The position numbers and the translations under genes were made by a program. Under the pieces are notes generated by a model that searched no databases, had not been told where the DNA came from, and worked only from the letters and a program-made list of their open reading frames with translations. Positions 1-64,000 of a stretch of 64,000 bases of DNA are shown in pieces; the stretch's first letter is position 1; the number at the start of each line of letters is the position of its first letter. The DNA comes from Asanoa sp. WMMD1127. Lineage in GTDB: Bacteria; Actinomycetota; Actinomycetes; Mycobacteriales; Micromonosporaceae. The stretch covers positions 5,456,001-5,520,000 of the forward strand of contig NZ_JARUBP010000001.1 of assembly GCF_029626225.1 (NCBI RefSeq). The letters run 5' to 3'.

Positions 1-223
1 CGACGAACGGCACCACGATCCGGCCGCGGCGGGGGCGGCTCTCGACCAGGCCGAGGCCTTCGAGCTCCCGGAGGGCCTCGCGGACGGGGGCCTGGCTCGT
101 GCCGAAGTCCGCGGCGATCTTCGTCTCGATCAGCCGCTCGCCGGGCGTGAGCCGCCCCGAGACGATCAGCTCGACCAGCCCATCGCGGATGTTCTCGCTG
201 AGCGTCGGCTTGTTGACCCGCAT
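1..223 (-). CDS. GntR-family transcriptional regulator, N-terminal part (gene runs off the window start)
   Basis: Reading the minus strand from the ATG at 223 gives about 74 residues beginning MRVNKPTLSENIRDGLVELI and containing PGERLIETKIAADFG and PVREALRELEGLGLV, the typical winged helix-turn-helix of GntR regulators of the FadR/FCD type. The effector-binding C-terminal domain lies outside the window. The gene is divergent from the molybdenum hydroxylase operon, with only 50 bp between the two starts, so it probably controls that operon and itself. Two palindromes in the gap are plausible operators. The family call is secure; the ligand is unknown. Confidence 0.85.
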   Translation of the reverse strand, partial: MRVNKPTLSENIRDGLVELIVSGRLTPGERLIETKIAADFGTSQAPVREALRELEGLGLVESRPRRGRIVVPFV

Positions 224-232
224 GTGAACGAT

Positions 233-240
233 CGTATACG
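233..240. promoter_or_regulatory. Candidate GntR operator (CGTATACG)
   Basis: CGTATACG is a perfect 8-bp palindrome just upstream of the GntR gene start. FadR/FCD-type GntR regulators commonly bind sites with a GTATAC-like core, so this fits an autoregulatory operator. The assignment is by resemblance and position only. Confidence 0.45.
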
Positions 241-244
241 TTCA

Positions 245-260
245 TTATCGATATCGATAA
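245..260. promoter_or_regulatory. Perfect 16-bp AT-rich palindrome in the divergent promoter
   Basis: TTATCGATATCGATAA is its own reverse complement and is strikingly AT-rich for this genome. It ends 13 bp before the ATG of the first operon gene, overlapping where a promoter or ribosome-loading region would be. It could be a second operator half-array for the GntR protein or a site for another regulator. Confidence 0.45.
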
Positions 261-273
261 AAAGGGGCCGCGC

Positions 274-1065
274 ATGCTGACCGAGGTTCATGTCCCTGCC
301 GACGTAACCACCGCGGTGGGCCTCATCGCCGCAGGTGGCAAGGCCCTGGGTGGCGGCACGAGCCTGCTGCCGTGGCTCAACGACTACGCCTCGCCGCCTA
401 CCGAGCTCGTCAGCCTGCGCCGCGCCGGGCTGGGGGAGATCCACCTCGTCGGCGACACGGTGACGATCGGCGCCGCGGCGACGCTGGCCCAGGTCGAGCA
501 CGACCCGAGACTCGACTTCCTCAACCCGGTCGTACGCTCGATCGCCTCGGTCCCGGTCCGCAACCTCGCCACGGTCGGCGGCAACCTGTTCGCGCACCAG
601 CCGCACGGCGACCTCGCCGTCGCCCTGGTCGCCCTCGACGCCCGCGCGACCGTGCGGAGCCGGGACGGCGCCCGTGAGGCGCCGGTCGACGAGCTGACGG
701 CCGGCCACGGCCTCGTCACCGCGGTCACCTTCGCCAAGCCGGCCCCCGGCACCTTCCGCTACCTGAAGGCGTCCCGCCGCGTCTGGAACTCCGCGTCCAT
801 CGTCACGGTCGCCGCGACCATCACGGAAACGGCCGGCAGCGTCACGCTCGCCCGCGTCGCCCTCGGCGGCGTCGCCCCGACCGTCGTCCGCGCCCCCGCC
901 GTCGAGGCCGCGCTCACCGGGCAGCCCCTCACCGCCGAGACCGTCGCCGCGGCCGCCGAGCGAGGGCTCGCCGACATCGCGCCGGCCGACGACGCCTACG
1001 CCTCCGCGTGGTACCGCACGCGCGTCTTCCCCGTCCACCTCCGCCGAGCCCTGCTCGGCCACTGA
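274..1065 (+). CDS. FAD-binding subunit of a xanthine/CO-dehydrogenase-type molybdenum hydroxylase (CoxM-like)
   Basis: The 263-residue protein matches the medium, FAD-binding subunit of molybdenum hydroxylases. It has a FAD_binding_5 region with GGGTSLLPWL near residue 28 and the conserved RNLATVGGNLF near 104, followed by the CO-dehydrogenase flavoprotein C-terminal domain. Its role is to pass electrons from the 2Fe-2S subunit to an acceptor. The start ATG has an AAAAAGGGG purine run just upstream. It is the first gene of an operon whose next gene, the iron-sulfur subunit, starts 16 bp downstream. Family certain; substrate of the complex unknown. Confidence 0.9.
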   Translation: MLTEVHVPADVTTAVGLIAAGGKALGGGTSLLPWLNDYASPPTELVSLRRAGLGEIHLVGDTVTIGAAATLAQVEHDPRLDFLNPVVRSIASVPVRNLATVGGNLFAHQPHGDLAVALVALDARATVRSRDGAREAPVDELTAGHGLVTAVTFAKPAPGTFRYLKASRRVWNSASIVTVAATITETAGSVTLARVALGGVAPTVVRAPAVEAALTGQPLTAETVAAAAERGLADIAPADDAYASAWYRTRVFPVHLRRALLGH

Positions 1066-1081
1066 CCGCGAGCGAGGCGCC

Positions 1082-1578
<497 letters not shown>

Positions 1579-1579
<1 letters not shown>

Positions 1580-2967
1580 TGCCCAAGACGAACCCGATCG
1601 ACCCTGACTACTTCAAGGACGAGCGCGGCACCGCGCCGTTCTCCGTCATCGGCACCACCGTCCCGCGCTCCGACGCGCTCGGCCACGTCACCGGCCGCAC
1701 CGAGTACTTCGAGGACCGGACCTTCCCCAACCTGGCCCACCTCAAGATCCACCGTTCGCCGCACCACCACGCCCGCATCGACAGCGTCGACTGCTCCGAC
1801 GCGCTCCAGGTCCCCGGCGTGCTGCGCGTCATCACCCACCAGGACGTGCCGGCCAACTGGTACACGGTCCTGCGGCTCATCGGCATCGGCCCCGACGACG
1901 AACCGGTCCTGGCCGAGGACCGCGTGCTCTACAAGGGAGAGCCGATCGTCGCCGTGGTCGCCGACTCGGAGGCCGCCGCGCTCGAAGGCGCCAGCCGCGT
2001 CAAGGTGACCTACACCGAGCTGCCCGCCGTCCTCGACGTCGAGGAGGCGCTGGCCCCGGACGCCCCGATCATCAAGCAGTCCGGCACCAACTACTTCGTG
2101 TACGAAGGCCACCACGCCCGCCGGATCCGGTTCGGCGACGTGGAGGAGGGTTTCGCCCAGGCCGACCGCATCTTCGACTGGCGCTACAGCTCCGCCCCGA
2201 TCGAGCACGCGCCGACCGAGACGACCGGCTGCATCGTCGTGCCGCAGCCCAGTGGCCGGCTGCTCATCCACAGCAACACCCAGGCCGCGTTCTTCACCCT
2301 CGACAACACCGCGCTGATCCTCGACCGGGCGCCGACCGACCTGCAGGTCAAGGGCGGCACCGTCGGCGGCGGCTTCGGCGGCAAGGTCGACGTGATGGTC
2401 GAGCCCCTCGCGTGCATCGCGGCCACGCTCACCAACCGGCCCGTGAAGTTCGTCTACACGCGCGAGGAGGAGATGCAGGTCTCGTCGCCCCGGGCGGCCG
2501 AGCGCATCTACATCAAGGACGGTGTCATGAACGACGGCCGGATCGTCGCGCGCAAGATCATGCTCTATGTGGACGCCGGCGCGTACTCCCGGCACTCGCC
2601 CTATGGCGCCACCAAGGCGGCCGCGCACCTGCCGGGGCCCTACACGATCCCGCACGTCTACGCCGACACCCACTGCGTCTACACCAACCGCACGCCGTCG
2701 AGCGCCATGCGCGGCTTCGGGGTCACCATCGCCGACTTCGCCATCGAGTCGCAAATGGACAGGGTGGCGCGGGAGCTGGGCCTGGACCCGCTGGAGTTCC
2801 GCCTGATCAACGCCTACCGCGACGGCGACATGAAGGCCCACCGCAAGGTCGCGTCCGGGACCGCGCTCATCGAGGTCATCCAGCGGGCGGCCGAGCTGGT
2901 CGGGCACGAGCTGCCGGAGAGCTGCCGCGCCCTGTCGTCGTCCACCCCGAGAGGAGCCGGAGCATGA
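1579..2967 (+). CDS. Molybdopterin large subunit of molybdenum hydroxylase, N-terminal half (CoxL/XdhB-like, split gene)
   Basis: The 462-residue protein begins MPKTNPIDPDYF and covers the a/b hammerhead domain and the first part of the molybdopterin-binding region: GGTVGGGFGGK near residue 260 and SSAMRGFG near 375. A true form I CO dehydrogenase would carry an AYRCSFR active-site loop; here the loop reads SAMRGFG, so CO is unlikely to be the substrate. A normal large subunit has about 750-800 residues. This ORF stops at TGA and the remainder is a second ORF overlapping by ATGA. The gene is either a natural split or an old frameshift. Confidence 0.85.
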
Positions 2968-3980
2968 CCCTGCTGCGCGGCCGCGGCTACGCCTCGGTCA
3001 ACTACCCCACGGGCATGAACCTCGGTGGCGACCCGTCCCAGGCGCTCATCCACGCCACCACCATGGGCGGCTTCGTGGTCAGCCTGTCCTCGGTCGACCT
3101 CGGCCAGGGTCTCAAGACCGTCGTCGCCCAGTGCGCGGCCGAGACCCTGGGCATCCCGATGGACAACGTCATCATCGACACCGCCGACACCGACACCGGA
3201 CCACACTGCATGGGTACGTTCGCCAGCCGCGGCACCCACCGCATCGGCAACGCGGTCATCATGGCCGCCCGCGAGGCCCGTGAGGTGATGCTCCAGGTGG
3301 CGGCCGACGAGCTCGAGGTCGACGCCGGTGACCTGGAGACCGACGGCTCCGGCTACGTGCTGGTCAAGGGCGCCCCGGCGAAGAAGATCCACATCTCGGA
3401 CGTCGCGCTGGCCGCCCACTTCAAGCAGGGCCGGACCATCTCCGGTCGCGGCATGTACCTCAAGGAGCGCAGCTACCCCGTCCCCGAGACCGGCGAGATG
3501 GACCCGGACTCGTGCCAGGCCCACGCCTGCACGGTGGCCGAGGTCGAGGTCGACGACGAGACCGGCGTGGTCACCGTGCTGCGCCTCTGGAACACCTACG
3601 AGATCGGCCGCGCCCTCAACCCCGCGATGGTCGCCCAACAGGTCGAGGGCGGCGCCTGGATGGGCGTCTCGCACGCCGTCTTCGAGTCGACCGAGCCCTA
3701 CTACCCGGCGTCCCGGGCCCACGGACCGGTCGACTTCTCGGAATACCTGATGCCGGGCCCCGGCGAGAGCCCTGCCCAGACCAGCGTCATCCTGGAACGC
3801 CCGAGCGCCAACGGGCCGTTCGGCGCCAAGGGCATCGGCGAGATGACCGCCAACGCGCCGATCCCCGCGATCGCCAACGCCATCTTCGACGCCTGCGGCG
3901 TGCGCCTGACCACGATGCCGTTCACCCCGGAGTCCGTCCTGCGTGGACTCGACGCGCTGCGCGCCGAGACGACACCGTGA
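2964..3980 (+). CDS. Molybdopterin large subunit of molybdenum hydroxylase, C-terminal half (split gene)
   Basis: The 338-residue protein begins MTLLRGRGYASVNYPTG and continues exactly where the previous ORF leaves off in the family alignment. It carries the second molybdopterin-binding domain, with DLGQGLKTVVAQ near residue 46 and PFGAKGIGEMTANAP near 284, whose glutamate corresponds to the catalytic base of xanthine dehydrogenases. It starts at an ATG within ATGA, preceded by its own GAGGAG ribosome site at 2951-2956. That suggests a functional separate chain that pairs with the N-terminal half. The stop overlaps the next start (GTGA). Confidence 0.85.
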   Translation: MTLLRGRGYASVNYPTGMNLGGDPSQALIHATTMGGFVVSLSSVDLGQGLKTVVAQCAAETLGIPMDNVIIDTADTDTGPHCMGTFASRGTHRIGNAVIMAAREAREVMLQVAADELEVDAGDLETDGSGYVLVKGAPAKKIHISDVALAAHFKQGRTISGRGMYLKERSYPVPETGEMDPDSCQAHACTVAEVEVDDETGVVTVLRLWNTYEIGRALNPAMVAQQVEGGAWMGVSHAVFESTEPYYPASRAHGPVDFSEYLMPGPGESPAQTSVILERPSANGPFGAKGIGEMTANAPIPAIANAIFDACGVRLTTMPFTPESVLRGLDALRAETTP

Positions 3981-4846
3981 CGCTGCTCGACCACGAGACG
4001 TTCAGCCGGCAGCTGCGCGAGCGGAACTACTTCGCCGACGACGGCCTGCTGACCGCCATCCGCCTGGCCATCGCCCTCGAGCGGCCGTTACTGCTGGAGG
4101 GCGAACCCGGCGTCGGCAAGACCCAGGTGGCGTACGTGCTGGCCGACGCGCTGGCCCGCGAGCTGATCCGGGTGCAGTGCTACGAGGGCATCGACGTGTC
4201 CCAGGTGCTCTACGAGTGGGACTACCTCAAACAGCTGCTGCGCCTGCGGTCCGCCGAGGTCGAGGGCGGCGCGGTCGGTGACCTCTACGCCGACGAGTTC
4301 GTCATCGAACGCCCGCTCCTGCGCGCCCTGCGCAGCGCCGCCGGCGCCGTGCTGCTCGTCGACGAGATCGACCGGGCCGACAGCGAGTTCGAGGCGTTCC
4401 TGCTCGAGTTCCTCGACAGCTTCCAGATCACCATCCCGGAGCTCGGCACCGTCACCGCCGCCGTGCCACCCCTGGTCGTGCTCACCTCCAACCGCACCCG
4501 CGAGCTGCACGACGCGCTCAAGCGCCGCTGCCTCTACCACTGGATTCCCTTCCCGGACGCCGCACGCGAGCGCGCCATCGTCGAGGCGCAGACGCCGGGC
4601 CTGCCCGCCCGCAGCGCCGAACGCCTCGTGCGGTCGGTCAACGTCATCCGCTCGCTGGGCCCGATGAAGCGCCCCGGCATCGCCGAGTCGATCGCCTGGG
4701 CGCAGGGTTCGCTCGCGCTGGCCGACGAGGGCGCGGACTGGGACGAGGCGCTGCGCGCGTCGCTGGGGCTGCTGCTCAAAAACGAGGAGGACGGCGCCCT
4801 CGTCGCCGCGCACGCCACCGAGGTCTTCGCCGATGACGACCGTTGA
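3977..4846 (+). CDS. MoxR/CoxD-type AAA+ ATPase, molybdenum hydroxylase maturation factor
   Basis: The 289-residue AAA+ ATPase shows Walker A GEPGVGKT near residue 40, Walker B LLVDEIDRAD near 125 and sensor-1-like LTSNRTREL near 170. CoxD proteins remodel the molybdenum hydroxylase to insert the sulfur ligand or metal at the active site. I chose GTG at 3977, which overlaps the previous stop as GTGA, over a much longer in-frame extension that would overlap the upstream gene. The next gene encodes the VWA partner, the standard MoxR-VWA pairing. Confidence 0.9.
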   Translation: MTLLDHETFSRQLRERNYFADDGLLTAIRLAIALERPLLLEGEPGVGKTQVAYVLADALARELIRVQCYEGIDVSQVLYEWDYLKQLLRLRSAEVEGGAVGDLYADEFVIERPLLRALRSAAGAVLLVDEIDRADSEFEAFLLEFLDSFQITIPELGTVTAAVPPLVVLTSNRTRELHDALKRRCLYHWIPFPDAARERAIVEAQTPGLPARSAERLVRSVNVIRSLGPMKRPGIAESIAWAQGSLALADEGADWDEALRASLGLLLKNEEDGALVAAHATEVFADDDR

Positions 4847-5987
4847 CCCACGACTCGTCGCGCGCACCGAGGACCACCTCTTCCGGTTCCTGCGGGCCCT
4901 GCACGACCACGGCGTACGCGTCCCCGCCAACAAGCAAACGTCGTTCTTCGCGGGCATCGACGCGCTGGCGCCGTCCACCACGGGCCAGCTCTACTGGGTC
5001 GGCGCCGCGACGCTGGTCACCTCGGAACCCGACCTCCAGGTCTACGAGGCGGTGTTCCAGCGGTTCTTCGGCGCGGCGGCCGACGCGCTGGTGGTCGGTG
5101 ACGAGCCCACGGCCGGCGACACGGAGGACGAGCCCACCGGCACGCCGGGGGAGAGCCCGACCGACGACCTGGCCGTCGCGGAGGCCGGCGGGGCCGGGCT
5201 GGCAGCCGCCCGGGTCAGTCCCGACCGCGTCCGCCGGTTCGCGTCCACCGGGCCCCGGGCGCACGACCTGATGCGGCAGCTCGGCCACGAGCTCCCGCAC
5301 GCGCTGCCGAACACCCGGTCCCGGCGTCGCCAGTCCGGCGGCGCCCGCCAACGCCTCGACCTGCGGGCCGTGTTCCTCGACTCCCGGCGCACCTACGGCG
5401 AGATCACCCGGCTGCACTGGCGCCACCGGCCGCCGCGCCCGCGCCGGGTGCTCGTACTCGTCGACGTCTCGGGTTCGATGAAGCAGCACAGCGCCGACTA
5501 TCTCCGCTTCGCGCACGCGGTGGTCGCGACCTGTCCCCGGGCCGAGGTCTTCACCTTCGGCACCCGGCTGACCCGGGTCACGGCGGCGCTGAGACGGTCC
5601 GATGTGGACGAGGCGTTGGCCGGGCTGGCGCAGCTCGTGCTCGACGCCGACGGCGGCACGCTGATCGGCCCGAGCCTGCGGGCGTTCCTCGACAACACGC
5701 ACCACACGGCGATGGCCCGCGGCGCCCTCGTGCTCGTGCTCTCCGACGGCCTCGAACGCGGCGACGCCACCGCGATGGTCGCCGCCGTCCGCCGGCTGTC
5801 GCTGCTCGGCCACCGGCTCTGCTGGTGGTCGCCGCTCGCCTGTGACCCCGGCTACCGGCCGGTGACCCGCGGCATGGCGGCCGTGCTCGGCCACCTCGAC
5901 GCGCTCACCGGCGTCCAGGACCTCGACACCGCGCTCACCGCGGTCCGCGCGAAGTTCGCGACACAGCGAAGGGGAGGACATGGCTGA
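4833..5987 (+). CDS. VWA-domain protein, CoxE-like partner of the MoxR ATPase
   Basis: The 384-residue protein has a C-terminal von Willebrand A fold with the MIDAS motif DVSGSMKQHS near residue 212 and a later VLSDGLERGD segment. CoxE proteins work with CoxD in maturation of CO-dehydrogenase-type enzymes. The central part (about residues 85-125) is acidic and low-complexity. The start overlaps the end of the ATPase gene by 14 nt, and the end overlaps the amidohydrolase start by 8 nt, so the whole stretch is one translational unit. Confidence 0.9.
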   Translation: MTTVDPRLVARTEDHLFRFLRALHDHGVRVPANKQTSFFAGIDALAPSTTGQLYWVGAATLVTSEPDLQVYEAVFQRFFGAAADALVVGDEPTAGDTEDEPTGTPGESPTDDLAVAEAGGAGLAAARVSPDRVRRFASTGPRAHDLMRQLGHELPHALPNTRSRRRQSGGARQRLDLRAVFLDSRRTYGEITRLHWRHRPPRPRRVLVLVDVSGSMKQHSADYLRFAHAVVATCPRAEVFTFGTRLTRVTAALRRSDVDEALAGLAQLVLDADGGTLIGPSLRAFLDNTHHTAMARGALVLVLSDGLERGDATAMVAAVRRLSLLGHRLCWWSPLACDPGYRPVTRGMAAVLGHLDALTGVQDLDTALTAVRAKFATQRRGGHG

Positions 5988-6906
5988 CTACGCGGGCGAC
6001 ATCGTCGACGCCCACCACCACGTCTGGCGGCAGGCCGACATGCCGTGGCTGTCCGGGCCGATGGTGCCGCGCATCTTCGGCCCCTACGAGCCGATCCGGC
6101 GTGACTACCTCATCGACGAGTACGTCGCGGACGCACGGTCGGCCGGCATCGGCGCCTCGGTCTACGTGCAGCCGAACTGGCCGCTGGACCGCGTGGTCGA
6201 CGAGGTCCGCTGGATCGCCGACCTGCACGAGCGCACCGGCTGGCCGATGGCGATGGTGGCCTGCGCCGACCTGTTCGCACCGGAGGCCGTCGAGGTCATG
6301 CGGGCCCAGCAGGCGATCAGCCCCCTCGTCGTCGGCGTCCGCCTCCAGCTGCACTGGCACGAACGCCCCGAGTTCCGCTTCGCCGAAGGCCCGGACCGGA
6401 TGAAGGACCCGGTGTTCAACGACAACATCGCGGCGCTGCGCGACCTCGGCTGGCTCTTCGAGCTCCAGGTCTTCGCCGGCCAGATGCCCGACGCCGCCGC
6501 GTTCGTCGCCGACCACCCCGAGGTCCAGTTCGTGCTCGTCCACGCGGGAATGCTCGTCGACCGCACCGACGCCGACGAGGTCGCGCAGTGGCGGGCGGGG
6601 CTGCGGTCACTGGCCGCCCATTCCCACGTCGCCGTCAAGCTGACCGGCCAGGGCACCTTCGTGCACCGCGTCGACGCCGACCTCAACCGGTTCGTCGCCG
6701 ACGAGGTGCTCGGCGAGTTCGGCGCCGACCGGGCGATGTTCGGCACGAACCTCCCGGTCGAGAAGCTGTGGACGACGGCGGCCGAGCTGACCGACGCGTG
6801 GCGGCAGGCCCTGCGCCACCGCACCGCCGACGAACAGGCCGACGTGTTCTCCCGCACCGCCCGGCGGGTCTACCGCCTCGACGACCCCGCAACCCACGAA
6901 AGGTGA
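5980..6906 (+). CDS. Amidohydrolase family 2 (TIM-barrel metal-dependent hydrolase)
   Basis: A 308-residue protein beginning with the metal-binding signature DIVDAHHHVW (residues 6-15), which is diagnostic of the amidohydrolase_2 superfamily of lactonases, decarboxylases and dicarboxylate hydrolases. Later LVHAGM and FGTNLPVEKLW segments fit the family. Because it is embedded in the molybdenum hydroxylase operon, it probably acts on the hydroxylated product, for example by opening a lactone or ring. The exact reaction cannot be read from the sequence. Confidence 0.85.
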   Translation: MADYAGDIVDAHHHVWRQADMPWLSGPMVPRIFGPYEPIRRDYLIDEYVADARSAGIGASVYVQPNWPLDRVVDEVRWIADLHERTGWPMAMVACADLFAPEAVEVMRAQQAISPLVVGVRLQLHWHERPEFRFAEGPDRMKDPVFNDNIAALRDLGWLFELQVFAGQMPDAAAFVADHPEVQFVLVHAGMLVDRTDADEVAQWRAGLRSLAAHSHVAVKLTGQGTFVHRVDADLNRFVADEVLGEFGADRAMFGTNLPVEKLWTTAAELTDAWRQALRHRTADEQADVFSRTARRVYRLDDPATHER

Positions 6907-6913
6907 CACCCCG

Positions 6914-7189
6914 ATGGCCCACTTCCTCCTGACGTACGGCTACAACGACACCCCGCTGCGCGCCGAGCGCCGCCCCGACCACCTGGAGCACCTCGCCAAG
7001 CTCAAGGCCGACGGCGCGCTCCTGCTCGCGGGCCCCCTCGCCGACCTCAGCGGCGGCGTCATCGTGCTGGTCGCCGACGACCTGGCGGCGGCGCAGGCGC
7101 TGGTGGAGCAGGACCCCTACACCCGGCACGACGTGACCAAGGACCGGCAGCTCCAGGAGTGGAAGATCACCGTCGGCCTGCCCGCCTGA
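6914..7189 (+). CDS. YCII-family protein
   Basis: The 91-residue protein MAHFLLTYGYNDTPLRAERR...HLEHLAKLKADGALLLAGPL fits the YCII fold, with the conserved R-x-x-H and GPL motifs. These small ferredoxin-like proteins often accompany degradation operons, and some act as muconolactone-isomerase-like or dehalogenase enzymes. It is the last gene of the operon, 7 bp after the amidohydrolase, and is followed by a hairpin. Confidence 0.85.
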   Translation: MAHFLLTYGYNDTPLRAERRPDHLEHLAKLKADGALLLAGPLADLSGGVIVLVADDLAAAQALVEQDPYTRHDVTKDRQLQEWKITVGLPA

Positions 7190-7203
7190 CCGGCGCGGCG
7201 CCG

Positions 7204-7234
7204 CCCGGCCCGCGGCGACGCGCCGCTGGCCGGG
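7204..7234 (+). terminator. Hairpin terminator after the molybdenum hydroxylase operon
   Basis: A stem of CCCGGCC(c)GCGGCG pairs with CGCCGC(t)GGCCGGG around the 3-nt loop ACG with one mismatch, 14 bp past the YCII stop. There is no U-tract, which is usual for high-GC actinobacterial terminators. Confidence 0.6.
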
Positions 7235-7859
7235 CGACGACCGCCTCTAGACGATTTACTTCGAGTCGTCGGCCGGTCTGTGGCCGGCCGTGTGAACGGC
7301 GCACCCAAGATCATGTGGGCTGGATCTGTTGTCCGGGTTGGTGTCCTCATGGTCATGTGCAGCGCAGCGGTGAACCTGACGGCGTGCCGCACCGACCTGA
7401 TGCACACGATCGTCCACCGGCCCTCGTGCTTACCGGATCCCGCGCACAGGATCAACGAGACTGGTGTCGACCGGCCCTCGAGCCCCTGCGGAACCGCCCC
7501 TTGCCTGGCCCCCCTTTGCGCCGCACCCCTGCGGGTATCGGCCTCGGCGGGGCTCCCCCAACCACCAACTGCCACCGCCGCCGCCCGCCCGGGCACGGTC
7601 GCTGGGTGGGGTGGGTCACGGTCGCCGCACCGGGCAGCACCGTCGCCGAGTCGGCGGTATCAGGAGCAGGCCCGCACGCACGGCACCACGGTGAGCGAGA
7701 GCTCTTCGATGTCCAGCTCCCTTACCCACCCGTCGATCCAGGTAAAGAAATGTCGCTATGGCAGCATTCTTTTACCTAGATCTCCACCGGTCGTGCCCAT
7801 AGCGGCGTGGCGGACGCGACACGCCGCTACCCGCCGACCCCGGCCTTGGAATAGATCTT
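7235..7859. other. Intergenic stretch with no recognisable gene
   Basis: Several short ORFs exist on both strands, but none has a recognisable family motif or a convincing ribosome site, and codon position bias looks poor. The segment lies between the end of the molybdenum operon and a decayed lectin-esterase gene, so it may hold further degraded sequence. The only clear structure is an imperfect inverted repeat at 7740-7777. Confidence 0.6.
7740..7777. repeat. Imperfect inverted repeat (13-nt arms)
   Basis: AGGTAAAGAAATG at 7740-7752 pairs with CATTCTTTTACCT at 7765-7777 with two mismatches around a 12-nt loop. It is AT-rich compared with its surroundings. It could be a remnant end of a mobile element or a terminator for the decayed minus-strand gene; neither is proven. 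Confidence 0.4.
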
Positions 7860-8520
7860 CTAGAGTCTGGCCCGGCGTTGGTTGGCGCCGCCGTGGCAGG
7901 TCCACAGGATGACTGCCGAGCCGTTGTCGGTGGCGCCGCCGTTGACGTCCAGGACAAGCCGGTCTGGCCGCTGCTGATCGTGCAGTCGCCGTTGAACATC
8001 CAGCGCTGGTGGCGCCGCGTGGCAGTCCCAGATCTGCAGCCGGTCCGGTGCCGGCGTGCTGCCGCCGAACTGTGCGAAGAACCTTCACGCCTCGCCGTTG
8101 GTCCAGGTCCGCGCGCCGTCCCACAGCCGGAGCAGCCGTCCACCGGGCCCGGCCCGTGTCCTCCGTCGAACGCGGCCCCTGCACCGGGTACCCCGTTGCG
8201 CACGAGCAGGCGGTGGTGACGTGTGACCCGCTGCCCGGGGGTCTGCGCGCGCAACCGTGGTCGCGCACGAACGTGTCGCGCAGCGACCGTCTCATTGGAG
8301 ATGGGCAGGACGTTGTCGGAGGTCCCGTGGATTCCGAAGTAGGCGATGGCTGCGTGCCCCCGCCGCATCCGCTCAGCTGCGCACCGGCCTACACGGCGAC
8401 CGCGCGGAATAGGTCGGCCCGGGCACACGCGATCGCGTAGCTCATGTCGCCCCCGTAGCCGAAGCCCATGGCGGAGCGTCGACGCAGCAGGCGAGGCGAC
8501 GTCGTTCATGGTCCCACCAC
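7860..8520 (-). pseudogene. Decayed feruloyl-esterase/PHB-depolymerase-type esterase with C-terminal ricin lectin
   Basis: Minus-strand translation in shifting frames gives a recognisable esterase: MGFGYGGDMSYAIACARADL, then GAQLSGCGGGTQP, then IAYFGIHGTSDNVLPIS, FDGGHGPGPVDG, and DGARTWTNGEA before a lectin tail with LVLDVNGGATDNG and WTCHGGANQRR. Several frameshifts and an in-frame stop break the reading frame. The catalytic GxSxG serine position reads GFGYGG, so the nucleophile is also lost. The tail ends at a TAG at 7860-7862. It lies directly downstream of the GH95 gene on the same strand and was probably once part of that operon, removing feruloyl esters from arabinoxylan. Confidence 0.75.
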
Positions 8521-8536
8521 GTCAATGGAAGGCGCC

Positions 8537-11500
8537 CTAGACAAAGGTCACCCTCCATTGCAGATTGGTGCTGCCGTCCCAGGGCCACTGTTTCAGCGTC
8601 GACCCGGACGCGACGTTGCCGCCGCTGTCGAGGGCCAGGCCGGTGGTCCGGTTGGCGATCCGGAAGCGGCCGTCGCCGAGGTGGACGAGCTGCCATTGCT
8701 GGTTGGCGCCGCCGTTCCAGGCCGCCTGGCGGGCGGGCGATCCATTCGCGGTGGCGCCCCACCCGTCGACGACCATGCCGTTGGCCCGGTTGACGATGCG
8801 GTAGTAGCCGCTGCCCAGCTCGACCAGCTGCCACTGCGTGTTGGTGCTGGAGTTCGAGGCCCACAGCACCAGGTTCGCTCCCGACGTCACGGCGCCACCG
8901 CTGTCGACCACCAGGCCGTTGGTGACGTTGACGAGCCGCACGTAGCGGGACGGGGCGAACGTGACCCGCGCCGAGGCGATCGCGTCGTTGTTGCCGGTGG
9001 TCCGCAGGTCGGCGTTGTCCGTCGGAAAGGTCCAGCTGGTGCCGGTGAGGTTGTCGTTGGCGTAGCCGACGACCTGGTACCCGGCTGTCACCCGCAGCGA
9101 TGAGGTCGCTCGCGGCCCGATGCCGGCGGCCCGCAGCTGTGCGGCCGGGTAGTCGCCGACCGCGAGCGCCGCCCCGGCGCCCGCGTAGTTCACGTCGGGG
9201 TAGAGCACCGCGGTCCCCGAGACGGGCGGCTGGGCCGCCGCGGTCACCCGGTAGGTCCGGCCGGCCAGAACCGGAATGGCGATGACGTCGCCCTCCGGTC
9301 GGGTGACCGGAACGGCCGCGCCGTCGGAGGTGACCTGGAACGCGCCGGTGAAGACCCGGCCGCGGACGTTGACGGTGCCGGCGCGGTCGGCCCGGATGAG
9401 GACCTCGGTCGCCTGGCCGGCGGTCCAGGTGATGCCCACGGTGTAGCCACCGCGGCCACGGAGCCCCTGCACGCTGCCGGTCGGCCAGGCGGCCGGCAGC
9501 GCCGGCAACACGTGCAGCTCGCCGGCGTGGCTCTGCAGCAGCATCTCGGCGATGCCCGACGTGGCGCCGAAGTTGCCGTCGATCTGGAACGGCGGGTGCA
9601 GGTCGAACATGTTGGGCGCGAGCCGGGCCGGGGTGACCAGCAGGCGGAGGAGGTCGTGCGCGCGGCCGCCTTCCTCCATCCGGGCCCAGTAGTTGATCTT
9701 CCAGGCGAGGGACCAGCCGGTGCCGTCGTCACCGCGCAGCTCGAGCGTGCGTCGCGCGGCGTTGAACAGCGACGGCGTGCCGCGCTTGGTGATCTGGTTG
9801 CTGGGGTGCAGCCCGTAGAGGTGTGAGACGTGCCGGTGGTTCGTCTCCGGCTCGGTCCAGTCGTAGAGCCACTCCATGATGTTGCCGCGGGCGCCGACCC
9901 GCATGGGCGGCAGCCGGTCGCGGGTCGCCAGGACCCTGGTCCGGAAGTCGGCGTCCACACCGAGCACCTGGCTGGCCTGGGCGCAGGCGTTGAACAGGTC
10001 CCGCAGGATCTGGTTGTCCATGGTGGGGCCGGCGCAGACGCTGACGCCGGAGTGGTGCGCCAGCTCCGGCGAGTTCGACGGGTTGGTCACCAGGTAACCG
10101 AGTGTCGGCTCGGGCACCAGCGTGTCGAGGAAGAACTGGGCCGCGCCCTTGAGGGCGGGATAGTACTGGCGCAGGAAGTCGAGGTCGTCGGTGAAGCGGT
10201 AGTGGTCCCAGATCAGCGTGGCGAGCCAGGCGCCACCGGTCTGCCACATGCCCCACAGCGCGCCGTCGACGACCGAGCTGCCGCGCCAGCCGTCGGTGTT
10301 GTGGTGGGTCACCCACCCGCCGGCGCCGTACTGGACCTGGGCCGTGCGGGCGCCCGTCACCGTCAGGTCGCTGATCATCCGGAACACCGGCTCGAAGCAC
10401 TCGGCCAGGTTCGTCGTGTCCGCCGGCCAGTAGTTCATCGGCAGGTTGGCGTTGATCGTGTATTTCGAGTCCCACGCGGGCGCCAGCGAGTCGTTCCAGA
10501 TGCCCTGCAGGTTGGCCGGCTGGGTGCCGGGCCGCGACGACGAGATCAGTAGATAACGGCCGTACTGGAACAGCAGCGCCGAGAACTGGGGGTCGTTCGT
10601 GCCGGCGTGCTGCGAGATGCGCACGTCGGTCGGCTGGTCGGCCGCGGCCGTGCGGCCCAGGTCGAGCGTCGTCCGGCCGAAGAGAGCCTGGTAGTCGGCG
10701 ACGTGTCGGCTGCGCAGCTGGTCCCAGGTGCGGGCCTGGGCGGCGTCGAGGTGTCGCCGCGCGATGCCCTGGTAGTCACCGCTCACGTTGGCGTGGTTCA
10801 CGTAGCTGGTGCCGATGGAGATCAGCAGCGTCACGCTGGTGGCGTTGGTGACCGTGAGCGTGCCCCCGGAGCTGCTGGCGCTGCCGCCGGTGACGACGGC
10901 GCGAGCCAACGCCAGGAAGCGGACCCGGCCGGTGACGCCCTCCATGTCGCCGGTGACGCCGTCGATGCCGATCGTCGCACCGTCCGGACTGGACACCGTG
11001 GTGCGCTGCGGGCTGTCGAACCGCGCCGAGAACGTGACGGCGCCGGCCCGGTCCGCGGTCAGCCGCACGGCGATCACCTGGTCCGGCGCGCTGGCGAAGG
11101 CCTCGCGGTTGATCCGGACACCGTTCTGGAGGTACGACACCGCGGTGGTCGCCGTCGTCAGGTCCAGGTGGCGGGAGTAGTCCGAGACCCCGCCTCCGCT
11201 GGGGAACGTCAGCCGCAGGTTGCCCACGGTCTGGTAGGCCAGCTGCCCCGCCGGCCGGCCGAGCATGGCCTGGTCGACGAGGCTCTGCGCCTGGCCCCAC
11301 TGGTTGGCGAACACCAGCCGCCGGATCTCCGGCAGCGCCGCGGCGCCCCGCGTGTTGCTGGAGTCGTAGGGCCCGCCGGCCCAGACCGTGTCCTCGTTGA
11401 GCTGCAGCCGCTCGACGTCGACGTTGCCGAACACCATCGCGCCGAGGCGCCCGTTGCCGAGCGGCAGGGCCCGCAGCCAGTCGGTGCCGGCGCTCTCGTC

Positions 11501-11644
11501 GTACCAGAGGGCCAGGTCGTTGACCGCGCGGACCGCGACGGGCGCGGCGGACGCGGGGCGGGGCCGAGCGAGCCAGGGCAGCGCCGCGGCGCCGGCGCCG
11601 GCCGCGCCGAGCTGCAGCACTCGCCTCCGGGTCAGGTCAGACAT
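8537..11644 (-). CDS. Secreted GH95 glycosidase (alpha-L-fucosidase/alpha-L-galactosidase type) with beta-gamma-crystallin-like and ricin lectin modules
   Basis: The 1035-residue protein starts at ATG 11644 with a GGAG site and a twin-arginine signal (TRRRVLQLGAAGAG). The GH95 N-terminal domain (LALWYDESAGTDWLRALPLGNGRLG) is followed by an (alpha/alpha)6 barrel with ANLPMNYWPADTTNLAE, NSPEL, GPTMDNQILRDLF and FQIDGNFGATSGIAEML; the last holds the aspartate of family 95. After the catalytic part comes a two-motif segment (VLYPDVNYAGAGAAL, SWTFPTDNADLRTT) resembling a beta-gamma-crystallin fold, then a C-terminal ricin/CBM13 trefoil with QWQL repeats. It is the last intact gene of the minus-strand operon. 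In arabinoxylan, GH95 enzymes can remove terminal L-galactose or L-fucose; which one is undetermined. Confidence 0.88.
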   Translation of the reverse strand: MSDLTRRRVLQLGAAGAGAAALPWLARPRPASAAPVAVRAVNDLALWYDESAGTDWLRALPLGNGRLGAMVFGNVDVERLQLNEDTVWAGGPYDSSNTRGAAALPEIRRLVFANQWGQAQSLVDQAMLGRPAGQLAYQTVGNLRLTFPSGGGVSDYSRHLDLTTATTAVSYLQNGVRINREAFASAPDQVIAVRLTADRAGAVTFSARFDSPQRTTVSSPDGATIGIDGVTGDMEGVTGRVRFLALARAVVTGGSASSSGGTLTVTNATSVTLLISIGTSYVNHANVSGDYQGIARRHLDAAQARTWDQLRSRHVADYQALFGRTTLDLGRTAAADQPTDVRISQHAGTNDPQFSALLFQYGRYLLISSSRPGTQPANLQGIWNDSLAPAWDSKYTINANLPMNYWPADTTNLAECFEPVFRMISDLTVTGARTAQVQYGAGGWVTHHNTDGWRGSSVVDGALWGMWQTGGAWLATLIWDHYRFTDDLDFLRQYYPALKGAAQFFLDTLVPEPTLGYLVTNPSNSPELAHHSGVSVCAGPTMDNQILRDLFNACAQASQVLGVDADFRTRVLATRDRLPPMRVGARGNIMEWLYDWTEPETNHRHVSHLYGLHPSNQITKRGTPSLFNAARRTLELRGDDGTGWSLAWKINYWARMEEGGRAHDLLRLLVTPARLAPNMFDLHPPFQIDGNFGATSGIAEMLLQSHAGELHVLPALPAAWPTGSVQGLRGRGGYTVGITWTAGQATEVLIRADRAGTVNVRGRVFTGAFQVTSDGAAVPVTRPEGDVIAIPVLAGRTYRVTAAAQPPVSGTAVLYPDVNYAGAGAALAVGDYPAAQLRAAGIGPRATSSLRVTAGYQVVGYANDNLTGTSWTFPTDNADLRTTGNNDAIASARVTFAPSRYVRLVNVTNGLVVDSGGAVTSGANLVLWASNSSTNTQWQLVELGSGYYRIVNRANGMVVDGWGATANGSPARQAAWNGGANQQWQLVHLGDGRFRIANRTTGLALDSGGNVASGSTLKQWPWDGSTNLQWRVTFV

Positions 11645-11663
11645 GCGATCTCCAAGCATCAGC

Positions 11664-13991
11664 TCAGCTGTTGGCGAGCAGCCGCCAGCGGTTGTCGGCG
11701 GTGCCGTTGTCGGACTCCTGGACGGCCTCCGCGCCCCAGGCGGTGGAGCCGTTGAGGATGCCCAGCAGCTTGCCGCTGTTGACGTTGCGGATCCGGTAGG
11801 TGCCGTCGCCGTTGGCGAGCAGCTGCCAGCGGTGGTCGGCGGTCCCGTTGTCCGCCCACTGCAGGACCCGGGCGTTGTCGGCGGTCGACATGTTCTCGAC
11901 GCCGAGCACCTTGCCACTGTGGACGTTGCGCAGCTTGACCGCGTCGCCGTCCGGCACGACGACCCAGTTGTGGTCGGCGGTCCCGGTGTCGCCCCACTGG
12001 ACGGCCCGCCCACCGTCGGCGGTGGACATGTTCTGGACGCCCAGGACCAGGCCGGTGCCGGCATTGAGCAGGCGGTGGCTGCCGGCGCCGCCGCCGACGT
12101 TCCAGTAGACGGTGTAGTTGAAGCCGTGGGCGTCCTGGAACGGGCCGAGGTTGACGGTGCTCCCGTTGGCGGTGGCGGTGAACGCCAAAGATCCCGTCCC
12201 GGTACGGGCGATGGAGGAGGGGACCAGCGCGGGCAGGGCGGTCAGGGCGCTGTTGCCGTAGTTGCCGCACAGGACGACCGGCCCGTAGGTCGCCGCCGCG
12301 ACGCTCGGGTTGTCGTTGGCCGCGAGCATCGTCACCCGCATCGGCAGCCGCACGACGATCGTGTCCCCGGCGGCCCAGGTGCGGGTCACGGTGGCGTAGG
12401 TGCCCGGCGTGGTGGCGACGTTCTGGAGGGCGCCGTTGACCGTGACGGTCGCGCCACTCGTCCACCCGGGGATCCGGATCCGGATGCTCCACGAGCCGCT
12501 CATCGTGCCCGACAAGCTCAGCGTGGTGGTGTCGCTGACCGGGTAGCTGGTGTTCTGGGTGACGACCACGCCCCGTTGCGACCAGGTCAGCACCGACGGC
12601 ACGAACAGGTTCACCGTCAGCGTGCTGCCGTTGTGGAAATAGATGGAGTCCATCAGCTTCGTGTTGGTCTCCAGACCGGTGCCCTGGCAGCACCAGAACG
12701 AGTTGTAGTCGGTGCTCCAGGTCCCGCCGCCCCACGCCGGCCCGACACCGCGACGTCCGCCCGGGCGCAGCGGGGTGAAGTAGGTGATGTGACCGTTGGC
12801 GTCGGCGGGGTTCTGGGCCCCGACGAGGTGGTTGAGCAGGGCCCGCTCGTAGTAGTCGACGTAGGCCACGCGGTCGGGGGTGAGCAGCCACAGCTCGCGC
12901 GTCAGCTTGAGCATGTTGTAGGTGTTGCACTGCTCGCAGGTGTCGTTGGTCAGGTACCCGGCGATGGCGTTCGGCGCGCGGAAGTGCTCGGCCTGGCTGT
13001 TGCCGCCGATGGCGTACGTGTGCGCCCCAACGGTGATGTTCCAGGCGTTGGTGGCGATGTCGCGGTAGCGCGTGGTCCCGGTCGCCTTGAACTCGCGGGC
13101 CGCGCCCACCCACTTGGGCACCTGCGTGTTGGCGTGCAGGCCGTTGAGCTGGTCCTGGCCCGCCGCCAGTGGGTTGAACACCGCCGCGTGGTCGAACCGC
13201 TGTGCCACCGACAGCCACCGCGCGTCGCCGGTCTGCTGGTAGATGTCGGCGAGCACCTCGTTCATGCCGCCGAACTCCGTGCCGAGCATGGCCTGCATCG
13301 CGCTGGAGCTCAACCGGGCGGTGCGGGTGTCGACCCAGCCGGCCAGCGCCAGGAGCACGGTCCGCGCCTGCGTGTTGCCGGTGTGGCGCCAGACGTCGAG
13401 CAGCCCGGCGAGCGTCTTGTGCACGCAGTAGTAGGGCACGTTGCCGTTCGACAGCGTCCGGGCCTCCAGCGCGGTGAAGTCGGACTCCGGGAAGCCGGAC
13501 AGGTATCCGGTGGCGAACCCGGCGGCTCCGTTGTTGGCCTGGCACCGGGCCAGCTCGGCGACCAGGTAGGCGGCCTTGTCCCGGCAGACGGTGTCACCGA
13601 GCACCGCGTAGGCGTGCGCCCAGGCGGTCAGGAAGTGACCCTGCACGTGGCTGCGGAACGGGAAGCTGGGCGCGTCCCAGCCGCCGTTGGGAGCGGCGCC
13701 GTTGGTGGACAGGCGGTGGTTGGCGCGGAAGTTGTAGAGCAACCGGTCCACGTTGACGGCGCGCAGGTAGTTCAGCGTGCGGTTCTGGTTGTCCAGCAGG
13801 CGCCCGGACGTGAGCCGCACCTGGCCAAGGTCGAACGGGTACGCCGCGACACCGATGTCCGCCCGCGCGGGCGGGAGCGTGGCCGCCGCGGCCGGACCGG
13901 CGTCGGTCAGGCCGGTGCCGGTCACGGCGACGGTCGCGGTCGCGCCCGCCGCCTGCAGCATCCGACGCCGGCTGATCGGCAGAGCTGGCAC
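11664..13991 (-). CDS. Secreted beta-L-arabinofuranosidase, GH127/GH146 (DUF1680) with C-terminal lectin repeats
   Basis: The 775-residue protein starts at GTG 13991 behind a GAGGAG site, with twin-arginine signal ISRRRMLQAAGATAT. The catalytic (alpha/alpha)6 barrel contains GHFLTAWAHAYAVLGD, EFGGMNEVLADIY, the zinc/nucleophile motifs TCEQCNTYNMLKL (Glu353, Cys355) and FWCCQGTGLE (Cys434, Cys435). These match the Glu and three Cys of characterised GH127 enzymes, where the first Cys of the pair is the nucleophile. The CNTYNMLKL form looks closer to GH146. A beta-sandwich follows, then about 130 residues of ricin-like repeats (LGVQNMSTADGG, LGVENMSTADNA, LGILNGSTAWGA). It lies 14 bp after the GH43 gene in one operon. 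Confidence 0.88.
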   Translation of the reverse strand: MPALPISRRRMLQAAGATATVAVTGTGLTDAGPAAAATLPPARADIGVAAYPFDLGQVRLTSGRLLDNQNRTLNYLRAVNVDRLLYNFRANHRLSTNGAAPNGGWDAPSFPFRSHVQGHFLTAWAHAYAVLGDTVCRDKAAYLVAELARCQANNGAAGFATGYLSGFPESDFTALEARTLSNGNVPYYCVHKTLAGLLDVWRHTGNTQARTVLLALAGWVDTRTARLSSSAMQAMLGTEFGGMNEVLADIYQQTGDARWLSVAQRFDHAAVFNPLAAGQDQLNGLHANTQVPKWVGAAREFKATGTTRYRDIATNAWNITVGAHTYAIGGNSQAEHFRAPNAIAGYLTNDTCEQCNTYNMLKLTRELWLLTPDRVAYVDYYERALLNHLVGAQNPADANGHITYFTPLRPGGRRGVGPAWGGGTWSTDYNSFWCCQGTGLETNTKLMDSIYFHNGSTLTVNLFVPSVLTWSQRGVVVTQNTSYPVSDTTTLSLSGTMSGSWSIRIRIPGWTSGATVTVNGALQNVATTPGTYATVTRTWAAGDTIVVRLPMRVTMLAANDNPSVAAATYGPVVLCGNYGNSALTALPALVPSSIARTGTGSLAFTATANGSTVNLGPFQDAHGFNYTVYWNVGGGAGSHRLLNAGTGLVLGVQNMSTADGGRAVQWGDTGTADHNWVVVPDGDAVKLRNVHSGKVLGVENMSTADNARVLQWADNGTADHRWQLLANGDGTYRIRNVNSGKLLGILNGSTAWGAEAVQESDNGTADNRWRLLANS

Positions 13992-14005
13992 GTGGGCCTC
14001 CTCGC

Positions 14006-16057
14006 TCAGGGTGTGGTGAGGTCGAAGCGGCGCACGGTGACGGACCCGCCGAGTGCCTGGGTGGCGTAGTTGAACATCCCGAACCGGTAGCCCATGAAGA
14101 ACTGCCAGGCGTTGTTGAGCGTGAACGCGGGACCGAGTCCGGTGAACGTGGTGCCGTCGGTGCTGTAGGAGAAGCGGGCCTGGCGACCGGACCCGGGGCG
14201 GATGTCGGCATTCACCCGCAGCCAGATCCGGCCGCCCGACACCGGCACTCCGGCCTGTTCCGTGCCGGTGCTCGTGGTGTTCCAACTGCTGTTCATCGTC
14301 AGGTTGTTGGCCATGACGACGCGGGTCGCCCCGCTGTCCCGGCGGACGCCGATCCACGCCGACGAGTCGCGCAGCATGGCCAGGCCCGCTCGGTCGCCGT
14401 CGGCCATGGTGGAGTAGTCGAGCTCGATGGTCGCGGTGGACGACGGCCCCTGGATGCGGTGCGTCAGCGTGTTCCGGGCCGCGTACAGGTCGTTGGTGAC
14501 CGTCGCGGTCTGCAGCCGCAGGCCGTCGCCCGCCGACCACCTGCTGTTGTCGGGGTTGTGGTTCCACTCCCAGCGATGCCCGAGCGTCGTGGCGCCGAAC
14601 GTGTCGGCGCCGGTCATCGGTTGCACGGTGCGTCCCGACGCGGGGATGTTCGGCTTGGGATAGGTGGTGCCCCACGCGCCGTTGACGGTCTGGACCGTCG
14701 GCCAGCCGTCGGCGCTCCACGAGATCGGCGCGAGGGCCGGCATCCGGCCGCCGGGGTACGCGTCGACGAAGGCCATGTAGTACCAGTCACCGTTCTGCGT
14801 CTGGACGAGGCCGCCCTGGTGCGGCACGCCGCCGCCGGCGATCGGGCCGGGCATGTCGAGCAGGACCTGGCGCATCTCGTACGGGCCGAACGGGCTGCTC
14901 GACTTGAGCACGTACTGCCCGTTGGCGGGCCGGGTCAGCCAGATGTAGTAGCTGCCGTTCCGCTTGTAGAAACGGGCACCTTCGAGGGTGCCGACGCTCG
15001 ACGGGGTCTGGAACACCTGCTGTGCCCGCACCTGGCTGAAGCCGTCGGCCGAGAGCTGGGCGACACTGATCGTGCCGTTGCCGTAGGCGACGTACATCGT
15101 GTCGTTGTCGTCGACCAGCAGCCCGGCGTCGTAGTAGCAGTTGTTGATCTGTGCCCGCTTCTGCCAGGCCCCGTCGACCGCCGCGGCGGTGTAGACGTAG
15201 GTGCGGTTGAACTCGACGCAGCCGATCCAGTAGTAGGTGCTGTTGCTGCGCCGGTAGTTCAGCGTCGAGGCCCAGATGCCCTTCACGTAGGCACGGCCGC
15301 CGGTGAGGTTGTACGCGTTGGAGCCGAAGTCGAGACTGGGCACCGAGTGGCCGGCGTACTCCCAGTTGACCAGGTCGTAGGAACGCAGGATCGGCGCGCC
15401 GGGGGAGTAGTGCATGGTGGAAGCCGAGTAGTAGTAGGCGTCGCCCACCCGGATGATGTCGCCGTCGGCGAAGTCCTGCCACACCACCGGGTTGGTGTAG
15501 GTCCCGGTGCCGCCCGACGAGCCGACCTGGACGAGCTGCCATTGCTGGTTGGCGCCGCCCCAGTCGGCGTACTGCACGACGTTGGCGCCGTCGGACGTCG
15601 ACGCGTTCTGCACCTCGACCACCTTGCCGCTGTTGCGGTTGACGAGCCGGACGTAGCCGCCGGCCGAGTCGGCGAGCCGGAACTGCTGGTTGGCACCGTT
15701 GCCGTCGGCCCACTGCACGACGGCCGCGCCGTCGGCGGTCGAGCGGTTGTAGACGTCGAGCACCTTGCCCGAGTGCCGTGACTTCAACCGGTAGTAGCCG
15801 CCGCCGGAGTCCACGAACTGCCACTGCTGGTTGGCGCCGTCGTTGCGGGCCCACTGCGTGATCCGCGCCCCGTCGGTGGTCGCGAGGTTGTAGACGTCGA
15901 GTGCCTTGCCGCTGTTCCGGTTGACCAGCACGTACCACGCGCTGGTGTCCACCGTCGCCGCCGCGGCGCCGGTCGCGCCGAGACCGAGCAGCACCCCGCT
16001 GGCCAGCGCTGTCACGATCACGGCAGCCAGTCGGCGCCGCCACGCCCGAGTTCTCAT
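14006..16057 (-). CDS. Secreted GH43 beta-xylosidase/alpha-L-arabinofuranosidase with N-terminal ricin (CBM13) module
   Basis: The 683-residue protein starts at ATG 16057 after a GGAAGGAG site. A Sec signal (RRRLAAVIVTALASGVLLGL) is followed by a ricin trefoil (about residues 36-180; [27 protein letters not shown]). The five-bladed GH43 domain begins at TYTNPVVWQDFADGD, with the base aspartate in DFADGD, the pKa-tuning Asp in DAGLLVDDNDTMYV and the acid Glu in TLEGARFY. A C-terminal concanavalin-like GH43_C2 domain follows (DTFGATTLGHRWEWNHNPD). It is the first gene of the GH43-GH127-GH95 operon, and a LacI-type operator lies about 60 bp upstream. Whether it prefers xylose or arabinose ends is not readable. 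Confidence 0.9.
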   Translation of the reverse strand: MRTRAWRRRLAAVIVTALASGVLLGLGATGAAAATVDTSAWYVLVNRNSGKALDVYNLATTDGARITQWARNDGANQQWQFVDSGGGYYRLKSRHSGKVLDVYNRSTADGAAVVQWADGNGANQQFRLADSAGGYVRLVNRNSGKVVEVQNASTSDGANVVQYADWGGANQQWQLVQVGSSGGTGTYTNPVVWQDFADGDIIRVGDAYYYSASTMHYSPGAPILRSYDLVNWEYAGHSVPSLDFGSNAYNLTGGRAYVKGIWASTLNYRRSNSTYYWIGCVEFNRTYVYTAAAVDGAWQKRAQINNCYYDAGLLVDDNDTMYVAYGNGTISVAQLSADGFSQVRAQQVFQTPSSVGTLEGARFYKRNGSYYIWLTRPANGQYVLKSSSPFGPYEMRQVLLDMPGPIAGGGVPHQGGLVQTQNGDWYYMAFVDAYPGGRMPALAPISWSADGWPTVQTVNGAWGTTYPKPNIPASGRTVQPMTGADTFGATTLGHRWEWNHNPDNSRWSAGDGLRLQTATVTNDLYAARNTLTHRIQGPSSTATIELDYSTMADGDRAGLAMLRDSSAWIGVRRDSGATRVVMANNLTMNSSWNTTSTGTEQAGVPVSGGRIWLRVNADIRPGSGRQARFSYSTDGTTFTGLGPAFTLNNAWQFFMGYRFGMFNYATQALGGSVTVRRFDLTTP

Positions 16058-16116
16058 CCGAGCTCCTTCCGAGATGGACTCCGGGCATGCGCCAGCGCCG
16101 CGGCACGGGACCGCGT

Positions 16117-16130
16117 TGTTAGCGCTCACA
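16117..16130. promoter_or_regulatory. LacI-type operator upstream of the GH43 operon
   Basis: TGTTAGCGCTCACA is a 14-bp near-palindrome with the central GCGC core typical of LacI/CebR-family operators; one base pair is unsymmetrical. It lies 60 bp before the GH43 ATG and closely resembles the perfect site in front of the GH10 gene, suggesting one repressor controls both operons. Confidence 0.65.
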
Positions 16131-16308
16131 CCAGTCATCAGGCAGTGGGCACAGCCAATTCTTGGTGTGGGAGATTTATGCCCTCATCGAGGTGTGACGA
16201 TGTTGCCAGATTATTTCGGCGGATATCAAGTGGTCCGGTGGAGGAAACTGAAGCGCGCTTTTCTGTTATATCGACGGGCCCGCGCTGGTCGCATGGCCGC
16301 CGCGCGGG

Positions 16309-17727
16309 TCACCGCAGGGCGGCCCGGACGCGGAAGGAGGAGTCGGCGCCGACGGGGACCAGATCGACCCAGAGCTCCCCATGCCGGTGGCGGAGATGCC
16401 AACCCGGGTAGTTGGCGGACTCGAGGGCGACCGAGCCCGGCGCCACGCCCGGGCGGGCGCAGAACGTGGCGTCGCCGCGGAACAGGGCGCTGCCGTCCGG
16501 CCAGCTCAACCGCACCCGCCAGGACATGTGCCGCAGGTAGCGGCCGTCGCGGGCCCGCAGCGTGAAGCAGTCGGGATCGGCCAGGCCCGGCGTCACGTCG
16601 AACGCCGCCGACTGCCCGCCGGCCTCGTCGACCGGGACCAGCACCCCGACGCTCGCGGCGATGGCCGCGTACCGGCCGGGTCGATCAACCGACTCGAGCG
16701 AGACGGGTCCGGGTGGGAGTCCGGCGGCGTTCGGCGACGGGGCAGGAGGAGCGGCCACGGTCGGCGCCGGCGGCGTCGGTTCGGGCGACGACTGTGGCAC
16801 CAACAGGGCCGCACCCGCGGCGATCACGCCGGCCGCCAGCAGCGTCAGGGCGGGACGCGTGCTGACGGTGCCGGCGAGCTTGCCCAACAGCGCGCGGCCC
16901 GGCGACGCGACGACGCCGGCCGGCGCCGCCTGGACCTTGCCGAGGGTCGCGGCCGTCACGACCGCGGGCACCGGCAGCAGTGCGGCCGGGAGCAGCCGAT
17001 CGGTGGGAATCAGGCCCGCCGTCGTGCCGCGGCACGCCGGGCAGGACCGCACGTGCCGGCTCAGGCGCTTGCGCCACAACGGTCCCGGGACCCCGTTCCA
17101 GCCGGCGCAGGCCGCGCGCAAGATCGCGCACCGTGGCCGCGCGTCCAAGGCGACGACCACGGCCCGGCTCACCTCGAGTTGCTGGCGTGCGCGCTGGAGC
17201 CGAACACCCGCGTGGGCGGCGGACAGGCCGGCCGCCTCCGTCAGCTCCGCCCGGGTGAGCTGGCCCGCCTGCTCGAGCCACCACAGCGAGACCAGCATCC
17301 GGTCCGCCGGGTCGAGCCAGCGGCTGGCCCGGGCCACCTGCCGGCGTTGACCGGTGAGGGCTACGTGCAACATCGTCCGGTCGTCCACGTCGGCGTCCGG
17401 GTCGGGCAGGTCGGCGGCGTCGGCCAGCGGCACGGTGCGGCGTTCGGCGATCCCGCGGCGGTGCAGGTGCGTGCCGACCTGGCGGACGGTGATCGCCAGC
17501 AGCCACGACCGGAAGCTGGCAGGCTCGCGCAGAGCTGGCAGATCGCGTACGGCCCGCAGCATCGTCTCCTGCACGACGTCGTCGAGATCCGGATCGCCCC
17601 GCAGCGCCCGGCCGACCACGGTGTAGACCAGCGGCAGGAACCGCACGACGAGCTCGTCGCGCGCGGCGTGGTCGCCGGAGCGCGCCGCGGTGACCAGCTC
17701 CGTGACGTCCACACCGGAGGCGCGCAT
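16309..17727 (-). CDS. Membrane-anchored ECF sigma factor with built-in zinc anti-sigma motif and extracytoplasmic AbfB (CBM42-like) domain
   Basis: The 472-residue single chain has a sigma-70 region 2 (about residues 25-85: DDVVQETMLRAVRDL, SWLLAITVRQVG) and region 4 (about 130-185: LTEAAGLSAAHAGVRLQRAR). Next comes a H225-x3-C229-x2-C232 motif (SRHVRSCPAC), as in zinc-binding anti-sigma factors. One transmembrane helix (about 291-310, LTLLAAGVIAAGAALLV) and a proline-rich linker follow. Residues 341-472 form an AbfB domain with the repeated VSLESV, RYLRHM, ALFRGDATFC, ALESANYPGWHLRHR pattern. AbfB domains bind arabinofuranose side chains, so the protein probably senses arabinoxylan outside the cell and frees or activates its own sigma part. 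ATG 17727 has a GAGGTGG site. It sits between the two hydrolase operons. Confidence 0.88.
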   Translation of the reverse strand: MRASGVDVTELVTAARSGDHAARDELVVRFLPLVYTVVGRALRGDPDLDDVVQETMLRAVRDLPALREPASFRSWLLAITVRQVGTHLHRRGIAERRTVPLADAADLPDPDADVDDRTMLHVALTGQRRQVARASRWLDPADRMLVSLWWLEQAGQLTRAELTEAAGLSAAHAGVRLQRARQQLEVSRAVVVALDARPRCAILRAACAGWNGVPGPLWRKRLSRHVRSCPACRGTTAGLIPTDRLLPAALLPVPAVVTAATLGKVQAAPAGVVASPGRALLGKLAGTVSTRPALTLLAAGVIAAGAALLVPQSSPEPTPPAPTVAAPPAPSPNAAGLPPGPVSLESVDRPGRYAAIAASVGVLVPVDEAGGQSAAFDVTPGLADPDCFTLRARDGRYLRHMSWRVRLSWPDGSALFRGDATFCARPGVAPGSVALESANYPGWHLRHRHGELWVDLVPVGADSSFRVRAALR

Positions 17728-17908
17728 CTCCACCTCGCGAGCCTAGCCCTCGAATCCGTTGCCGGTAGGTTACATCTTGACGTCCCGCGCATCGATAAGT
17801 CACAGTGCGATGAGGGCACGCGATTAACGTCGGAAGGGTTCGTCCGGGCAACGGACCCGATAGCCGGCGCACTCAATCATCTTTATTTCGACCGATTGCT
17901 CCGCGTAA

Positions 17909-21086
<3,178 letters not shown>

Positions 21087-21150
21087 CCACCGGACCGTTC
21101 CACCCACGACTCGCCAACCAGTAGGACGCCGACCGGCTGGACGGCGAGGA

Positions 21151-21184
21151 CCGGTCCCCGCGGGCGTGACCCCGCGGGGACCGG
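21151..21184 (+). terminator. Perfect 14-bp hairpin between GH27 and GH62
   Basis: CCGGTCCCCGCGGG pairs perfectly with CCCGCGGGGACCGG around the 6-nt loop CGTGAC. It lies 64 bp after the GH27 stop and 44 bp before the GH62 start, so it may end or attenuate the GH10-GH27 transcript. Confidence 0.7.
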
Positions 21185-21228
21185 CAGCCGGGCAGCGCGG
21201 TCAAGCCCCAGGAACAAGGAGGAGAGCC

Positions 21229-22731
21229 ATGTCAGATCTCGTCACGGGCGCGCCACCGACGCGGCGACGGCGATGGTTGCCGCGGATCGCCGCCGCCGGC
21301 GTGGCGGCGGTGCTGGCCGGCACGGGCGCGGCGGCGGTGGTCGCCACCCCCGCCGCCGCGGCGACGGTCGACACGACCGCGTGGTACGTGCTCGTCAACC
21401 GCAACAGTGGCAAGGCCCTGGACGTCTACAACCTGGCCACCAACGACGGCGCCCGGATCGTGCAGTGGGCGCGCAACAACGGCAACCAGCAGCAGTGGCA
21501 GTTCGTGGACTCGGGCGGCGGCTACTACCGGCTGCGATCGCGGCTGTCCGGCAAGGTGCTCGACGTCTACAACTTCTCCACCGCCAACGGCGCCAACATC
21601 GTGCAGTGGAGCGACCACAACGGGACCAACCAGCAGTTCCGGCTCGCCGACTCGGACAGCGGCTACGTCCGGCTGATCAACCGCAACAGCAACAAGGTGG
21701 TCGAGGTCCAGGGCGCCTCGACCGCCGACGGCGGCAGCATCGTGCAGTACGACGACTGGAACGGCAGCAACCAGCAGTGGCAACTGGTCCGCGTCGACGG
21801 CGGCGGGGGCAACCCCGGCGGGCCGTGTGCGCTGCCGTCCACGTACCGCTGGAGCTCGACCGGTCAGTTGGCCAACCCGCGCTCAGGCTGGGTGTCGCTC
21901 AAGGACTTCACCCACGTGCCCTACAACGGCCGGCATCTCGTCTACGCCACCACGCACGACAACGGCACGTCGTGGGGCTCGATGAACTTCAGCCTGTTCA
22001 CGAACTGGTCCGACATGGGCTCGGCCAGCCAGGTGGCCATGCCCTTCTCGGCGGTGGCCCCGACGCTGTTCTATTTCGCGCCACGCAACATCTGGGTGCT
22101 CGCCTACCAGTGGGGCGGCCCGGCGTTCTCCTACCGGACGTCGAGCGACCCCACCAACGTCAACGGCTGGTCGGCGCCACAGACGCTCTTCTCCGGTAGC
22201 ATCTCCAACTCCGGCACCGGTCCCATCGACCAGACCCTCATCGCGGACAGCACGAACATGTACCTGTTCTTCGCCGGCGACAACGGCCGGATCTACCGCG
22301 CGAGCATGCCCATCGGCAACTTCCCGGGCAGCTTCGGGTCGAACTACACGACGATCATGACCGACTCGACGAACAACCTGTTCGAGGCGGTCCAGGTCTA
22401 CAAGCTCCAGAACGAGAACCGGTATCTGATGATCGTGGAGGCCATCGGCGCACAGGGCCGGTACTTCCGCTCGTTCACCGCCACCAGCCTGGGTGGCTCG
22501 TGGACGCCGCAGGCGACCACCGAGAGCAACCCGTTCGCGGGCAAGGCCAACAGCGGCGCCACCTGGACCAACGACATCAGCCACGGCGACCTGGTCCGCA
22601 GCACCGCCGACCAGACGATGACCGTCGACCCCTGCAACCTGCAGCTGCTCTACCAGGGCCGCGCTCCCAACTCCGGCGGCGACTACGGCCTCCTGCCGTA
22701 CCGCCCCGGCGTGCTGACCCTGCAACGCTGA
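21229..22731 (+). CDS. Secreted GH62 alpha-L-arabinofuranosidase with N-terminal ricin (CBM13) module
   Basis: The 500-residue protein starts at ATG 21229 after an AAGGAGGAG site. It has a long signal with twin arginines ([20 protein letters not shown]), then a ricin trefoil (about residues 47-188; [25 protein letters not shown]) and a GH62 domain beginning [13 protein letters not shown]. Family residues are visible: the base Asp in SLKDFTHV, the second Asp in [12 protein letters not shown] and the acid Glu in [10 protein letters not shown]62 enzymes remove arabinofuranose side chains from arabinoxylan, complementing the GH10 xylanase. Its end is 1 bp from the end of the convergent dioxygenase gene. 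Confidence 0.93.
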
Positions 22732-22732
22732 A

Positions 22733-23626
22733 TCACGTCGGCGCACCCGGCGGCGGTCCACCCGGGCCGCCGCCGTCCGGCATCCCGCCGCCGGTCGGCG
22801 TGGTCGTCGTGTCGACCCCGACCCGCAACGACACCGCATAGCCGCGCGTGACGTCACCGGTCACGGTGCCGAGCTGCAGAGCGCCGCCGTCGTCGCCGAA
22901 GACGTTGTCGCTCCGCAGGGTCACCCGCGACAGGTTGGTCACCGAGGTCTCGTACCCCGGCTGGGCGTACACCCGCTCGCAGGCGTCCTGTGGCAAGGCG
23001 ACCTGGGACGTGGCGATCGCGTTGGCCGGGTCGGTGAGGCTCGCCTGGTCGGGGTAGACCTCGAAGTGGATGTGCGGCCACCGCCCGTCGTAGCAGGCGG
23101 GGAAGATGCTGGTGAACCGCACCGTGCCGGCCGCGTCCGCGACCTGGACCCCGCGGAGGTAGTTCTCCGCGGTCACGCCGTCCGAATACATCGAGTAGCG
23201 GCCTTCGCGGTCGCAGTGCCACACGTACACCGCGGTCCCCGCGAACGCCTTCCCGCCGTTGGCGAGGTCCTGGATCGTCAGCTCCAGAGTCATCGGCACG
23301 CCCTGCGCCGTCCCGCTCGCGCCGCCGAAGCTCGACCGGATGTCGCCGCGCACGATGCCGCTGCGGTCCAGCGCGTCCGGCCCGTTGGACCCGTCACCCG
23401 GGTACGGGCCCGCGGTCTCGTCCGGGATCTCCCCGCCGGCCGCCCCCGCCGTCGCCGGCGTGGCCGTTTCCGTCGAGCAGGCCGCGATCCCGACGCCGGC
23501 GACGCCGAGCCCCAACGCCTGCAGGATCCGCCGCCGGCTCACCACGGTCCCGAGGTCGAACCCGAGCCCCTGGTCGACCACCTCCTCGTCCGGCCGGGGC
23601 AGCGGACGACCTTCGTACATCGGCAT
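22733..23626 (-). CDS. Exported intradiol ring-cleavage dioxygenase-like protein (Tat lipoprotein)
   Basis: The 297-residue protein starts at ATG 23626 with a GGAGG site. The N terminus has a twin-arginine motif SRRRILQALGLG and a lipobox-like GIAAC, so it is probably exported and lipid-anchored. The dioxygenase core shows VYVWHCDREGRYSMYSDG (Tyr ligand region) and RWPHIHFEVYPD (His ligands), as in catechol and protocatechuate dioxygenases. The C-terminal tail is Pro/Gly-rich. Exported members of this family can oxidise lignin-derived catechols, which would fit the plant-wall genes next door. The substrate is unproven. Confidence 0.88.
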   Translation of the reverse strand: MPMYEGRPLPRPDEEVVDQGLGFDLGTVVSRRRILQALGLGVAGVGIAACSTETATPATAGAAGGEIPDETAGPYPGDGSNGPDALDRSGIVRGDIRSSFGGASGTAQGVPMTLELTIQDLANGGKAFAGTAVYVWHCDREGRYSMYSDGVTAENYLRGVQVADAAGTVRFTSIFPACYDGRWPHIHFEVYPDQASLTDPANAIATSQVALPQDACERVYAQPGYETSVTNLSRVTLRSDNVFGDDGGALQLGTVTGDVTRGYAVSLRVGVDTTTTPTGGGMPDGGGPGGPPPGAPT

Positions 23627-23732
23627 GATTCCTCCATTTCACCATCGACGACCCCGAGTCTTGCCGGCGAACCGACGAGGACGTTGTGTGCCGCCTGTGC
23701 GTCCCCTGCGAAGACACAGGGCCCGGGACGAG

Positions 23733-23746
23733 GGGCCGATGGTCCC
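23733..23746. promoter_or_regulatory. Candidate DevR-type box upstream of the DoxX gene
   Basis: GGGCCGATGGTCCC lies 104 bp before the DoxX start. The identical 14-mer occurs at 30869-30882 in another promoter region of the same dormancy-type island. Its GGG...CCC arms resemble the mycobacterial DosR consensus in which GGGAC and GTCCC halves face each other. Confidence 0.55.
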
Positions 23747-23850
23747 GGGCAGGTGCGGACCACCGGCACTGCTGCGGGGCCGCGCAACCGCGTGCAATGG
23801 ATGTGGGTCCAGAGAGGACCAGGAACCGACAGGAGAGGACGTGGAACGCC

Positions 23851-24411
23851 ATGACCGCGATGGCGCAGCGGCGCACCCCCCGGACGACCGCTCCGGCGGT
23901 CACTCGAGACCGGGTCGAGACCACCACCCAGAAGGCGACGCGGTACGTGTGGGCCGGCGCCCGCCTCGGCTTCGCGTTCACCTTCCTGTGGGCCTTCCTG
24001 GACAAGGTCTTCGGCCTCGGTTTCGCCACCCCGCGCGAACGTTCGTGGCTCAACGGCGGCAGCCCGACCAAGGGCTTCCTGAGCGGGTCCGAAGGTCCGT
24101 TCGCCGGGCTCCACCACAACCTGGCCGGCACCGCGTTCGCCAACTGGGCCTTCATGCTCGGCCTGCTCGGCATCGGCGTGGCCTTCGCCCTGGGCATCGG
24201 CATGCGCGTCGCGGCCGCCGCCGGCGCGCTGCTCTACGTGCTGATGTGGTCGGTGGTGCTGCCGCCCGAAACCAACCCCTTCCTGGACGAGCACCTGATC
24301 AGCGCCGCCGTCATGGTCGGCCTGGCCCTGGTCGGTGCCGGCCACACGCTCGGGCTGGGCCGGCAGTGGGACCGGCTGGCGATCGTCCGCCGGCTGCCCT
24401 GGCTCAAGTGA
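23851..24411 (+). CDS. DoxX-family membrane protein
   Basis: The 186-residue protein has about four transmembrane helices: ARLGFAFTFLWAFLDKVF, AFMLGLLGIGVAFALGIGM, AAAAGALLYVLMWSVVL, LISAAVMVGLALVGAGHT. This pattern and the region GFATPRERSWLNGGSPTKGFL match DoxX-like proteins of the actinobacterial dormancy region. Its precise role, perhaps in redox or quinone-linked stress, is not established. I start at ATG 23851, ignoring a long upstream extension with poor composition; ATG 23860 is possible. It is followed by a hairpin and then the nitroreductase. Confidence 0.75.
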   Translation: MTAMAQRRTPRTTAPAVTRDRVETTTQKATRYVWAGARLGFAFTFLWAFLDKVFGLGFATPRERSWLNGGSPTKGFLSGSEGPFAGLHHNLAGTAFANWAFMLGLLGIGVAFALGIGMRVAAAAGALLYVLMWSVVLPPETNPFLDEHLISAAVMVGLALVGAGHTLGLGRQWDRLAIVRRLPWLK

Positions 24412-24418
24412 CCCGATC

Positions 24419-24444
24419 GGGGCGCCGCCACCCGGCGGCGCCCC
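24419..24444 (+). terminator. Hairpin after the DoxX gene
   Basis: GGGGCGCCGCC pairs perfectly with GGCGGCGCCCC around the loop ACCC, 8 bp after the DoxX stop and 20 bp before the nitroreductase start. It may be a terminator or only partial attenuation within the stress gene string. Confidence 0.6.
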
Positions 24445-24464
24445 GCCCGGCGTGAAAGGACCTG

Positions 24465-25361
24465 ATGATGTCGAACCCGCCGCTCGCCGAGGCCGCCGAG
24501 GCGGCCGTTCACGCGCCGTCGATCCACAACACTCGGCCGTGGCGCTGGGAGGTGCGGGCCGACCGGCTGGCCCTGCACGCCGAGCGCGGCCGGCAGCTCG
24601 CCGCCACCGACCCGGACGGCCGGATGCTGGACCTGAGCTGCGGCGCGGCCCTCCAGCACGCCCGCCTGGCGCTGCTGGCGCGGGGCTGGGAGACGGAGGT
24701 CCGTTACCAGTCCGACCCGGACCTGCTGGCCGAGCTCGTCCCGACCGCGCGCGTCGAGCCGGCGGCGCCGGCGATGCGCCTGGTGCGGGCGATGCCGGCA
24801 CGGCACACCGACCGGCGGCCGCTGGCCGACGTCCCGCTGCCCGCCGGCACGATCGATGCGCTGCGGGCGGCCGCGGCCGGGCTGGCCCGGTTCCACCTCC
24901 TCACCGCCGACCAGGTTCTGCTGCTGGCCTCGGCGGCGCACCACGCCGCCGAAATCGAGGCCGAGGACCCGCGGATCCGGGCCGAGCTCGCCTACTGGAC
25001 GAGCCGGTCCGACGGCACCGGCCTGTCGCCGGCCGCCCTGCCGGCCCGTCCGCCGCGGACCACCGTGCCGGCCCGCGACTTCGGCCGGCCCGGCACGCTG
25101 CCGGTCGGCGACGGGCACGACAAGCACGCCCGGTTCGCCTTGCTCTACGGCGACGACGACGAGCGCGCCTCCTGGCTGCGGGCGGGCGCGGCGTTGACGA
25201 ACGTCTGGCTGACCGCGGTCGGGCTGGGCGTCTCCCTGGTTCCGCTCAGCGGCGCGATCGAGGTGTCCGCCACCCGGGAGCGGCTGCGGGGGATTCTGGC
25301 GGGCCTCGGCCACCCGTACCTCGTGCTGCGGTTGGGCGTCCCGGACCCGGCCACCGCATAA
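24465..25361 (+). CDS. Acg-type nitroreductase family protein
   Basis: The 298-residue protein carries the N-terminal signature EAAVHAPSIHNTRPWRWEV and the later LAYWTSRSDGTG, AALTNVWLTAVGLGVSLVPLSGAIEV segments of the Acg/Rv3131 family. In mycobacteria these are DosR-regulated FMN-type proteins thought to sequester flavin or limit redox cycling. It starts at ATG 24465, with a second ATG immediately following, behind an AAAGGA site. The P450 gene begins 7 bp later, so they are co-transcribed with devS. Confidence 0.85.
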   Translation: MMSNPPLAEAAEAAVHAPSIHNTRPWRWEVRADRLALHAERGRQLAATDPDGRMLDLSCGAALQHARLALLARGWETEVRYQSDPDLLAELVPTARVEPAAPAMRLVRAMPARHTDRRPLADVPLPAGTIDALRAAAAGLARFHLLTADQVLLLASAAHHAAEIEAEDPRIRAELAYWTSRSDGTGLSPAALPARPPRTTVPARDFGRPGTLPVGDGHDKHARFALLYGDDDERASWLRAGAALTNVWLTAVGLGVSLVPLSGAIEVSATRERLRGILAGLGHPYLVLRLGVPDPATA

Positions 25362-25368
25362 TCGACCC

Positions 25369-26685
25369 ATGGAGACGGATCGATGGGTCCGGACGAAGTC
25401 GGCGGTTCCGGTGATCGGTGGCTCGCTGGCCTACATGCACGACCCGCTCACGCTGATGCGCCAGCTCTTCCAGCGGCACGGGCCGGTCGCCCCGGTCCGG
25501 ATGCCAGGCCCCGGGCCGGCCGCGTTCGTGCTCGGCCCGGATGCCTGCGGCGCGGCCCTGCAGAACGGTGACAAGGCCTTCGTCAACGGCTGGGAGCTGC
25601 TCGTCGGCCCGTTCTTCCACCGGGGCCTGATGCTGCTCGACGGCGCTGAGCACCTCCAGCACCGGCGGATCATGCAGCAGGCGTTCACCCGCGAGCGGCT
25701 CGAGGACTACACCGCCGCCCTGCACCCGGCGGTGGCCGCGGAGCTCGACGACTGGCAGGCGGCGGGGCGCTTTCCGGCGTACCCGGCGCTCAAGCGGTTG
25801 ACCCTCAACCTGGCCACGCAGATCTTCATGGGCGGGCACCGGATCGCGGACCCGGCGGAGCTCGAGCGGGTCAACCGGGCATTCGTCGACTGCGTGCAAG
25901 GGGCGGGGGCGATCCTGCGCGTCGCCGTGGCGGGCAACAAATGGCACCGTGCGACGCGGGGGAGGGTGATCCTCGAGCGGTTCCTCACCGCGCACCTGCC
26001 GGCGGCGCGGGCGACCGGCGGAGACGACCTGTTCTCCGTGCTGACCCGGGTCGAGGACGAGGACGGCGCCCGGTTCGGCGACGCCGACGTCGTCAACCAC
26101 ATGATCTTCCTGTTGATGGCGGGGCACGAGACGACCACCTCGACGGTGTCGACCGCGATCTACCAGCTGGGCCGGCACCCGGACTGGCAGGAACGGGTCC
26201 GGGCGGAGGTGGCCGCGCTGGGCCCGGCGCCGAGCGTGCGGCAGCTGGGCGAGCTGCCCGAGCTGGACATGGTCATCAAGGAGTGTCAGCGCCTGGTCGC
26301 GCCCGTGCCCGTGCTGGCGCGGCTGGCCGTCAAGGACACCGAGGTGGCCGGCCGTCGCGTGCCGGCCGGCACGCGGGCGATGGTCTGCCTGCAGCTCTCG
26401 CACTACCTGCCGGAGCTGTGGACCCGGCCCGAGGCGTTCGACCCGGAGCGGTTCTCGCCGGGGCGCAGGGAGGACCAGTCGCACCGCTACGCGTGGACGC
26501 CGTTCGGCGGGGGCGTGCACAAGTGCCTCGGAATGGCGTTCTCGAACCTGGAGGTGCGCACGGTCCTGGCGCAGATCCTGAGCCGGTTCCGCTGGTCGGT
26601 GCCGGCGGGCTACGTGCCGCCGATGAGCAACGTGTCGCTGCCGTACCCCCGGGACGGCCTGCCGGTCGACCTCCAGCCGGCCTGA
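25369..26685 (+). CDS. Cytochrome P450
   Basis: The 438-residue P450 shows all core motifs: I-helix AGHETTTSTV (near residue 251), the K-helix ExxR as KECQRLV (near 303), PERF (near 363) and the heme-cysteine loop FGGGVHKCLGM (near 384). There is no membrane anchor, so it is cytosolic and needs a separate ferredoxin partner. Its position between a DosR-type nitroreductase and a DevS-like kinase suggests stress-linked expression; the substrate is unknown. Confidence 0.92.
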   Translation: METDRWVRTKSAVPVIGGSLAYMHDPLTLMRQLFQRHGPVAPVRMPGPGPAAFVLGPDACGAALQNGDKAFVNGWELLVGPFFHRGLMLLDGAEHLQHRRIMQQAFTRERLEDYTAALHPAVAAELDDWQAAGRFPAYPALKRLTLNLATQIFMGGHRIADPAELERVNRAFVDCVQGAGAILRVAVAGNKWHRATRGRVILERFLTAHLPAARATGGDDLFSVLTRVEDEDGARFGDADVVNHMIFLLMAGHETTTSTVSTAIYQLGRHPDWQERVRAEVAALGPAPSVRQLGELPELDMVIKECQRLVAPVPVLARLAVKDTEVAGRRVPAGTRAMVCLQLSHYLPELWTRPEAFDPERFSPGRREDQSHRYAWTPFGGGVHKCLGMAFSNLEVRTVLAQILSRFRWSVPAGYVPPMSNVSLPYPRDGLPVDLQPA

Positions 26686-26707
26686 GCGCTGACGTTAGGC
26701 TGGGCCG

Positions 26708-28411
26708 ATGCCTGGACCAACGGGCGACGACCTGACGTTCCCCGACGCGCCCCGGCTCGAGCTCGACCAGCTGTTGCGCCAGTTGGTCGACCGGGCCCAG
26801 GAGGTGATGGCCACCCAGGGGCGGCTGCGCGGGCTGCTACGGGCCAACCAGCTGATCATCAGCGACCTGGCCCTGCCGGCCGTGCTGCGCCGGATCGTCG
26901 AGGCGGCGCGCGAGCTGGTCGGCGCCCGCTATGCGGCGCTCGGCGTGGTGGCGCCCGGCGGCGGACTGGCCGAGTTCGTCCACAGTGGGATGCCGGCCGA
27001 CGCCGTCGAGGTCATCGGTCACCTGCCGGAGGGCAAGGGCCTGCTGGGCGCGCTGATCGACGACCCGCGCCCCATCCGGCTGCGCCGCATCGCCGACGAC
27101 CCGCGCTCGACCGGCTTCCCGGCGGGCCATCCACCGATGCGCAGCTTCCTCGGCGTCCCGATCCGCATCCGGGACACGGTGTTCGGCAACCTCTACCTGG
27201 CCGAGAGCGCGGCCGGCGCGTTCAGCGCCGAGGACGAGGAGCTGGTCAAGGCGCTCGCCGCGACCGCCGCGGTCGCCATCGAGAACGCCAACCTGTACGC
27301 GTCGGCCCGCCTGCGCGGCGAATGGCTCCAGGCGTCGGCCGCCATCACGCGCCAGGTGCTGGCCACCGAGGTCTCGCCGGCGCACGCCTTGCGGCACATC
27401 GCCGAACGCACCAGGCAGGTCGCGGACGCCGACCTCGTGGCGGTCGTCCGGCCCGATCCCGACGACGAGGCGGACCTCCGGGTCGAGGTGGCCGTCGGGT
27501 TGGCGGCGGAGCGGCTGACCGGCGCCCGGGCGGCCGCCCACGACACGCTCTCCGGCGAGGTGCTCGCCACCGGCCGCCCCGTGCGGCTGGCCGAACCCGG
27601 CGACGGCCGTGACCCCGTCGCGGCGGTGGAGGTCGGCCCGGTCCTCGCCGTGCCGCTGCACGGCTCCGCCCGGTTGCACGGCGTGCTCTGGACCGCCCGC
27701 GCCCCGGGCCGCCCGCCCTTCACGGCCGACGACGTCGACATGGCCGGCAGCTTCGCCAACCAGGCGGCGCTGGCGATCGAGCTCGCCGAGGCGCGCGCCG
27801 AGCAGCAGCGGTCGGCGATGCTGCACGACCGCGAGCGGATCGCGGCCGACCTGCACGACCACGTCATCCAACGGCTGTTCGCGGCTGGCCTCTCGCTGCA
27901 GGGCGCCGCCGCCCAGCTCGGTGCGGGCGCCGCCGCCGACCGGATCGTCCGCGTCATCGACGATCTCGACACCACGATCAGCCAGATCCGCACCACGATC
28001 TTCCAGCTCCAGCGGCCGCCGAACGCGGTCGCGCAGAGCATCCGCGCCCGGCTGCTCGACGTCGCGTCGCAGGTCGCGCCGGCGCTCGGGTTCGAGCCGG
28101 GCGTGCGGTTCGACGGCGTCATCGAGAGCCAGGTCCCCGCCGACCTCGTCGAGGACCTCGAGGCGGTGCTCCGCGAGGCGCTGACCAACATCGCCCGGCA
28201 CGCGCAGGCGCGGTCCGCCGACGTGGAGTTCACCGTCACCGCCGACACGGTCACGCTCGAGGTCCGCGACGACGGCCGCGGGATCGGCGAGCCCACCCGC
28301 ACCAGCGGCCTGGCCAACCTGCGGGCCCGGGCGGAACGGCGCGGCGGCACGCTCACGGTGCGGGCGGCCCGGGGCACCCTGCTGCGCTGGTCGGTGCCGA
28401 TCAGTCGATGA
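26708..28411 (+). CDS. devS: DevS/DosT-like GAF sensor histidine kinase (probable heme sensor)
   Basis: The 567-residue kinase has two GAF domains (about 50-200 and 210-360), a dimerisation/phosphoacceptor segment ERIAADLHDHVIQRLF with His383, and an HATPase domain (LREALTNIARHA, DDGRGIGEP, GLANLRARAERRGG). In GAF-A the motif GFPAGHPPMRSFLGVP places His141 at the position of the heme-ligating His149 of mycobacterial DevS, as I recall that sequence, and FGNLYL keeps the distal tyrosine. It should therefore sense O2, NO, CO or redox state and phosphorylate the DevR encoded 1 kb downstream. Unlike the mycobacterial order, an opposite-strand nitroreductase separates the two genes. Confidence 0.9.
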   Translation: MPGPTGDDLTFPDAPRLELDQLLRQLVDRAQEVMATQGRLRGLLRANQLIISDLALPAVLRRIVEAARELVGARYAALGVVAPGGGLAEFVHSGMPADAVEVIGHLPEGKGLLGALIDDPRPIRLRRIADDPRSTGFPAGHPPMRSFLGVPIRIRDTVFGNLYLAESAAGAFSAEDEELVKALAATAAVAIENANLYASARLRGEWLQASAAITRQVLATEVSPAHALRHIAERTRQVADADLVAVVRPDPDDEADLRVEVAVGLAAERLTGARAAAHDTLSGEVLATGRPVRLAEPGDGRDPVAAVEVGPVLAVPLHGSARLHGVLWTARAPGRPPFTADDVDMAGSFANQAALAIELAEARAEQQRSAMLHDRERIAADLHDHVIQRLFAAGLSLQGAAAQLGAGAAADRIVRVIDDLDTTISQIRTTIFQLQRPPNAVAQSIRARLLDVASQVAPALGFEPGVRFDGVIESQVPADLVEDLEAVLREALTNIARHAQARSADVEFTVTADTVTLEVRDDGRGIGEPTRTSGLANLRARAERRGGTLTVRAARGTLLRWSVPISR

Positions 28412-29354
28412 CCGCGGCCGCCGGCCGGCGCAGGCTCGGCTGCCCAGGGTGGCCGTAGCCGACCCGCAGCACCATCTGCGGCACGCCCTGACGGCCCAGG
28501 GCCGACCGCAGCCGCTCCCGCGCCACCGGCACCTCGATCGGCTGCGAGAACAGCGAGACGGCCAGCCCGGCGTCGGTGGCGGTGAGCAGCACCCGCTGCA
28601 GCGCCTGGCCGGCGGTCACCTGGTCGGCCGGGCCGTCGGTCGCGGTGCCGAGCACGGCCACCAGCGGCTCGGGCTCGTAGTCGCGGCCGGGCGGCCGGGT
28701 GCGGCCACCGAAGGCGCGCATCGGCAGGAGGTCCTGCGGCTCCGGGGCATAGCCGGCGGCACGGACCGGGACGCCGTCGGGGGAGATCGTGTCGCGACGC
28801 CAGCGGGCCAGCTCGTCCGCGTACGCCTCGTCGCGGCGCAGCACCCGGTTGGCCGCGTTGACCACCTCGGCGAGGGCGTCGACCGCGCTCGTTCCGATGA
28901 TCAGGTCGAGCCAGCCGCCCTCGGCCCGGGCCGCCTCCCGCAGCCGGAACCGCAGGTCGGCGGGGACCTTCGCCGTGCTGAACGGCGCTCGGTTGCTGTG
29001 CCGGCGGGGGATCGCGGCGCACAGCGCCCGCTCCGCGCCGGACGGGGGCCGGGGCGCGTCGGGCACCAGCCGGGCGACCAGTGCGGCGTCGCCTGACGGG
29101 CGGACGACCGCGACCGCCGGCCGGCCCAGCGCGGCGAGCGCCAGGCGCAGGTTGAAGACGGCCGCGCCGCAGCTGACCAGTCCCGCCCAGTCCCGGGCCG
29201 GGATCGCCGGGAGCCGGGCCGGGTCGACGAGCACCTCGATCGCGCCGCCGGCCAGCCCGAACCGCCACGGCTGGCTGTTGTGCATCGACGGCGCGCGGAC
29301 GGCCAGCTCGACGGCGGCGGACAGCTCGGCCGGGCCGTACCCGTTGTGTTCCAT
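28401..29354 (-). CDS. Second Acg-type nitroreductase family protein
   Basis: The 317-residue protein has the same signature as the first copy (ELAVRAPSMHNSQPWRFGL, PRRHSNRAPF, QALQRVLLTATDAGLAVSLFSQPIEV) and is a diverged paralogue. It is encoded opposite to devS and devR, its 3' end overlaps devS by 11 bp, and its start is about 100 bp from devR, sharing a divergent promoter region that contains box-like GGG/CCC sequences. A role as a DevR-controlled redox or flavin-binding protein is inferred from the mycobacterial family. Confidence 0.85.
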   Translation of the reverse strand: MEHNGYGPAELSAAVELAVRAPSMHNSQPWRFGLAGGAIEVLVDPARLPAIPARDWAGLVSCGAAVFNLRLALAALGRPAVAVVRPSGDAALVARLVPDAPRPPSGAERALCAAIPRRHSNRAPFSTAKVPADLRFRLREAARAEGGWLDLIIGTSAVDALAEVVNAANRVLRRDEAYADELARWRRDTISPDGVPVRAAGYAPEPQDLLPMRAFGGRTRPPGRDYEPEPLVAVLGTATDGPADQVTAGQALQRVLLTATDAGLAVSLFSQPIEVPVARERLRSALGRQGVPQMVLRVGYGHPGQPSLRRPAAAVID

Positions 29355-29390
29355 GCCCCCGATCGTTCGCCGCCCGGGGTGGGCCCGGCA

Positions 29391-29426
29391 GGGGCGGAGG
29401 TCCCGAGCCGACGGGCCGGCCGGCCC
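29391..29426. promoter_or_regulatory. Two candidate DevR-like sites in the nitroreductase/devR divergent region
   Basis: GGGGCGGAGGTCCC (29391-29404) matches 11 of 14 positions of the repeated GGGCCGATGGTCCC motif, and GGGCCGGCCGGCCC (29413-29426) is a perfect 14-bp palindrome with the same outer arms. Their place between the divergent genes would suit autoregulation of devR, but GC-rich palindromes are easy to find in this genome. Confidence 0.35.
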
Positions 29427-29455
29427 GGTGCGTCGGCCCCGCGCCGCGGTAGAGA

Positions 29456-30100
29456 ATGGGGGCCGTGATCCGCGTCTACCTGCTCGACGACCACGAGGTG
29501 GTCCGCCGCGGCCTGACCGACCTGCTGGAGAGCCACGACGACATCGAGGTCGTCGGCGAGTCCGGGCTCGCCAAGGAGGCCACGGCCCGCATCCCGGCGC
29601 TCCGGCCGGACGTGATGATCCTCGACGCGCGGCTGCCCGACGGCAGCGGCATCGACGTGTGCCGCGACGTCCGGGCCGTCGACCCGTCCATCAGGGGACT
29701 GATCCTGACGTCGTACGAGGATGACGAGGCGCTCTTCGCGGCCATCATGGCGGGCGCGGCGGGCTACGTGCTCAAGCAGGTCCGCGGCACCGACCTGGTC
29801 GAGGGCGTGCGCCGGGTGGCCGCCGGCCAGTCGATGCTGGACCCGGCGGTCACCCAGCGGGTGCTGGACCGCATCCGCAGCGGCGTCGAGGAGCCCCACG
29901 AGCTCAAGGCCCTCACCGACCAGGAACGCCGGATCCTCGAGCACATCGCGCAGGGCCGCACCAACCGCGAGATCGCGGCGGAGATGTTCCTGGCCGAGAA
30001 GACCGTCAAGAACTACGTCTCCAGCCTGCTGGCCAAGCTCGGCCTCGAACGCCGCACCCAGGCCGCCGTCCTGGCCACCCGCCTCCTAGGCGACAAATAG
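29456..30100 (+). CDS. devR: DevR/DosR-like NarL-family response regulator
   Basis: The 214-residue protein has a receiver domain (LLDDHEVVRRGLTDLL, phosphoacceptor Asp57 in ILDARLPDGSG, ILTSYEDDEAL, GYVLKQVRG) and a LuxR-type helix-turn-helix (LTDQERRILEHIAQGRTNREIA, MFLAEKTVKNYVSSLLAKLGLERRTQAAV). The C-terminal recognition region is almost the same as that of mycobacterial DevR. Start ATG 29456 is used; GTG 29465 (VIRVYLLDDHEV) aligns better with DevR and is a real alternative. It should activate the surrounding stress genes when phosphorylated by DevS. Confidence 0.92.
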   Translation: MGAVIRVYLLDDHEVVRRGLTDLLESHDDIEVVGESGLAKEATARIPALRPDVMILDARLPDGSGIDVCRDVRAVDPSIRGLILTSYEDDEALFAAIMAGAAGYVLKQVRGTDLVEGVRRVAAGQSMLDPAVTQRVLDRIRSGVEEPHELKALTDQERRILEHIAQGRTNREIAAEMFLAEKTVKNYVSSLLAKLGLERRTQAAVLATRLLGDK

Positions 30101-30760
30101 CGGTGTCACGTCGTCGACGTCGAACGCGATCCGGTCGACCACCTCGACGACGCCGCTGACCTGGGCGGCCAGGTGCGCCGCGAGCTCGGCCGAGCTGCGC
30201 CGGTCGAGCCGCCCGGTCAGCGTGACGACGCCGTCGGTCACGGTCGCGGCGACCGCGTCGTCGCTGACGCCCAGCACGCGGTGGAGCACCTCGGTGACCA
30301 CGTCGTGGCGGATGTCGTCGTCGTGCCGCAGGTGCACCTTGAGCAGGTCGGCGCGGGACACGATCCCGACGAGCCGGCCGAGGTGGTCGACCACCGGCAG
30401 GCGCTTGACCCGTTCGCGGTCCATGGTCCGGGCCGCCTCGACCAGCGTCGCGTTCTCCATCGTGGTGACGGCCGGCGCGGTCATCAGCTCGCGGGCGTCG
30501 TGCGCGTCGGCCTTGACCCGCGCCGCGTGCCGGCGCTTCCCCTCGAACAGCCGCGGCTCGTGCGGCCGGCCGACCAGCTCCACCTTGTGCAGCAGATCGG
30601 CCTCGGACACCACGCCGAGCACGCGCCGGTCCTCGTCCACCACCGGCACCGCGCTGACGTGCCGGGCGGTCATCACGTCGACGATCCGCCGGTACGGCGT
30701 GCCCGCGTCCACCGCCGCGACGTCGTTGGTCATGACGTCGCCGACCTGCCAGGTCCTCAT
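30086..30760 (-). CDS. CBS-domain pair plus BON-domain protein
   Basis: The 224-residue protein has two CBS motifs (VGDVMTNDVAAVDAGTPYRRIVDVM and LMTAPAVTTMENATLVEAARTM) followed by a C-terminal BON domain (TDGVVTLTGRLDRRSSAELA). CBS pairs bind adenine nucleotides and BON domains associate with membranes or lipids, so it may act as an energy-state sensor. CBS proteins are members of the mycobacterial DosR regulon. Its 3' end overlaps devR's end by 15 bp, and the box at 30869-30882 lies about 109 bp upstream of its start. Confidence 0.88.
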   Translation of the reverse strand: MRTWQVGDVMTNDVAAVDAGTPYRRIVDVMTARHVSAVPVVDEDRRVLGVVSEADLLHKVELVGRPHEPRLFEGKRRHAARVKADAHDARELMTAPAVTTMENATLVEAARTMDRERVKRLPVVDHLGRLVGIVSRADLLKVHLRHDDDIRHDVVTEVLHRVLGVSDDAVAATVTDGVVTLTGRLDRRSSAELAAHLAAQVSGVVEVVDRIAFDVDDVTPLFVA

Positions 30761-30868
30761 GGTCCGTCTCCTTCGTCGATTGGCCTCGACTCGAACGTAG
30801 GTCCGGTCCCCGCCGCCCGGTCAGGGCCGCCGGACCGGGACGGGGAGGACCTCGGACCGGTCCACAGT

Positions 30869-30882
30869 GGGCCGATGGTCCC
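30869..30882. promoter_or_regulatory. Candidate DevR-type box between CBS-BON and universal stress genes
   Basis: GGGCCGATGGTCCC, identical to the site at 23733-23746, sits between two divergent stress genes, 70 bp from the universal stress protein start. Exact repetition of a 14-mer in two promoters of one regulon is good evidence for a shared regulator, with DevR the obvious candidate. Confidence 0.6.
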
Positions 30883-30952
30883 GACCGGTCGGCGCATGGA
30901 GATGTGTCCAAACCCCGTCCGGCCGCGCCCCTGACCCGCGAAGCTGGAGGTC

Positions 30953-31798
30953 GTGACGGATGACGAGCCGGTCCGCGTGCTCGCGGGCTTCGACGGTTCT
31001 CCGGCCGCCGGCGCGGCGATCGACGCGGCCGCCCGGCTGTTCCCGCGGGCCCGGGCGTGGATCCTCCACCTGTGGACCGCCCCGTTCGCCAGCGCCGGGC
31101 TCCGCCAGCGGCTCTGGACCGCGAGCGGCGACGTCAAGGACTTCATGGCGGCGGTCGAACGGGAGGGCGCCCGCGAGGCCGAGCGCACGGCGGCGACCGG
31201 GGTCACTCTCGCCCAGGCCGCCGGTTGGCGGGCCGAGCCGGTCGTCGCCCGCAGCTACGGCGGCGACGGGCTGCGGGTCAGCGAGCTGGCCGAGGAGCTC
31301 GACGCCGACGTGGTGCTGCTCGGCTCCCGGGGCCTCGGCGGCACCAAAGCGGTGCTGGGCAGCGTGTCCGACATGGTCGTGCACTACACGCCCCGACCCG
31401 CTCTGGTGGTGCCGCACCCGCTGCTGTCGGCCGAGGAGGACGCCCTCGACGCGGGACCGGTGGTGGTCGGCTGGGACGGCTCCGACGGCGCCCGCGGGGC
31501 CATGGCGGCGGCCGCACGACTCTTCCCCGGCCGGCGGCTGCTGGCGGCCGGTGTCGGCGACCAGGAGACGACCGCCGACGTCACGGTGACCCACCTGCTC
31601 GCCGGTCGCCGGCTTGGGGCGCCGGGCCGGTCGGTCGCCGACGCGCTCGCGACGTACGCCCGGCAGGAGGCCGCCGCCGTCATCGTCGTCGGTTCCCGGG
31701 GCCGATCGGCGATGCGCGAGATCCTCCTCGGCAGCACCGCCATGGCCGTCCTGCATCACGCCCACCGACCGGTGCTGGTCGTGCCCACGCCACGCTGA
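30953..31798 (+). CDS. Tandem universal stress protein (UspA family)
   Basis: The 281-residue protein has two UspA domains. Each ends in the ATP-binding G-2x-G-9x-G(S) motif: GSRGLGGTKAVLGSVS (near 123) and GSRGRSAMREILLGST (near 246). Tandem USPs of this kind are strongly induced by DosR in mycobacteria. The start is GTG 30953 just behind a GGAGG, a rather short spacing; no better in-frame start is seen. Confidence 0.9.
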   Translation: MTDDEPVRVLAGFDGSPAAGAAIDAAARLFPRARAWILHLWTAPFASAGLRQRLWTASGDVKDFMAAVEREGAREAERTAATGVTLAQAAGWRAEPVVARSYGGDGLRVSELAEELDADVVLLGSRGLGGTKAVLGSVSDMVVHYTPRPALVVPHPLLSAEEDALDAGPVVVGWDGSDGARGAMAAAARLFPGRRLLAAGVGDQETTADVTVTHLLAGRRLGAPGRSVADALATYARQEAAAVIVVGSRGRSAMREILLGSTAMAVLHHAHRPVLVVPTPR

Positions 31799-31878
31799 GC
31801 CCCGGCCACACGGGCCACTCCGGCACCACGATTGGCGTGGCGGCCGGCCCTTCCGAGCGGGGAAGCTGGAGGGCAGGG

Positions 31879-32790
31879 GTGATCGTCATGGACCACGGGA
31901 CGATCCTGGTCGGGTACGACGGCTCGGCCGCCGCGCGGGCGGCGGTGGGGTGGGCACTCGACGAAGCGCGCCGGTCGTACGGCCGGGTGCGGCTCGTCGA
32001 GGTCGTCGAGTGGCCGGTACGCGTCGGACCGGCGACCCCGCGTGCGGAGAACTGGCCGCGGAGCGAGACGTACCGCGACGCCGAGCGGGCGGTCGCGCGG
32101 ACGGTGTCGGTGCTCGCCGAGGCCAACCCGGACGTGCCGGTGGACGGCCTCGTCGTGGAGGGCCCGGCGGCCGCGATGCTCGCCGACCTCTCATCGGGAG
32201 CGCTGCTGGTCGTCGTGGGCAACCGCGGCCGCGGCGGTGTCGCAGGGCTGCTCATCGGCTCGGTCGCCGCCGAGGTCGTCACCCACGCCGCCGGTCCGGT
32301 CGCGGTGGTCCGGGCCGCCGACGCCGGCCGGCCGGCGCGCGGCCTAGTGGTGGTCGGGGTCGACGACTCGCCCGGCGGGCGGGCCGCCGTGTCGACGGCC
32401 TTCGCCGAGGCGTCGGCCCGGAACGCCCCGCTGACCGCCGTCCGGGCGTGGCCGCCACCGGGCCGGCCGCGCGGCGCCGTGGCGGACCCGGAAGCCGCTG
32501 AGGTGCTGACGGACCTGCTGGCGGAGGGCCGGCGGGCCCATCCGGCGGTCACGGTGACGACCCGCGTCCCGTCGGCGGACCCCGCGGCCGCGCTCGTCGA
32601 CGCGTCCCGCGACGCCCAGCTCGTCGTCATCGGATCCGGGCGGCGCGGCGGGTTCCGCGGGCTCCGGGTGGGCGCGACGGCCCGCCAGCTGCTGCGCTAC
32701 GCCCACTGCCCGGTGCTGGTCGCGCGGGCGGCGGACGCGACCGCGGACCTGGCGAGCGCGACCGTTCAGGCGCCGCGCAGCAGAGTGTAG
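31879..32790 (+). CDS. Second tandem universal stress protein
   Basis: The 303-residue protein begins VIVMDHGTILVGYDGSAAAR (GTG 31879 with GGAGGG five nt upstream; ATG 31888 is an alternative). It has two UspA domains: the first keeps GNRGRGGVAGLLIGSVA, the second GSGRRGGFRGLRVGATA. The ATP-binding glycines are present in both. It follows the first USP by 80 bp on the same strand and may share its promoter. Function is likely general survival under low oxygen or energy. Confidence 0.88.
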   Translation: MIVMDHGTILVGYDGSAAARAAVGWALDEARRSYGRVRLVEVVEWPVRVGPATPRAENWPRSETYRDAERAVARTVSVLAEANPDVPVDGLVVEGPAAAMLADLSSGALLVVVGNRGRGGVAGLLIGSVAAEVVTHAAGPVAVVRAADAGRPARGLVVVGVDDSPGGRAAVSTAFAEASARNAPLTAVRAWPPPGRPRGAVADPEAAEVLTDLLAEGRRAHPAVTVTTRVPSADPAAALVDASRDAQLVVIGSGRRGGFRGLRVGATARQLLRYAHCPVLVARAADATADLASATVQAPRSRV

Positions 32791-32917
32791 AGGCGGGCGA
32801 TCACGCCACCCTCGACCAGGGCGATATCGAGGCCGCGCGCCACCGGGTCGCCCCCGGGCGTGAACTCTGCCGCCTTCGCCGCTTGATCAACGCGGTCCCA
32901 CTGCCCGGGGTGACGCT

Positions 32918-34282
32918 CTACTGATCGGCGCCGGCGCGCACCGGGGACCGGCGTTCCCGCAGCCGCAGGTTGCCGGCGGTCATCGTGCAGCACATGTCGC
33001 CGCCGAGCACGCGGTACGGCGTGACCAGCCCGTCGCGGAACAGCGGCACCACGTGCCGGCGGTTGCGGACCAGCGCCGCCACCGCCAGCGCCAGGTAGAC
33101 CAGCGACAGCACGATCAGCTCGCTCCCGCGCCACGACGCCGGCACCGCAGCGCTGAGCGCGAACTGGGCCACGAACAGACCCAGCAGCAGCATGGCGGCG
33201 CGCAGGGTCAGCTCGCGACCGACCAGCAGCGAGACGGCCAGGATCGACTGCGCCGCGGTGAGCAGCAGCTCCTCGCGCTGCGCGGGCTCGATCGGCAGGC
33301 CCGACCAGCCACCGCTGGACGCGGCGAACACGATGGGCAGGGTGCCGACCAGCAGCGTCCACTGGTTGACCTTCGACGACACCAGCGCGCCGAGCGCCTC
33401 CGTGGTGTGCAGCCGCCACGCGTAGAGGCCGGCGACGAGCAGCTCGGGCGCCTCGGAGGCGAGCGGGGCCAGCCACTGCACGAGCAGGAACTCGCTGATC
33501 CCGAGCTGCGCGCCGGTGTCCACCAGCGACTCCGCGAACCGTTCGGCGGTGAGCAGGATGACCGCGGCCGCCGCGACGAAGAGGGACACGACCGTCAGCC
33601 GCCGCGGGCGGCGGGGCAGGCCACCGACCCAGGCCGACGGGCCGATCAGGTCCGGCTCACCGGCGGGGGCGCGGGAGACCCGCCAGCTGTACGCGACGAA
33701 GACGGCCAGCAGCACCACGGTGTCCACCAGCGACAGGGTGCGCTTGAACGGCAGCACCAGGCAGTAGACCGACGCGAGCGCGAGGAAGGCCAGCGGCACC
33801 GCGTCCGGGCGGGCGAGGGTGACCCGGGTCGCCCGTTCCGGCGGGTCGCCCCGGCGCCGCATCCGCCGCCACGCGATCAGCACGACCAGGGCCCAGCCGA
33901 CGCCGACCAGGATCCGGTTGGCGCCGGTCATGTTGGCCAGCGCCAGCGAGCACGACGAGGTCTCCTCGCCCGGTGGGAGGCAGGACGGGCCGTACGTGGC
34001 GACCGCCTCGCCGCCGCGGGCGGTGAACACGAAGTCGACGGCGTACTCGGGGAGCACCGCGATCAGCGCCAGCACCGCGACCGCCAGGCCGGCGGAGATG
34101 TCGACCTGCGCCGCCTCGGCCGCCCAGGCCAGCAGGAACGCGGCGCCGACGATCGCCACTCCGAAGACGACCGCGGCGACCGGTGGCGCCGGGTGCAGGC
34201 CGGCCAGCGCCACCACGACGCCCGGCAGGGTCGCCAGCAGGGCCACGAGGCCGAGGGCCGGTGGCCGCTGCCCGGAACGCAT
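32918..34282 (-). CDS. CaCA-family sodium/calcium (cation/proton) exchanger
   Basis: The 454-residue membrane protein has about ten hydrophobic helices and two inverted alpha-repeat-like motifs: ALIAVLPEYAVDFVF in the first half and APLASEAPELLVAGL in the second. The acidic residues in PE/APE are the usual cation ligands. The C-terminal tail (FRDGLVTPYRVLGGDMCCTM) is cytosolic. I start at ATG 34282; longer upstream reading would overlap the sigma gene. It lies 10 bp after the ECF sigma gene on the same strand, so they may be co-transcribed. Confidence 0.82.
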   Translation of the reverse strand: MRSGQRPPALGLVALLATLPGVVVALAGLHPAPPVAAVVFGVAIVGAAFLLAWAAEAAQVDISAGLAVAVLALIAVLPEYAVDFVFTARGGEAVATYGPSCLPPGEETSSCSLALANMTGANRILVGVGWALVVLIAWRRMRRRGDPPERATRVTLARPDAVPLAFLALASVYCLVLPFKRTLSLVDTVVLLAVFVAYSWRVSRAPAGEPDLIGPSAWVGGLPRRPRRLTVVSLFVAAAAVILLTAERFAESLVDTGAQLGISEFLLVQWLAPLASEAPELLVAGLYAWRLHTTEALGALVSSKVNQWTLLVGTLPIVFAASSGGWSGLPIEPAQREELLLTAAQSILAVSLLVGRELTLRAAMLLLGLFVAQFALSAAVPASWRGSELIVLSLVYLALAVAALVRNRRHVVPLFRDGLVTPYRVLGGDMCCTMTAGNLRLRERRSPVRAGADQ

Positions 34283-34292
34283 GGTGTGGACC

Positions 34293-35183
34293 TTAACCCG
34301 GGGCGGTCGCCGGCAGACCGAGCGCGGCCACATGGTGGGCGCCGACGAACGCGTTGATCTCGACGATCCGGCCGTCGACGACGCGGAGCACGTCGACGAC
34401 GAGGGCTTCGTGGACCGGGCTGCCGGGGTGCCGGAGGTAGTTGGCCAGCGCCGGACGCCCGTTGGCGCGCGTGGGGACGGTGCGCCAGTCCAGCGGCCGG
34501 GTCAGGAACCCGGTCACCGCGTCGATGCCGACGACCGGCGGGTCGGGCGGCATGGTGATCCGCACGTCGTCGGCGAGCAGCAGGCGGATCGACTCGGCGT
34601 CGGAAGCTGCCGCGTAGCGCCGCAGGATCTCCTCGTCGTCGGCCGTGAGCGCCGGTCGGCGCCAGTCGCCCGGGTCCGCCGGGGCGTGCTCCCGGATCGT
34701 GCGGCGGGCCCGCTGGACGAGGCTGTTGGCGGCCGGCACGGCCACGCCGAGCGACTCGGCGACCTCGGCGGGCGTCCACCCGCTGACGTCGCGCAGCACG
34801 AACGCCGCCCGCTGCCGCGGCGGCAGGTGCATGAGCGCCGCGATCAGCGCGAGCTCCACCAGCTCGGCGTCGGCGACGCCGGCCGCCACGTCGGGGTACG
34901 GGCCGATCGTCGCGTCCCACTCGAGCACGTCGCCGGCCGGGGTGGTGCGCCGCGCGGCGGCCTTGCGGCTGTCGAGGAACAGGTTGGTGGCGATCCGGTA
35001 GAGCCAGGTCCGCGCCGACGCCCGTCCGTCGAACCGGTCCCGGGCCCGCCACGCGCGCAGGAACGTCTCCTGCGTCAGCTCGTCGGCGTCGGCCACGTTG
35101 CCGGCCAGCCGGTAGCAGTGCGCTTGCAGCTCCCGGCGATGGTCGTCGTACGCCGCCGCCAGCCACGCGTCCCGGTCCCGCAC
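34293..35183 (-). CDS. ECF sigma factor with C-terminal SnoaL-like domain
   Basis: The 296-residue protein has sigma-70 region 2 (ELQAHCYRLAGNVADADELTQETFLRAWRARDRFDG) and region 4 (LPPRQRAAFVLRDVSGWTPAEVAESLGVAV). It then carries a roughly 120-residue SnoaL/NTF2-like domain (IRLLLADDVRITMPPDPP, VDGRIVEINAF) in place of a separate anti-sigma partner. Such fused domains are thought to regulate sigma activity directly. The start is GTG 35183. No cognate anti-sigma gene is adjacent. Confidence 0.88.
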   Translation of the reverse strand: MRDRDAWLAAAYDDHRRELQAHCYRLAGNVADADELTQETFLRAWRARDRFDGRASARTWLYRIATNLFLDSRKAAARRTTPAGDVLEWDATIGPYPDVAAGVADAELVELALIAALMHLPPRQRAAFVLRDVSGWTPAEVAESLGVAVPAANSLVQRARRTIREHAPADPGDWRRPALTADDEEILRRYAAASDAESIRLLLADDVRITMPPDPPVVGIDAVTGFLTRPLDWRTVPTRANGRPALANYLRHPGSPVHEALVVDVLRVVDGRIVEINAFVGAHHVAALGLPATAPG

Positions 35184-35263
35184 GCCGCAAGGCTAACGCC
35201 GGCGATGACGAATCGCCGGTCGCTCGTCAGTACTCCCGACGACACCGATCCGAGGAGGACGAG

Positions 35264-35968
35264 ATGCGACCACCGATCGTCGACCGGGACACCTGGCTGC
35301 GCGCCCGCGCCGAGCTGCTGACCCGCGAGAAGGCGCACACCCGGGCGGGCGACGCCCTCGCCGCCGCCCGTCGTCGGCTGCCGATGGTGGAGGTCGACGC
35401 CACCGTCGAGCTGGTCGGCGCGAACGGCCCGACGAAGCTGCTGGACATCTTCGAGGGCCGCGACCAGCTGCTGGTCTGCAAGCACATGTGGCATCGGGGC
35501 AAGGACTTCGCCGACCAGTGCCGAGGCTGCACGGCCACGATCTGGAACTTCCAGGACGCCACCTATCTCGAGGCCCGCGACGTGACGTTCGCGATCTGGT
35601 GCCAGGGCCCGTACGCGGAGTTCGCGCCGTTCCGCGAGTTCATGGGCTACCAGGCGCCGTGGTACTCGGTCGACGGCGTCGACTCGCCCGGCGTCTCCGA
35701 CGGCTGGATCACCACCTACCTGCGCGACGGCGACCGCGTGTTCCAGACCTACGAGACCGACGGCCGCGGCGTCGAGGCCATGATGCCGGCACTGCAACTG
35801 CTCGACCTCACCGTGTACGGGCGACAGGAGCAGTGGGAGGACTCGCCCGAGGGCTGGCCGCAGGACGAGACGATGAGCTGGTTCCGCCGCGACGGCCGCC
35901 CGATTCCACAGTGGACCCGACTGGCCGCGGCCGCGAGGTCCACGACGATGTCGACGACGGCGGGGTGA
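35264..35968 (+). CDS. DUF899 family thioredoxin-like protein
   Basis: The 234-residue protein has the family pattern ARAELLTREKAHTRAGDALAAARRRLPMVEV, LLVCKHMWHRG, CRGCT and YSVDGVDSPGVSDGWITTY. DUF899 proteins adopt a thioredoxin fold; their activity is unknown. A clear AGGAGG site precedes ATG 35264. The family usually ends soon after the WFRRDG-like segment (about 35900), but here the frame continues into the opposite-strand chelatase gene for roughly 220 bp. Confidence 0.85.
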   Translation: MRPPIVDRDTWLRARAELLTREKAHTRAGDALAAARRRLPMVEVDATVELVGANGPTKLLDIFEGRDQLLVCKHMWHRGKDFADQCRGCTATIWNFQDATYLEARDVTFAIWCQGPYAEFAPFREFMGYQAPWYSVDGVDSPGVSDGWITTYLRDGDRVFQTYETDGRGVEAMMPALQLLDLTVYGRQEQWEDSPEGWPQDETMSWFRRDGRPIPQWTRLAAAARSTTMSTTAG

Positions 35969-36552
35969 CCGGCCAGTGGCGGCGTGACCACGTCGGCGCC
36001 CGACCGGCCCAGGGTGCGGTGGAACCGGCCGTCGGCCAGCAGGTAGGCCAGGGCCACCACCCGCCGCGCGCCCCGGGCCCGCAGGTCCTGGACCGCTTCG
36101 GGGACCGTCGGCGCGGCGGTCGCGGCGTACGCGACGACGGTCGGCGCCGGCAGTGCCGCCGCCACGGCCGCCACCTCGGCCCGGGACCGAGGGTCGCTGG
36201 AGCCGGCCGCCGCCAGCACCACCGCGTCGGCCGGACCGGCCGCGGCGAGCCGGTCGGCCAGCACGTCCAGGAGCCGCGCGTCCGCCCCGAGGGGTGGCGT
36301 CACCGCGGCGTCGACGCCGTCCGTCGCCTCGGCGATGTCGACCCGCACGTGGTAGCCGCTGGTAAGCAGCAGCGGCACCACGACGGCCGGGCCGTCCAGC
36401 GCCGCCGCGACGTCCCGGACGTGTGGCGCCTGGACGTCGACGTAGGCCAGCCGCACGTCCGGGCCGCGGCGGGCGACCCGCCGGGCCAGGCGGCGGATCT
36501 GCGCCTGGCCGGCGGGCACCCGGGTGCCGTGCGCGACGAGCAGCAAGCTCAT
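35749..36552 (-). CDS. Sirohydrochlorin chelatase family protein (CbiX/SirB type)
   Basis: The 267-residue protein shows the metal-binding histidines of type II chelatases in LLLVAHGTRVPAGQ (N-terminal) and VPLLLTSGYHVRVDI (near residue 80), then a second chelatase-like half ending about VDIVVDLAAAAS. It probably inserts iron into sirohydrochlorin to make siroheme for NirB. The last 55 or so residues look non-homologous and read antisense into DUF899, so the true domain end is near 35935. Its ATG overlaps the previous gene's TGA (ATGA). It is last in the nitrate/nitrite operon. Confidence 0.85.
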   Translation of the reverse strand: MSLLLVAHGTRVPAGQAQIRRLARRVARRGPDVRLAYVDVQAPHVRDVAAALDGPAVVVPLLLTSGYHVRVDIAEATDGVDAAVTPPLGADARLLDVLADRLAAAGPADAVVLAAAGSSDPRSRAEVAAVAAALPAPTVVAYAATAAPTVPEAVQDLRARGARRVVALAYLLADGRFHRTLGRSGADVVTPPLAGHPAVVDIVVDLAAAASRVHCGIGRPSRRNQLIVSSCGQPSGESSHCSCRPYTVRSSSCSAGIMASTPRPSVS

Positions 36553-37640
36553 GCCGACACCCGCAGTCGGTAGCCGCGCTTGATGACGGTCTCGACCAGG
36601 TCGGCCGCGCCGAGCGAGGACCGCAGGCGGGCCACGGCCATGTCGACGGCGTGCCCCTCGGCGCCGCGGGGGAGGGCCGCCGCGAGCCGGGCCCGGGGCA
36701 CCACCGCCCCGGGCTGGTCCGCCAATGCCCGCAACAGCGCCATCGAGGCCGGCGCGACCGCACGCAGCTCGCCGTCGACGAGCACCGCGTGGCCGCGCAG
36801 CTCGACCGGCAGGCCGGCCACGGTGAGCCGCCGCGCCCGCTCCGGCAGCGCCTGCGTGACGGCCCGGACCAGGGCGCCCAATCGGGCCCGGTCGGGCACC
36901 AGCGCGGGCACCCCCCGGTCCCGCAGCGGCGCCGCGGTGACCGGCCCGACGCAGGCGGCCAGCACCCCGGCGTGGAACGCGTCGAGCAATGCGCCGGCCC
37001 GGTCGCCGCCGGCGTCGAGCAGCGCGGTGACGGCGGGCGCGCTGGTGAAGGTGACCGCGTCGACCTGGCCGGTGACGATCTGCTCGACCAGCCGGCGCAC
37101 CGGCTCGGCGTCGTCGCGGGCCGTCCAGCGGTAGACGGGCACCTCGACGACCTCGGCGCCGGCCGCCCGCAGCGCGCCGACGAACTCGTCCTGCGGGCCG
37201 CCGTGGAGCTGCACCGCGATCCGCCGACCCGAGACGCCCTCGGTGCGCAGCTTCTCGAGGATCTCCGCGCACGACTCGGTGGGCGCCGACCACTGCTCGG
37301 ACAGGCCCGCGGCGCGGATCGCCCCGCACGGCTTCGCGCCGCGGGCGATGATCCGGGCCGCCCGCAGGCCGCCGCGCAGCGCGTCGCCGACGCCCCAGCC
37401 CTCGGCCGCCTCCAGCCAGCCGCGGAAGCCGATGCCGGTGGTGGCGACCACGACGTCCGGGGCGTGCGCGACGCAGGCGAGCGTGGCGGCGTGCAGCGCC
37501 TCGTCGTCGAGCAGCGGGACGATCGTGATGACCGGCGCCGACACCACGCGGGCGCCCCGGCGTTCGAACAACGCCGCCAGCTCCTCGCGCCGGCGCTCGG
37601 CGGTGATCGCCACGGTGAAGCCTCGCAGGTCCGCGGTCAC
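36549..37640 (-). CDS. nnaR: NnaR-type regulator: uroporphyrinogen-III synthase-like domain fused to OmpR-type winged helix
   Basis: The 363-residue protein pairs a HemD fold (GFTVAITAERRREELAALFERRGARVVSAP, VVVATTGIGFRGW, VDAVTFTSAPAVTALL, ACVGPVTAAPLRDRG) with a C-terminal trans_reg_C DNA-binding domain (VAPASMALLRALADQPGAVVPRARLAAAL, AVARLRSSLGAADLVETVIKRGYRL). In Streptomyces and mycobacteria, proteins of this architecture regulate nitrate/nitrite assimilation together with GlnR. The GTG start at 37640 overlaps the nirD stop. Whether the HemD part still makes or only senses a tetrapyrrole is open. Confidence 0.85.
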   Translation of the reverse strand: MTADLRGFTVAITAERRREELAALFERRGARVVSAPVITIVPLLDDEALHAATLACVAHAPDVVVATTGIGFRGWLEAAEGWGVGDALRGGLRAARIIARGAKPCGAIRAAGLSEQWSAPTESCAEILEKLRTEGVSGRRIAVQLHGGPQDEFVGALRAAGAEVVEVPVYRWTARDDAEPVRRLVEQIVTGQVDAVTFTSAPAVTALLDAGGDRAGALLDAFHAGVLAACVGPVTAAPLRDRGVPALVPDRARLGALVRAVTQALPERARRLTVAGLPVELRGHAVLVDGELRAVAPASMALLRALADQPGAVVPRARLAAALPRGAEGHAVDMAVARLRSSLGAADLVETVIKRGYRLRVSA

Positions 37641-37960
37641 GGCGCCCCGATCTCGACCACGCCGCCCCGGACGCGGACGGGAAACACCGGGACGCTGGCC
37701 GCCGCGTCGAGGCACTCGCCGGTGTCGAGGTCGTACGCCTGCTTGTGCATGGGTGACGCCACCACCGGCCGGCTGCCGCGGGTGCCGACCACGCCCCGGG
37801 ACAGCACGTGCGCGCCGCTGACCGGGTCGCGGTTGCCGATGGCCCGCAGCCGGTCGTCGTGCAGCCGGAACACCGCCACCTGCTCGGCGCCGACCAGTGC
37901 CGCGACGCCCCGCTCCGGCAGCAGGTCGGCGAGCCGGCAGACCGGCGTCCAGCGGGTCAC
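37637..37960 (-). CDS. nirD: Assimilatory nitrite reductase small subunit
   Basis: The 107-residue protein (TRWTPVCRLADLLPERG, RLRAIGNRDPVSGAHVLSRG, PMHKQAYDLDTGECLD) matches NirD, a Rieske-fold subunit. The CxH and CxxH cluster ligands of true Rieske proteins are absent, as in other NirD. The GTG start is inside GTGA, overlapping the nirB stop, and GAGGTG precedes it. It supports NirB in reducing nitrite to ammonium. Confidence 0.9.
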   Translation of the reverse strand: MTRWTPVCRLADLLPERGVAALVGAEQVAVFRLHDDRLRAIGNRDPVSGAHVLSRGVVGTRGSRPVVASPMHKQAYDLDTGECLDAAASVPVFPVRVRGGVVEIGAP

Positions 37961-40410
37961 CGCCGCACCTCCGGCACGGGGAGCGCCACGGCCGGCACGG
38001 GCTGACCGCGCTCGCGGCCGAACGAGATGGACGGGTCCGGCGTGTCGGGCGCGTTGACGAAGGAGGCGAACCGGCGCAGCTTCACCGGATCGTCGAGCAC
38101 CGCCCGCCACTCGTCGGTGTAGGAACCGATGTGCCGGGCCATCGCCGCGTCGAGGTCGGCGCAGAGCCCGAGCCGGTCGTCGACGATGACGGCCCGCAGG
38201 TGGTCGAGGCCACCGTCGAGCCCTTCGAGCCAGGCCGCCGTGCGCTGGAGCCGGTCCGCGGTGCGGATGTAGTACATGAGGAACCGGTCGACCGTCCGGA
38301 CCAGGGTGTCGGTGTCCACATCGGACAGGAACAGCTCCGCGTGCCGCGGCCGGAAGCCGCCGTTGCCGCCCACGTAGAGGTTCCACCCGCTCTCGGTCGC
38401 GATGATCCCGAAGTCCTTGCTCCGGGCCTCGGCGCACTCCCGCGCGCACCCGGACACCGCCGACTTGATCTTGTGCGGCGCCCGCAGGCCGCGGTAGCGC
38501 AGCTCCAGCGCCACCGCCAGCCCGACCGAGTCCTGCACCCCGTAGCGGCACCACGTCGACCCGACGCACGACTTCACCGTCCGCAACGCCTTCCCGTACG
38601 CGTGGCCCGACTCGAACCCCGCCGCCACCAGCCGCCGCCAGATCTCGGGCAGCTGCTCGACCCGCGCCCCGAACAGGTCGATGCGCTGCCCACCGGTGAT
38701 CTTCGTGTAGAGGTCGAAGTCGCGCGCCACCTCGCCGATCACGATCAGCTTGTCGGGCGTGATCTCGCCACCCGGAATCCGCGGCACGACCGAATAGGTG
38801 CCGTCGCGCTGGATGTTGGCCAGGAAGTGGTCGTTGGTGTCCTGGAGCGCCGCCTGCTCGCCGTCGAGGATGTGCCCCGTGCCGAGCGACGCCAGGATCG
38901 AGGCCACCACCGGCTTGCAGATGTCGCAGCCACGTCCGGTGCCGTGCTCGGCCACCAGAGCCGAGAAGGTGCGGATCCCGCGCACCTGGATCAGATCGAA
39001 CAGCTCCTGCCGCGAGTACGCGAAGTGCTCGCAGAGCGCCGTCGACTGCGCGACACCGGCCTCCGCCAGCAGCGACTTGAGCAACGGCACGCAGGACCCG
39101 CAGGTGGTGCCGGCCCGCGTGCACGCCTTGACCGCCGGCAGGTCGTGGCACCCGTCGGCCACCGCCGCCAGCACCGCGTCCTTGCGCACGTTGTTGCAGC
39201 TGCACACCTGGGCGTCGCCCGGCAGCGCGACCTCCGGGGCGCCGGTCGACAGGAAGTCGGCCAGCTTGCCCGGCACGGGCCCGCCGACGGCGGCCCGCAG
39301 CGAGGCGTACGCGCTCGCGTCGCCGACCAGGATCCCACCGAGCAGCGTCCGCGCGTCGTCGGTCAGCGCCAGCTTGGCATAGAGGCCGTGGGCCGGGTCG
39401 GCGTAGACCACGTCCAGCGGTCCGGCCGGCTCGCCGAAGCTGGCCACGTCGACGCCGAGCAGCTTGAGCTTGGTGGAGGTGTCGGCGCCGCCGAAGCGGG
39501 CGTCGCCGCCCAGCAGCCGGTCGACCACGACGTCGGCCATCGCGTAGCCGGGCGCGACCAGGCCGTAGCACCGCCCGTCGACGGCCGCGCACTCGCCGAT
39601 CGCGTAGACGTCCGGGTCGCCGGCCCGCATCGTCGCGTCGACCAGGATCCCGCCACGGTCCGCGACGGCGAGCCCGGCCGCCCGGGCCAGCTCGTCGCGC
39701 GGCCGCACACCGGCCGCGAACACCACCACGTCGGTGTCGAACGCGGCCTCGGTGGTGGTGTCGACCCGCAGCCGTGGGCCGGCCGGCGCGACCGAGGACA
39801 CGGCCGTGCCCGTGTGCACGTCGATCCCGAGCTCCTCGATGCGGCGGCGCAGCATGGCGCCGCCGGCGGCGTCGAGCTGCATCGGCATGAGGTGCGGTGC
39901 GAACTCCACGACGGAGGGCCGCAACCCGAGCAGTCGTAACGCGTTGGCGGCTTCCAGCCCGAGCAGTCCGCCTCCGACGACCACCCCGGCGCTCCGACCG
40001 GAAGCGTGCGCCCGCAACGCTTCCAGGTCGTCGAGCGTCCGGTAGACGTAGCAGCCCGGCGCGTCCCGGCCCGGCACCGGCGGCACGAACGCCCGCGACC
40101 CCGTGGCGAACACCAGCACGTCGTAGGGATAGCTCCCGACCGCGGTCCGCACCACCCGCCGCGCCCGGTCCACCGCCAGCGCCGGCTCACCGAGGCGGAT
40201 GTCCACACCGGACGGGACACCGGCCGGCGCGAGCGTCAGGTCCTCCGCCGTGGCGCCGTCGAAGAAGGCCGACAACCGCACCCGGTCGTACGCCCGCCGG
40301 CGCTCCTCGGCCAGCACGGTCACCGACCAGCGCCGGTCGGTGTCCCGGGCGGCCAGCGCCTCCACGAACCGCTGCCCGACCATTCCGTTGCCCACGACGA
40401 CGAGCCTCAT
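37957..40410 (-). CDS. nirB: NAD(P)H-dependent nitrite reductase large subunit
   Basis: The 817-residue protein is a full-length NirB. It has an FAD/NAD(P)H oxidoreductase (VVVGNGMVGQRF, VVGGGLLGLEAANAL, VYAIGECAAVDG), a BFD-like [2Fe-2S] domain (CSCNNVRKDAV, CTRAGTTCGSC) and the ferredoxin-nitrite reductase domains with the siroheme-[4Fe-4S] ligands CVGSTWCRYG and SGCARECAEARSKDFG. It makes ammonium from nitrite in the cytosol. It overlaps its neighbours on both sides by 4 nt. Confidence 0.96.
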   Translation of the reverse strand: MRLVVVGNGMVGQRFVEALAARDTDRRWSVTVLAEERRRAYDRVRLSAFFDGATAEDLTLAPAGVPSGVDIRLGEPALAVDRARRVVRTAVGSYPYDVLVFATGSRAFVPPVPGRDAPGCYVYRTLDDLEALRAHASGRSAGVVVGGGLLGLEAANALRLLGLRPSVVEFAPHLMPMQLDAAGGAMLRRRIEELGIDVHTGTAVSSVAPAGPRLRVDTTTEAAFDTDVVVFAAGVRPRDELARAAGLAVADRGGILVDATMRAGDPDVYAIGECAAVDGRCYGLVAPGYAMADVVVDRLLGGDARFGGADTSTKLKLLGVDVASFGEPAGPLDVVYADPAHGLYAKLALTDDARTLLGGILVGDASAYASLRAAVGGPVPGKLADFLSTGAPEVALPGDAQVCSCNNVRKDAVLAAVADGCHDLPAVKACTRAGTTCGSCVPLLKSLLAEAGVAQSTALCEHFAYSRQELFDLIQVRGIRTFSALVAEHGTGRGCDICKPVVASILASLGTGHILDGEQAALQDTNDHFLANIQRDGTYSVVPRIPGGEITPDKLIVIGEVARDFDLYTKITGGQRIDLFGARVEQLPEIWRRLVAAGFESGHAYGKALRTVKSCVGSTWCRYGVQDSVGLAVALELRYRGLRAPHKIKSAVSGCARECAEARSKDFGIIATESGWNLYVGGNGGFRPRHAELFLSDVDTDTLVRTVDRFLMYYIRTADRLQRTAAWLEGLDGGLDHLRAVIVDDRLGLCADLDAAMARHIGSYTDEWRAVLDDPVKLRRFASFVNAPDTPDPSISFGRERGQPVPAVALPVPEVRR

Positions 40411-41807
40411 GCCGCGACCTCCGTGCTCGGATCCACAGACGACAGCCAGGACACGAGTCCGCAGACCGCGTCCTGGCAGCTACCGCACCCGGTGGTGGCC
40501 CGGGTCGCCGCCACCACGTCGCCGACGGTCCGCCCGCCGGCCCGCCACGCCGCGGTGATGGCCGCCTTCCGGACCGTGTTGCACCGGCAGACCACCGCGC
40601 TGTCCGGCATCAGCGCCGGCGACTCCACCGCGGCCGCCGGCTCGCCGCCGTGGGCCCGGCCCAGCAGCAGCGACCGCCGGTCGGCCGGCACCTCGGCGTT
40701 GCGGTCGAAGAGCTGCACGACCGCGCCGACCATCGGGTTGTCGCCGAGCAGCACCGCTCCGGCGACCCGGTTATCCTCGATCACCAGCCGGGCGTACGTG
40801 CCGCGGGCCGGATCGGCGAAGCTGACGACCTCGGCGCCGGCGCCGGCGTGCGGGGAGCCCATCGCCGCGAGGTCCACGCCGCTGGCCTTGAGCCGCGTCA
40901 CCACCCGCGATCCCCGGTAGGCGGCACCGCCCCCGGTGAGCTGGTCCGCGACGGTGGCGGCCTGGTCCCAGGCCGGCGCGACGAGCCCGTAGACGGTGCC
41001 GCGGTGCTCGGCGCAGTCGCCGATCGCGTAGACGCGCGGGTCGCCGGTCCGCATGGCGTCGTCGACGACCACCCCGCGACCGACCGCCAGACCGGCCGCG
41101 GCGGCCAGCCGGGTGTCGGGGCGCACGCCGCAGGCCACCACGAGCACGTCGGCCGGGAGCTCCGCCCCGTCGGCCAGCCGCAGCGCCCCGCCGGTCCACT
41201 CGCGAGCGGTCGCGCCGACGTGCGCCCGGACGCCGAGGTCGGCCAGCGTCCGGGCCAGCACCCGGGCGCCGTCGCCGTCGAGCTGCCGGTCCATCAGGTG
41301 CGGTCCGACGTGGACGATGTCGACCGCCAACCCGCGCAGGGCCAGGCCCCGGGCCGCCTCGACACCGAGCAGGCCGCCGCCGAGGACCACCGCCCGGCGG
41401 GCGCGGGACGCCGAGGCCACGATCCGGCGGCAGTCGTCGAGGGTGCGGAAGGCGTGCACGCCGGGCCCGTCCAGCCCCGGCAGCGGCGGCACCACGGGCG
41501 CCGAGCCGGTGGCCAGGACCAGCGCGTCGTACGCGTGCTCCTCCTGCGCCGTGCGGACGACCCGGCGGCCGCGGTCGACGGCGACCACCGGCTCGCCGAG
41601 GCGCACGTCGGCGCCGGCCGGCGCGGCCGCGATGGCCAGGTCGTCCTCGCCGACCTTCCCGGCGAGCAGGTTCGACAGCAGGATCCGGTTGTAGGGGCGG
41701 TGCGGCTCGGCGCCCAGCGCGGTCACCTTGACGTCGGCGGCCCGGGCCCGCAGCTCGGCCACCACCCGCGAGCCGGCCATCCCGTAGCCCACCACCAGGA
41801 CCCTCAT
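40407..41807 (-). CDS. FAD/NAD(P)-dependent oxidoreductase with BFD-type [2Fe-2S] domain (NasC-like electron donor to nitrate reductase)
   Basis: The 466-residue protein resembles the N-terminal half of NirB: VLVVGYGMAGSRVV, LVLATGSAPVVPPLPG, VLGGGLLGVEAARGLAL, VYAIGDCAEH. It then has a BFD-like cluster domain VCRCNTVRKAAI...GCGSCQDAVC, but no siroheme domain. Placed between nasA and nirB, it is the probable NAD(P)H-dependent electron donor for NasA, or a partner of NirB. It may have arisen by duplication of the front half of nirB. ATG 41807 overlaps the nasA stop. Confidence 0.85.
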   Translation of the reverse strand: MRVLVVGYGMAGSRVVAELRARAADVKVTALGAEPHRPYNRILLSNLLAGKVGEDDLAIAAAPAGADVRLGEPVVAVDRGRRVVRTAQEEHAYDALVLATGSAPVVPPLPGLDGPGVHAFRTLDDCRRIVASASRARRAVVLGGGLLGVEAARGLALRGLAVDIVHVGPHLMDRQLDGDGARVLARTLADLGVRAHVGATAREWTGGALRLADGAELPADVLVVACGVRPDTRLAAAAGLAVGRGVVVDDAMRTGDPRVYAIGDCAEHRGTVYGLVAPAWDQAATVADQLTGGGAAYRGSRVVTRLKASGVDLAAMGSPHAGAGAEVVSFADPARGTYARLVIEDNRVAGAVLLGDNPMVGAVVQLFDRNAEVPADRRSLLLGRAHGGEPAAAVESPALMPDSAVVCRCNTVRKAAITAAWRAGGRTVGDVVAATRATTGCGSCQDAVCGLVSWLSSVDPSTEVAA

Positions 41808-43888
41808 GCCGGCGTCACCCGGGCCGCGCAGACCTTGAACTCCGGCATCCGCGAGACCGGGTCGAGCGCGGCGTTGGTCAGCGTGTTGGCCCGCGCCGCG
41901 CCGGCGTAGTGGAACGGCATGAACACCGTGTCGGCCCGGATCGCGTCGCTCAGCCGGGCCGGCGCCGTCGCCGTGCCCCGCCGGGTGGCCACCCTGACGG
42001 GCGCGCCGTCGGCGACACCGAGCCGCTCCGCGAGGTCCGGATGCAGCTCGACGAAGGGCTCGCCGGGCAGCGCCGCCACGCGCCGGGTCTGCGCTCCCGA
42101 CTGGTACTGCGTCAGCACCCGCCCGGTGGTCAGGTAGAGCGGATAGTCGGCGTCGGGCTCCTCGGCGGCCGGGCGGTGCTCGACCGCCACGAACCGGGCC
42201 CGGCCGTCGGGCGTGGCGAACCGGTCGAGGAACAACCGGGGAGTGCCGGGATGCGTCTCGTCGGGGCACGGCCAGAACACGCCACCCTCGGCGTCGATCC
42301 GGTCCCAGGTGATCCCCGCGTAGTCCGCGACGCCGCCGGCGCTGGCCCGCCGCAGCTCGTCGAAGACCGCCCGCGGGTCGTCGGAGGTCGGCGCGCCCAG
42401 CCGGCCCGACAGCTCGGCCAGGACGGCGAGGTCGGTCCGGACACCCGGCGGCGGCGCGGCCGCGCGCCGCCGCCGGATCACCCGCCCCTCGAGGTTGGTC
42501 ATCGTGCCGTCCTCCTCGGCCCACTGGGTGGTCGGCAGGACGACGTCGGCGAGGGCGGCCGTCTCGGAGAGCACGAAGTCGGCCACCACGAGCAGGTCGA
42601 GGCCGCGCAGCCAGCGCTCGACGCCGGCGGCCCGGGGAGCGGAGACGGCCGGGTTGGAGCCGAACACCAGCAGGGCCCGCACGGCGTCGGAGCTGAGCAG
42701 CTCGTACGCCGAGGGTCCCGGCCCCGGGATGTCCTCGGGCGGCACGCCCCACACCGCGGCCACGTGCGCCCGCGCGGCCGGGTCGTCGATCCGCCGGTAG
42801 CCGGGCAGCTGGTCCGCCTTCTGCCCGTGCTCCCGCCCGCCCTGCCCGTTGCCCTGCCCGGTCAGGCACCCGTAGCCGCTGCCCGGCCGGCCGGGCAGCC
42901 CGAGCGCGAGGGCGAGGTTGACGAAGGCCGTCACGGTGTCGGTGCCCTTGGCGTGCTGTTCGGCGCCGCGGGCGGTCAGCACCATCGCCCGCCGCGCGCC
43001 GGCGAGCCGCTCGACGGTCGCGTGGAGGTCGGCCACCGGCACCCCGGTCAGCCGTTCGACCCGGGCCGGCCACCACTGCGCGACGGCCGCGCGGACGGCG
43101 TCGAAGCCGGTGGTGCGCGCGTCCACGTACGCCCGGTCGAGGTGTCCCTCGGTGACCGCGATGTGCAGGAGACCGTTGGCGAGCGCGAGGTCGGTGCCCG
43201 GCGTCGGCTGCAGGTGCAGGGCCGCCTGCCGGGCGGTGGCGGTGCGCCGCGGGTCGACGACGACCAGGCCGGACCGGTCGAGGTGGCGCAGAAAAGGGGG
43301 CATCGTCTCCGCGGGGTTGGCGCCGACCAGCAGGACCGCGTCGGCGGCCGCGATGTCGTCGACCGGGAACGGCAGCCCGCGGTCGACGCCGAACGCCCGC
43401 GCGCCGGCCGCCGCGGCCGACGACATGCAGAACCGGCCGTTGTAGTCGATCGTCCGGGTGCGCAGGGCGACCCGGGCGAACCGGCCGAGGGCGTACGCCT
43501 TCTCGTTGGTCAGCCCGCCGCCGCCGAAGACGGCGACCGAATCGCGTCCGTGTCGCCGCTGGATGGCGTCGACACCGCCGACCACCCGGTCCAGCGCCTC
43601 GGCCCAGGTCGCCGGCCGCAGGCCGCCGCCGGCGCGGACCAGGGGAGTGGTCAGCCGGTCCGGATGGCGCAGCAGGTCGGCCGAGGTCCAGCCCTTCTGG
43701 CAGAGGCCGCCCCGGTTGGTCGGGAAGTCCCGGCCGTCGACGGCCACCCCGCCGGGCCCGGCGCGCAGCGTCATCGCGCACTGCAGGGCGCAGTAGGGGC
43801 AGTGCGTGTCGGCCGGCATGCTCGTCAGGGTCCCCAGCGGCGGTTTCGCGGCCGCCTCCCGGCTGTTACCGGGTTGAAAATCACGCAT
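41804..43888 (-). CDS. nasA: Assimilatory nitrate reductase catalytic subunit (molybdopterin)
   Basis: The 694-residue molybdopterin oxidoreductase has an N-terminal [4Fe-4S] site HCPYCALQCAM with the fourth cysteine in RGGLCQKGW. It also has guanylate-dinucleotide-binding regions (VAVFGGGGLTNEKAYALGRFARVALRT, LLVGANPAETMPPFL) and a C-terminal molydopterin-binding domain (LTTGRVLTQYQSGAQTRRVAAL). No signal is visible, so it is the cytoplasmic assimilatory type. ATG 43888 has GAGGT upstream; a later start at the PADTHCPYC methionine is possible. It reduces nitrate to nitrite for NirBD. Confidence 0.92.
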   Translation of the reverse strand: MRDFQPGNSREAAAKPPLGTLTSMPADTHCPYCALQCAMTLRAGPGGVAVDGRDFPTNRGGLCQKGWTSADLLRHPDRLTTPLVRAGGGLRPATWAEALDRVVGGVDAIQRRHGRDSVAVFGGGGLTNEKAYALGRFARVALRTRTIDYNGRFCMSSAAAAGARAFGVDRGLPFPVDDIAAADAVLLVGANPAETMPPFLRHLDRSGLVVVDPRRTATARQAALHLQPTPGTDLALANGLLHIAVTEGHLDRAYVDARTTGFDAVRAAVAQWWPARVERLTGVPVADLHATVERLAGARRAMVLTARGAEQHAKGTDTVTAFVNLALALGLPGRPGSGYGCLTGQGNGQGGREHGQKADQLPGYRRIDDPAARAHVAAVWGVPPEDIPGPGPSAYELLSSDAVRALLVFGSNPAVSAPRAAGVERWLRGLDLLVVADFVLSETAALADVVLPTTQWAEEDGTMTNLEGRVIRRRRAAAPPPGVRTDLAVLAELSGRLGAPTSDDPRAVFDELRRASAGGVADYAGITWDRIDAEGGVFWPCPDETHPGTPRLFLDRFATPDGRARFVAVEHRPAAEEPDADYPLYLTTGRVLTQYQSGAQTRRVAALPGEPFVELHPDLAERLGVADGAPVRVATRRGTATAPARLSDAIRADTVFMPFHYAGAARANTLTNAALDPVSRMPEFKVCAARVTPA

Positions 43889-43915
43889 CACATCGACCTC
43901 CCCGCGGCCGTGAGA

Positions 43916-45214
43916 TCAGACGGCGGTGGGCCGGCGGAGGTAGACCGACCAGGTCACCGCCACACAGACCGCGTAGGCGGCCAGGAAGACGAGCAGCGCC
44001 GGTTCGATCGAGCCCGTGCGGGCCAGCGAGATGCCGAAGCCCCGCGGGATCAGGAACCCGCCGAGCGCCCCGACGGCCGCCGCGATGCCGATGACCGCGG
44101 CGGCCCGGGTGCCGGCGCCGTCGCGACCCCGGAAGATCGCCGGAATCATCCGGTACGTCGAGCCGTTGCCGACCCCGCTGGCCACGAAGAGCAGCAGGAA
44201 CGCGGCGAGGAACGGCGCGAAGCGGTCGAACCGCAGGCTGGCCAGCACGGCGACCACGCCGGCGGCCATGACGACGAACGTCGCGACGGTCACCACGGCG
44301 CCGCCGAGCCGGTCGGAGAGCCAGCCGCCGACCGGCCGGGCCGCCGAGCCGACCAGCGGGCCGAGGGCCGCGAACAGGACCCCGGACACCGCGGGGAACT
44401 CGTGCTTGATCAGCAACGGCAGGGCCGCCGAGTAGCCGATGAAGCTGCCGAACGTGCCGATGTAGAGGAACGACATCACCCAGGTGTGCGGGTCCCGCAG
44501 CACGGCGGCCTGCGTCCGCAGGGGCGCCCGGGACACGGCGAGGTTGTCCATGCACAGCCAGGCGCCGGCAGTGGCCAGCAGGACCGGCAGGAGCCAGAGC
44601 AGCGGGGCGTACGCGAGGTGCAGTCCGGCGCCGGCGACGACCACCAGCGGCACGACGAACTGCACGACGGCGACGCCGACGTTGCCACCGGCCGCGTTGA
44701 TCCCGAGCGCCAGGCCCTTGTGCCGCTCGGGATAGAAGTACGAGATGTTCGCCATCGACGAGGCGAAGTTGCCGCCACCGAGCCCGGCCGTGGCGGCCGC
44801 GACGGCGAACGCCCAGTAGGGCGTGGCCGGGTTGGTCACGCAGGCCACCATCAGTCCGAGCGGCACGAGCAGCAGCGCGGCCGAGACCGTGGTCCAGTTG
44901 CGGCCGCCGAACCGGGCCACGGCGGCCGTGTAGGGGATCCGCATGACGGCGCCGACCAGGTTGGGCAGGGCGACGAGCCAGAACAGCTGGTCGACCGTGA
45001 ACGCGAAGCCGGCCGCCGGCAGGCTCACCGCGACGGCGCTCCAGAGCAGCCAGATCGAGAAACCGAAGTGCTCGACGGCGATCGACCAGACGAGGTTGCG
45101 GCGGGCGACCCGCCGGCCGGTGGCGGCCCAGAACTCCGGGTCGTCGGGGCGCCAGTCGGTGATCCAGCCCCTGGTTGGCGCCGGCGCGGCCGTGGTGACA
45201 GTGGTCGTCGTCAT
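43916..45214 (-). CDS. narK: Nitrate/nitrite MFS transporter
   Basis: The 432-residue, 12-helix major facilitator protein carries the nitrate-porter signatures GGGNFASSMANISYFYPERHKGLALGINAAGGN (first half) and the corresponding FRGRDGAGTRAAAVIGIAAAVGALGG (second half), which define the NNP family. It is the first gene of the nitrate/nitrite operon, 27 bp ahead of nasA. ATG 45214 is preferred over an in-frame GTG three codons earlier. Upstream lies the hairpin that ends the esterase transcript. Confidence 0.93.
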   Translation of the reverse strand: MTTTTVTTAAPAPTRGWITDWRPDDPEFWAATGRRVARRNLVWSIAVEHFGFSIWLLWSAVAVSLPAAGFAFTVDQLFWLVALPNLVGAVMRIPYTAAVARFGGRNWTTVSAALLLVPLGLMVACVTNPATPYWAFAVAAATAGLGGGNFASSMANISYFYPERHKGLALGINAAGGNVGVAVVQFVVPLVVVAGAGLHLAYAPLLWLLPVLLATAGAWLCMDNLAVSRAPLRTQAAVLRDPHTWVMSFLYIGTFGSFIGYSAALPLLIKHEFPAVSGVLFAALGPLVGSAARPVGGWLSDRLGGAVVTVATFVVMAAGVVAVLASLRFDRFAPFLAAFLLLFVASGVGNGSTYRMIPAIFRGRDGAGTRAAAVIGIAAAVGALGGFLIPRGFGISLARTGSIEPALLVFLAAYAVCVAVTWSVYLRRPTAV

Positions 45215-45260
45215 GGCGGCCACTCTCGGGCGCGCGCGTTGCGCGGTCGTGACCGCCGGT

Positions 45261-45298
45261 GTGCGGGCGCGGTGAAATCACGCTCACCGCGCCCGCAC
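45261..45298 (-). terminator. Perfect 15-bp hairpin between esterase and narK
   Basis: GTGCGGGCGCGGTGA (45261-45275) pairs perfectly with TCACCGCGCCCGCAC (45284-45298) around an 8-nt loop. It lies just beyond the minus-strand esterase stop and 47 bp upstream of narK, so it most likely ends the MFS-esterase transcript. Confidence 0.75.
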
Positions 45299-45314
45299 CC
45301 TGGATGTGAGGCGC

Positions 45315-46340
45315 CTAGCGGGCGAGCCGGTGCGCGAGCCACTCCACCGCGAGCGGGTAGCGGTAGTCGATGCCGCCGTGGGCCGCCGGGAACAGCTCGA
45401 ACGAGATCTTCTCGGCCGGCACGCCGATGCGGCGCAGGCCCGCGTTGAACGCCTCGGCGCCGAGGTCGAGGAACCACTCGTCGCGGGTGCCGGCATCGAT
45501 CCAGACCGCGCGCAGCGAGCGCAGCTGCTCGGCGTACCGGTCGATCATGCGGATCGGGTCCCAGGCCAGCCAGCGGTCCCACAGCTCGGGGATGACCTGG
45601 CCGGAGCGCGGGTCGACCGGCAGCCGGGGCGTGCCGTCGGGGTCCGGCGAGAAGGCGGCCGCGCAGCCGAGCACCAGGCAGAGCAGCGTGTCCTCCTCTT
45701 TGGTGAACGAGACCCGCTGCTGGAAGTCGGCCCACCAGCGCATGATGTCGCCGTCGTAGTCGCGCAGCGCCCGCACCGACTTGGCGAACTCGTTGAGGTA
45801 GCAGTACTCGTAGAGCGCGTCGCCGGCGTGCGTGGCCAGCGAGCCGAACAGGTCCGGCCGCAGCATCGGGGTGATCATCGCGCCGAAGCCGCCCGACGAC
45901 TTGCCGGAGATGGCCCGCGACTCCCGGTCGGCGATCGTCCGGAACCGGGCGTCGACCCAGGGCACGACCTCGTCACAGAGGTACGTGTGGTAGTTGCCGG
46001 TGCCGACGGAGTCCACGAACTGGGAGCCGCCGTAGGCCGTCCAGGCGTCGACGTAGACCAGCACGCAGCCCGGCGCCCTGCCGCTCGCGAACACCTGGTC
46101 CGCGGTCTCGATGAACGGCTGGCGGAACGGCTGCCGGTTGGCCCACATCGCGACCTGGCCGGTGTAGCCCTGGATCACGTAGATGCTGGGGTAACGCTCC
46201 GTCGAACCGTCGTAGCCGGGCGGGGTGTAGACCCACAGGGGCCGCACGTGCGGGTCGCCGAGGGGGTTGCCGCGCAGCACCTCCGACTCGATCGTCTCCT
46301 GGTGCAGTGTGCCGGCGAGGTCAGTGAACGGTTGGCTCAT
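45315..46340 (-). CDS. Alpha/beta-hydrolase esterase (enterochelin-esterase/S-formylglutathione-hydrolase-like)
   Basis: The 341-residue protein begins MSQPFTDLAGTLHQETIES (ATG 46340). It contains RYPSIYVIQGYTG, the nucleophile elbow SGKSSGGFGAM (Ser in GKSSGG) and a C-terminal AAHGGIDYRYP that supplies the likely catalytic His. No signal peptide is seen. It follows the transporter gene by 14 bp, suggesting that it hydrolyses an ester taken up by that transporter. The substrate is unknown. Confidence 0.8.
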   Translation of the reverse strand: MSQPFTDLAGTLHQETIESEVLRGNPLGDPHVRPLWVYTPPGYDGSTERYPSIYVIQGYTGQVAMWANRQPFRQPFIETADQVFASGRAPGCVLVYVDAWTAYGGSQFVDSVGTGNYHTYLCDEVVPWVDARFRTIADRESRAISGKSSGGFGAMITPMLRPDLFGSLATHAGDALYEYCYLNEFAKSVRALRDYDGDIMRWWADFQQRVSFTKEEDTLLCLVLGCAAAFSPDPDGTPRLPVDPRSGQVIPELWDRWLAWDPIRMIDRYAEQLRSLRAVWIDAGTRDEWFLDLGAEAFNAGLRRIGVPAEKISFELFPAAHGGIDYRYPLAVEWLAHRLAR

Positions 46341-46354
46341 GCCCTCATTCAATA

Positions 46355-47725
46355 TCAGCTCGCGGGGGTTGCGGCCCGGTCGAGGGTGTAGCGGCGTTGG
46401 ATGAGGAACGCGGCCAGCAGCAGCACGGCGGGGACGATCGCGAAGCCGTAGCGGACGGCGTCGAGCGCGGAGGCGGTCTGCGCGACGTCGTCGCCGCTGC
46501 CGCTGCCGACGAAGCCGCCGATGGCCAGGCACGCGGCGTAGAGGTAGGGACCGAGGGCGCCGCCGGCGGAGTCGGCCGCCGTCCAGACGCCGGTGTAGCT
46601 GCCGGCGTCGGCGATCTTGCGGCCGGCCGCGGCGGCCACCACGTCGGGCAGCATCGAGAAGGCGAGCAGCTGGAGCGCGGCGAACGCGATGCCCAGCACC
46701 GCCACGACGGCGACCAGCACGGCCAGCGGGGCGTGGTGACCGAGCGCCACGACGAGGCAGCCGCCCGCGAAGACGGCCTGGGCGAGCAGCAGGCCGCGCT
46801 GCTTGCCGATCCGCCGGGCGACCGCGAGCCAGGCCGGCGTGGCCAGCAGCGCGGGTGCCAGGAAGGCGGCGATCAGCACGCTGGTCAGGCCGGAGTCGCC
46901 CAGCTCGTAGGTGGTGAAGTAGGGGACCGCGGCCAGCACGAGGTGCGTCGCGGTGGAGGTGAGCAGGAACGCGATGACCAGCGGGCGGAAGTGGGGGTCG
47001 CGCAGGGAGGTGAGGAGCACGCGTACGCCGCGCAGGGGTGGTGGTGCCGGGTTGGCCGGCGTGCCGGCGACCGCGGCGAGCCGGCGCACGCCGGTGATCC
47101 CGACGGCCATCGCGCCCAGCATGGCGGCGGCCAGCACGACGCCCATCAGCAGGTAGCCGCGACGGGTGGGGTCGTCACCGCCGACGATCTCCGGGGCGAG
47201 CACGCCGCTGAGCAGGATGCCGACCGTGAGCACGACCATCCGGAACGACATGAGCCGGGTGCGCTCGTGGTAGTCGATGGCGAGGTCGGCCGGCGTGGAC
47301 AGGTAGGGGACCTGGTAGGCGGCGTAGAGCAGGTTACCGAGGACGTAGAACCCGGCCACCCAGATCGCGGCGCCGTTGCCGTGCAGAGCGCCGGGCACGG
47401 CGAACATGCCCGCGAACACCAACGGCAGCAGGCAGGCGACCAGCATCAGGGCCAGCCGGTGGCCGTGCCGGGCGCGCTGCGCGTCGGAGAAGTGGCCGAC
47501 GAACGGGTGCAGGAGCACATCGGCGATCTTCGGTACGAGCAGCGCGAACCCGGCCACCAGCGGGGAGACGGCCAGCACGTCGGTGAGGAAGTAGAGCAGC
47601 AGCAGACCGGGTACGGTGATCCACACGCCCATCCCGATCGACCCGCCGGCGAAGGCCGCCAACCGGCCGCGTGGCAGCGCCACGGTGCTGATGCCGACGG
47701 CCGGATCGAGCGGGGTCCGGGTCAT
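46355..47725 (-). CDS. MFS transporter of the GPH/MelB-like type
   Basis: The 456-residue protein has about 12 membrane helices and GPH-type features: MGVWITVPGLLLLYFLTDVLAVSP near the N terminus, VGHFSDAQRARHGHR in the loop after helix 2, and LLAFSMLPDVVAAAAGRKIADAGSYTGVWTAADSAGGALG in the second half. Relatives symport glycosides or related compounds with Na+ or H+. It is co-transcribed with the esterase and divergent from the truncated monooxygenase gene, whose start is 36 bp away. Confidence 0.85.
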   Translation of the reverse strand: MTRTPLDPAVGISTVALPRGRLAAFAGGSIGMGVWITVPGLLLLYFLTDVLAVSPLVAGFALLVPKIADVLLHPFVGHFSDAQRARHGHRLALMLVACLLPLVFAGMFAVPGALHGNGAAIWVAGFYVLGNLLYAAYQVPYLSTPADLAIDYHERTRLMSFRMVVLTVGILLSGVLAPEIVGGDDPTRRGYLLMGVVLAAAMLGAMAVGITGVRRLAAVAGTPANPAPPPLRGVRVLLTSLRDPHFRPLVIAFLLTSTATHLVLAAVPYFTTYELGDSGLTSVLIAAFLAPALLATPAWLAVARRIGKQRGLLLAQAVFAGGCLVVALGHHAPLAVLVAVVAVLGIAFAALQLLAFSMLPDVVAAAAGRKIADAGSYTGVWTAADSAGGALGPYLYAACLAIGGFVGSGSGDDVAQTASALDAVRYGFAIVPAVLLLAAFLIQRRYTLDRAATPAS

Positions 47726-47761
47726 GCGCGCGACGTTAGATGTCGATGGATCGGATGTGCA

Positions 47762-48961
47762 ATGGCTGACGGGCCGGGTTCGGGCGCCTACCGCACGCTG
47801 CACCTCGACACCAGCCGCACCCGCACGCAGTTCGCCGACTTCCCGATGCCGGACGACTGGCCCGACTACCCGCGGCACGACCGGATTCTCGGCTACCTGA
47901 CCGACTACGCCGACCACTTCGGACTCCGGCCCGCGATCCGGCACGGGCACGTCGTCACCGGGGTCCGCCGCTCGCCGGACGGCGACTGGTCGGTGACCGC
48001 TTCCGGGCCGGCAGGCCCCGTCTCGGTGCGCACGAGCGCGGTCGTCGTGGCGTCCGGACACAACAGCGTGCCCCGCTCGCCGGATCCGGTGCTGGCCGGG
48101 CTGACGTCGAAACAGCTGCACAGCCACGACTACCGGGAGCCGGCCCAGCTCGCCGGGCAGCGGGTGCTGGTGGTCGGCGGCGGCAACTCGGCCATGGACA
48201 TCGCCGCCGACGCGGCGCAGGTGGCGGAGCGGACGATCCTCTCGTTGCGGCGCGGGGTCTGGGTGGTGCCGAAATACCTGTTCGGCCGCCCGTCCGACAC
48301 GCTCAACGGCGCCTTGGCCAAGCGGCTGCCCTGGCGGCTGCGGCAGGTGGTGAGCCAGGCGACGCTGCGCCTCGCGGCCGGCGATCCGCGTGCCCGCGGC
48401 CTGCCCGCGCCGGCGCACGGGTTCCTGCAGGACCATCCGACGCTGTCGGACCTGCTGCTGACCCGGGTCGGCCACGGCGACATCGCCGTCCGGGGCGCGA
48501 TCGCGGGCGCGGACGGCGCGGTCGTCGAGTTCGCCGACGGCCGCCGCGACGAGGTCGACCTGGTGGTGTGGTGCACCGGCTACCGGGCCGAGATCCCGTT
48601 CCTCGACCCGCCGGCGGCCGGCGACCGGGTGCCGCTCTACCGACACGTCTTCCACCTCGACGAGCCGGGCCTGTTCCTCGTGGGACTGATGCAGTCGACC
48701 GGCGCCGCACTGCCCATTGTGGAGGCTCAGGCCCGGCTTGTCGCGGCCCACCTGGCCGGCGACCACGCCCTGCCCACCCCGGCGGAGCAGCGGGCCGATC
48801 GGGCGGCCCGGCTGCGTCGGGCCCACCAGCGGTGGGGCGACCGGCGCACCGCCATGCGCATCGACTTCGACGCCTACCTCGCCCTCGCGGCCGACGAGCT
48901 GCGCCAGGGCCGGCGCCGCCGGGCCCGGGGCAGGGGAGTCGCCTGGACGGAGGTCCCGTGA
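47762..48961 (+). CDS. Flavin-containing monooxygenase lacking its N-terminal FAD-binding segment (truncated)
   Basis: The protein from ATG 47762 has 399 residues and begins near YRTLHLDTSRTRTQFADFPMP, a region that in FMOs follows about 45-60 residues bearing the FAD GxGxxG. The rest is intact: the second nucleotide-binding motif VLVVGGGNSAMDIAAD, VVWCTGYRAEIPF and GLFLVGL. No GxGxxG was found in any frame between the transporter start and this gene. It is either a broken gene or, less likely, works with an unusual cofactor arrangement. Its TGA overlaps the SDR start (GTGA), so the downstream gene may still be translated from it. Confidence 0.7.
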   Translation: MADGPGSGAYRTLHLDTSRTRTQFADFPMPDDWPDYPRHDRILGYLTDYADHFGLRPAIRHGHVVTGVRRSPDGDWSVTASGPAGPVSVRTSAVVVASGHNSVPRSPDPVLAGLTSKQLHSHDYREPAQLAGQRVLVVGGGNSAMDIAADAAQVAERTILSLRRGVWVVPKYLFGRPSDTLNGALAKRLPWRLRQVVSQATLRLAAGDPRARGLPAPAHGFLQDHPTLSDLLLTRVGHGDIAVRGAIAGADGAVVEFADGRRDEVDLVVWCTGYRAEIPFLDPPAAGDRVPLYRHVFHLDEPGLFLVGLMQSTGAALPIVEAQARLVAAHLAGDHALPTPAEQRADRAARLRRAHQRWGDRRTAMRIDFDAYLALAADELRQGRRRRARGRGVAWTEVP

Positions 48962-49764
48962 AGCTGCACGGCAGGCGCGTCGTCGTGACCGGCGCGGCCG
49001 GCACGATCGGCCGGGCGCTGACGGCGACCCTGGAAGCCGGCGGCGCGCGGGTGGTCGGCCTCGACCTGGCCGGCGCGACCATCCACTGTGACCTCACCGA
49101 CGCCGGCCAGGTGCGCGCCGCCGTGGCGACGGCGGTCGACCGGCTCGGCGGGCTCGACCTGCTCGTCAACAACGCCGGCATCGGCGGCCCCGCGCCGGCC
49201 GAGCTCGCCCCGGACGCGGTGGTGCGGCGGCAGCTCGAGGTGAACCTGCTGGCCGCCTGGTCGACGACGGCGGCGGCGATCCCGGCGCTCGAGGAGTCGC
49301 GGGGCCGGATCGTGTTCATCGCCAGCCGGATGGCGCTGCTGCCACTGCCGCTGGCGGCCGCGTACGGCGTCAGCAAGCGTGCCCTCGTCGCCTATGCCGA
49401 CGCCCTGCGCCTGGAGGTCGGCACCCACATCGGCGTCAGCGTCGTCTATCCGAGCATGGTCGCCTCGCCGATCCACGACTCCACCGCGGCCGCCGGCCTG
49501 TCGCTGGACGGGGTGTCCCGCTTCGAGCCCGTCGAGGGCGTGGTCGCCGCGGTGCTGCGGGCGGCCACCGCCCGCCGCGCCCCGGCCGACCTCGCCACCA
49601 CCGGGCGGGGCCGGGTGGAGCTGGCCGTCGCCCGGCACTTCCCTGGCCTGGCACGCCGGCTCGTCACCCGGACCGTCGCCGGCCGCCTCGCTGCCGGCGC
49701 GTTCGACAGCGCCCCGCTCGCCGCGGGCCTGCGCCGGCGCGGCCTACCTCCCGGCTCGGCGTAA
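48958..49764 (+). CDS. Short-chain dehydrogenase/reductase
   Basis: The 268-residue classical SDR has the cofactor motif VVVTGAAGTIGRAL, LVNNAGIGG and the active-site YGVSK (AAYGVSKRALVAY). The catalytic Ser is in FIASRMALLP. It starts at GTG 48958 with GGAGG upstream, coupled by GTGA to the monooxygenase fragment. The substrate is unknown; pairing with an FMO suggests ketone or alcohol chemistry. Confidence 0.88.
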   Translation: MKLHGRRVVVTGAAGTIGRALTATLEAGGARVVGLDLAGATIHCDLTDAGQVRAAVATAVDRLGGLDLLVNNAGIGGPAPAELAPDAVVRRQLEVNLLAAWSTTAAAIPALEESRGRIVFIASRMALLPLPLAAAYGVSKRALVAYADALRLEVGTHIGVSVVYPSMVASPIHDSTAAAGLSLDGVSRFEPVEGVVAAVLRAATARRAPADLATTGRGRVELAVARHFPGLARRLVTRTVAGRLAAGAFDSAPLAAGLRRRGLPPGSA

Positions 49765-49884
49765 GGCGGCCACTGAACAGCTGGGTCGCGGTCGTCGCGC
49801 CGGCCGCCCATACCATTTGGCGGCAGGCCCAGCTGGCGGGTTCGCCGCCCGACCGTCCGTATATCTCCGATGCGGACACTTTGT

Positions 49885-50236
49885 GCGTCCATCGAGGACA
49901 GTCGGTTGCGGCTGATGGACGAGCGGGGGTGTCGACCTCACGATCCTCTCGCCGCGGGCGTCGGCCATGGGCCACCACGCGGGCGACGAGGCGACCAGTG
50001 CGGCCTCGGCCCGGCATCGCAACGACCTCGTGGCCCGGGTGACGGGGCGGTTCGCCGGTGTGTGCCAGCTGCCGCAGTCGCGCGACACGCGCCATCGCCC
50101 GGTCGGTGCCCGAGCTGCGGCGCTGCGTCGCGGAGCTCGGCTTCGTCGGTTGCGTCTGGCACCCGCCGATCGGGCCAAGGTCTACGAGCACAGCGCCCGC
50201 CGCGTCTGTCCCCGCCTCGGGGCGCTCACCGGGTGA
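49885..50236 (+). pseudogene. Remnant of an amidohydrolase-2 family gene
   Basis: Three successive frames give homologous pieces of one protein: DSRLRLMDERG, then VDLTILSPRASAMGHHAGDEATSAASARHRNDLVARV...FAGVCQLPQS, then ARSVPELRRCVAELGFVGCVWHP. These read like the first third of ACMSD/OMA-hydratase-type amidohydrolases, but two frameshifts separate them, and both the N-terminal metal motif and the C-terminal half are missing. It is a dead fragment upstream of the alcohol dehydrogenase genes. Confidence 0.7.
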
Positions 50237-50306
50237 CCGCTGTTTGCGACGGGTTCGAGCGGGTAGCCACCGCCTGGACGCCCGTCCGTGACAGCGGAGG
50301 TTGCTG

Positions 50307-51455
50307 ATGCGTGCCATGGTCTACCGGGGCCCCTACCGGATCCGCCTGGAGGAGAAGGACCGGCCGTCGATCGAGCATCCGAACGACGCCGTCGTGCGGG
50401 TGACCCGGGCGGCGATCTGCGGCTCTGACCTGCACCTTTACCACGGCATGATGCCGGACACCCGGGTCGGCACGACCTTCGGGCACGAGTTCATCGGCGT
50501 CGTGGACGAGGTCGGTCCGTCGGTCGAGAACCTGAAGCCCGGCGACCGCGTGATGGTGCCGTTCAACATCTTCTGCGGCTCCTGCTACTTCTGCGCCCGC
50601 GGTCTCTATTCGAACTGTCACAACGTCAACCCGAACGCGACGGCCGTCGGCGGCATCTACGGCTACTCGCACACGACGGGCGGCTACGACGGTGGCCAGG
50701 CGGAGTTCGTCCGGGTGCCGTTCGCCGACGTCGGGCCGACGGTCATTCCCGAGTGGATGGACGAGGACGACGCCGTCCTGCTCACCGACGCCCTCGCCAC
50801 CGGCTACTTCGGCGCGCAGCTCGGCGACATCGTCGAAGGGGACGTGGTTGTGGTGTTCGGCGCCGGGCCGGTGGGCCTGTTCGCCGCGAAGTCCGCCTGG
50901 CTGATGGGCGCCGGCCGGGTCATCGTGATCGACCACCTCGACTACCGGCTGGCCAAGGCGGCCGAGTTCGCGCAGGCGGAAACCCTGAACTTCGTCGAGT
51001 ACGACGACATCGTGGTGCACCTGAAGCGCCTCACCGACCACCTCGGGGCCGACGTCGTGATCGACGCCGCGGGTGCGGAGGCGGACGGCAACTTCCTGCA
51101 GCACGTGACGGCCACGCGCCTCAAGCTGCAGGGCGGGTCACCCATCGCGCTCAACTGGGCGATCGACTCGGTGCGCAAGGGCGGCACCGTCTCGGTGATG
51201 GGCGCCTACGGGCCGATGTTCAGCCTGGTCAAGTTCGGCGACGCGATGAACAAGGGCCTCACGTTGCGGATGAACCAGTGCCCGGTGAAGCGGCAGTGGC
51301 CCCGGCTGTTCGAGCACATCCGCAACGGCTACCTGAAGCCCAGCGACATCATCACCCACCGCGTGCCGCTCGAGCACATCGCCGAGGCGTACCACATCTT
51401 CTCGGCGAGGCTCGACGGTTGCATCAAGCCGATCATCATGCCCAGCGCCGCCTGA
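50307..51455 (+). CDS. Zinc-dependent alcohol/formaldehyde-type dehydrogenase
   Basis: The 382-residue MDR protein begins MRAMVYRGPYRIRLEEKDRP (ATG 50307, CGGAGG site). Catalytic zinc ligands appear in ICGSDLHLYHG and FGHEFIG, structural zinc cysteines in FCGSCYFCARGLYSNC, and the NAD(P) motif in VFGAGPVGLFAAKSAWLMGAG. The long central insert resembles glutathione-independent formaldehyde-dehydrogenase relatives. It is first in a string with a second such enzyme and an aldehyde dehydrogenase, so alcohol-to-acid oxidation or aldehyde detoxification is likely. Confidence 0.88.
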   Translation: MRAMVYRGPYRIRLEEKDRPSIEHPNDAVVRVTRAAICGSDLHLYHGMMPDTRVGTTFGHEFIGVVDEVGPSVENLKPGDRVMVPFNIFCGSCYFCARGLYSNCHNVNPNATAVGGIYGYSHTTGGYDGGQAEFVRVPFADVGPTVIPEWMDEDDAVLLTDALATGYFGAQLGDIVEGDVVVVFGAGPVGLFAAKSAWLMGAGRVIVIDHLDYRLAKAAEFAQAETLNFVEYDDIVVHLKRLTDHLGADVVIDAAGAEADGNFLQHVTATRLKLQGGSPIALNWAIDSVRKGGTVSVMGAYGPMFSLVKFGDAMNKGLTLRMNQCPVKRQWPRLFEHIRNGYLKPSDIITHRVPLEHIAEAYHIFSARLDGCIKPIIMPSAA

Positions 51456-51472
51456 GACCGCCGGAGCGAACC

Positions 51473-52039
51473 ATGGCCTACACGCCCGACAAGCCCAAGC
51501 TCGCCGAGTCGAGCGACGAGCTGCGCGCCCGCATCCCCGGTTGGGGCGTCGACCTCGACCCGAGCGACCGGCCGTCGGTGCCGCAGGAGCGGTTCGACCC
51601 GATCGCGCGGTGGGAGTTCCCGGAACGGCAGCCCGAACGGCGGCCGCGGGAACGCTCGGTCGAGCACAAGTTCCTGACGCCGGTGTTCGGCACCACCTGC
51701 CCGCCCCGCGGCCTCTCCGGGGTGATCCGCCGGCACGCCTACCGTGCCTACAGCGAAGGCCGGGCGGCGCACTGGCTGCTCCTGCTCGCCGCCGACCGGG
51801 TGGACACGGTCGAGAGCATCCTGCGGTCGTTCGCCTCGACACGGCCCGACAACCCGATCACCGAGACCGGCCTCCGCGGTGAGATCACGGGCCACGGGGT
51901 GGCGTCGCGCCAGGACCAGCAGCGCGCCGACCGCGTGCACCAGGCGCTGGACCCGTTCTTCAACGCGGCACCCTGGCTGTTGGCCGGCGCAATCGCATTC
52001 GCCGTCGTCCGGCGGGCCGCGCGGCGAGCCTCGGACTGA
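51473..52039 (+). CDS. Hypothetical protein with C-terminal membrane segment
   Basis: The 188-residue protein begins MAYTPDKPKLAESSDELRAR. It has an Arg/Pro-rich N-terminal half (RWEFPERQPERRPRERS), a segment FLTPVFGTTCPPRGLSGVIRRHAYRAYSEGRAAHWLLLLAADRVDTVE, and one hydrophobic helix near the C terminus (APWLLAGAIAFAVVRRAAR). I do not recognise the family. It is 17 bp after the first alcohol dehydrogenase and on the same strand, so it may tether or assist the pathway at the membrane. Confidence 0.7.
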   Translation: MAYTPDKPKLAESSDELRARIPGWGVDLDPSDRPSVPQERFDPIARWEFPERQPERRPRERSVEHKFLTPVFGTTCPPRGLSGVIRRHAYRAYSEGRAAHWLLLLAADRVDTVESILRSFASTRPDNPITETGLRGEITGHGVASRQDQQRADRVHQALDPFFNAAPWLLAGAIAFAVVRRAARRASD

Positions 52040-52131
52040 AGCGGCGCGCCCGGCAGCGGGCCGCATATCGGCGGTGATGCCGGGTAGGCACACCGCACCG
52101 GGCGGACCGGTCACGATCGAGGGAGTCAGGC

Positions 52132-53334
52132 ATGAAGGCAGTGGTGTGGCACGGCGTCGGCGACATTCGGCTCGACGACGTGCCCGAACCGAAGATCCAG
52201 TCCGACACCGACGCGATCGTGCGGATCACGACCAGCGCCATCTGCGGCACCGACCTGCACCTCGTCCGGGGCACGATGCCCGGGATGCGCGACGGCACGG
52301 TGATCGGCCACGAGGCCGTGGGGGAGGTCGTCGAGGTCGGGTCGGGCGTGCGCAACTTCTCGACCGGCGACCGCGTCGTGATCCCGTCGACCATCTCCTG
52401 CGGCTACTGCTCCTACTGCCGGGCCGGCTACCAGGCCCAGTGCGACAACGCCAACCCCGGCGGCAAGCTCGCCGGCACCGCCTTCTACGGCGGCCCCGAG
52501 GCGGCGGGGGCCTTCGACGGCCTCCAGGCCGAGTACGCGCGCACCCCGTACGCCAACTCGAGTCTCGTGCCCGTGCCGCCCGGTGTCAGCGACGCCCAAG
52601 CGATCATGGTCTCCGACATCTTCCCGACGGCCTGGTTCGGCGCGAAGCTCGCCGAGGTCAGCACCGGCGACACCGTGGCCGTGTTCGGTGCCGGGCCGGT
52701 CGGGCAGCTGGCGATCCTCTCCGCCTACCTGCAGGGCGCCGGCCGGGTCATCGCCGTCGACCACAACGCCGACCGGCTCGCGCTCGCCCAGGCCCAGCAC
52801 GCCGAGACCGTCGATTTCGACACCGAGGAGCCGGTGGCCGCGATCCAGGACCTGACCGGCGGCATCGGCGTCGACCGGGTGATCGACGCCGTCGGGGTCG
52901 ACGCGGAGCGGCCCGCGACCGGCGTGCCGGCCGAGCAGGCGGAGCAGTTCGACGCCGAGCGCGACCAGACCGCCCCCGAGAGCGACGCGCGCAGCGGGCA
53001 GTGGGCGCCCGGCGACGCGCCGAGCCAGGTGTCGCGGTGGGCGGCCCAGGCCGTGGCCAAGGCCGGCACGATCGGCATCATCGGCGTCTATCCGCAAACG
53101 GTCAGCAGCTACCCGATCGGTGTGGTGATGAACAAGAACCTCACCGTCAAGACCGGCAACTGCAACCACCGCCACTACATGCCGCACCTGCTCCAGCTCG
53201 TCGCCGCCGGCGCGGTGGACCCGGCCCTGCTCCTCACCGAGCAGGAGCCGATGAGCGACGTCCTGGCCGCCTACCGCGAGTTCGACCGCCGCGAACCGGG
53301 ATGGATCAAGGTCGCGCTCAACACGGCCACGTGA
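52132..53334 (+). CDS. Second zinc-dependent alcohol dehydrogenase (formaldehyde-dehydrogenase-like)
   Basis: The 400-residue MDR enzyme begins MKAVVWHGVGDIRLDDVPEP and has zinc motifs ICGTDLHLVRG, IGHEAVG and SCGYCSYCRAGYQAQC, with nucleotide motif VFGAGPVGQLAILSAYLQGAG. An insertion rich in Asp/Glu/Ala (DAERPATGVPAEQAEQFDAE...) near residue 260 is typical of glutathione-independent formaldehyde dehydrogenase-like proteins. It is only distantly similar to the first copy. The aldehyde dehydrogenase starts 9 bp later. Confidence 0.88.
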   Translation: MKAVVWHGVGDIRLDDVPEPKIQSDTDAIVRITTSAICGTDLHLVRGTMPGMRDGTVIGHEAVGEVVEVGSGVRNFSTGDRVVIPSTISCGYCSYCRAGYQAQCDNANPGGKLAGTAFYGGPEAAGAFDGLQAEYARTPYANSSLVPVPPGVSDAQAIMVSDIFPTAWFGAKLAEVSTGDTVAVFGAGPVGQLAILSAYLQGAGRVIAVDHNADRLALAQAQHAETVDFDTEEPVAAIQDLTGGIGVDRVIDAVGVDAERPATGVPAEQAEQFDAERDQTAPESDARSGQWAPGDAPSQVSRWAAQAVAKAGTIGIIGVYPQTVSSYPIGVVMNKNLTVKTGNCNHRHYMPHLLQLVAAGAVDPALLLTEQEPMSDVLAAYREFDRREPGWIKVALNTAT

Positions 53335-53343
53335 GGACCGGCC

Positions 53344-54804
53344 ATGGGACTGTTGGACGACGTGACCGTGTGGGGTGGCAAGGTCTTCACCGGTGAGTGG
53401 ACCGCCACCGGCCACACGATGCCGGCCACCGAACCGGCGACCGGTGACGTGCTCGGCGAGGTCGGCACCGCCGACGCCAAGAGGCTCGCCGAATCCGCGG
53501 AGCGGGCGGCCGAGGCCGGTCGGGCCTGGGCCGGCGCACCGTTCCAGGAACGGGCCGACGTCCTGCGCCGGGCCGCGACACTGTTCGACGAACATCGAGC
53601 GGAGATCCTGACCTGGCTGGTACGCGAGGCCGGAAAGGCGGCGCCGGCCGCTCAGCTGGACTTCGACCTTGGCCTCGCCGAGCTCCGAGAAGCGGCGGCG
53701 CTGCCGGCCGAGCCGTGGGGCACGCTGTTGCGAACCACCCAACCCGGCCGGATCAGCCTCGCTCGGCGCGTCCCGCACGGCGTCGTCGCGGTGATCGCGC
53801 CGTGGAACTTCCCGTTGGTGCTCGCGCTGCGGTCGGTCGCTCCCGCGCTGGCCACCGGGAACGCCGTGGTCCTCAAGCCGGCCAGCGAGACGGCGGTGTG
53901 CTGCGGCGTGGCCATCGCCCGGCTGTTCGAGGAGGCCGGCCTGCCGCCGGGGGTGCTGCACATGCTGCCGGGCAAGGGCAGCGAGCTCGGCAACGCCGTC
54001 GCGGAGGACCCGCACATCGACATGGTGTCGTTCACCGGCTCGACCCCGGTCGGCCGGAAGCTGTCCGAGGCCGCCGGCAAGCATTTCAAGAAGATGGTCT
54101 CGGAGCTGGGCGGCAACAACGCGTTCGTGGTGCTCGAGGACGCCGACGTGGGGGCGGCCGCGGCCGCGGGCGCCTACGGCAGCTTCGCCCACCAGGGTCA
54201 GATCTGCATGGCCACCGGCCGGCACCTGGTCGCGGCGCCCATCGCCGCGCGCTACGTCGAAGCGGTGGCGAAGATCGCCGACGGGTTGACGGTCGGCGAC
54301 CCGCGCGACGACGTCGACCTCGGCCCCGTCATCAACGAGTCGCAGGCGGAGCACATCACGGACATCGTGGAGCGCAGCGTCGAAGCGGGCGCGCGGGTCG
54401 TGGCCGGCGGCACGCGGGACGGGCTGTTCCTGCGGCCCACGGTCCTGGCCGACGTCACGCCCGACATGCCGGCGTTCACCGAGGAGATCTTCGGACCGGT
54501 CGCGGTGATCACCTCGGTGCGCGACGACGATGAGGCGGTTCGCCTGGCCAACGCCACCCCGTACGGGCTCGTGGCCGGGATCCATGCCGGCTCGGCCGGC
54601 CGCGCCCGAGCGGTCGGGGAACGCCTGCGCGCCGGCATGATCCACATCAACGACCAGACGGTGAACGACGAGACGCCGGCGCCGTTCGGCGGCATCGGCG
54701 ACTCCGGCGGCAGCAGCCGCTTCGGCGCGCTGACCAACCTCGACGAGTTCACCGTCTGGCAATGGCTGACGGTGCGCGACACTCAGAGCCGCCCGACCCT
54801 TTAG
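53344..54804 (+). CDS. Aldehyde dehydrogenase (benzaldehyde/vanillin dehydrogenase-like)
   Basis: The 486-residue ALDH has VIAPWNFPLVLALRSVAPALATGN (cofactor site), FTGSTPVGRKL, the general-base Glu in VSELGGNN and the catalytic Cys in HQGQICMATGR. EEIFGPVAVI and NDETPAPFGGIGDSG complete the fold. The sequence style resembles benzaldehyde dehydrogenases. It would oxidise the aldehydes made by the two upstream alcohol dehydrogenases. Confidence 0.92.
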   Translation: MGLLDDVTVWGGKVFTGEWTATGHTMPATEPATGDVLGEVGTADAKRLAESAERAAEAGRAWAGAPFQERADVLRRAATLFDEHRAEILTWLVREAGKAAPAAQLDFDLGLAELREAAALPAEPWGTLLRTTQPGRISLARRVPHGVVAVIAPWNFPLVLALRSVAPALATGNAVVLKPASETAVCCGVAIARLFEEAGLPPGVLHMLPGKGSELGNAVAEDPHIDMVSFTGSTPVGRKLSEAAGKHFKKMVSELGGNNAFVVLEDADVGAAAAAGAYGSFAHQGQICMATGRHLVAAPIAARYVEAVAKIADGLTVGDPRDDVDLGPVINESQAEHITDIVERSVEAGARVVAGGTRDGLFLRPTVLADVTPDMPAFTEEIFGPVAVITSVRDDDEAVRLANATPYGLVAGIHAGSAGRARAVGERLRAGMIHINDQTVNDETPAPFGGIGDSGGSSRFGALTNLDEFTVWQWLTVRDTQSRPTL

Positions 54805-54807
54805 GGC

Positions 54808-55767
54808 CTATGCGCGTGGTGGCGGAAAGGGGTCGCCGCCCGGGGTGCGGCCGCGGAGGCGGGCGGCGACGAGCAGGGAGCCGAGCAGGAACAGGAGCCA
54901 GGCGGCCAGCACGAAGATCGGGCCGGCGTGTGGGGCGTCGCGGTAGTAGAGCAGGTTCCGCAGCGTGTCGACGGCGGCGCCGGCCGGGAGGAGCTCGGCC
55001 AGGATCCGGAAGAAGCCGGGGAGCAGGGGAGGGGCGACGGCGCCGCCGGAGGACGGCAGGCCCAGCACCATCAGGAACAGGAACGTGGGTACGAACGTCC
55101 ACGGTCCGGTGAGGATCTGCATGGTGGCCGCCCACAACGCCGCCACCATGATCATGCCGGCGACCGTTGCCCAGACGGCCGGGAACGGGCCTGCCTGCGC
55201 GCTGATCAGTGGTCCGGTCACGACGGTCATGACGCCGCCGGCCACCACGGCGAGGCCGACCATGCAGAGCAGCCAGCGGCGCAGCGACAGTGTCGCGGCG
55301 TGGGCCCGGAGCTGGAGCATGCTCACGAAGCCGGTGACGGTCGCGGCGACGGTGAGATAGAAGGGCAGCAGGCCGGCCGAGTCACCCGCCGGCAGCGGCC
55401 GCACGTCCACGACCGGGATGCCGGCCGCGGCCCGCTCGAACACGCGCGCGACCGAGCTGCCCGCGGCGCTGGCCACCAGCAGCCGCGCCTCCGCCCCGAA
55501 AGGCACCAGCGCCGCGTAGATGTCCTGGTCGCGCAGGGCCTCCTCCACCGCCGCGGCCGTCCCATAGGGCCGGAAGGCGAACCCGCCACGCGTCCGGGCC
55601 TGGAGCTCCGCGGCGGCGCGCTCGGTCGCGGTCGTGACCACGATGCCCGCGGGCACGTCGCGCGGCGTCGGCCGGTCGAGCGCCAGCGTGAACGAGGCGT
55701 TGAACAGCGGTCCGATCACGCACGCGACGGCGATGACGATGAGGGCGTTGCGGTGCGTGGGGTCCAT
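54808..55767 (-). CDS. ABC-2/YhgE-like integral membrane protein
   Basis: The 319-residue protein has one N-terminal helix (NALIVIAVACVIGPLFNASF), an extracytoplasmic domain of about 110 residues (GIVVTTATERAAAELQARTRGGF...AALVPFGAEARLLVASAAGSS) and then five to six helices ending LLFLLGSLLVAARLRG. This is the DUF3533/YhgE-Pip-like layout. I start at ATG 55767; an in-frame GTG near 55854 would add a basic N terminus (VRRRRFRRATGR). It is convergent with the aldehyde dehydrogenase, 3 bp apart. Function is unknown; it may be a permease or secretion-linked protein. Confidence 0.75.
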   Translation of the reverse strand: MDPTHRNALIVIAVACVIGPLFNASFTLALDRPTPRDVPAGIVVTTATERAAAELQARTRGGFAFRPYGTAAAVEEALRDQDIYAALVPFGAEARLLVASAAGSSVARVFERAAAGIPVVDVRPLPAGDSAGLLPFYLTVAATVTGFVSMLQLRAHAATLSLRRWLLCMVGLAVVAGGVMTVVTGPLISAQAGPFPAVWATVAGMIMVAALWAATMQILTGPWTFVPTFLFLMVLGLPSSGGAVAPPLLPGFFRILAELLPAGAAVDTLRNLLYYRDAPHAGPIFVLAAWLLFLLGSLLVAARLRGRTPGGDPFPPPRA

Positions 55768-55897
55768 CGGCGTGCCGCGTCGGATCCCCGGCACTGCGTC
55801 GCTCCCCGCCTCGAGCCGACCGGTCGCGCGCCGGAAGCGGCGGCGCCTCACGGACCATAACCCCGACGGGTACGCCGGCGCGGTGAAACAGGCGCCG

Positions 55898-56065
55898 TTA
55901 CCTCCCCTCGGTGTTTTCCTCCTGCTTTCGGGACCGGGACCGGGGCCGGTCGCGCTCGTCGAGGTCCTCGCCCTCCTTGAGGCTCTCCAGATCCTTGAGA
56001 ACGGGCTTGAGCAGGACGTCGTCGGTCTTCGAGGTCTTCTCGTAGCTCTCTTCGGGCTCACTCAT
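55898..56065 (-). CDS. Small acidic/charged protein, 55 residues
   Basis: On the minus strand from ATG 56065 a clean frame reads MSEPEESYEKTSKTDDVLLK, continues through a conserved-looking PVLKDLESLKEGEDLDERDR and ends in an Arg/Ser-rich tail before TAA at 55898. It is highly charged, probably unstructured, and has no cysteine. Its codon usage is normal for the genome. It is divergent from the DUF2795 gene about 80 bp away. I do not recognise the family. Confidence 0.6.
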   Translation of the reverse strand: MSEPEESYEKTSKTDDVLLKPVLKDLESLKEGEDLDERDRPRSRSRKQEENTEGR

Positions 56066-56146
56066 GCCGCCCGCCTACCCGCCTGCCCGCCGGACATGCG
56101 CGTTGGGACAGTCGTTAGCGATGGTGCCAGGCGGGTAGCGGCGGCC

Positions 56147-56380
56147 ATGGAGAAGAAGAGATGGGAGGCCGTGGCCGCGGTGCTGCGCGACGCCGGCTTC
56201 CCCGTCAACCGGCAGGATCTCGTCAACCACGCCCGGCTGCAGGGCGCCGACGACGCCACGCTGTGGCTGATCCGGCAGCTGCCGATCGGCGTCTACCGCA
56301 ACCTCGTCGAGGTGCGCGACCGGGCCGAGCGACTCCCGGACGTCGCCGCGACCGGCGCCGTCGCCGCGCCGGCGCGCTGA
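56147..56380 (+). CDS. DUF2795-like small protein
   Basis: The 77-residue protein begins MEKKRWEAVAAVLRDAGFPVNRQDLVNHARLQGADDATLWLIRQLP. The VAAVLRDAGFPVNRQDLVNHAR and LIRQLPIGVYRNLVEV pattern fits DUF2795, a small helical domain common in actinobacteria and of unknown role. The start is ATG 56147. Confidence 0.7.
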   Translation: MEKKRWEAVAAVLRDAGFPVNRQDLVNHARLQGADDATLWLIRQLPIGVYRNLVEVRDRAERLPDVAATGAVAAPAR

Positions 56381-56431
56381 CCGGATCGAACCATTGACAT
56401 GCGACACGGTGAGATGTCAGCATCCCATCAG

Positions 56432-56447
56432 TTGGGAGCGCTCCCAA
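56432..56447. promoter_or_regulatory. Perfect CebR-type operator upstream of the GH9 cellulase
   Basis: TTGGGAGCGCTCCCAA is a perfect 16-bp palindrome matching the TGGGAGCGCTCCCA consensus of the cellobiose-responsive LacI-family repressor CebR in Streptomyces and relatives. It lies 50 bp before the GH9 start, in promoter position. The cebR gene itself is not in the window. Confidence 0.85.
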
Positions 56448-56496
56448 TGATCTCATCACTTTCGATGCACCGTCCACCCTCATCGGAAGGACATCC

Positions 56497-58767
56497 GTGT
56501 CTGTGCTCAAGCCATGGCGGCGCCGGTTGGCCGGCGTCGTCGGTGTCGCGTTGGCGGCCACCGCGCTGTCCGGGGCGCCGGCCGCCGCCGAGGGGCCCGA
56601 ACAGATCGTCAACGGCACCTTCGACAACGGCCACGCGCCCTGGTGGGCGACCGGCAACCTGACCCTCGACTCGACCAGCGGCCAGCTCTGTGCCGACGTG
56701 CCCGGCGGGACCGTCAACCCCTGGGACGCCATCATCGGCCAGGACAACGTGCCCCTCGTCGCGGGGGAGACCTACGAGTTCCGGTTCTTCGGCACCGCGA
56801 CCCCGGCCCGGGTCGGCAAGGCGCTGATCCAGCTGCCGGTCGACCCGTACACCCAATATCTGTCGGCCAGCCCGGAGCTGAGCGTCTCGGGCAACGACTA
56901 CACCTACACGTTCACGTCGCCGGTCAGCCTGCCCAACGCGCAGGTGGCGTTCCAGATCGGCGGCAGCGCGACACCGTGGCGGATCTGCCTGGACAACGTC
57001 TCGCTGCAGGGCGGCGCCGAGCCGGAGGAGTACGTGCCGGACACCGGGCCGCGGGTGCGGGTCAACCAGGTCGGCTACCTGCTGACCGGGCCCAAGAACG
57101 CGACCGTGGTGACCGAGGCGACCACGCCGCTGCCGTGGCAGCTCAAGGACGCGGCCGGCGCCGTGGTGGCCAGCGGCACCTCGACGCCGCGCGGGGTCGA
57201 CGCCTCGTCCGGCCAGAACGTGCAGACCATCTCCTTCACCGGGTTCAAGCGCAAGGGCACCGGCTACACGCTGGTCGCCGACGGCGAGACGAGCCGGCCG
57301 TTCGACATCGGCACGGACTTCTACGAGCAGCTGCGGCTCGACGCGCTGAAGTTCTACTACACCCAGCGCAGCGGTGTCGCGATCGACGACGCCCTGCGCC
57401 CGGGCTACGGCCGTCCGGCCGGCCACGTCGGCGTCGCGCCCAACCAGGGCGACACCGACGTGCCGTGCCAGCCCGGCGTCTGCGACTACCGGCGGGACGT
57501 CTCCGGCGGCTGGTACGACGCCGGCGACCACGGCAAGTACGTCGTCAACGGCGGCATCTCGGTGCACCAGCTGATGAGCGAGTACGAGCGCTCCCTGCTC
57601 GCCCGCACCGGCGAGTTCTGGACCCTGCGCGACGGGACGCTGGCCGTGCCCGAGAGCGGCAACAAGGTGCCGGACATCCTCGACGAGGCCCGCTGGGAGC
57701 AGGAGTTCCTGCTGAAGATGCAGGTGCCCACCGGCCAGCCGTACGCCGGGATGGCCCATCACAAGATCCACGACGCGGCCTGGACCGGCCTGCCGCTGCT
57801 GCCGCACCAGGACCCGCAGCCGCGCGAGCTGCACCCGGTCTCGACCGCGGCGACGCTCAACCTGGCCGCCACCGCGGCCCAGGCGGCCCGGGTGTTCGCG
57901 CCGTACGACTGGCGCTTCGCCCAGCGCAACCTGGCCGCGGCCAAGTCGGCGTGGGCGGCGGCGAAGGCCAACCCGGCGCTCTACGCTGACCCGGCGGACG
58001 GGGTGGGCGGCGGTGCCTACAACGACGACGACGTGACCGACGAGTTCTACTGGGCGGCCGCGGAGCTGTTCATCTCCACGGGCGGCAGGGAATATCGCGA
58101 CGCGATCCTCGCCTCGCCGCACCACACCGGCGACATTTGGCGTGACCGGGGCTTCGACTGGGGCCACACCGCCCAGCTCGGCCGGCTCGAGCTCGCCACG
58201 CTGCCCAACCTGCTGCCCGACCGGTCGCGGGTGCGCCAGTCCGTTGTGGAGGGTGCCGACACCTACCTGGCGACGGCCAGGGCCCACCCCTACGGCATCC
58301 CGTACGCGCCGGCCGAGAACACGTACGACTGGGGCTCCAACAACCTGGTGCTCAACAACGCGGTCGTGCTCGCGGCGGCGTTCGACATCACCGGCAAGGA
58401 CCGCTACCGCGACGCCGTGCTGGAGACGATGGACTACATCTTCGGCCGCAACGCGCTCAACCAGTCCTATGTGACCGGTTACGGCGAGGTCGCGTCGAAG
58501 AACCAGCACAGCCGGTGGTACGCCCGCCAGCTCAACCCCGACCTGCCGAACCCGCCGCGGGGAACGCTGTCGGGCGGCCCGAACTCGTCGATCCAGGACC
58601 CGGTGGCGCAGCAGAAGCTCCAGGGCTGCGCGCCGCAGTTCTGCTACATCGACGACATCGAGTCGTGGTCGACCAACGAGCTGACCATCAACTGGAACGC
58701 GCCGCTGGCCTGGATCGCGGCGTTCGTCGCGGACCAGGACAACGGCGACGCCTCCGGCCGCCTGTAA
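56497..58767 (+). CDS. Secreted GH9 cellulase with N-terminal CBM4/9 and Ig-like domain
   Basis: The 756-residue protein starts at GTG 56497 with GGAAGG six nt upstream. Signal peptide ([24 protein letters not shown]), a CBM4_9 module (about 33-175: [27 protein letters not shown]), an N-terminal Ig-like domain ([13 protein letters not shown]) and the GH9 barrel follow in order. Catalytic features are [15 protein letters not shown] (base Asp), the NQHSRW histidine loop and [19 protein letters not shown] with the acid Glu. It hydrolyses cellulose or beta-glucan outside the cell. A CebR operator controls it and a 21-bp hairpin ends it. Confidence 0.94.
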
Positions 58768-58772
58768 CGGAA

Positions 58773-58819
58773 GCAAGGGACCCTTCTTATCGCTTTCCGC
58801 GATAAGAAGGGTCCCTTGC
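58773..58819 (+). terminator. Perfect 21-bp hairpin after the GH9 gene
   Basis: The left arm (58773-58793, starting GCAAGGGACCC) and right arm (58799-58819, ending GGGTCCCTTGC) pair without a mismatch around the loop TTTCC, 5 bp after the cellulase stop. Long stems of this AAGGGACCCTT type recur, as I remember, as intergenic terminators in Micromonosporaceae genomes. It could act for both strands, since the broken LamG gene ends from the other side. Confidence 0.85.
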
Positions 58820-58828
58820 CAACGCGCG

Positions 58829-59240
58829 TCAGGCCCGCAGGAACTTGTCGACCGGCAGCGCCCGGTCGACAATGCGGACGTCGCCGAGCCAGCCGTAGAA
58901 GGCCTGCTCGACGATGCGGTCGTAGTGGTAGGCGCCCACGCGCCATCGCTCCTGCGAGGTGGCCCTTCGCCGCGGTCGACGGGTTGCGCACAGCTCCGCC
59001 TCGTCCACGTGGAGCGTCGTGGTGCGGCCGTCGTTTAGGACCGCGACATGGATCCACTCGTCGGCGCGCATCTCGTGGCCACACTTGGTCGCGAGATGCC
59101 GTCCTGGTTGAGCGAAAGACCGCCCACCGCAGCGCCGTCACCTCCGACATGCTGAGCGTTGCAATCGGCTCGACCAGGTCGGCGCCCGTCGGGAAGGGTG
59201 GACCTGTCGGACAGGTCGAGTTCGGTTAAGAGGCCGGGGC
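58829..59240 (-). pseudogene. C-terminal LamG (concanavalin-like) part of a broken metallophosphoesterase gene
   Basis: The last 80 residues read cleanly (MRADEWIHVAVLNDGRTTTL, YHYDRIVEQAFYGWLGDVRIVDRALPVDKFLRA) as the end of a LamG domain. Upstream pieces (EPIATLSMSEV, ALRWAVF, GLSLNQDGIS) are in different frames, and one internal stretch (RNPSTAAKG) is also frameshifted. It is the decayed 3' end of a gene whose 5' end lies at 60358-60801. Confidence 0.7.
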
Positions 59241-59434
59241 ATGGCCTGCCGCAGCAGGCGGCGTCACCCCGCCGTCGTGGCCCAGAATGGCCCGACGGCG
59301 CTTCCGTTGCGGCCGACAGCAGGTTCGTGGCCATATCGTGGTGGAGTCAGCTTTGCTGCTAGACGGTCGGACACATCGCCAACGATAGGTAGGGTGCCGG
59401 TTGCCTCATCGGACGATGATCCGCGATCCTGCGC
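59241..59434. other. Junction region before the inserted gene
   Basis: Some of the first 100 bp may still be degraded LamG-gene sequence; the remainder becomes less GC-rich toward the ATG of the following hypothetical gene and contains no recognisable coding unit. No transposon ends or direct repeats were identified by eye. Confidence 0.4.
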
Positions 59435-60139
59435 ATGGTTCAATCGGGCATGGTCCAACCCGCGCTGTGGTTCCGAGCTGATCTAGGTGAGGATCCGGCT
59501 TCCACCGCTGTGGTCAGGTACTTAAGTAGTTTCGAGGACCTATGGCGGTACTCGATGCTGCTGGAGGCCTTGAAGCGGGAGGATGAATCATCTATTGGCC
59601 TTCGCGATCGTCTACAACGGGCCCACGAAGAGTCGATCGCGGCGGAGGGGAGCCTGTATGCGGCTACCGTCCGGGACCGGATTGTCGAAGAGTTCCACAT
59701 CGTGCTAGATCAGTTACTGCCGGTCCCCGGGGTTCGAAAGCTGAAGATCGCTAGTCCGCTTGAGACGATGATCGTTTCCTTGGCCGGCGCATCGGAACCG
59801 TTCGCATGGGTCTTGGCTGGCCTGTGGAGCATCGAACGGGTGATGAAGAATTTAATGGAGTGGCAACGGCATCGCGCTGACATGAACGATCGGTCGACTG
59901 CTCCGACTGGTTCCCCGTCCGCGGCTGGACCAACTGGGCGCGAGGCAGGCGAGATCGCGATCTGGCTTAGCCAGGACATGGCGAGTGGTGAGTCGGGTGT
60001 GCGTGTCGCTCCGCTACGGGCCGATCAGCGACGGGCGGAGCAGGCAATCTGGAACCTCGCTCTTGTTCCAGTGGTTCAAGTAGCCGTTGTCGATGCGACC
60101 CGGACCGATGCGGATGGAGCGGGTGACGCTCACGCTTGA
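59435..60139 (+). CDS. Hypothetical protein of unknown family in lower-GC insert
   Basis: The 234-residue protein begins MVQSGMVQPALWFRADLGED. It has a mostly helical N-terminal domain (SSFEDLWRYSMLLEALKRED, LYAATVRDRIVEEFHIVLDQLLPV), a hydrophobic segment (FAWVLAGLWSIERVMKNLMEWQRH), then a loop of Ser/Thr/Pro/Gly and a C-terminal part (AIWNLALVPVVQVAVVDA). I do not recognise a family. Codon use is looser (more A/T at third positions) than in neighbours, and it splits a decayed metallophosphoesterase gene, both signs of horizontal entry. ATG 59450 is an alternative start. Confidence 0.55.
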   Translation: MVQSGMVQPALWFRADLGEDPASTAVVRYLSSFEDLWRYSMLLEALKREDESSIGLRDRLQRAHEESIAAEGSLYAATVRDRIVEEFHIVLDQLLPVPGVRKLKIASPLETMIVSLAGASEPFAWVLAGLWSIERVMKNLMEWQRHRADMNDRSTAPTGSPSAAGPTGREAGEIAIWLSQDMASGESGVRVAPLRADQRRAEQAIWNLALVPVVQVAVVDATRTDADGAGDAHA

Positions 60140-60357
60140 CGTTTACCAGTGCTTCCGATGACATGGGTCAACTGGTCTTGGGAACGTGGTGAGGCTCAAT
60201 GGGACAGGAGGGGGATCTGTGCTCGCCGCCGCCAGGCTGGTAGCCGTTTGCTTGCACGGCCGGGTTGCAACGCACCGATTGGCCGCACCGTGCGAGATCC
60301 GTTAAGGCGCAGCGGTTCGGGCGGAAGGCTGCCGAACGATCGGCTTCAGCCTTTCGC
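60140..60357. other. Non-coding tail of the inserted segment
   Basis: No recognisable gene in either strand; composition is mixed. The right edge meets metallophosphoesterase-like sequence (minus strand VVFALDWPHSG-type reading) near 60360-60420, so the insertion boundary is somewhere in this interval. Confidence 0.4.
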
Positions 60358-60801
60358 TCATTGACTACGACTAGGTCTTCGCCTACGCCCGAGTGCGGCC
60401 AGTCCAGCGCGAACACCACCCACTCCCGGCCGGCCGGAACACGTGGTAAGTGTTGTAGCCTTCCGGCGTGGCGCCGCGGTAGGTCGCCAATTGGCGGAAG
60501 TGCTCGGGCCCGAACACGTTGCCGGCGAGCACGCTGTACGGGGTACGCCGCCGGTCCAGGATCGTGAAGACCTCGCCGGCCGCAGTGAGCCGCGGTCCGT
60601 GTCGAACAGATACTGGGTGTCCGGGATGACGGCGAGGGTGAACCTCGGCTGCTCCGGGTCCGGCCGGCCGCCCTTGCCGGCCGCCGTCCCGCCGCTGCCC
60701 TGGGCGCTCGCAGGCGCCGGGACGAACGCGCCGATCGCCGTGCCGGCGCCCACCAGACCGGCGCCGGCCAGCACGCTGCGCCGGCTCGGTGTCAGTTCCA
60801 T
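60358..60801 (-). pseudogene. N-terminal part of the broken Tat-exported metallophosphoesterase gene
   Basis: From ATG 60801 (GAGGAG site) a normal start is seen: MELTPSRRSVLAGAGLVGAG, a twin-arginine signal, then PRFTLAVIPDTQYLFDTDRG, the first metallophosphoesterase motif. The frame then breaks. Downstream pieces FTILDRRRTPYSVLAGN and FGPEHFRQLATYRGATPEGYNTYHVFRPAG lie in another frame, with a deletion between motifs (the NGH and GDxxD parts are missing). Its LamG end is at 58829-59240, separated by the insert. Confidence 0.75.
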
Positions 60802-60918
60802 GATCACTCCTCGTTCGCGGATGGTCCGCGCCCAGTAGGCGCGCGGACCGCGAACAGTGATCATGTTGACGGGCGAACGGCGACCGAATACGCCGTGAAC
60901 CTCGGCCCGGGGCCGGGC

Positions 60919-61725
60919 TCAGTCGATCTGGCCGATCGGGTCGCGCTTCTCGGCCTGGAACGCGTCCTCGGTGCGGCCGCGGGCCCAGTAGCCGGAGATG
61001 GAGATCGCCTCGCGCGGTACGCCACGGTCCCGCAGCACGCCGCGGATCGCCTTGACCGACTCCCGCTCGCCGTGCGCGAAGACCTGCACCGGCCCGCCCG
61101 GCCAGTGCGCGCCGTCGACGGCGCGGGCCAGGAACGCGATGTCGTCGGGGTCCGGGTTGACCAGCCAGTCGACGGTCACGTGCTCCGGGCGTTCGAGGTC
61201 GATGATGTCGGCGTCGCCGTTGACCTCGAGGTGCGCGACGCCGCGCGCGTCGCCCGGCAGCGCCTCCAGCGACCGCGCGATCGCCGGCAGCGCGGAGAGG
61301 TCGCCCGCGAACACGTGCCACGGCACCGCCGGGTCGGGCGCGTAGGCCCCGCCCGGCCCGGACAGCACGAGCCGGTCGCCGGGGTTGGCCTTCATCGCCC
61401 AGGGCGCGGCCACTCCGGTGTCACCGTGGGTCACGAAGTCGATGGCCAGCCGGCGTGCCTCCTGGTCGAACCACCGCACCGTGTACGTGCGTACGACGGG
61501 AGCCTGGCCGGTTTCCCGCAGCGCGGCGAGGTCGTAGGGCGGCTCCAGGCCGAGCGCGGGGTCGACGAACATGAGCTTCACGTAGGCGTCGGTGCAGCCG
61601 TTGTCGGCGAACTCGGCCAGTGACTCGCCCGTCGCGACGACCCGCACGAGGTGTGGCGTCAGCTCCTTGGTCGACTCCACGGTCAGCACGTGCTGCCGGC
61701 GGCCCCGCCGCTGAGATGTTTCCAT
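60919..61725 (-). CDS. Siderophore-interacting protein (ferric-siderophore reductase)
   Basis: The 268-residue FAD-binding_9/SIP protein shows APVVRTYTVRWFDQEARRLAIDFVTHGD and GPGGAYAPD in the flavin domain, the family-specific WHVFAGDLSALPAIARSLEALP, and a NAD(P)H domain ending AISISGYWARGRTEDAFQAEKRD. It releases iron from imported siderophores by reduction. An iron-box-like sequence lies just upstream of its ATG, which fits control by a DmdR/IdeR repressor. Confidence 0.93.
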   Translation of the reverse strand: METSQRRGRRQHVLTVESTKELTPHLVRVVATGESLAEFADNGCTDAYVKLMFVDPALGLEPPYDLAALRETGQAPVVRTYTVRWFDQEARRLAIDFVTHGDTGVAAPWAMKANPGDRLVLSGPGGAYAPDPAVPWHVFAGDLSALPAIARSLEALPGDARGVAHLEVNGDADIIDLERPEHVTVDWLVNPDPDDIAFLARAVDGAHWPGGPVQVFAHGERESVKAIRGVLRDRGVPREAISISGYWARGRTEDAFQAEKRDPIGQID

Positions 61726-61731
61726 GGGAAC

Positions 61732-61749
61732 TTAGGTTACCCTCAGGCC
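61732..61749. promoter_or_regulatory. Iron-box-like site upstream of the siderophore-interacting protein
   Basis: TTAGGTTACCCTCAGGCC starts 7 bp before the SIP ATG (read on the other strand). Its first half equals the TTAGGTTA arm of the DmdR/IdeR iron box (TTAGGTTAGGCTAACCTAA); the second arm is weak. AT-rich TTAGGTTA is rare in this genome. Confidence 0.6.
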
Positions 61750-61813
61750 CAGCGGCCGGACCGGGAGCTGCGTACCATCGACAACGGTGACTGTCGATGT
61801 GTGGAGGTTCGCG

Positions 61814-63247
61814 ATGAGGCGACTCGCCCTGGCCGTGGTGACGATGGTCGCCGCGTCGTTGCTCGTGGCGTCCGGTGGCCCCGCGGCCGCGGCGCCGGCC
61901 GGCCCGCGAAGGGTGATCGCCAACCTGTTCGAGTGGAACTGGACCTCGGTGGCCAACGAGTGCACGTCCTTCCTCGGGCCGCGCGGCTACGGCTGGGTCC
62001 AGGTCTCGCCGCCGCAGGAGCACGTGCGCGGCCAGGAGTGGTGGGTGGCCTACCAGCCGGTGAGCTACCGGATCGAGTCGCGCAAGGGCACCCGGGCCCA
62101 GTTCGCCGCGATGGTCACCGCGTGCCACAACGCCGGGGTCAAGGTGATCGTCGACGCCGTCGTCAACCACATGGCCAACGAGGACAAGACGGGGCCGGGC
62201 TGGGCCGGTTCGGCGTGGAGCCACTACAACTACCCGGGCGTCTACCAGACGCAGGACTTCCACCACTGCGGGCGCAACGGCGACGACGACATCCGCAACT
62301 ACAACGACCGCTACGAGGTGCAGCACTGCGAGCTGGTCAACCTGGCGGACCTCGACACCGGCGCCAGCTATGTGCGGGGGCGGCTCGCGGCGTACCTCAA
62401 CGACCTGTTGTCCCTCGGCGTCGACGGCTTCCGGATGGACGCCAGCAAGCACATGCCGGCGGCCGACATCGCCAACATCAGGTCCCGGCTGTCCCGCCCG
62501 GCATATCTCGTGCAGGAGGTCATCCACGGCGCCGGCGAGCCGATCACGCCGGGCGAATACACGGGCAACGGCGACGTCCACGAGTTCCGGTTCGGCAAGG
62601 ACCTCGCCCGGATGTTCCGCAACGAGCGGCTGGCCTACCTGCGCGACTTCGGCGAGGCGTGGGGCTACCTGCCGTCCGGCTCCGCGGTCTCGTTCGTAGA
62701 CAACCACGACACGCAGCGCGACGTCGCCGGTGTGCTGACCTACCGCGACAACGGCAGCTACGCGCTCGCCAACGCGTTCATGCTCGCCTGGCCCTACGGT
62801 TCGCCGACCGTGATGTCCAGTTACGAGTTCAGCTCGCGCGACCAGGGGCCGCCGTCGGACAGCTCCGGCCGCACCAGCAACGCGACCTGCTTCTCCGGTG
62901 GGTGGCGCTGCGAGCACCGGTGGCAGGTGATCGCCAACATGGTCGGCTTCCGCAACGCGGTCGAGGGCACGCCGGTCGTCAACTGGTACGACAACGGCAA
63001 CAACCACATCGCGTTCGGGCGCGGCTCGGCCGGCTACCTGACGATCAACGACGAGGATGGCGCGGTCAACGGCCGGTCGTACGACTCGAACCTGCCCGCC
63101 GGCCGCTACTGCGACGTGATCCACGGCGAGCGCTCCGGGTCGGGCTGCACCGGCCCGGTGATCACAGTGGACAGCGGCGGCTGGTTCAGCGCCAACGTCG
63201 CCGCGCACGACGCCGTGGCGATCCACATCGGAGCGCGGCTGCCCTGA
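61814..63247 (+). CDS. Secreted GH13 alpha-amylase
   Basis: The 477-residue protein starts at ATG 61814 behind GGAGG, with signal MRRLALAVVTMVAASLLVASG. The GH13 motifs are VIVDAVVNHM, GVDGFRMDASKHM with the nucleophile Asp, YLVQEVIHG with the acid/base Glu, and SFVDNHDTQR. The sequence style (NLFEWNWTSVANECTSFLGPRGYGWVQVSPPQEH) is that of animal/Streptomyces-type alpha-amylases. There is no starch-binding domain. The earlier in-frame ATG at 61787 lacks a good ribosome site. Confidence 0.95.
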   Translation: MRRLALAVVTMVAASLLVASGGPAAAAPAGPRRVIANLFEWNWTSVANECTSFLGPRGYGWVQVSPPQEHVRGQEWWVAYQPVSYRIESRKGTRAQFAAMVTACHNAGVKVIVDAVVNHMANEDKTGPGWAGSAWSHYNYPGVYQTQDFHHCGRNGDDDIRNYNDRYEVQHCELVNLADLDTGASYVRGRLAAYLNDLLSLGVDGFRMDASKHMPAADIANIRSRLSRPAYLVQEVIHGAGEPITPGEYTGNGDVHEFRFGKDLARMFRNERLAYLRDFGEAWGYLPSGSAVSFVDNHDTQRDVAGVLTYRDNGSYALANAFMLAWPYGSPTVMSSYEFSSRDQGPPSDSSGRTSNATCFSGGWRCEHRWQVIANMVGFRNAVEGTPVVNWYDNGNNHIAFGRGSAGYLTINDEDGAVNGRSYDSNLPAGRYCDVIHGERSGSGCTGPVITVDSGGWFSANVAAHDAVAIHIGARLP

Positions 63248-63318
63248 GTCGGCGACCCGACCGCAGCGGTGGTTGAGGTTCCCGCCGGCGGGGAGGACCC
63301 TGTCCCCAGGAGGCGGCC

Positions 63319-64000
63319 ATGGCTCGGCGACGGTGGGCGACACTGCTGGTGGTGACGATGGTGGCGGCCGGCCTGTCGGCGGTCGCCACGCCGGCGCGGG
63401 CGATCCCGCCGCCGCCCGGCTACGCGATCCGCGGCGTCGACGTGTCCTACTTCCAGGGGCCGGCCCTCGACTGGGCGGTGCTGGCCCAGGGCGGCACGAG
63501 GTTCGCCTACATCCGGGTCAGCGAGCAGGACGGGCGCGCCCTGCCCAACAACAACCCGGACCCGTTCTTCGCGACGAACTGGGCGGGCGCGCGGGCCAAC
63601 GGCGTCTACGCCGGGGCGTACCACCGGGCCCGTCCGGGTCTGACGACCGGCAGGCAGCAGGCCGACGTGCTGCTCGACCTGGCGCCGCACCCCGCCGACG
63701 GGCTGACCCTGCCGCCGATGCTCGACATCGAGTGGCCGCGACCCGAGTGGGGCCTGGGCGACTGCTACAACCTGACGCCGGCGCAGATGGTGGCCTGGAT
63801 CCAGGACTTCGTCGACGAGGTCGCGGTCCGCACCGGCCGCCAGGCGATGATCTACACGAACACCAACTGGTGGAACGCGTGCACGGGCAGCAGCACCCGG
63901 TTCGCGGCGAACCCGCTGTTCCTCGCCAACTATTCCCAGAACCCGCCGCCGCTGCCGGCCGGCTGGCCGTCGTTCACCATGTGGCAGCACGCGGCCGGCG
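63319..64000 (+). CDS. Secreted GH25 lysozyme (muramidase), 3' end outside the window
   Basis: From ATG 63319 behind AGGAGG the frame stays open to the window end (about 227 residues). A signal (ARRRWATLLVVTMVAAGLSAVATPARA) precedes a GH25 barrel: GVDVSYFQGPALDW with the first catalytic Asp, PPMLDIEWPRPEWG with the DxE pair, and IYTNTNWWNACTG, MWQHAAG at the visible end. It would cut peptidoglycan, for remodelling or competition. Confidence 0.88.
   Translation, partial: MARRRWATLLVVTMVAAGLSAVATPARAIPPPPGYAIRGVDVSYFQGPALDWAVLAQGGTRFAYIRVSEQDGRALPNNNPDPFFATNWAGARANGVYAGAYHRARPGLTTGRQQADVLLDLAPHPADGLTLPPMLDIEWPRPEWGLGDCYNLTPAQMVAWIQDFVDEVAVRTGRQAMIYTNTNWWNACTGSSTRFAANPLFLANYSQNPPPLPAGWPSFTMWQHAAG

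What the first reader, a model, noticed from the sequence alone, without database searches (positions are those of the whole stretch)
16309..17727. One-polypeptide transmembrane sigma factor with an arabinose-binding outer domain
Seen: a single frame holds ECF sigma regions 2 and 4, a HxxxCxxC zinc anti-sigma motif (H225, C229, C232), one transmembrane helix, a proline-rich stalk and an AbfB domain. Known: AbfB (CBM42) binds arabinofuranose side chains, and ECF groups with fused membrane or sugar-binding tails exist in actinobacteria. Inference: the protein senses arabinoxylan outside the cell and controls the hydrolase operons on both sides, needing no separate anti-sigma factor. How the sigma part would be released from the membrane (proteolysis or conformational change) is an open, possibly new mechanism.
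Basis: partly seen in the sequence, partly recalled or inferred. Interest (0 to 1): 0.88.

Follow-up and report, generated by a model that had tools for sequence, protein, structure and literature searches.

The report
One-piece sugar-sensing transmembrane sigma factor
A soil actinomycete carries a single protein that most likely feels plant arabinoxylan outside the cell with one end and switches on the matching digestive genes with the other; the protein layout is a known kind, but its family of swappable sensors, its predicted DNA switches and their paired arrangement look new.

Summary
In detail: one unbroken frame (16309-17727/17733, minus strand) encodes ECF sigma regions 2 and 4, a zinc anti-sigma motif, a membrane segment, a Pro-rich stalk and an AbfB/CBM42 domain. 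Many relatives have the same single frame. The architecture is in print (ECF52/ECF53; SCO4117), so the protein alone is a new member of a known kind.

Added here by computation: (1) a modular family: one cytoplasmic chassis carries different outer domains, and the domain predicts the neighbours (AbfB with GH10/GH62/GH43 in 30 of 41 loci, other classes 0 of 35; beta-helix with pectinesterase 8 of 14, others 0 of 62). (2) A bipartite promoter-like motif with a shared -35 block and a class-specific -10 block. (3) The AbfB-class motif marks a dispersed arabinose regulon; the own genome has two strict sites, one in this locus and one before a GH54 arabinofuranosidase. (4) In AbfB loci the motif often forms back-to-back pairs at helically phased spacings (27 of 28 Streptomyces gaps), one arm reading antisense into the sigma gene; this is unexplained.

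Ligand binding, release and transcription are untested.

The parts
16309..17733 (-). Transmembrane ECF sigma factor with zinc anti-sigma motif and AbfB/CBM42 outer domain (474 aa from GTG 17733; 472 aa from the likelier ATG 17727)
17440..17706 (-). Sigma region 2 (about residues 10-98)
   Evidence: Pfam Sigma70_r2 28-93, helices 10-99
17143..17394 (-). Sigma region 4 (about residues 114-197)
   Evidence: TIGR02937 to residue 187, helices 114-197
17032..17130 (-). Zinc anti-sigma motif C202-x24-H227-x3-C231-x2-C234 (residues 202-234)
   Evidence: invariant in 84 of 84 sigma ORFs, window included
16783..16857 (-). Predicted membrane segment (about residues 293-317)
   Evidence: hydrophobicity; low-confidence helix 295-309
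16333..16701 (-). AbfB/CBM42 beta-trefoil (residues 345-467)
16260..16291 (+). M1 motif TTTCTGTTATATCGACGGGCCCGCGCTGGTCG, predicted AbfB-sigma recognition site; reads antisense towards the sigma gene's 3' end
   Evidence: one of two strict matches in the 8 Mb genome
16203..16230 (-). P2, promoter-like element before GH43 (pattern CTTG-N-GAAA-NNN-TCTGGCAA)
16117..16130 (-). LacI-type operator-like TGTTAGCGCTCACA (as read on the + strand) upstream of the likely GH43 start (about 16057)
   Evidence: read; related words enriched
17911..17926 (+). LacI-type operator-like palindrome ATGTGAGCGCTCACAT upstream of GH10
   Evidence: read; related words enriched
14006..16138 (-). GH43 + GH43_C2 with ricin-type lectin; likely regulon member
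11664..13991 (-). GH127 beta-L-arabinofuranosidase with ricin-type lectin (Pfam on the longer frame 11664-14720; end 13991 is the gene caller's)
17966..19435 (+). GH10 xylanase with ricin-type lectin
19446..21086 (+). Melibiase (GH27-type) with ricin-type lectin
21166..22731 (+). GH62 arabinofuranosidase with ricin-type lectin

Best explanation
A membrane-anchored one-polypeptide ECF sigma factor of the ECF52/53 kind. Shown by sequence: sigma2-sigma4, a Cys-His-Cys-Cys zinc anti-sigma motif, a membrane segment, a Pro-rich stalk and a CBM42 trefoil in one chain. Inferred: with no substrate the fused zinc domain holds the sigma part inactive at the membrane; binding of arabinofuranosyl side chains outside leads to release, most likely by stepwise proteolysis; the freed sigma then directs RNA polymerase to promoters of the form AAA-N-[TC]GTTAT-N17-RGTCG before arabinoxylan-degrading genes, here and elsewhere in the genome, while LacI-type repressors add a second, intracellular condition. 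Sister sigma factors with the same cytoplasmic chassis but other outer domains probably read other glycans and use the same -35 block with different -10 blocks.
For: Domain content. Sensor matches enzymes: 30 of 41 AbfB loci have a GH10/GH62/GH43 catalytic domain within 10 kb versus 0 of 35 GH128-like and beta-helix loci (p 2.5e-12); pectinesterase in 8 of 14 beta-helix loci versus 0 of 62 (p 1.6e-7); in named genomes, Streptomyces AbfB-type 27 of 28 versus 1 of 16 other Streptomycetaceae loci, remaining genera 18 of 27 versus 2 of 9. Motif found without a seed: GTTA-N19-GTCG in 18 and its reverse in 21 of 97 upstreams, each in 2 of 449 background upstreams. Strict form: 44 hits in 27 of 42 AbfB-class loci, 0 of 40 others; GH128-class form in 20 of 21 loci; beta-helix form in 6 of 14 loci, 0 of 68 others; none of the three patterns occurs in reversed sequence. 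Co-occurrence: strict motif in 31 of 36 genomes known to hold the AbfB sigma versus 3 of 32 genomes with GH62 but no sigma homologue (p 1.3e-10). Of 13 fetched sites outside the sigma loci, 9 read into a Pfam-recognised enzyme gene or operon (GH54, GH127 twice, GH10, GDSL, GH27 operon, GH43, GH62, GH10-GH62) and 1 into a protein of the esterase-like cluster, within 300 bp. Precedent: RsgI5 of C. thermocellum is an anti-sigma factor with a CBM42.
Against: No binding, cleavage or transcription data. In the window the motif points away from GH43 and the GH10 side has none. 30 of 63 AbfB-class intergenic hits have no gene start within 300 bp in sense; only 30 of 42 AbfB-class loci have an intergenic hit at all, and 7 of 40 others do too. 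Pairs and phasing to a second promoter-like element fit an upstream activator site better than a plain promoter. 10 of 41 AbfB loci lack the enzymes even in the wider test. 5 of 36 AbfB-sigma genomes lack the strict motif. zf-HC2 is below its Pfam cut-off. The beta-helix motif also precedes a DNA polymerase IV gene in 2 loci. The class-specific patterns were read off the same loci in which they were counted. Loci are related, so p-values overstate independence.
Confidence: 0.66

Rival explanations
1. The M1 sites are not promoters in AbfB loci but paired upstream sites where the sigma-like protein (free or still at the membrane), or two holoenzymes, act as an activator of the neighbouring P2 promoter (TTGA-type).
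For: 18 divergent pairs with both members at 10 bits or more, 0 convergent, 4 in tandem; spacings 69, 81, 82, 90, 91, 100-104 (12 pairs), 143; 10.5-bp phase p about 4e-6. Sense sites phased to P2 at about 26, 37, 47, 59, 70, 79 bp (the 15 of 22 distances under 100 bp, p 8e-5; all 22, p 0.008). Inverted -35 pairs after the sigma gene in 27 of 28 Streptomyces loci at 58/59 or 49 bp, 0 of 28 reversed.
Against: Related GH128-class and beta-helix-class sites are in sense before a gene, 42-122 bp from the start in those hits whose start is clear, as promoters should be. The DDVVQ core of region 2.2 (region name recalled) is conserved. The under-100 cut was chosen after seeing the data; the shared spacing near 102 could be common descent.
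Confidence: 0.2
2. The motif is the operator of an unrelated regulator that is co-inherited with the sigma gene and the hydrolases; the sigma controls something else.
For: M1 and P2 occur with LacI-type operator-like words; LacI-family genes lie in 7 of 41 AbfB loci.
Against: The -35 block is shared and the -10 block changes with sigma class, in loci that have few other gene families in common; the motif is rare in GH62-bearing genomes without the sigma (3 of 32).
Confidence: 0.12
3. The outer trefoil senses self glycans or only tethers the protein to the wall, and the link to hydrolases is incidental clustering of carbohydrate genes.
For: SCO4117, an ECF52 sigma with another carbohydrate module, controls development (PMC5826349, abstract and passages).
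Against: Sensor-specific linkage in each of 11 genera sampled and in Streptomyces; the controls are sister sigma genes, in part from the same genomes.
Confidence: 0.07

Closest known systems
ECF52 / ECF53 sigma factors of actinobacteria (SCO4117 of Streptomyces coelicolor)
   Same: One chain with ECF sigma, zinc finger, membrane segment(s), Pro-rich stretch and a carbohydrate-binding (some: glycosyl hydrolase) domain; proteolytic release proposed (PMC5826349 abstract and passages; PMC8999054 and PMC10766802 passages)
   Different: SCO4117 has another carbohydrate module (smart00776) and a developmental role; its proposed motif CSGYN-17-SRHA differs from M1; substrate-matched enzyme neighbourhoods, class-specific -10 blocks and phased pairs were not in the passages read
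SigI/RsgI systems of Clostridium thermocellum, above all RsgI5 (CBM42) and RsgI6 (GH10)
   Same: Outer polysaccharide-binding domain, membrane helix, control of a sigma that drives hydrolase genes; the CBM42 of RsgI5 is homologous (E 3.2e-23 by profile); passages of PMC4711584 and PMC12203970
   Different: Sigma and anti-sigma are two proteins there; SigI is another branch of sigma70 (recalled); RsgI is described as cleaving itself outside the membrane (PMC12203970 passage), for which I did not search here
IutY of Pseudomonas putida (ECF243)
   Same: Sigma and membrane-bound anti-sigma fused in one protein, released by proteolysis (PMC8999054, passage)
   Different: Cell-surface signalling for the siderophore aerobactin; no sugar-binding domain is described in the passage
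RsrA-type zinc anti-sigma domains (recalled)
   Same: Cys-x(about 25)-His-x3-Cys-x2-Cys ligand order (recalled)
   Different: Free-standing redox-sensing protein (recalled)

Membership tests
ECF sigma factors | Regions 2 and 4 only, matching the ECF model | tested here: met
   TIGR02937 57.8 bits over cut-off 42.9; Sigma70_r2 34 of 34 members of A1, window included
ECF52/ECF53 layout | C-terminal zinc motif, membrane segment(s), Pro-rich stretch, carbohydrate-binding domain | tested here: met
ECF52/ECF53 layout | Restricted to actinobacteria | tested here: inconclusive
ECF52 or ECF53 as sequence groups | Match to the published group models | not testable with these tools
   The classification papers are not held
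Zinc anti-sigma (ZAS) | HxxxCxxC plus an upstream ligand | tested here: met
   C202, H227, C231, C234 in 84 of 84, window included
Zinc anti-sigma (ZAS) | zf-HC2 (PF13490) at its cut-off | tested here: not met
   10.9 bits, cut-off 22.2
Zinc anti-sigma (ZAS) | Binds zinc and inhibits sigma | not testable with these tools
   bench work
CBM42/AbfB | Beta-trefoil with family match | tested here: met
   PF05270 108.8 bits over 22.8; 3kmv TM-score 0.88 by target length
CBM42/AbfB | Conserved His/Asp of the arabinose pockets (residue roles recalled) | tested here: met
   R401, H402, D421 invariant in 34 of 34 members of A1, aligned with YIRH...DATF of arabinofuranosidase B
CBM42/AbfB | Binds arabinofuranose | not testable with these tools
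   bench work
SigI/RsgI | Separate anti-sigma with RsgI_N and SigI-type sigma | tested here: not met
   Single chain with an ECF sigma; no RsgI_N among the Pfam matches

The most novel reading that the evidence does not exclude
The AbfB-class sigma acts in pairs from back-to-back, helically phased sites set between its own gene and the hydrolase operon. One arm serves the enzymes, and the other drives antisense RNA into the sigma gene or serves as the second foot of a tethered or paired complex: a sigma factor used partly like a looping activator, with built-in feedback, conserved across Streptomyces and Micromonosporaceae.
Probability: 0.22. Interest if true: 0.85.

Novelty: new variant of a known kind. 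Interest (0 to 1): 0.62.

Why it matters
It turns a class of fused sigma factors with almost no experimental work into a testable system. The outer domain predicts the substrate, the motif predicts the regulon, and the -10 block differs by sister sigma, so a small set of actinomycete genes could be read as a code from polysaccharide to promoter. It parallels the Clostridium SigI/RsgI biomass sensors but in one polypeptide. If the phased promoter pairs work as they look, they would be an unusual way for a sigma factor to act and to damp itself.

Tried and rejected
Frameshift or fusion artefact: rejected. The 10-mer CGATGAGGGC shared by the GH43 and GH10 upstreams as the regulon motif: dropped; in the GH43 upstream it lies where relatives carry TCGATGTGAGCG, so it is probably a decayed operator. 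The first gene call (36) and the second (37) missed GH127; the caller was changed again (38). Neighbour clusters can merge proteins through shared ricin lectins, so the test was repeated with catalytic domains only: AbfB 31 of 41 became 30 of 41, controls 1 of 35 became 0 of 35, pectinesterase 10 of 14 became 8 of 14. Left out of those two tests: 2 Lcl_C, 1 CAP-like, 1 unknown, 1 truncated GH128-like, 1 AbfB-like without outer domain (o68), and the second sigma ORF of L079 and L082; L012 was fetched but holds no sigma hit at 1e-20. The 80 loci were picked from the top of the list, not at random. One search left out 52 of 88 sigma-homologue genomes whose outer domain I had not seen or which are not AbfB; 20 of those 52 have a site. 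The PWM was trained on the AbfB loci scanned, so that comparison is circular; the seedless search (46), the reversed-sequence counts (printed before that script failed on writing a file; redone without them as 51), the genome-wide counts (64) and the Streptomyces loci (86) are not. Upstream regions can overlap where genes diverge. Of the 28 Streptomyces loci 26 have a PWM hit, but only 24 of these lie in the sigma-hydrolase gap (positions). Of the other 27 AbfB loci, 19 have a hit; several are the same contigs as the training set. P2 is not strictly tied to the sigma: genome G001, without a homologue, has two. Region 2.3-2.4 differs more between classes than region 4.2, as the shared -35 would predict, but it also varies more within classes, so this is weak. 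The pair pattern, applied to the gap after the sigma gene in the Micromonosporaceae sample, holds in 8 of 43 AbfB genes, 0 of 21 GH128-like and 0 of 14 beta-helix genes, so the layout is much less constant there than in Streptomyces. Two sites in genomes without the sigma (G013, G023) were not fetched.

Full report
What is there. The minus-strand frame 16309-17733 is open from GTG 17733 (ATG 17727, preceded by GAGGTGGAG, is the likelier start) to a stop at 16309. It carries sigma region 2 (E 7.8e-12), a match to the ECF sigma model TIGR02937 over residues 24-187 (E 1e-15), and an AbfB domain (residues 345-467, E 2.9e-31). Hydrophobic segments lie at about 247-265 and 293-316. The AlphaFold2 model gives confident domains but pTM 0.40, so domain packing is not interpreted. 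Foldseek puts the trefoil next to CBM42A of Clostridium thermocellum (3kmv) and the CBM42 listed as 9fnk; AlgU and sigmaE chains come at ranks 22 and 29. A profile search names 9fnk as the anti-sigma-I factor RsgI5 (E 3.2e-23).

Where it is. The window is position 5456001-5520000 of an 8 Mb chromosome. A genome labelled same genus, G052, has a contig of the same length (903,329 bases) as NZ_FNQB01000004.1 of Asanoa ishikariensis, with the sigma at the same place, so the host is most likely an Asanoa species (inference). Neighbours are GH95, GH127 and GH43 on one side and GH10, a melibiase and GH62 on the other, all six with ricin-type lectin domains.

A modular family. 88 of 150 genomes of the same family hold relatives at E 1e-20 or better, up to 10 per genome, which is also the number scored per genome. 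I took 80 loci of about 20 kb from the top of that list plus the own-genome paralogue. With the window they hold 84 sigma ORFs in 82 loci. Their outer parts fall into AbfB 43, Glyco_hydro_cc 21 (here called GH128-like, a name recalled), right-handed beta-helix (Pel9A-like) 14, Lcl_C 2, and four singles: one CAP-like (E 0.001, under its cut-off), one with no Pfam match outside, one truncated GH128-like, one without an outer domain. The sigma and zinc parts are the same chassis throughout. A scan of named genomes found 55 AbfB-type among 80 sigma ORFs, 28 of them in Streptomyces.

Sensor predicts neighbours. Counting catalytic domains only, within 10 kb, one sigma per locus: GH10, GH62 or GH43 beside 30 of 41 AbfB loci and 0 of 35 GH128-like or beta-helix loci (Fisher 2.5e-12); pectinesterase beside 8 of 14 beta-helix loci and 0 of 62 AbfB and GH128-like loci (1.6e-7). 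In the named genomes (6 kb flanks) 27 of 28 Streptomyces AbfB-type loci and 1 of 16 other Streptomycetaceae loci have these enzymes; in the remaining genera 18 of 27 and 2 of 9. The three exceptions (L233, L217, L227) are ORFs of 350-419 aa that may be broken AbfB types. By cluster assignment, each of the 11 genera sampled has at least one AbfB locus with the enzymes. Loci within a genus are related, so the p-values overstate the number of independent events.

A recognition motif. Comparing 97 upstream regions of sigma and hydrolase genes in AbfB loci with 449 other upstreams, without a seed, the best dyads were CGAC-N19-TAAC (21 versus 2) and its reverse GTTA-N19-GTCG (18 versus 2). The 47 intergenic sites show further conserved bases that were not in the seed: A/T at -5 to -3, T/C at -1, T at +4, and G/A before GTCG. 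Strict matches: 44 hits in 27 of the 42 AbfB-class loci, 0 in the other 40. The GH128-like class has GT[TA]AT-N-[CG]GTCTCC upstream of its own sigma chassis in 20 of 21 loci (2 of the 60 loci of other classes, plus the truncated GH128-like locus L094). The beta-helix class has GTTA-N-CATCTAC: 7 hits in 6 of its 14 loci and none in the other 68; 4 of the 7 are beside a pectinesterase start, 2 before DNA polymerase IV genes and 1 before a GH25 gene. None of the three patterns occurs in the reversed loci. The patterns were read off these same loci, so the class contrast is partly circular. A shared -35 block with a class-specific -10 block is what one expects of sister ECF sigma factors; I take this as the strongest reason to call the motif the sigma's own site.

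A dispersed regulon. The pattern WWWNYGTTAY-N17-RGTCG occurs 152 times in 150 genomes against 28 for the reversed pattern. It is present in 31 of 36 genomes known to carry the AbfB sigma, in 5 of 62 genomes without a sigma homologue, and in 3 of the 32 of those that have GH62 (p 1.3e-10). The own genome has two strict sites: the one in the window and one 284 bp before a GH54 alpha-L-arabinofuranosidase, followed by two more ricin-lectin proteins. I fetched 13 sites outside the 20-kb sigma loci in seven genomes; some are only 13-28 kb away. Within 300 bp, in sense, 9 read into GH54, GH127 (two), GH10, GDSL, a GH27-GH43-GH62 operon, GH43, GH62 and GH10-GH62 genes (two overlap an over-long predicted start), and 1 into a ricin-lectin protein of the esterase-like cluster (L150). 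Of the other three, L156 reads into an AHSA1-like ORF with GH62 divergent; L158 lies 60 bp inside the start of a GH2-like ORF with GH10 divergent; L157 has no sense gene within 2 kb.

An unexplained layout. In AbfB loci the motif often occurs as back-to-back divergent pairs. Of 20 pairs found, 18 have both members at 10 bits or more, with spacings of 69, 81, 82, 90, 91, 100-104 (12 pairs) and 143 bp; there were 0 convergent pairs and 4 in tandem. The 10.5-bp phase has p about 4e-6. In Streptomyces, 27 of 28 gaps after the sigma gene hold the inverted pair of -35 blocks at a spacing of 58 (21), 59 (2) or 49 (4); 0 of 28 when reversed. The same pattern holds after only 8 of 43 AbfB sigma genes of the Micromonosporaceae sample, and after 0 of 35 GH128-like and beta-helix genes. 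One arm reads antisense into the 3' end of the sigma gene; with the PWM this was seen at 11 of 44 AbfB-class sigma genes, the window's included. Sense sites are also phased to a second element, P2 (CTTG-N-GAAA-NNN-TCTGGCAA; 60 matches in 35 of 150 genomes, none with the reversed pattern): 22 distances p 0.008, the 15 under 100 bp p 8e-5. A plain promoter explains neither the pairs nor the phasing.

How it most likely works. Shown by sequence: the parts and their order. Inferred from the known ECF52/53 and RsgI systems: inactive at the membrane, release on binding arabinofuranose outside, most likely by proteolysis. PMC8999054 (passages read) lists ECF48, ECF52 and ECF53 as expected to work so. 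PMC5826349 (abstract and passages read) reports that a strain with the sigma part of SCO4117 alone has a milder phenotype than the deletion. PMC10766802 (passages read) says that predicted ECF52/53 hydrolase and carbohydrate-binding domains had not been validated experimentally. LacI-type palindromes at 17911-17926 and 16117-16130 suggest a second, intracellular control of both operons.

What is and is not new. The layout is known. Searches for AbfB with sigma factor and ECF and for Micromonosporaceae with ECF sigma factor and carbohydrate-binding found 0 papers; the search with CBM42 found one genome paper that has the terms in separate passages. Further searches (listings, with the papers named here read in passages) showed no report of the substrate-matched classes, the class-specific -10 blocks or the phased pairs. 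The key classification papers are not held, so prior mention cannot be excluded.

Noticed in passing
window 17911-17926 and 16117-16130: LacI-type operator-like palindromes upstream of GH10 and of the likely GH43 start (about 16057); the second lies inside the over-long GH43 frame that starts at 16138.
   Followed up: partly
L011:8815-11016 (own genome, C1 about 6.233 Mb): Sister sigma factor with a Glyco_hydro_cc (GH128-like) domain outside; its own site AAATCTGTTATCC...GTCGTCTCC lies just before the likely start of the chassis.
   Followed up: yes
G000:C1:5023961-5024926 (L003): A more distant own-genome relative (35%) that by eye has a zinc motif, a hydrophobic segment and a different outer part.
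   Followed up: no
L060:9467-11725: Sister sigma factor with an outer domain of about 400 residues that no Pfam model matched at 0.01.
   Followed up: no
L211, L219, L220, L225, L240 (Streptomyces), L068: Sigma ORFs that end soon after the membrane region; several Streptomyces share a similar short form, so either frameshifts or real short variants.
   Followed up: no
L110:10769, L120:10697: The beta-helix-class motif precedes DNA polymerase IV (IMS) genes, an odd target for a pectin-type sensor.
   Followed up: no
L086, L096 and 6 other GH128-like loci: The GH128-like class is not next to the hydrolases tested (0 of 21); 8 of 21 lie by luciferase-like monooxygenases (cluster), which may point to a housekeeping rather than a feeding role.
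   Followed up: partly
L082:8097-11977, L079:5971-10941: Two AbfB-type sigma genes sit close together in one locus, divergent in L082 and in tandem in L079.
   Followed up: no
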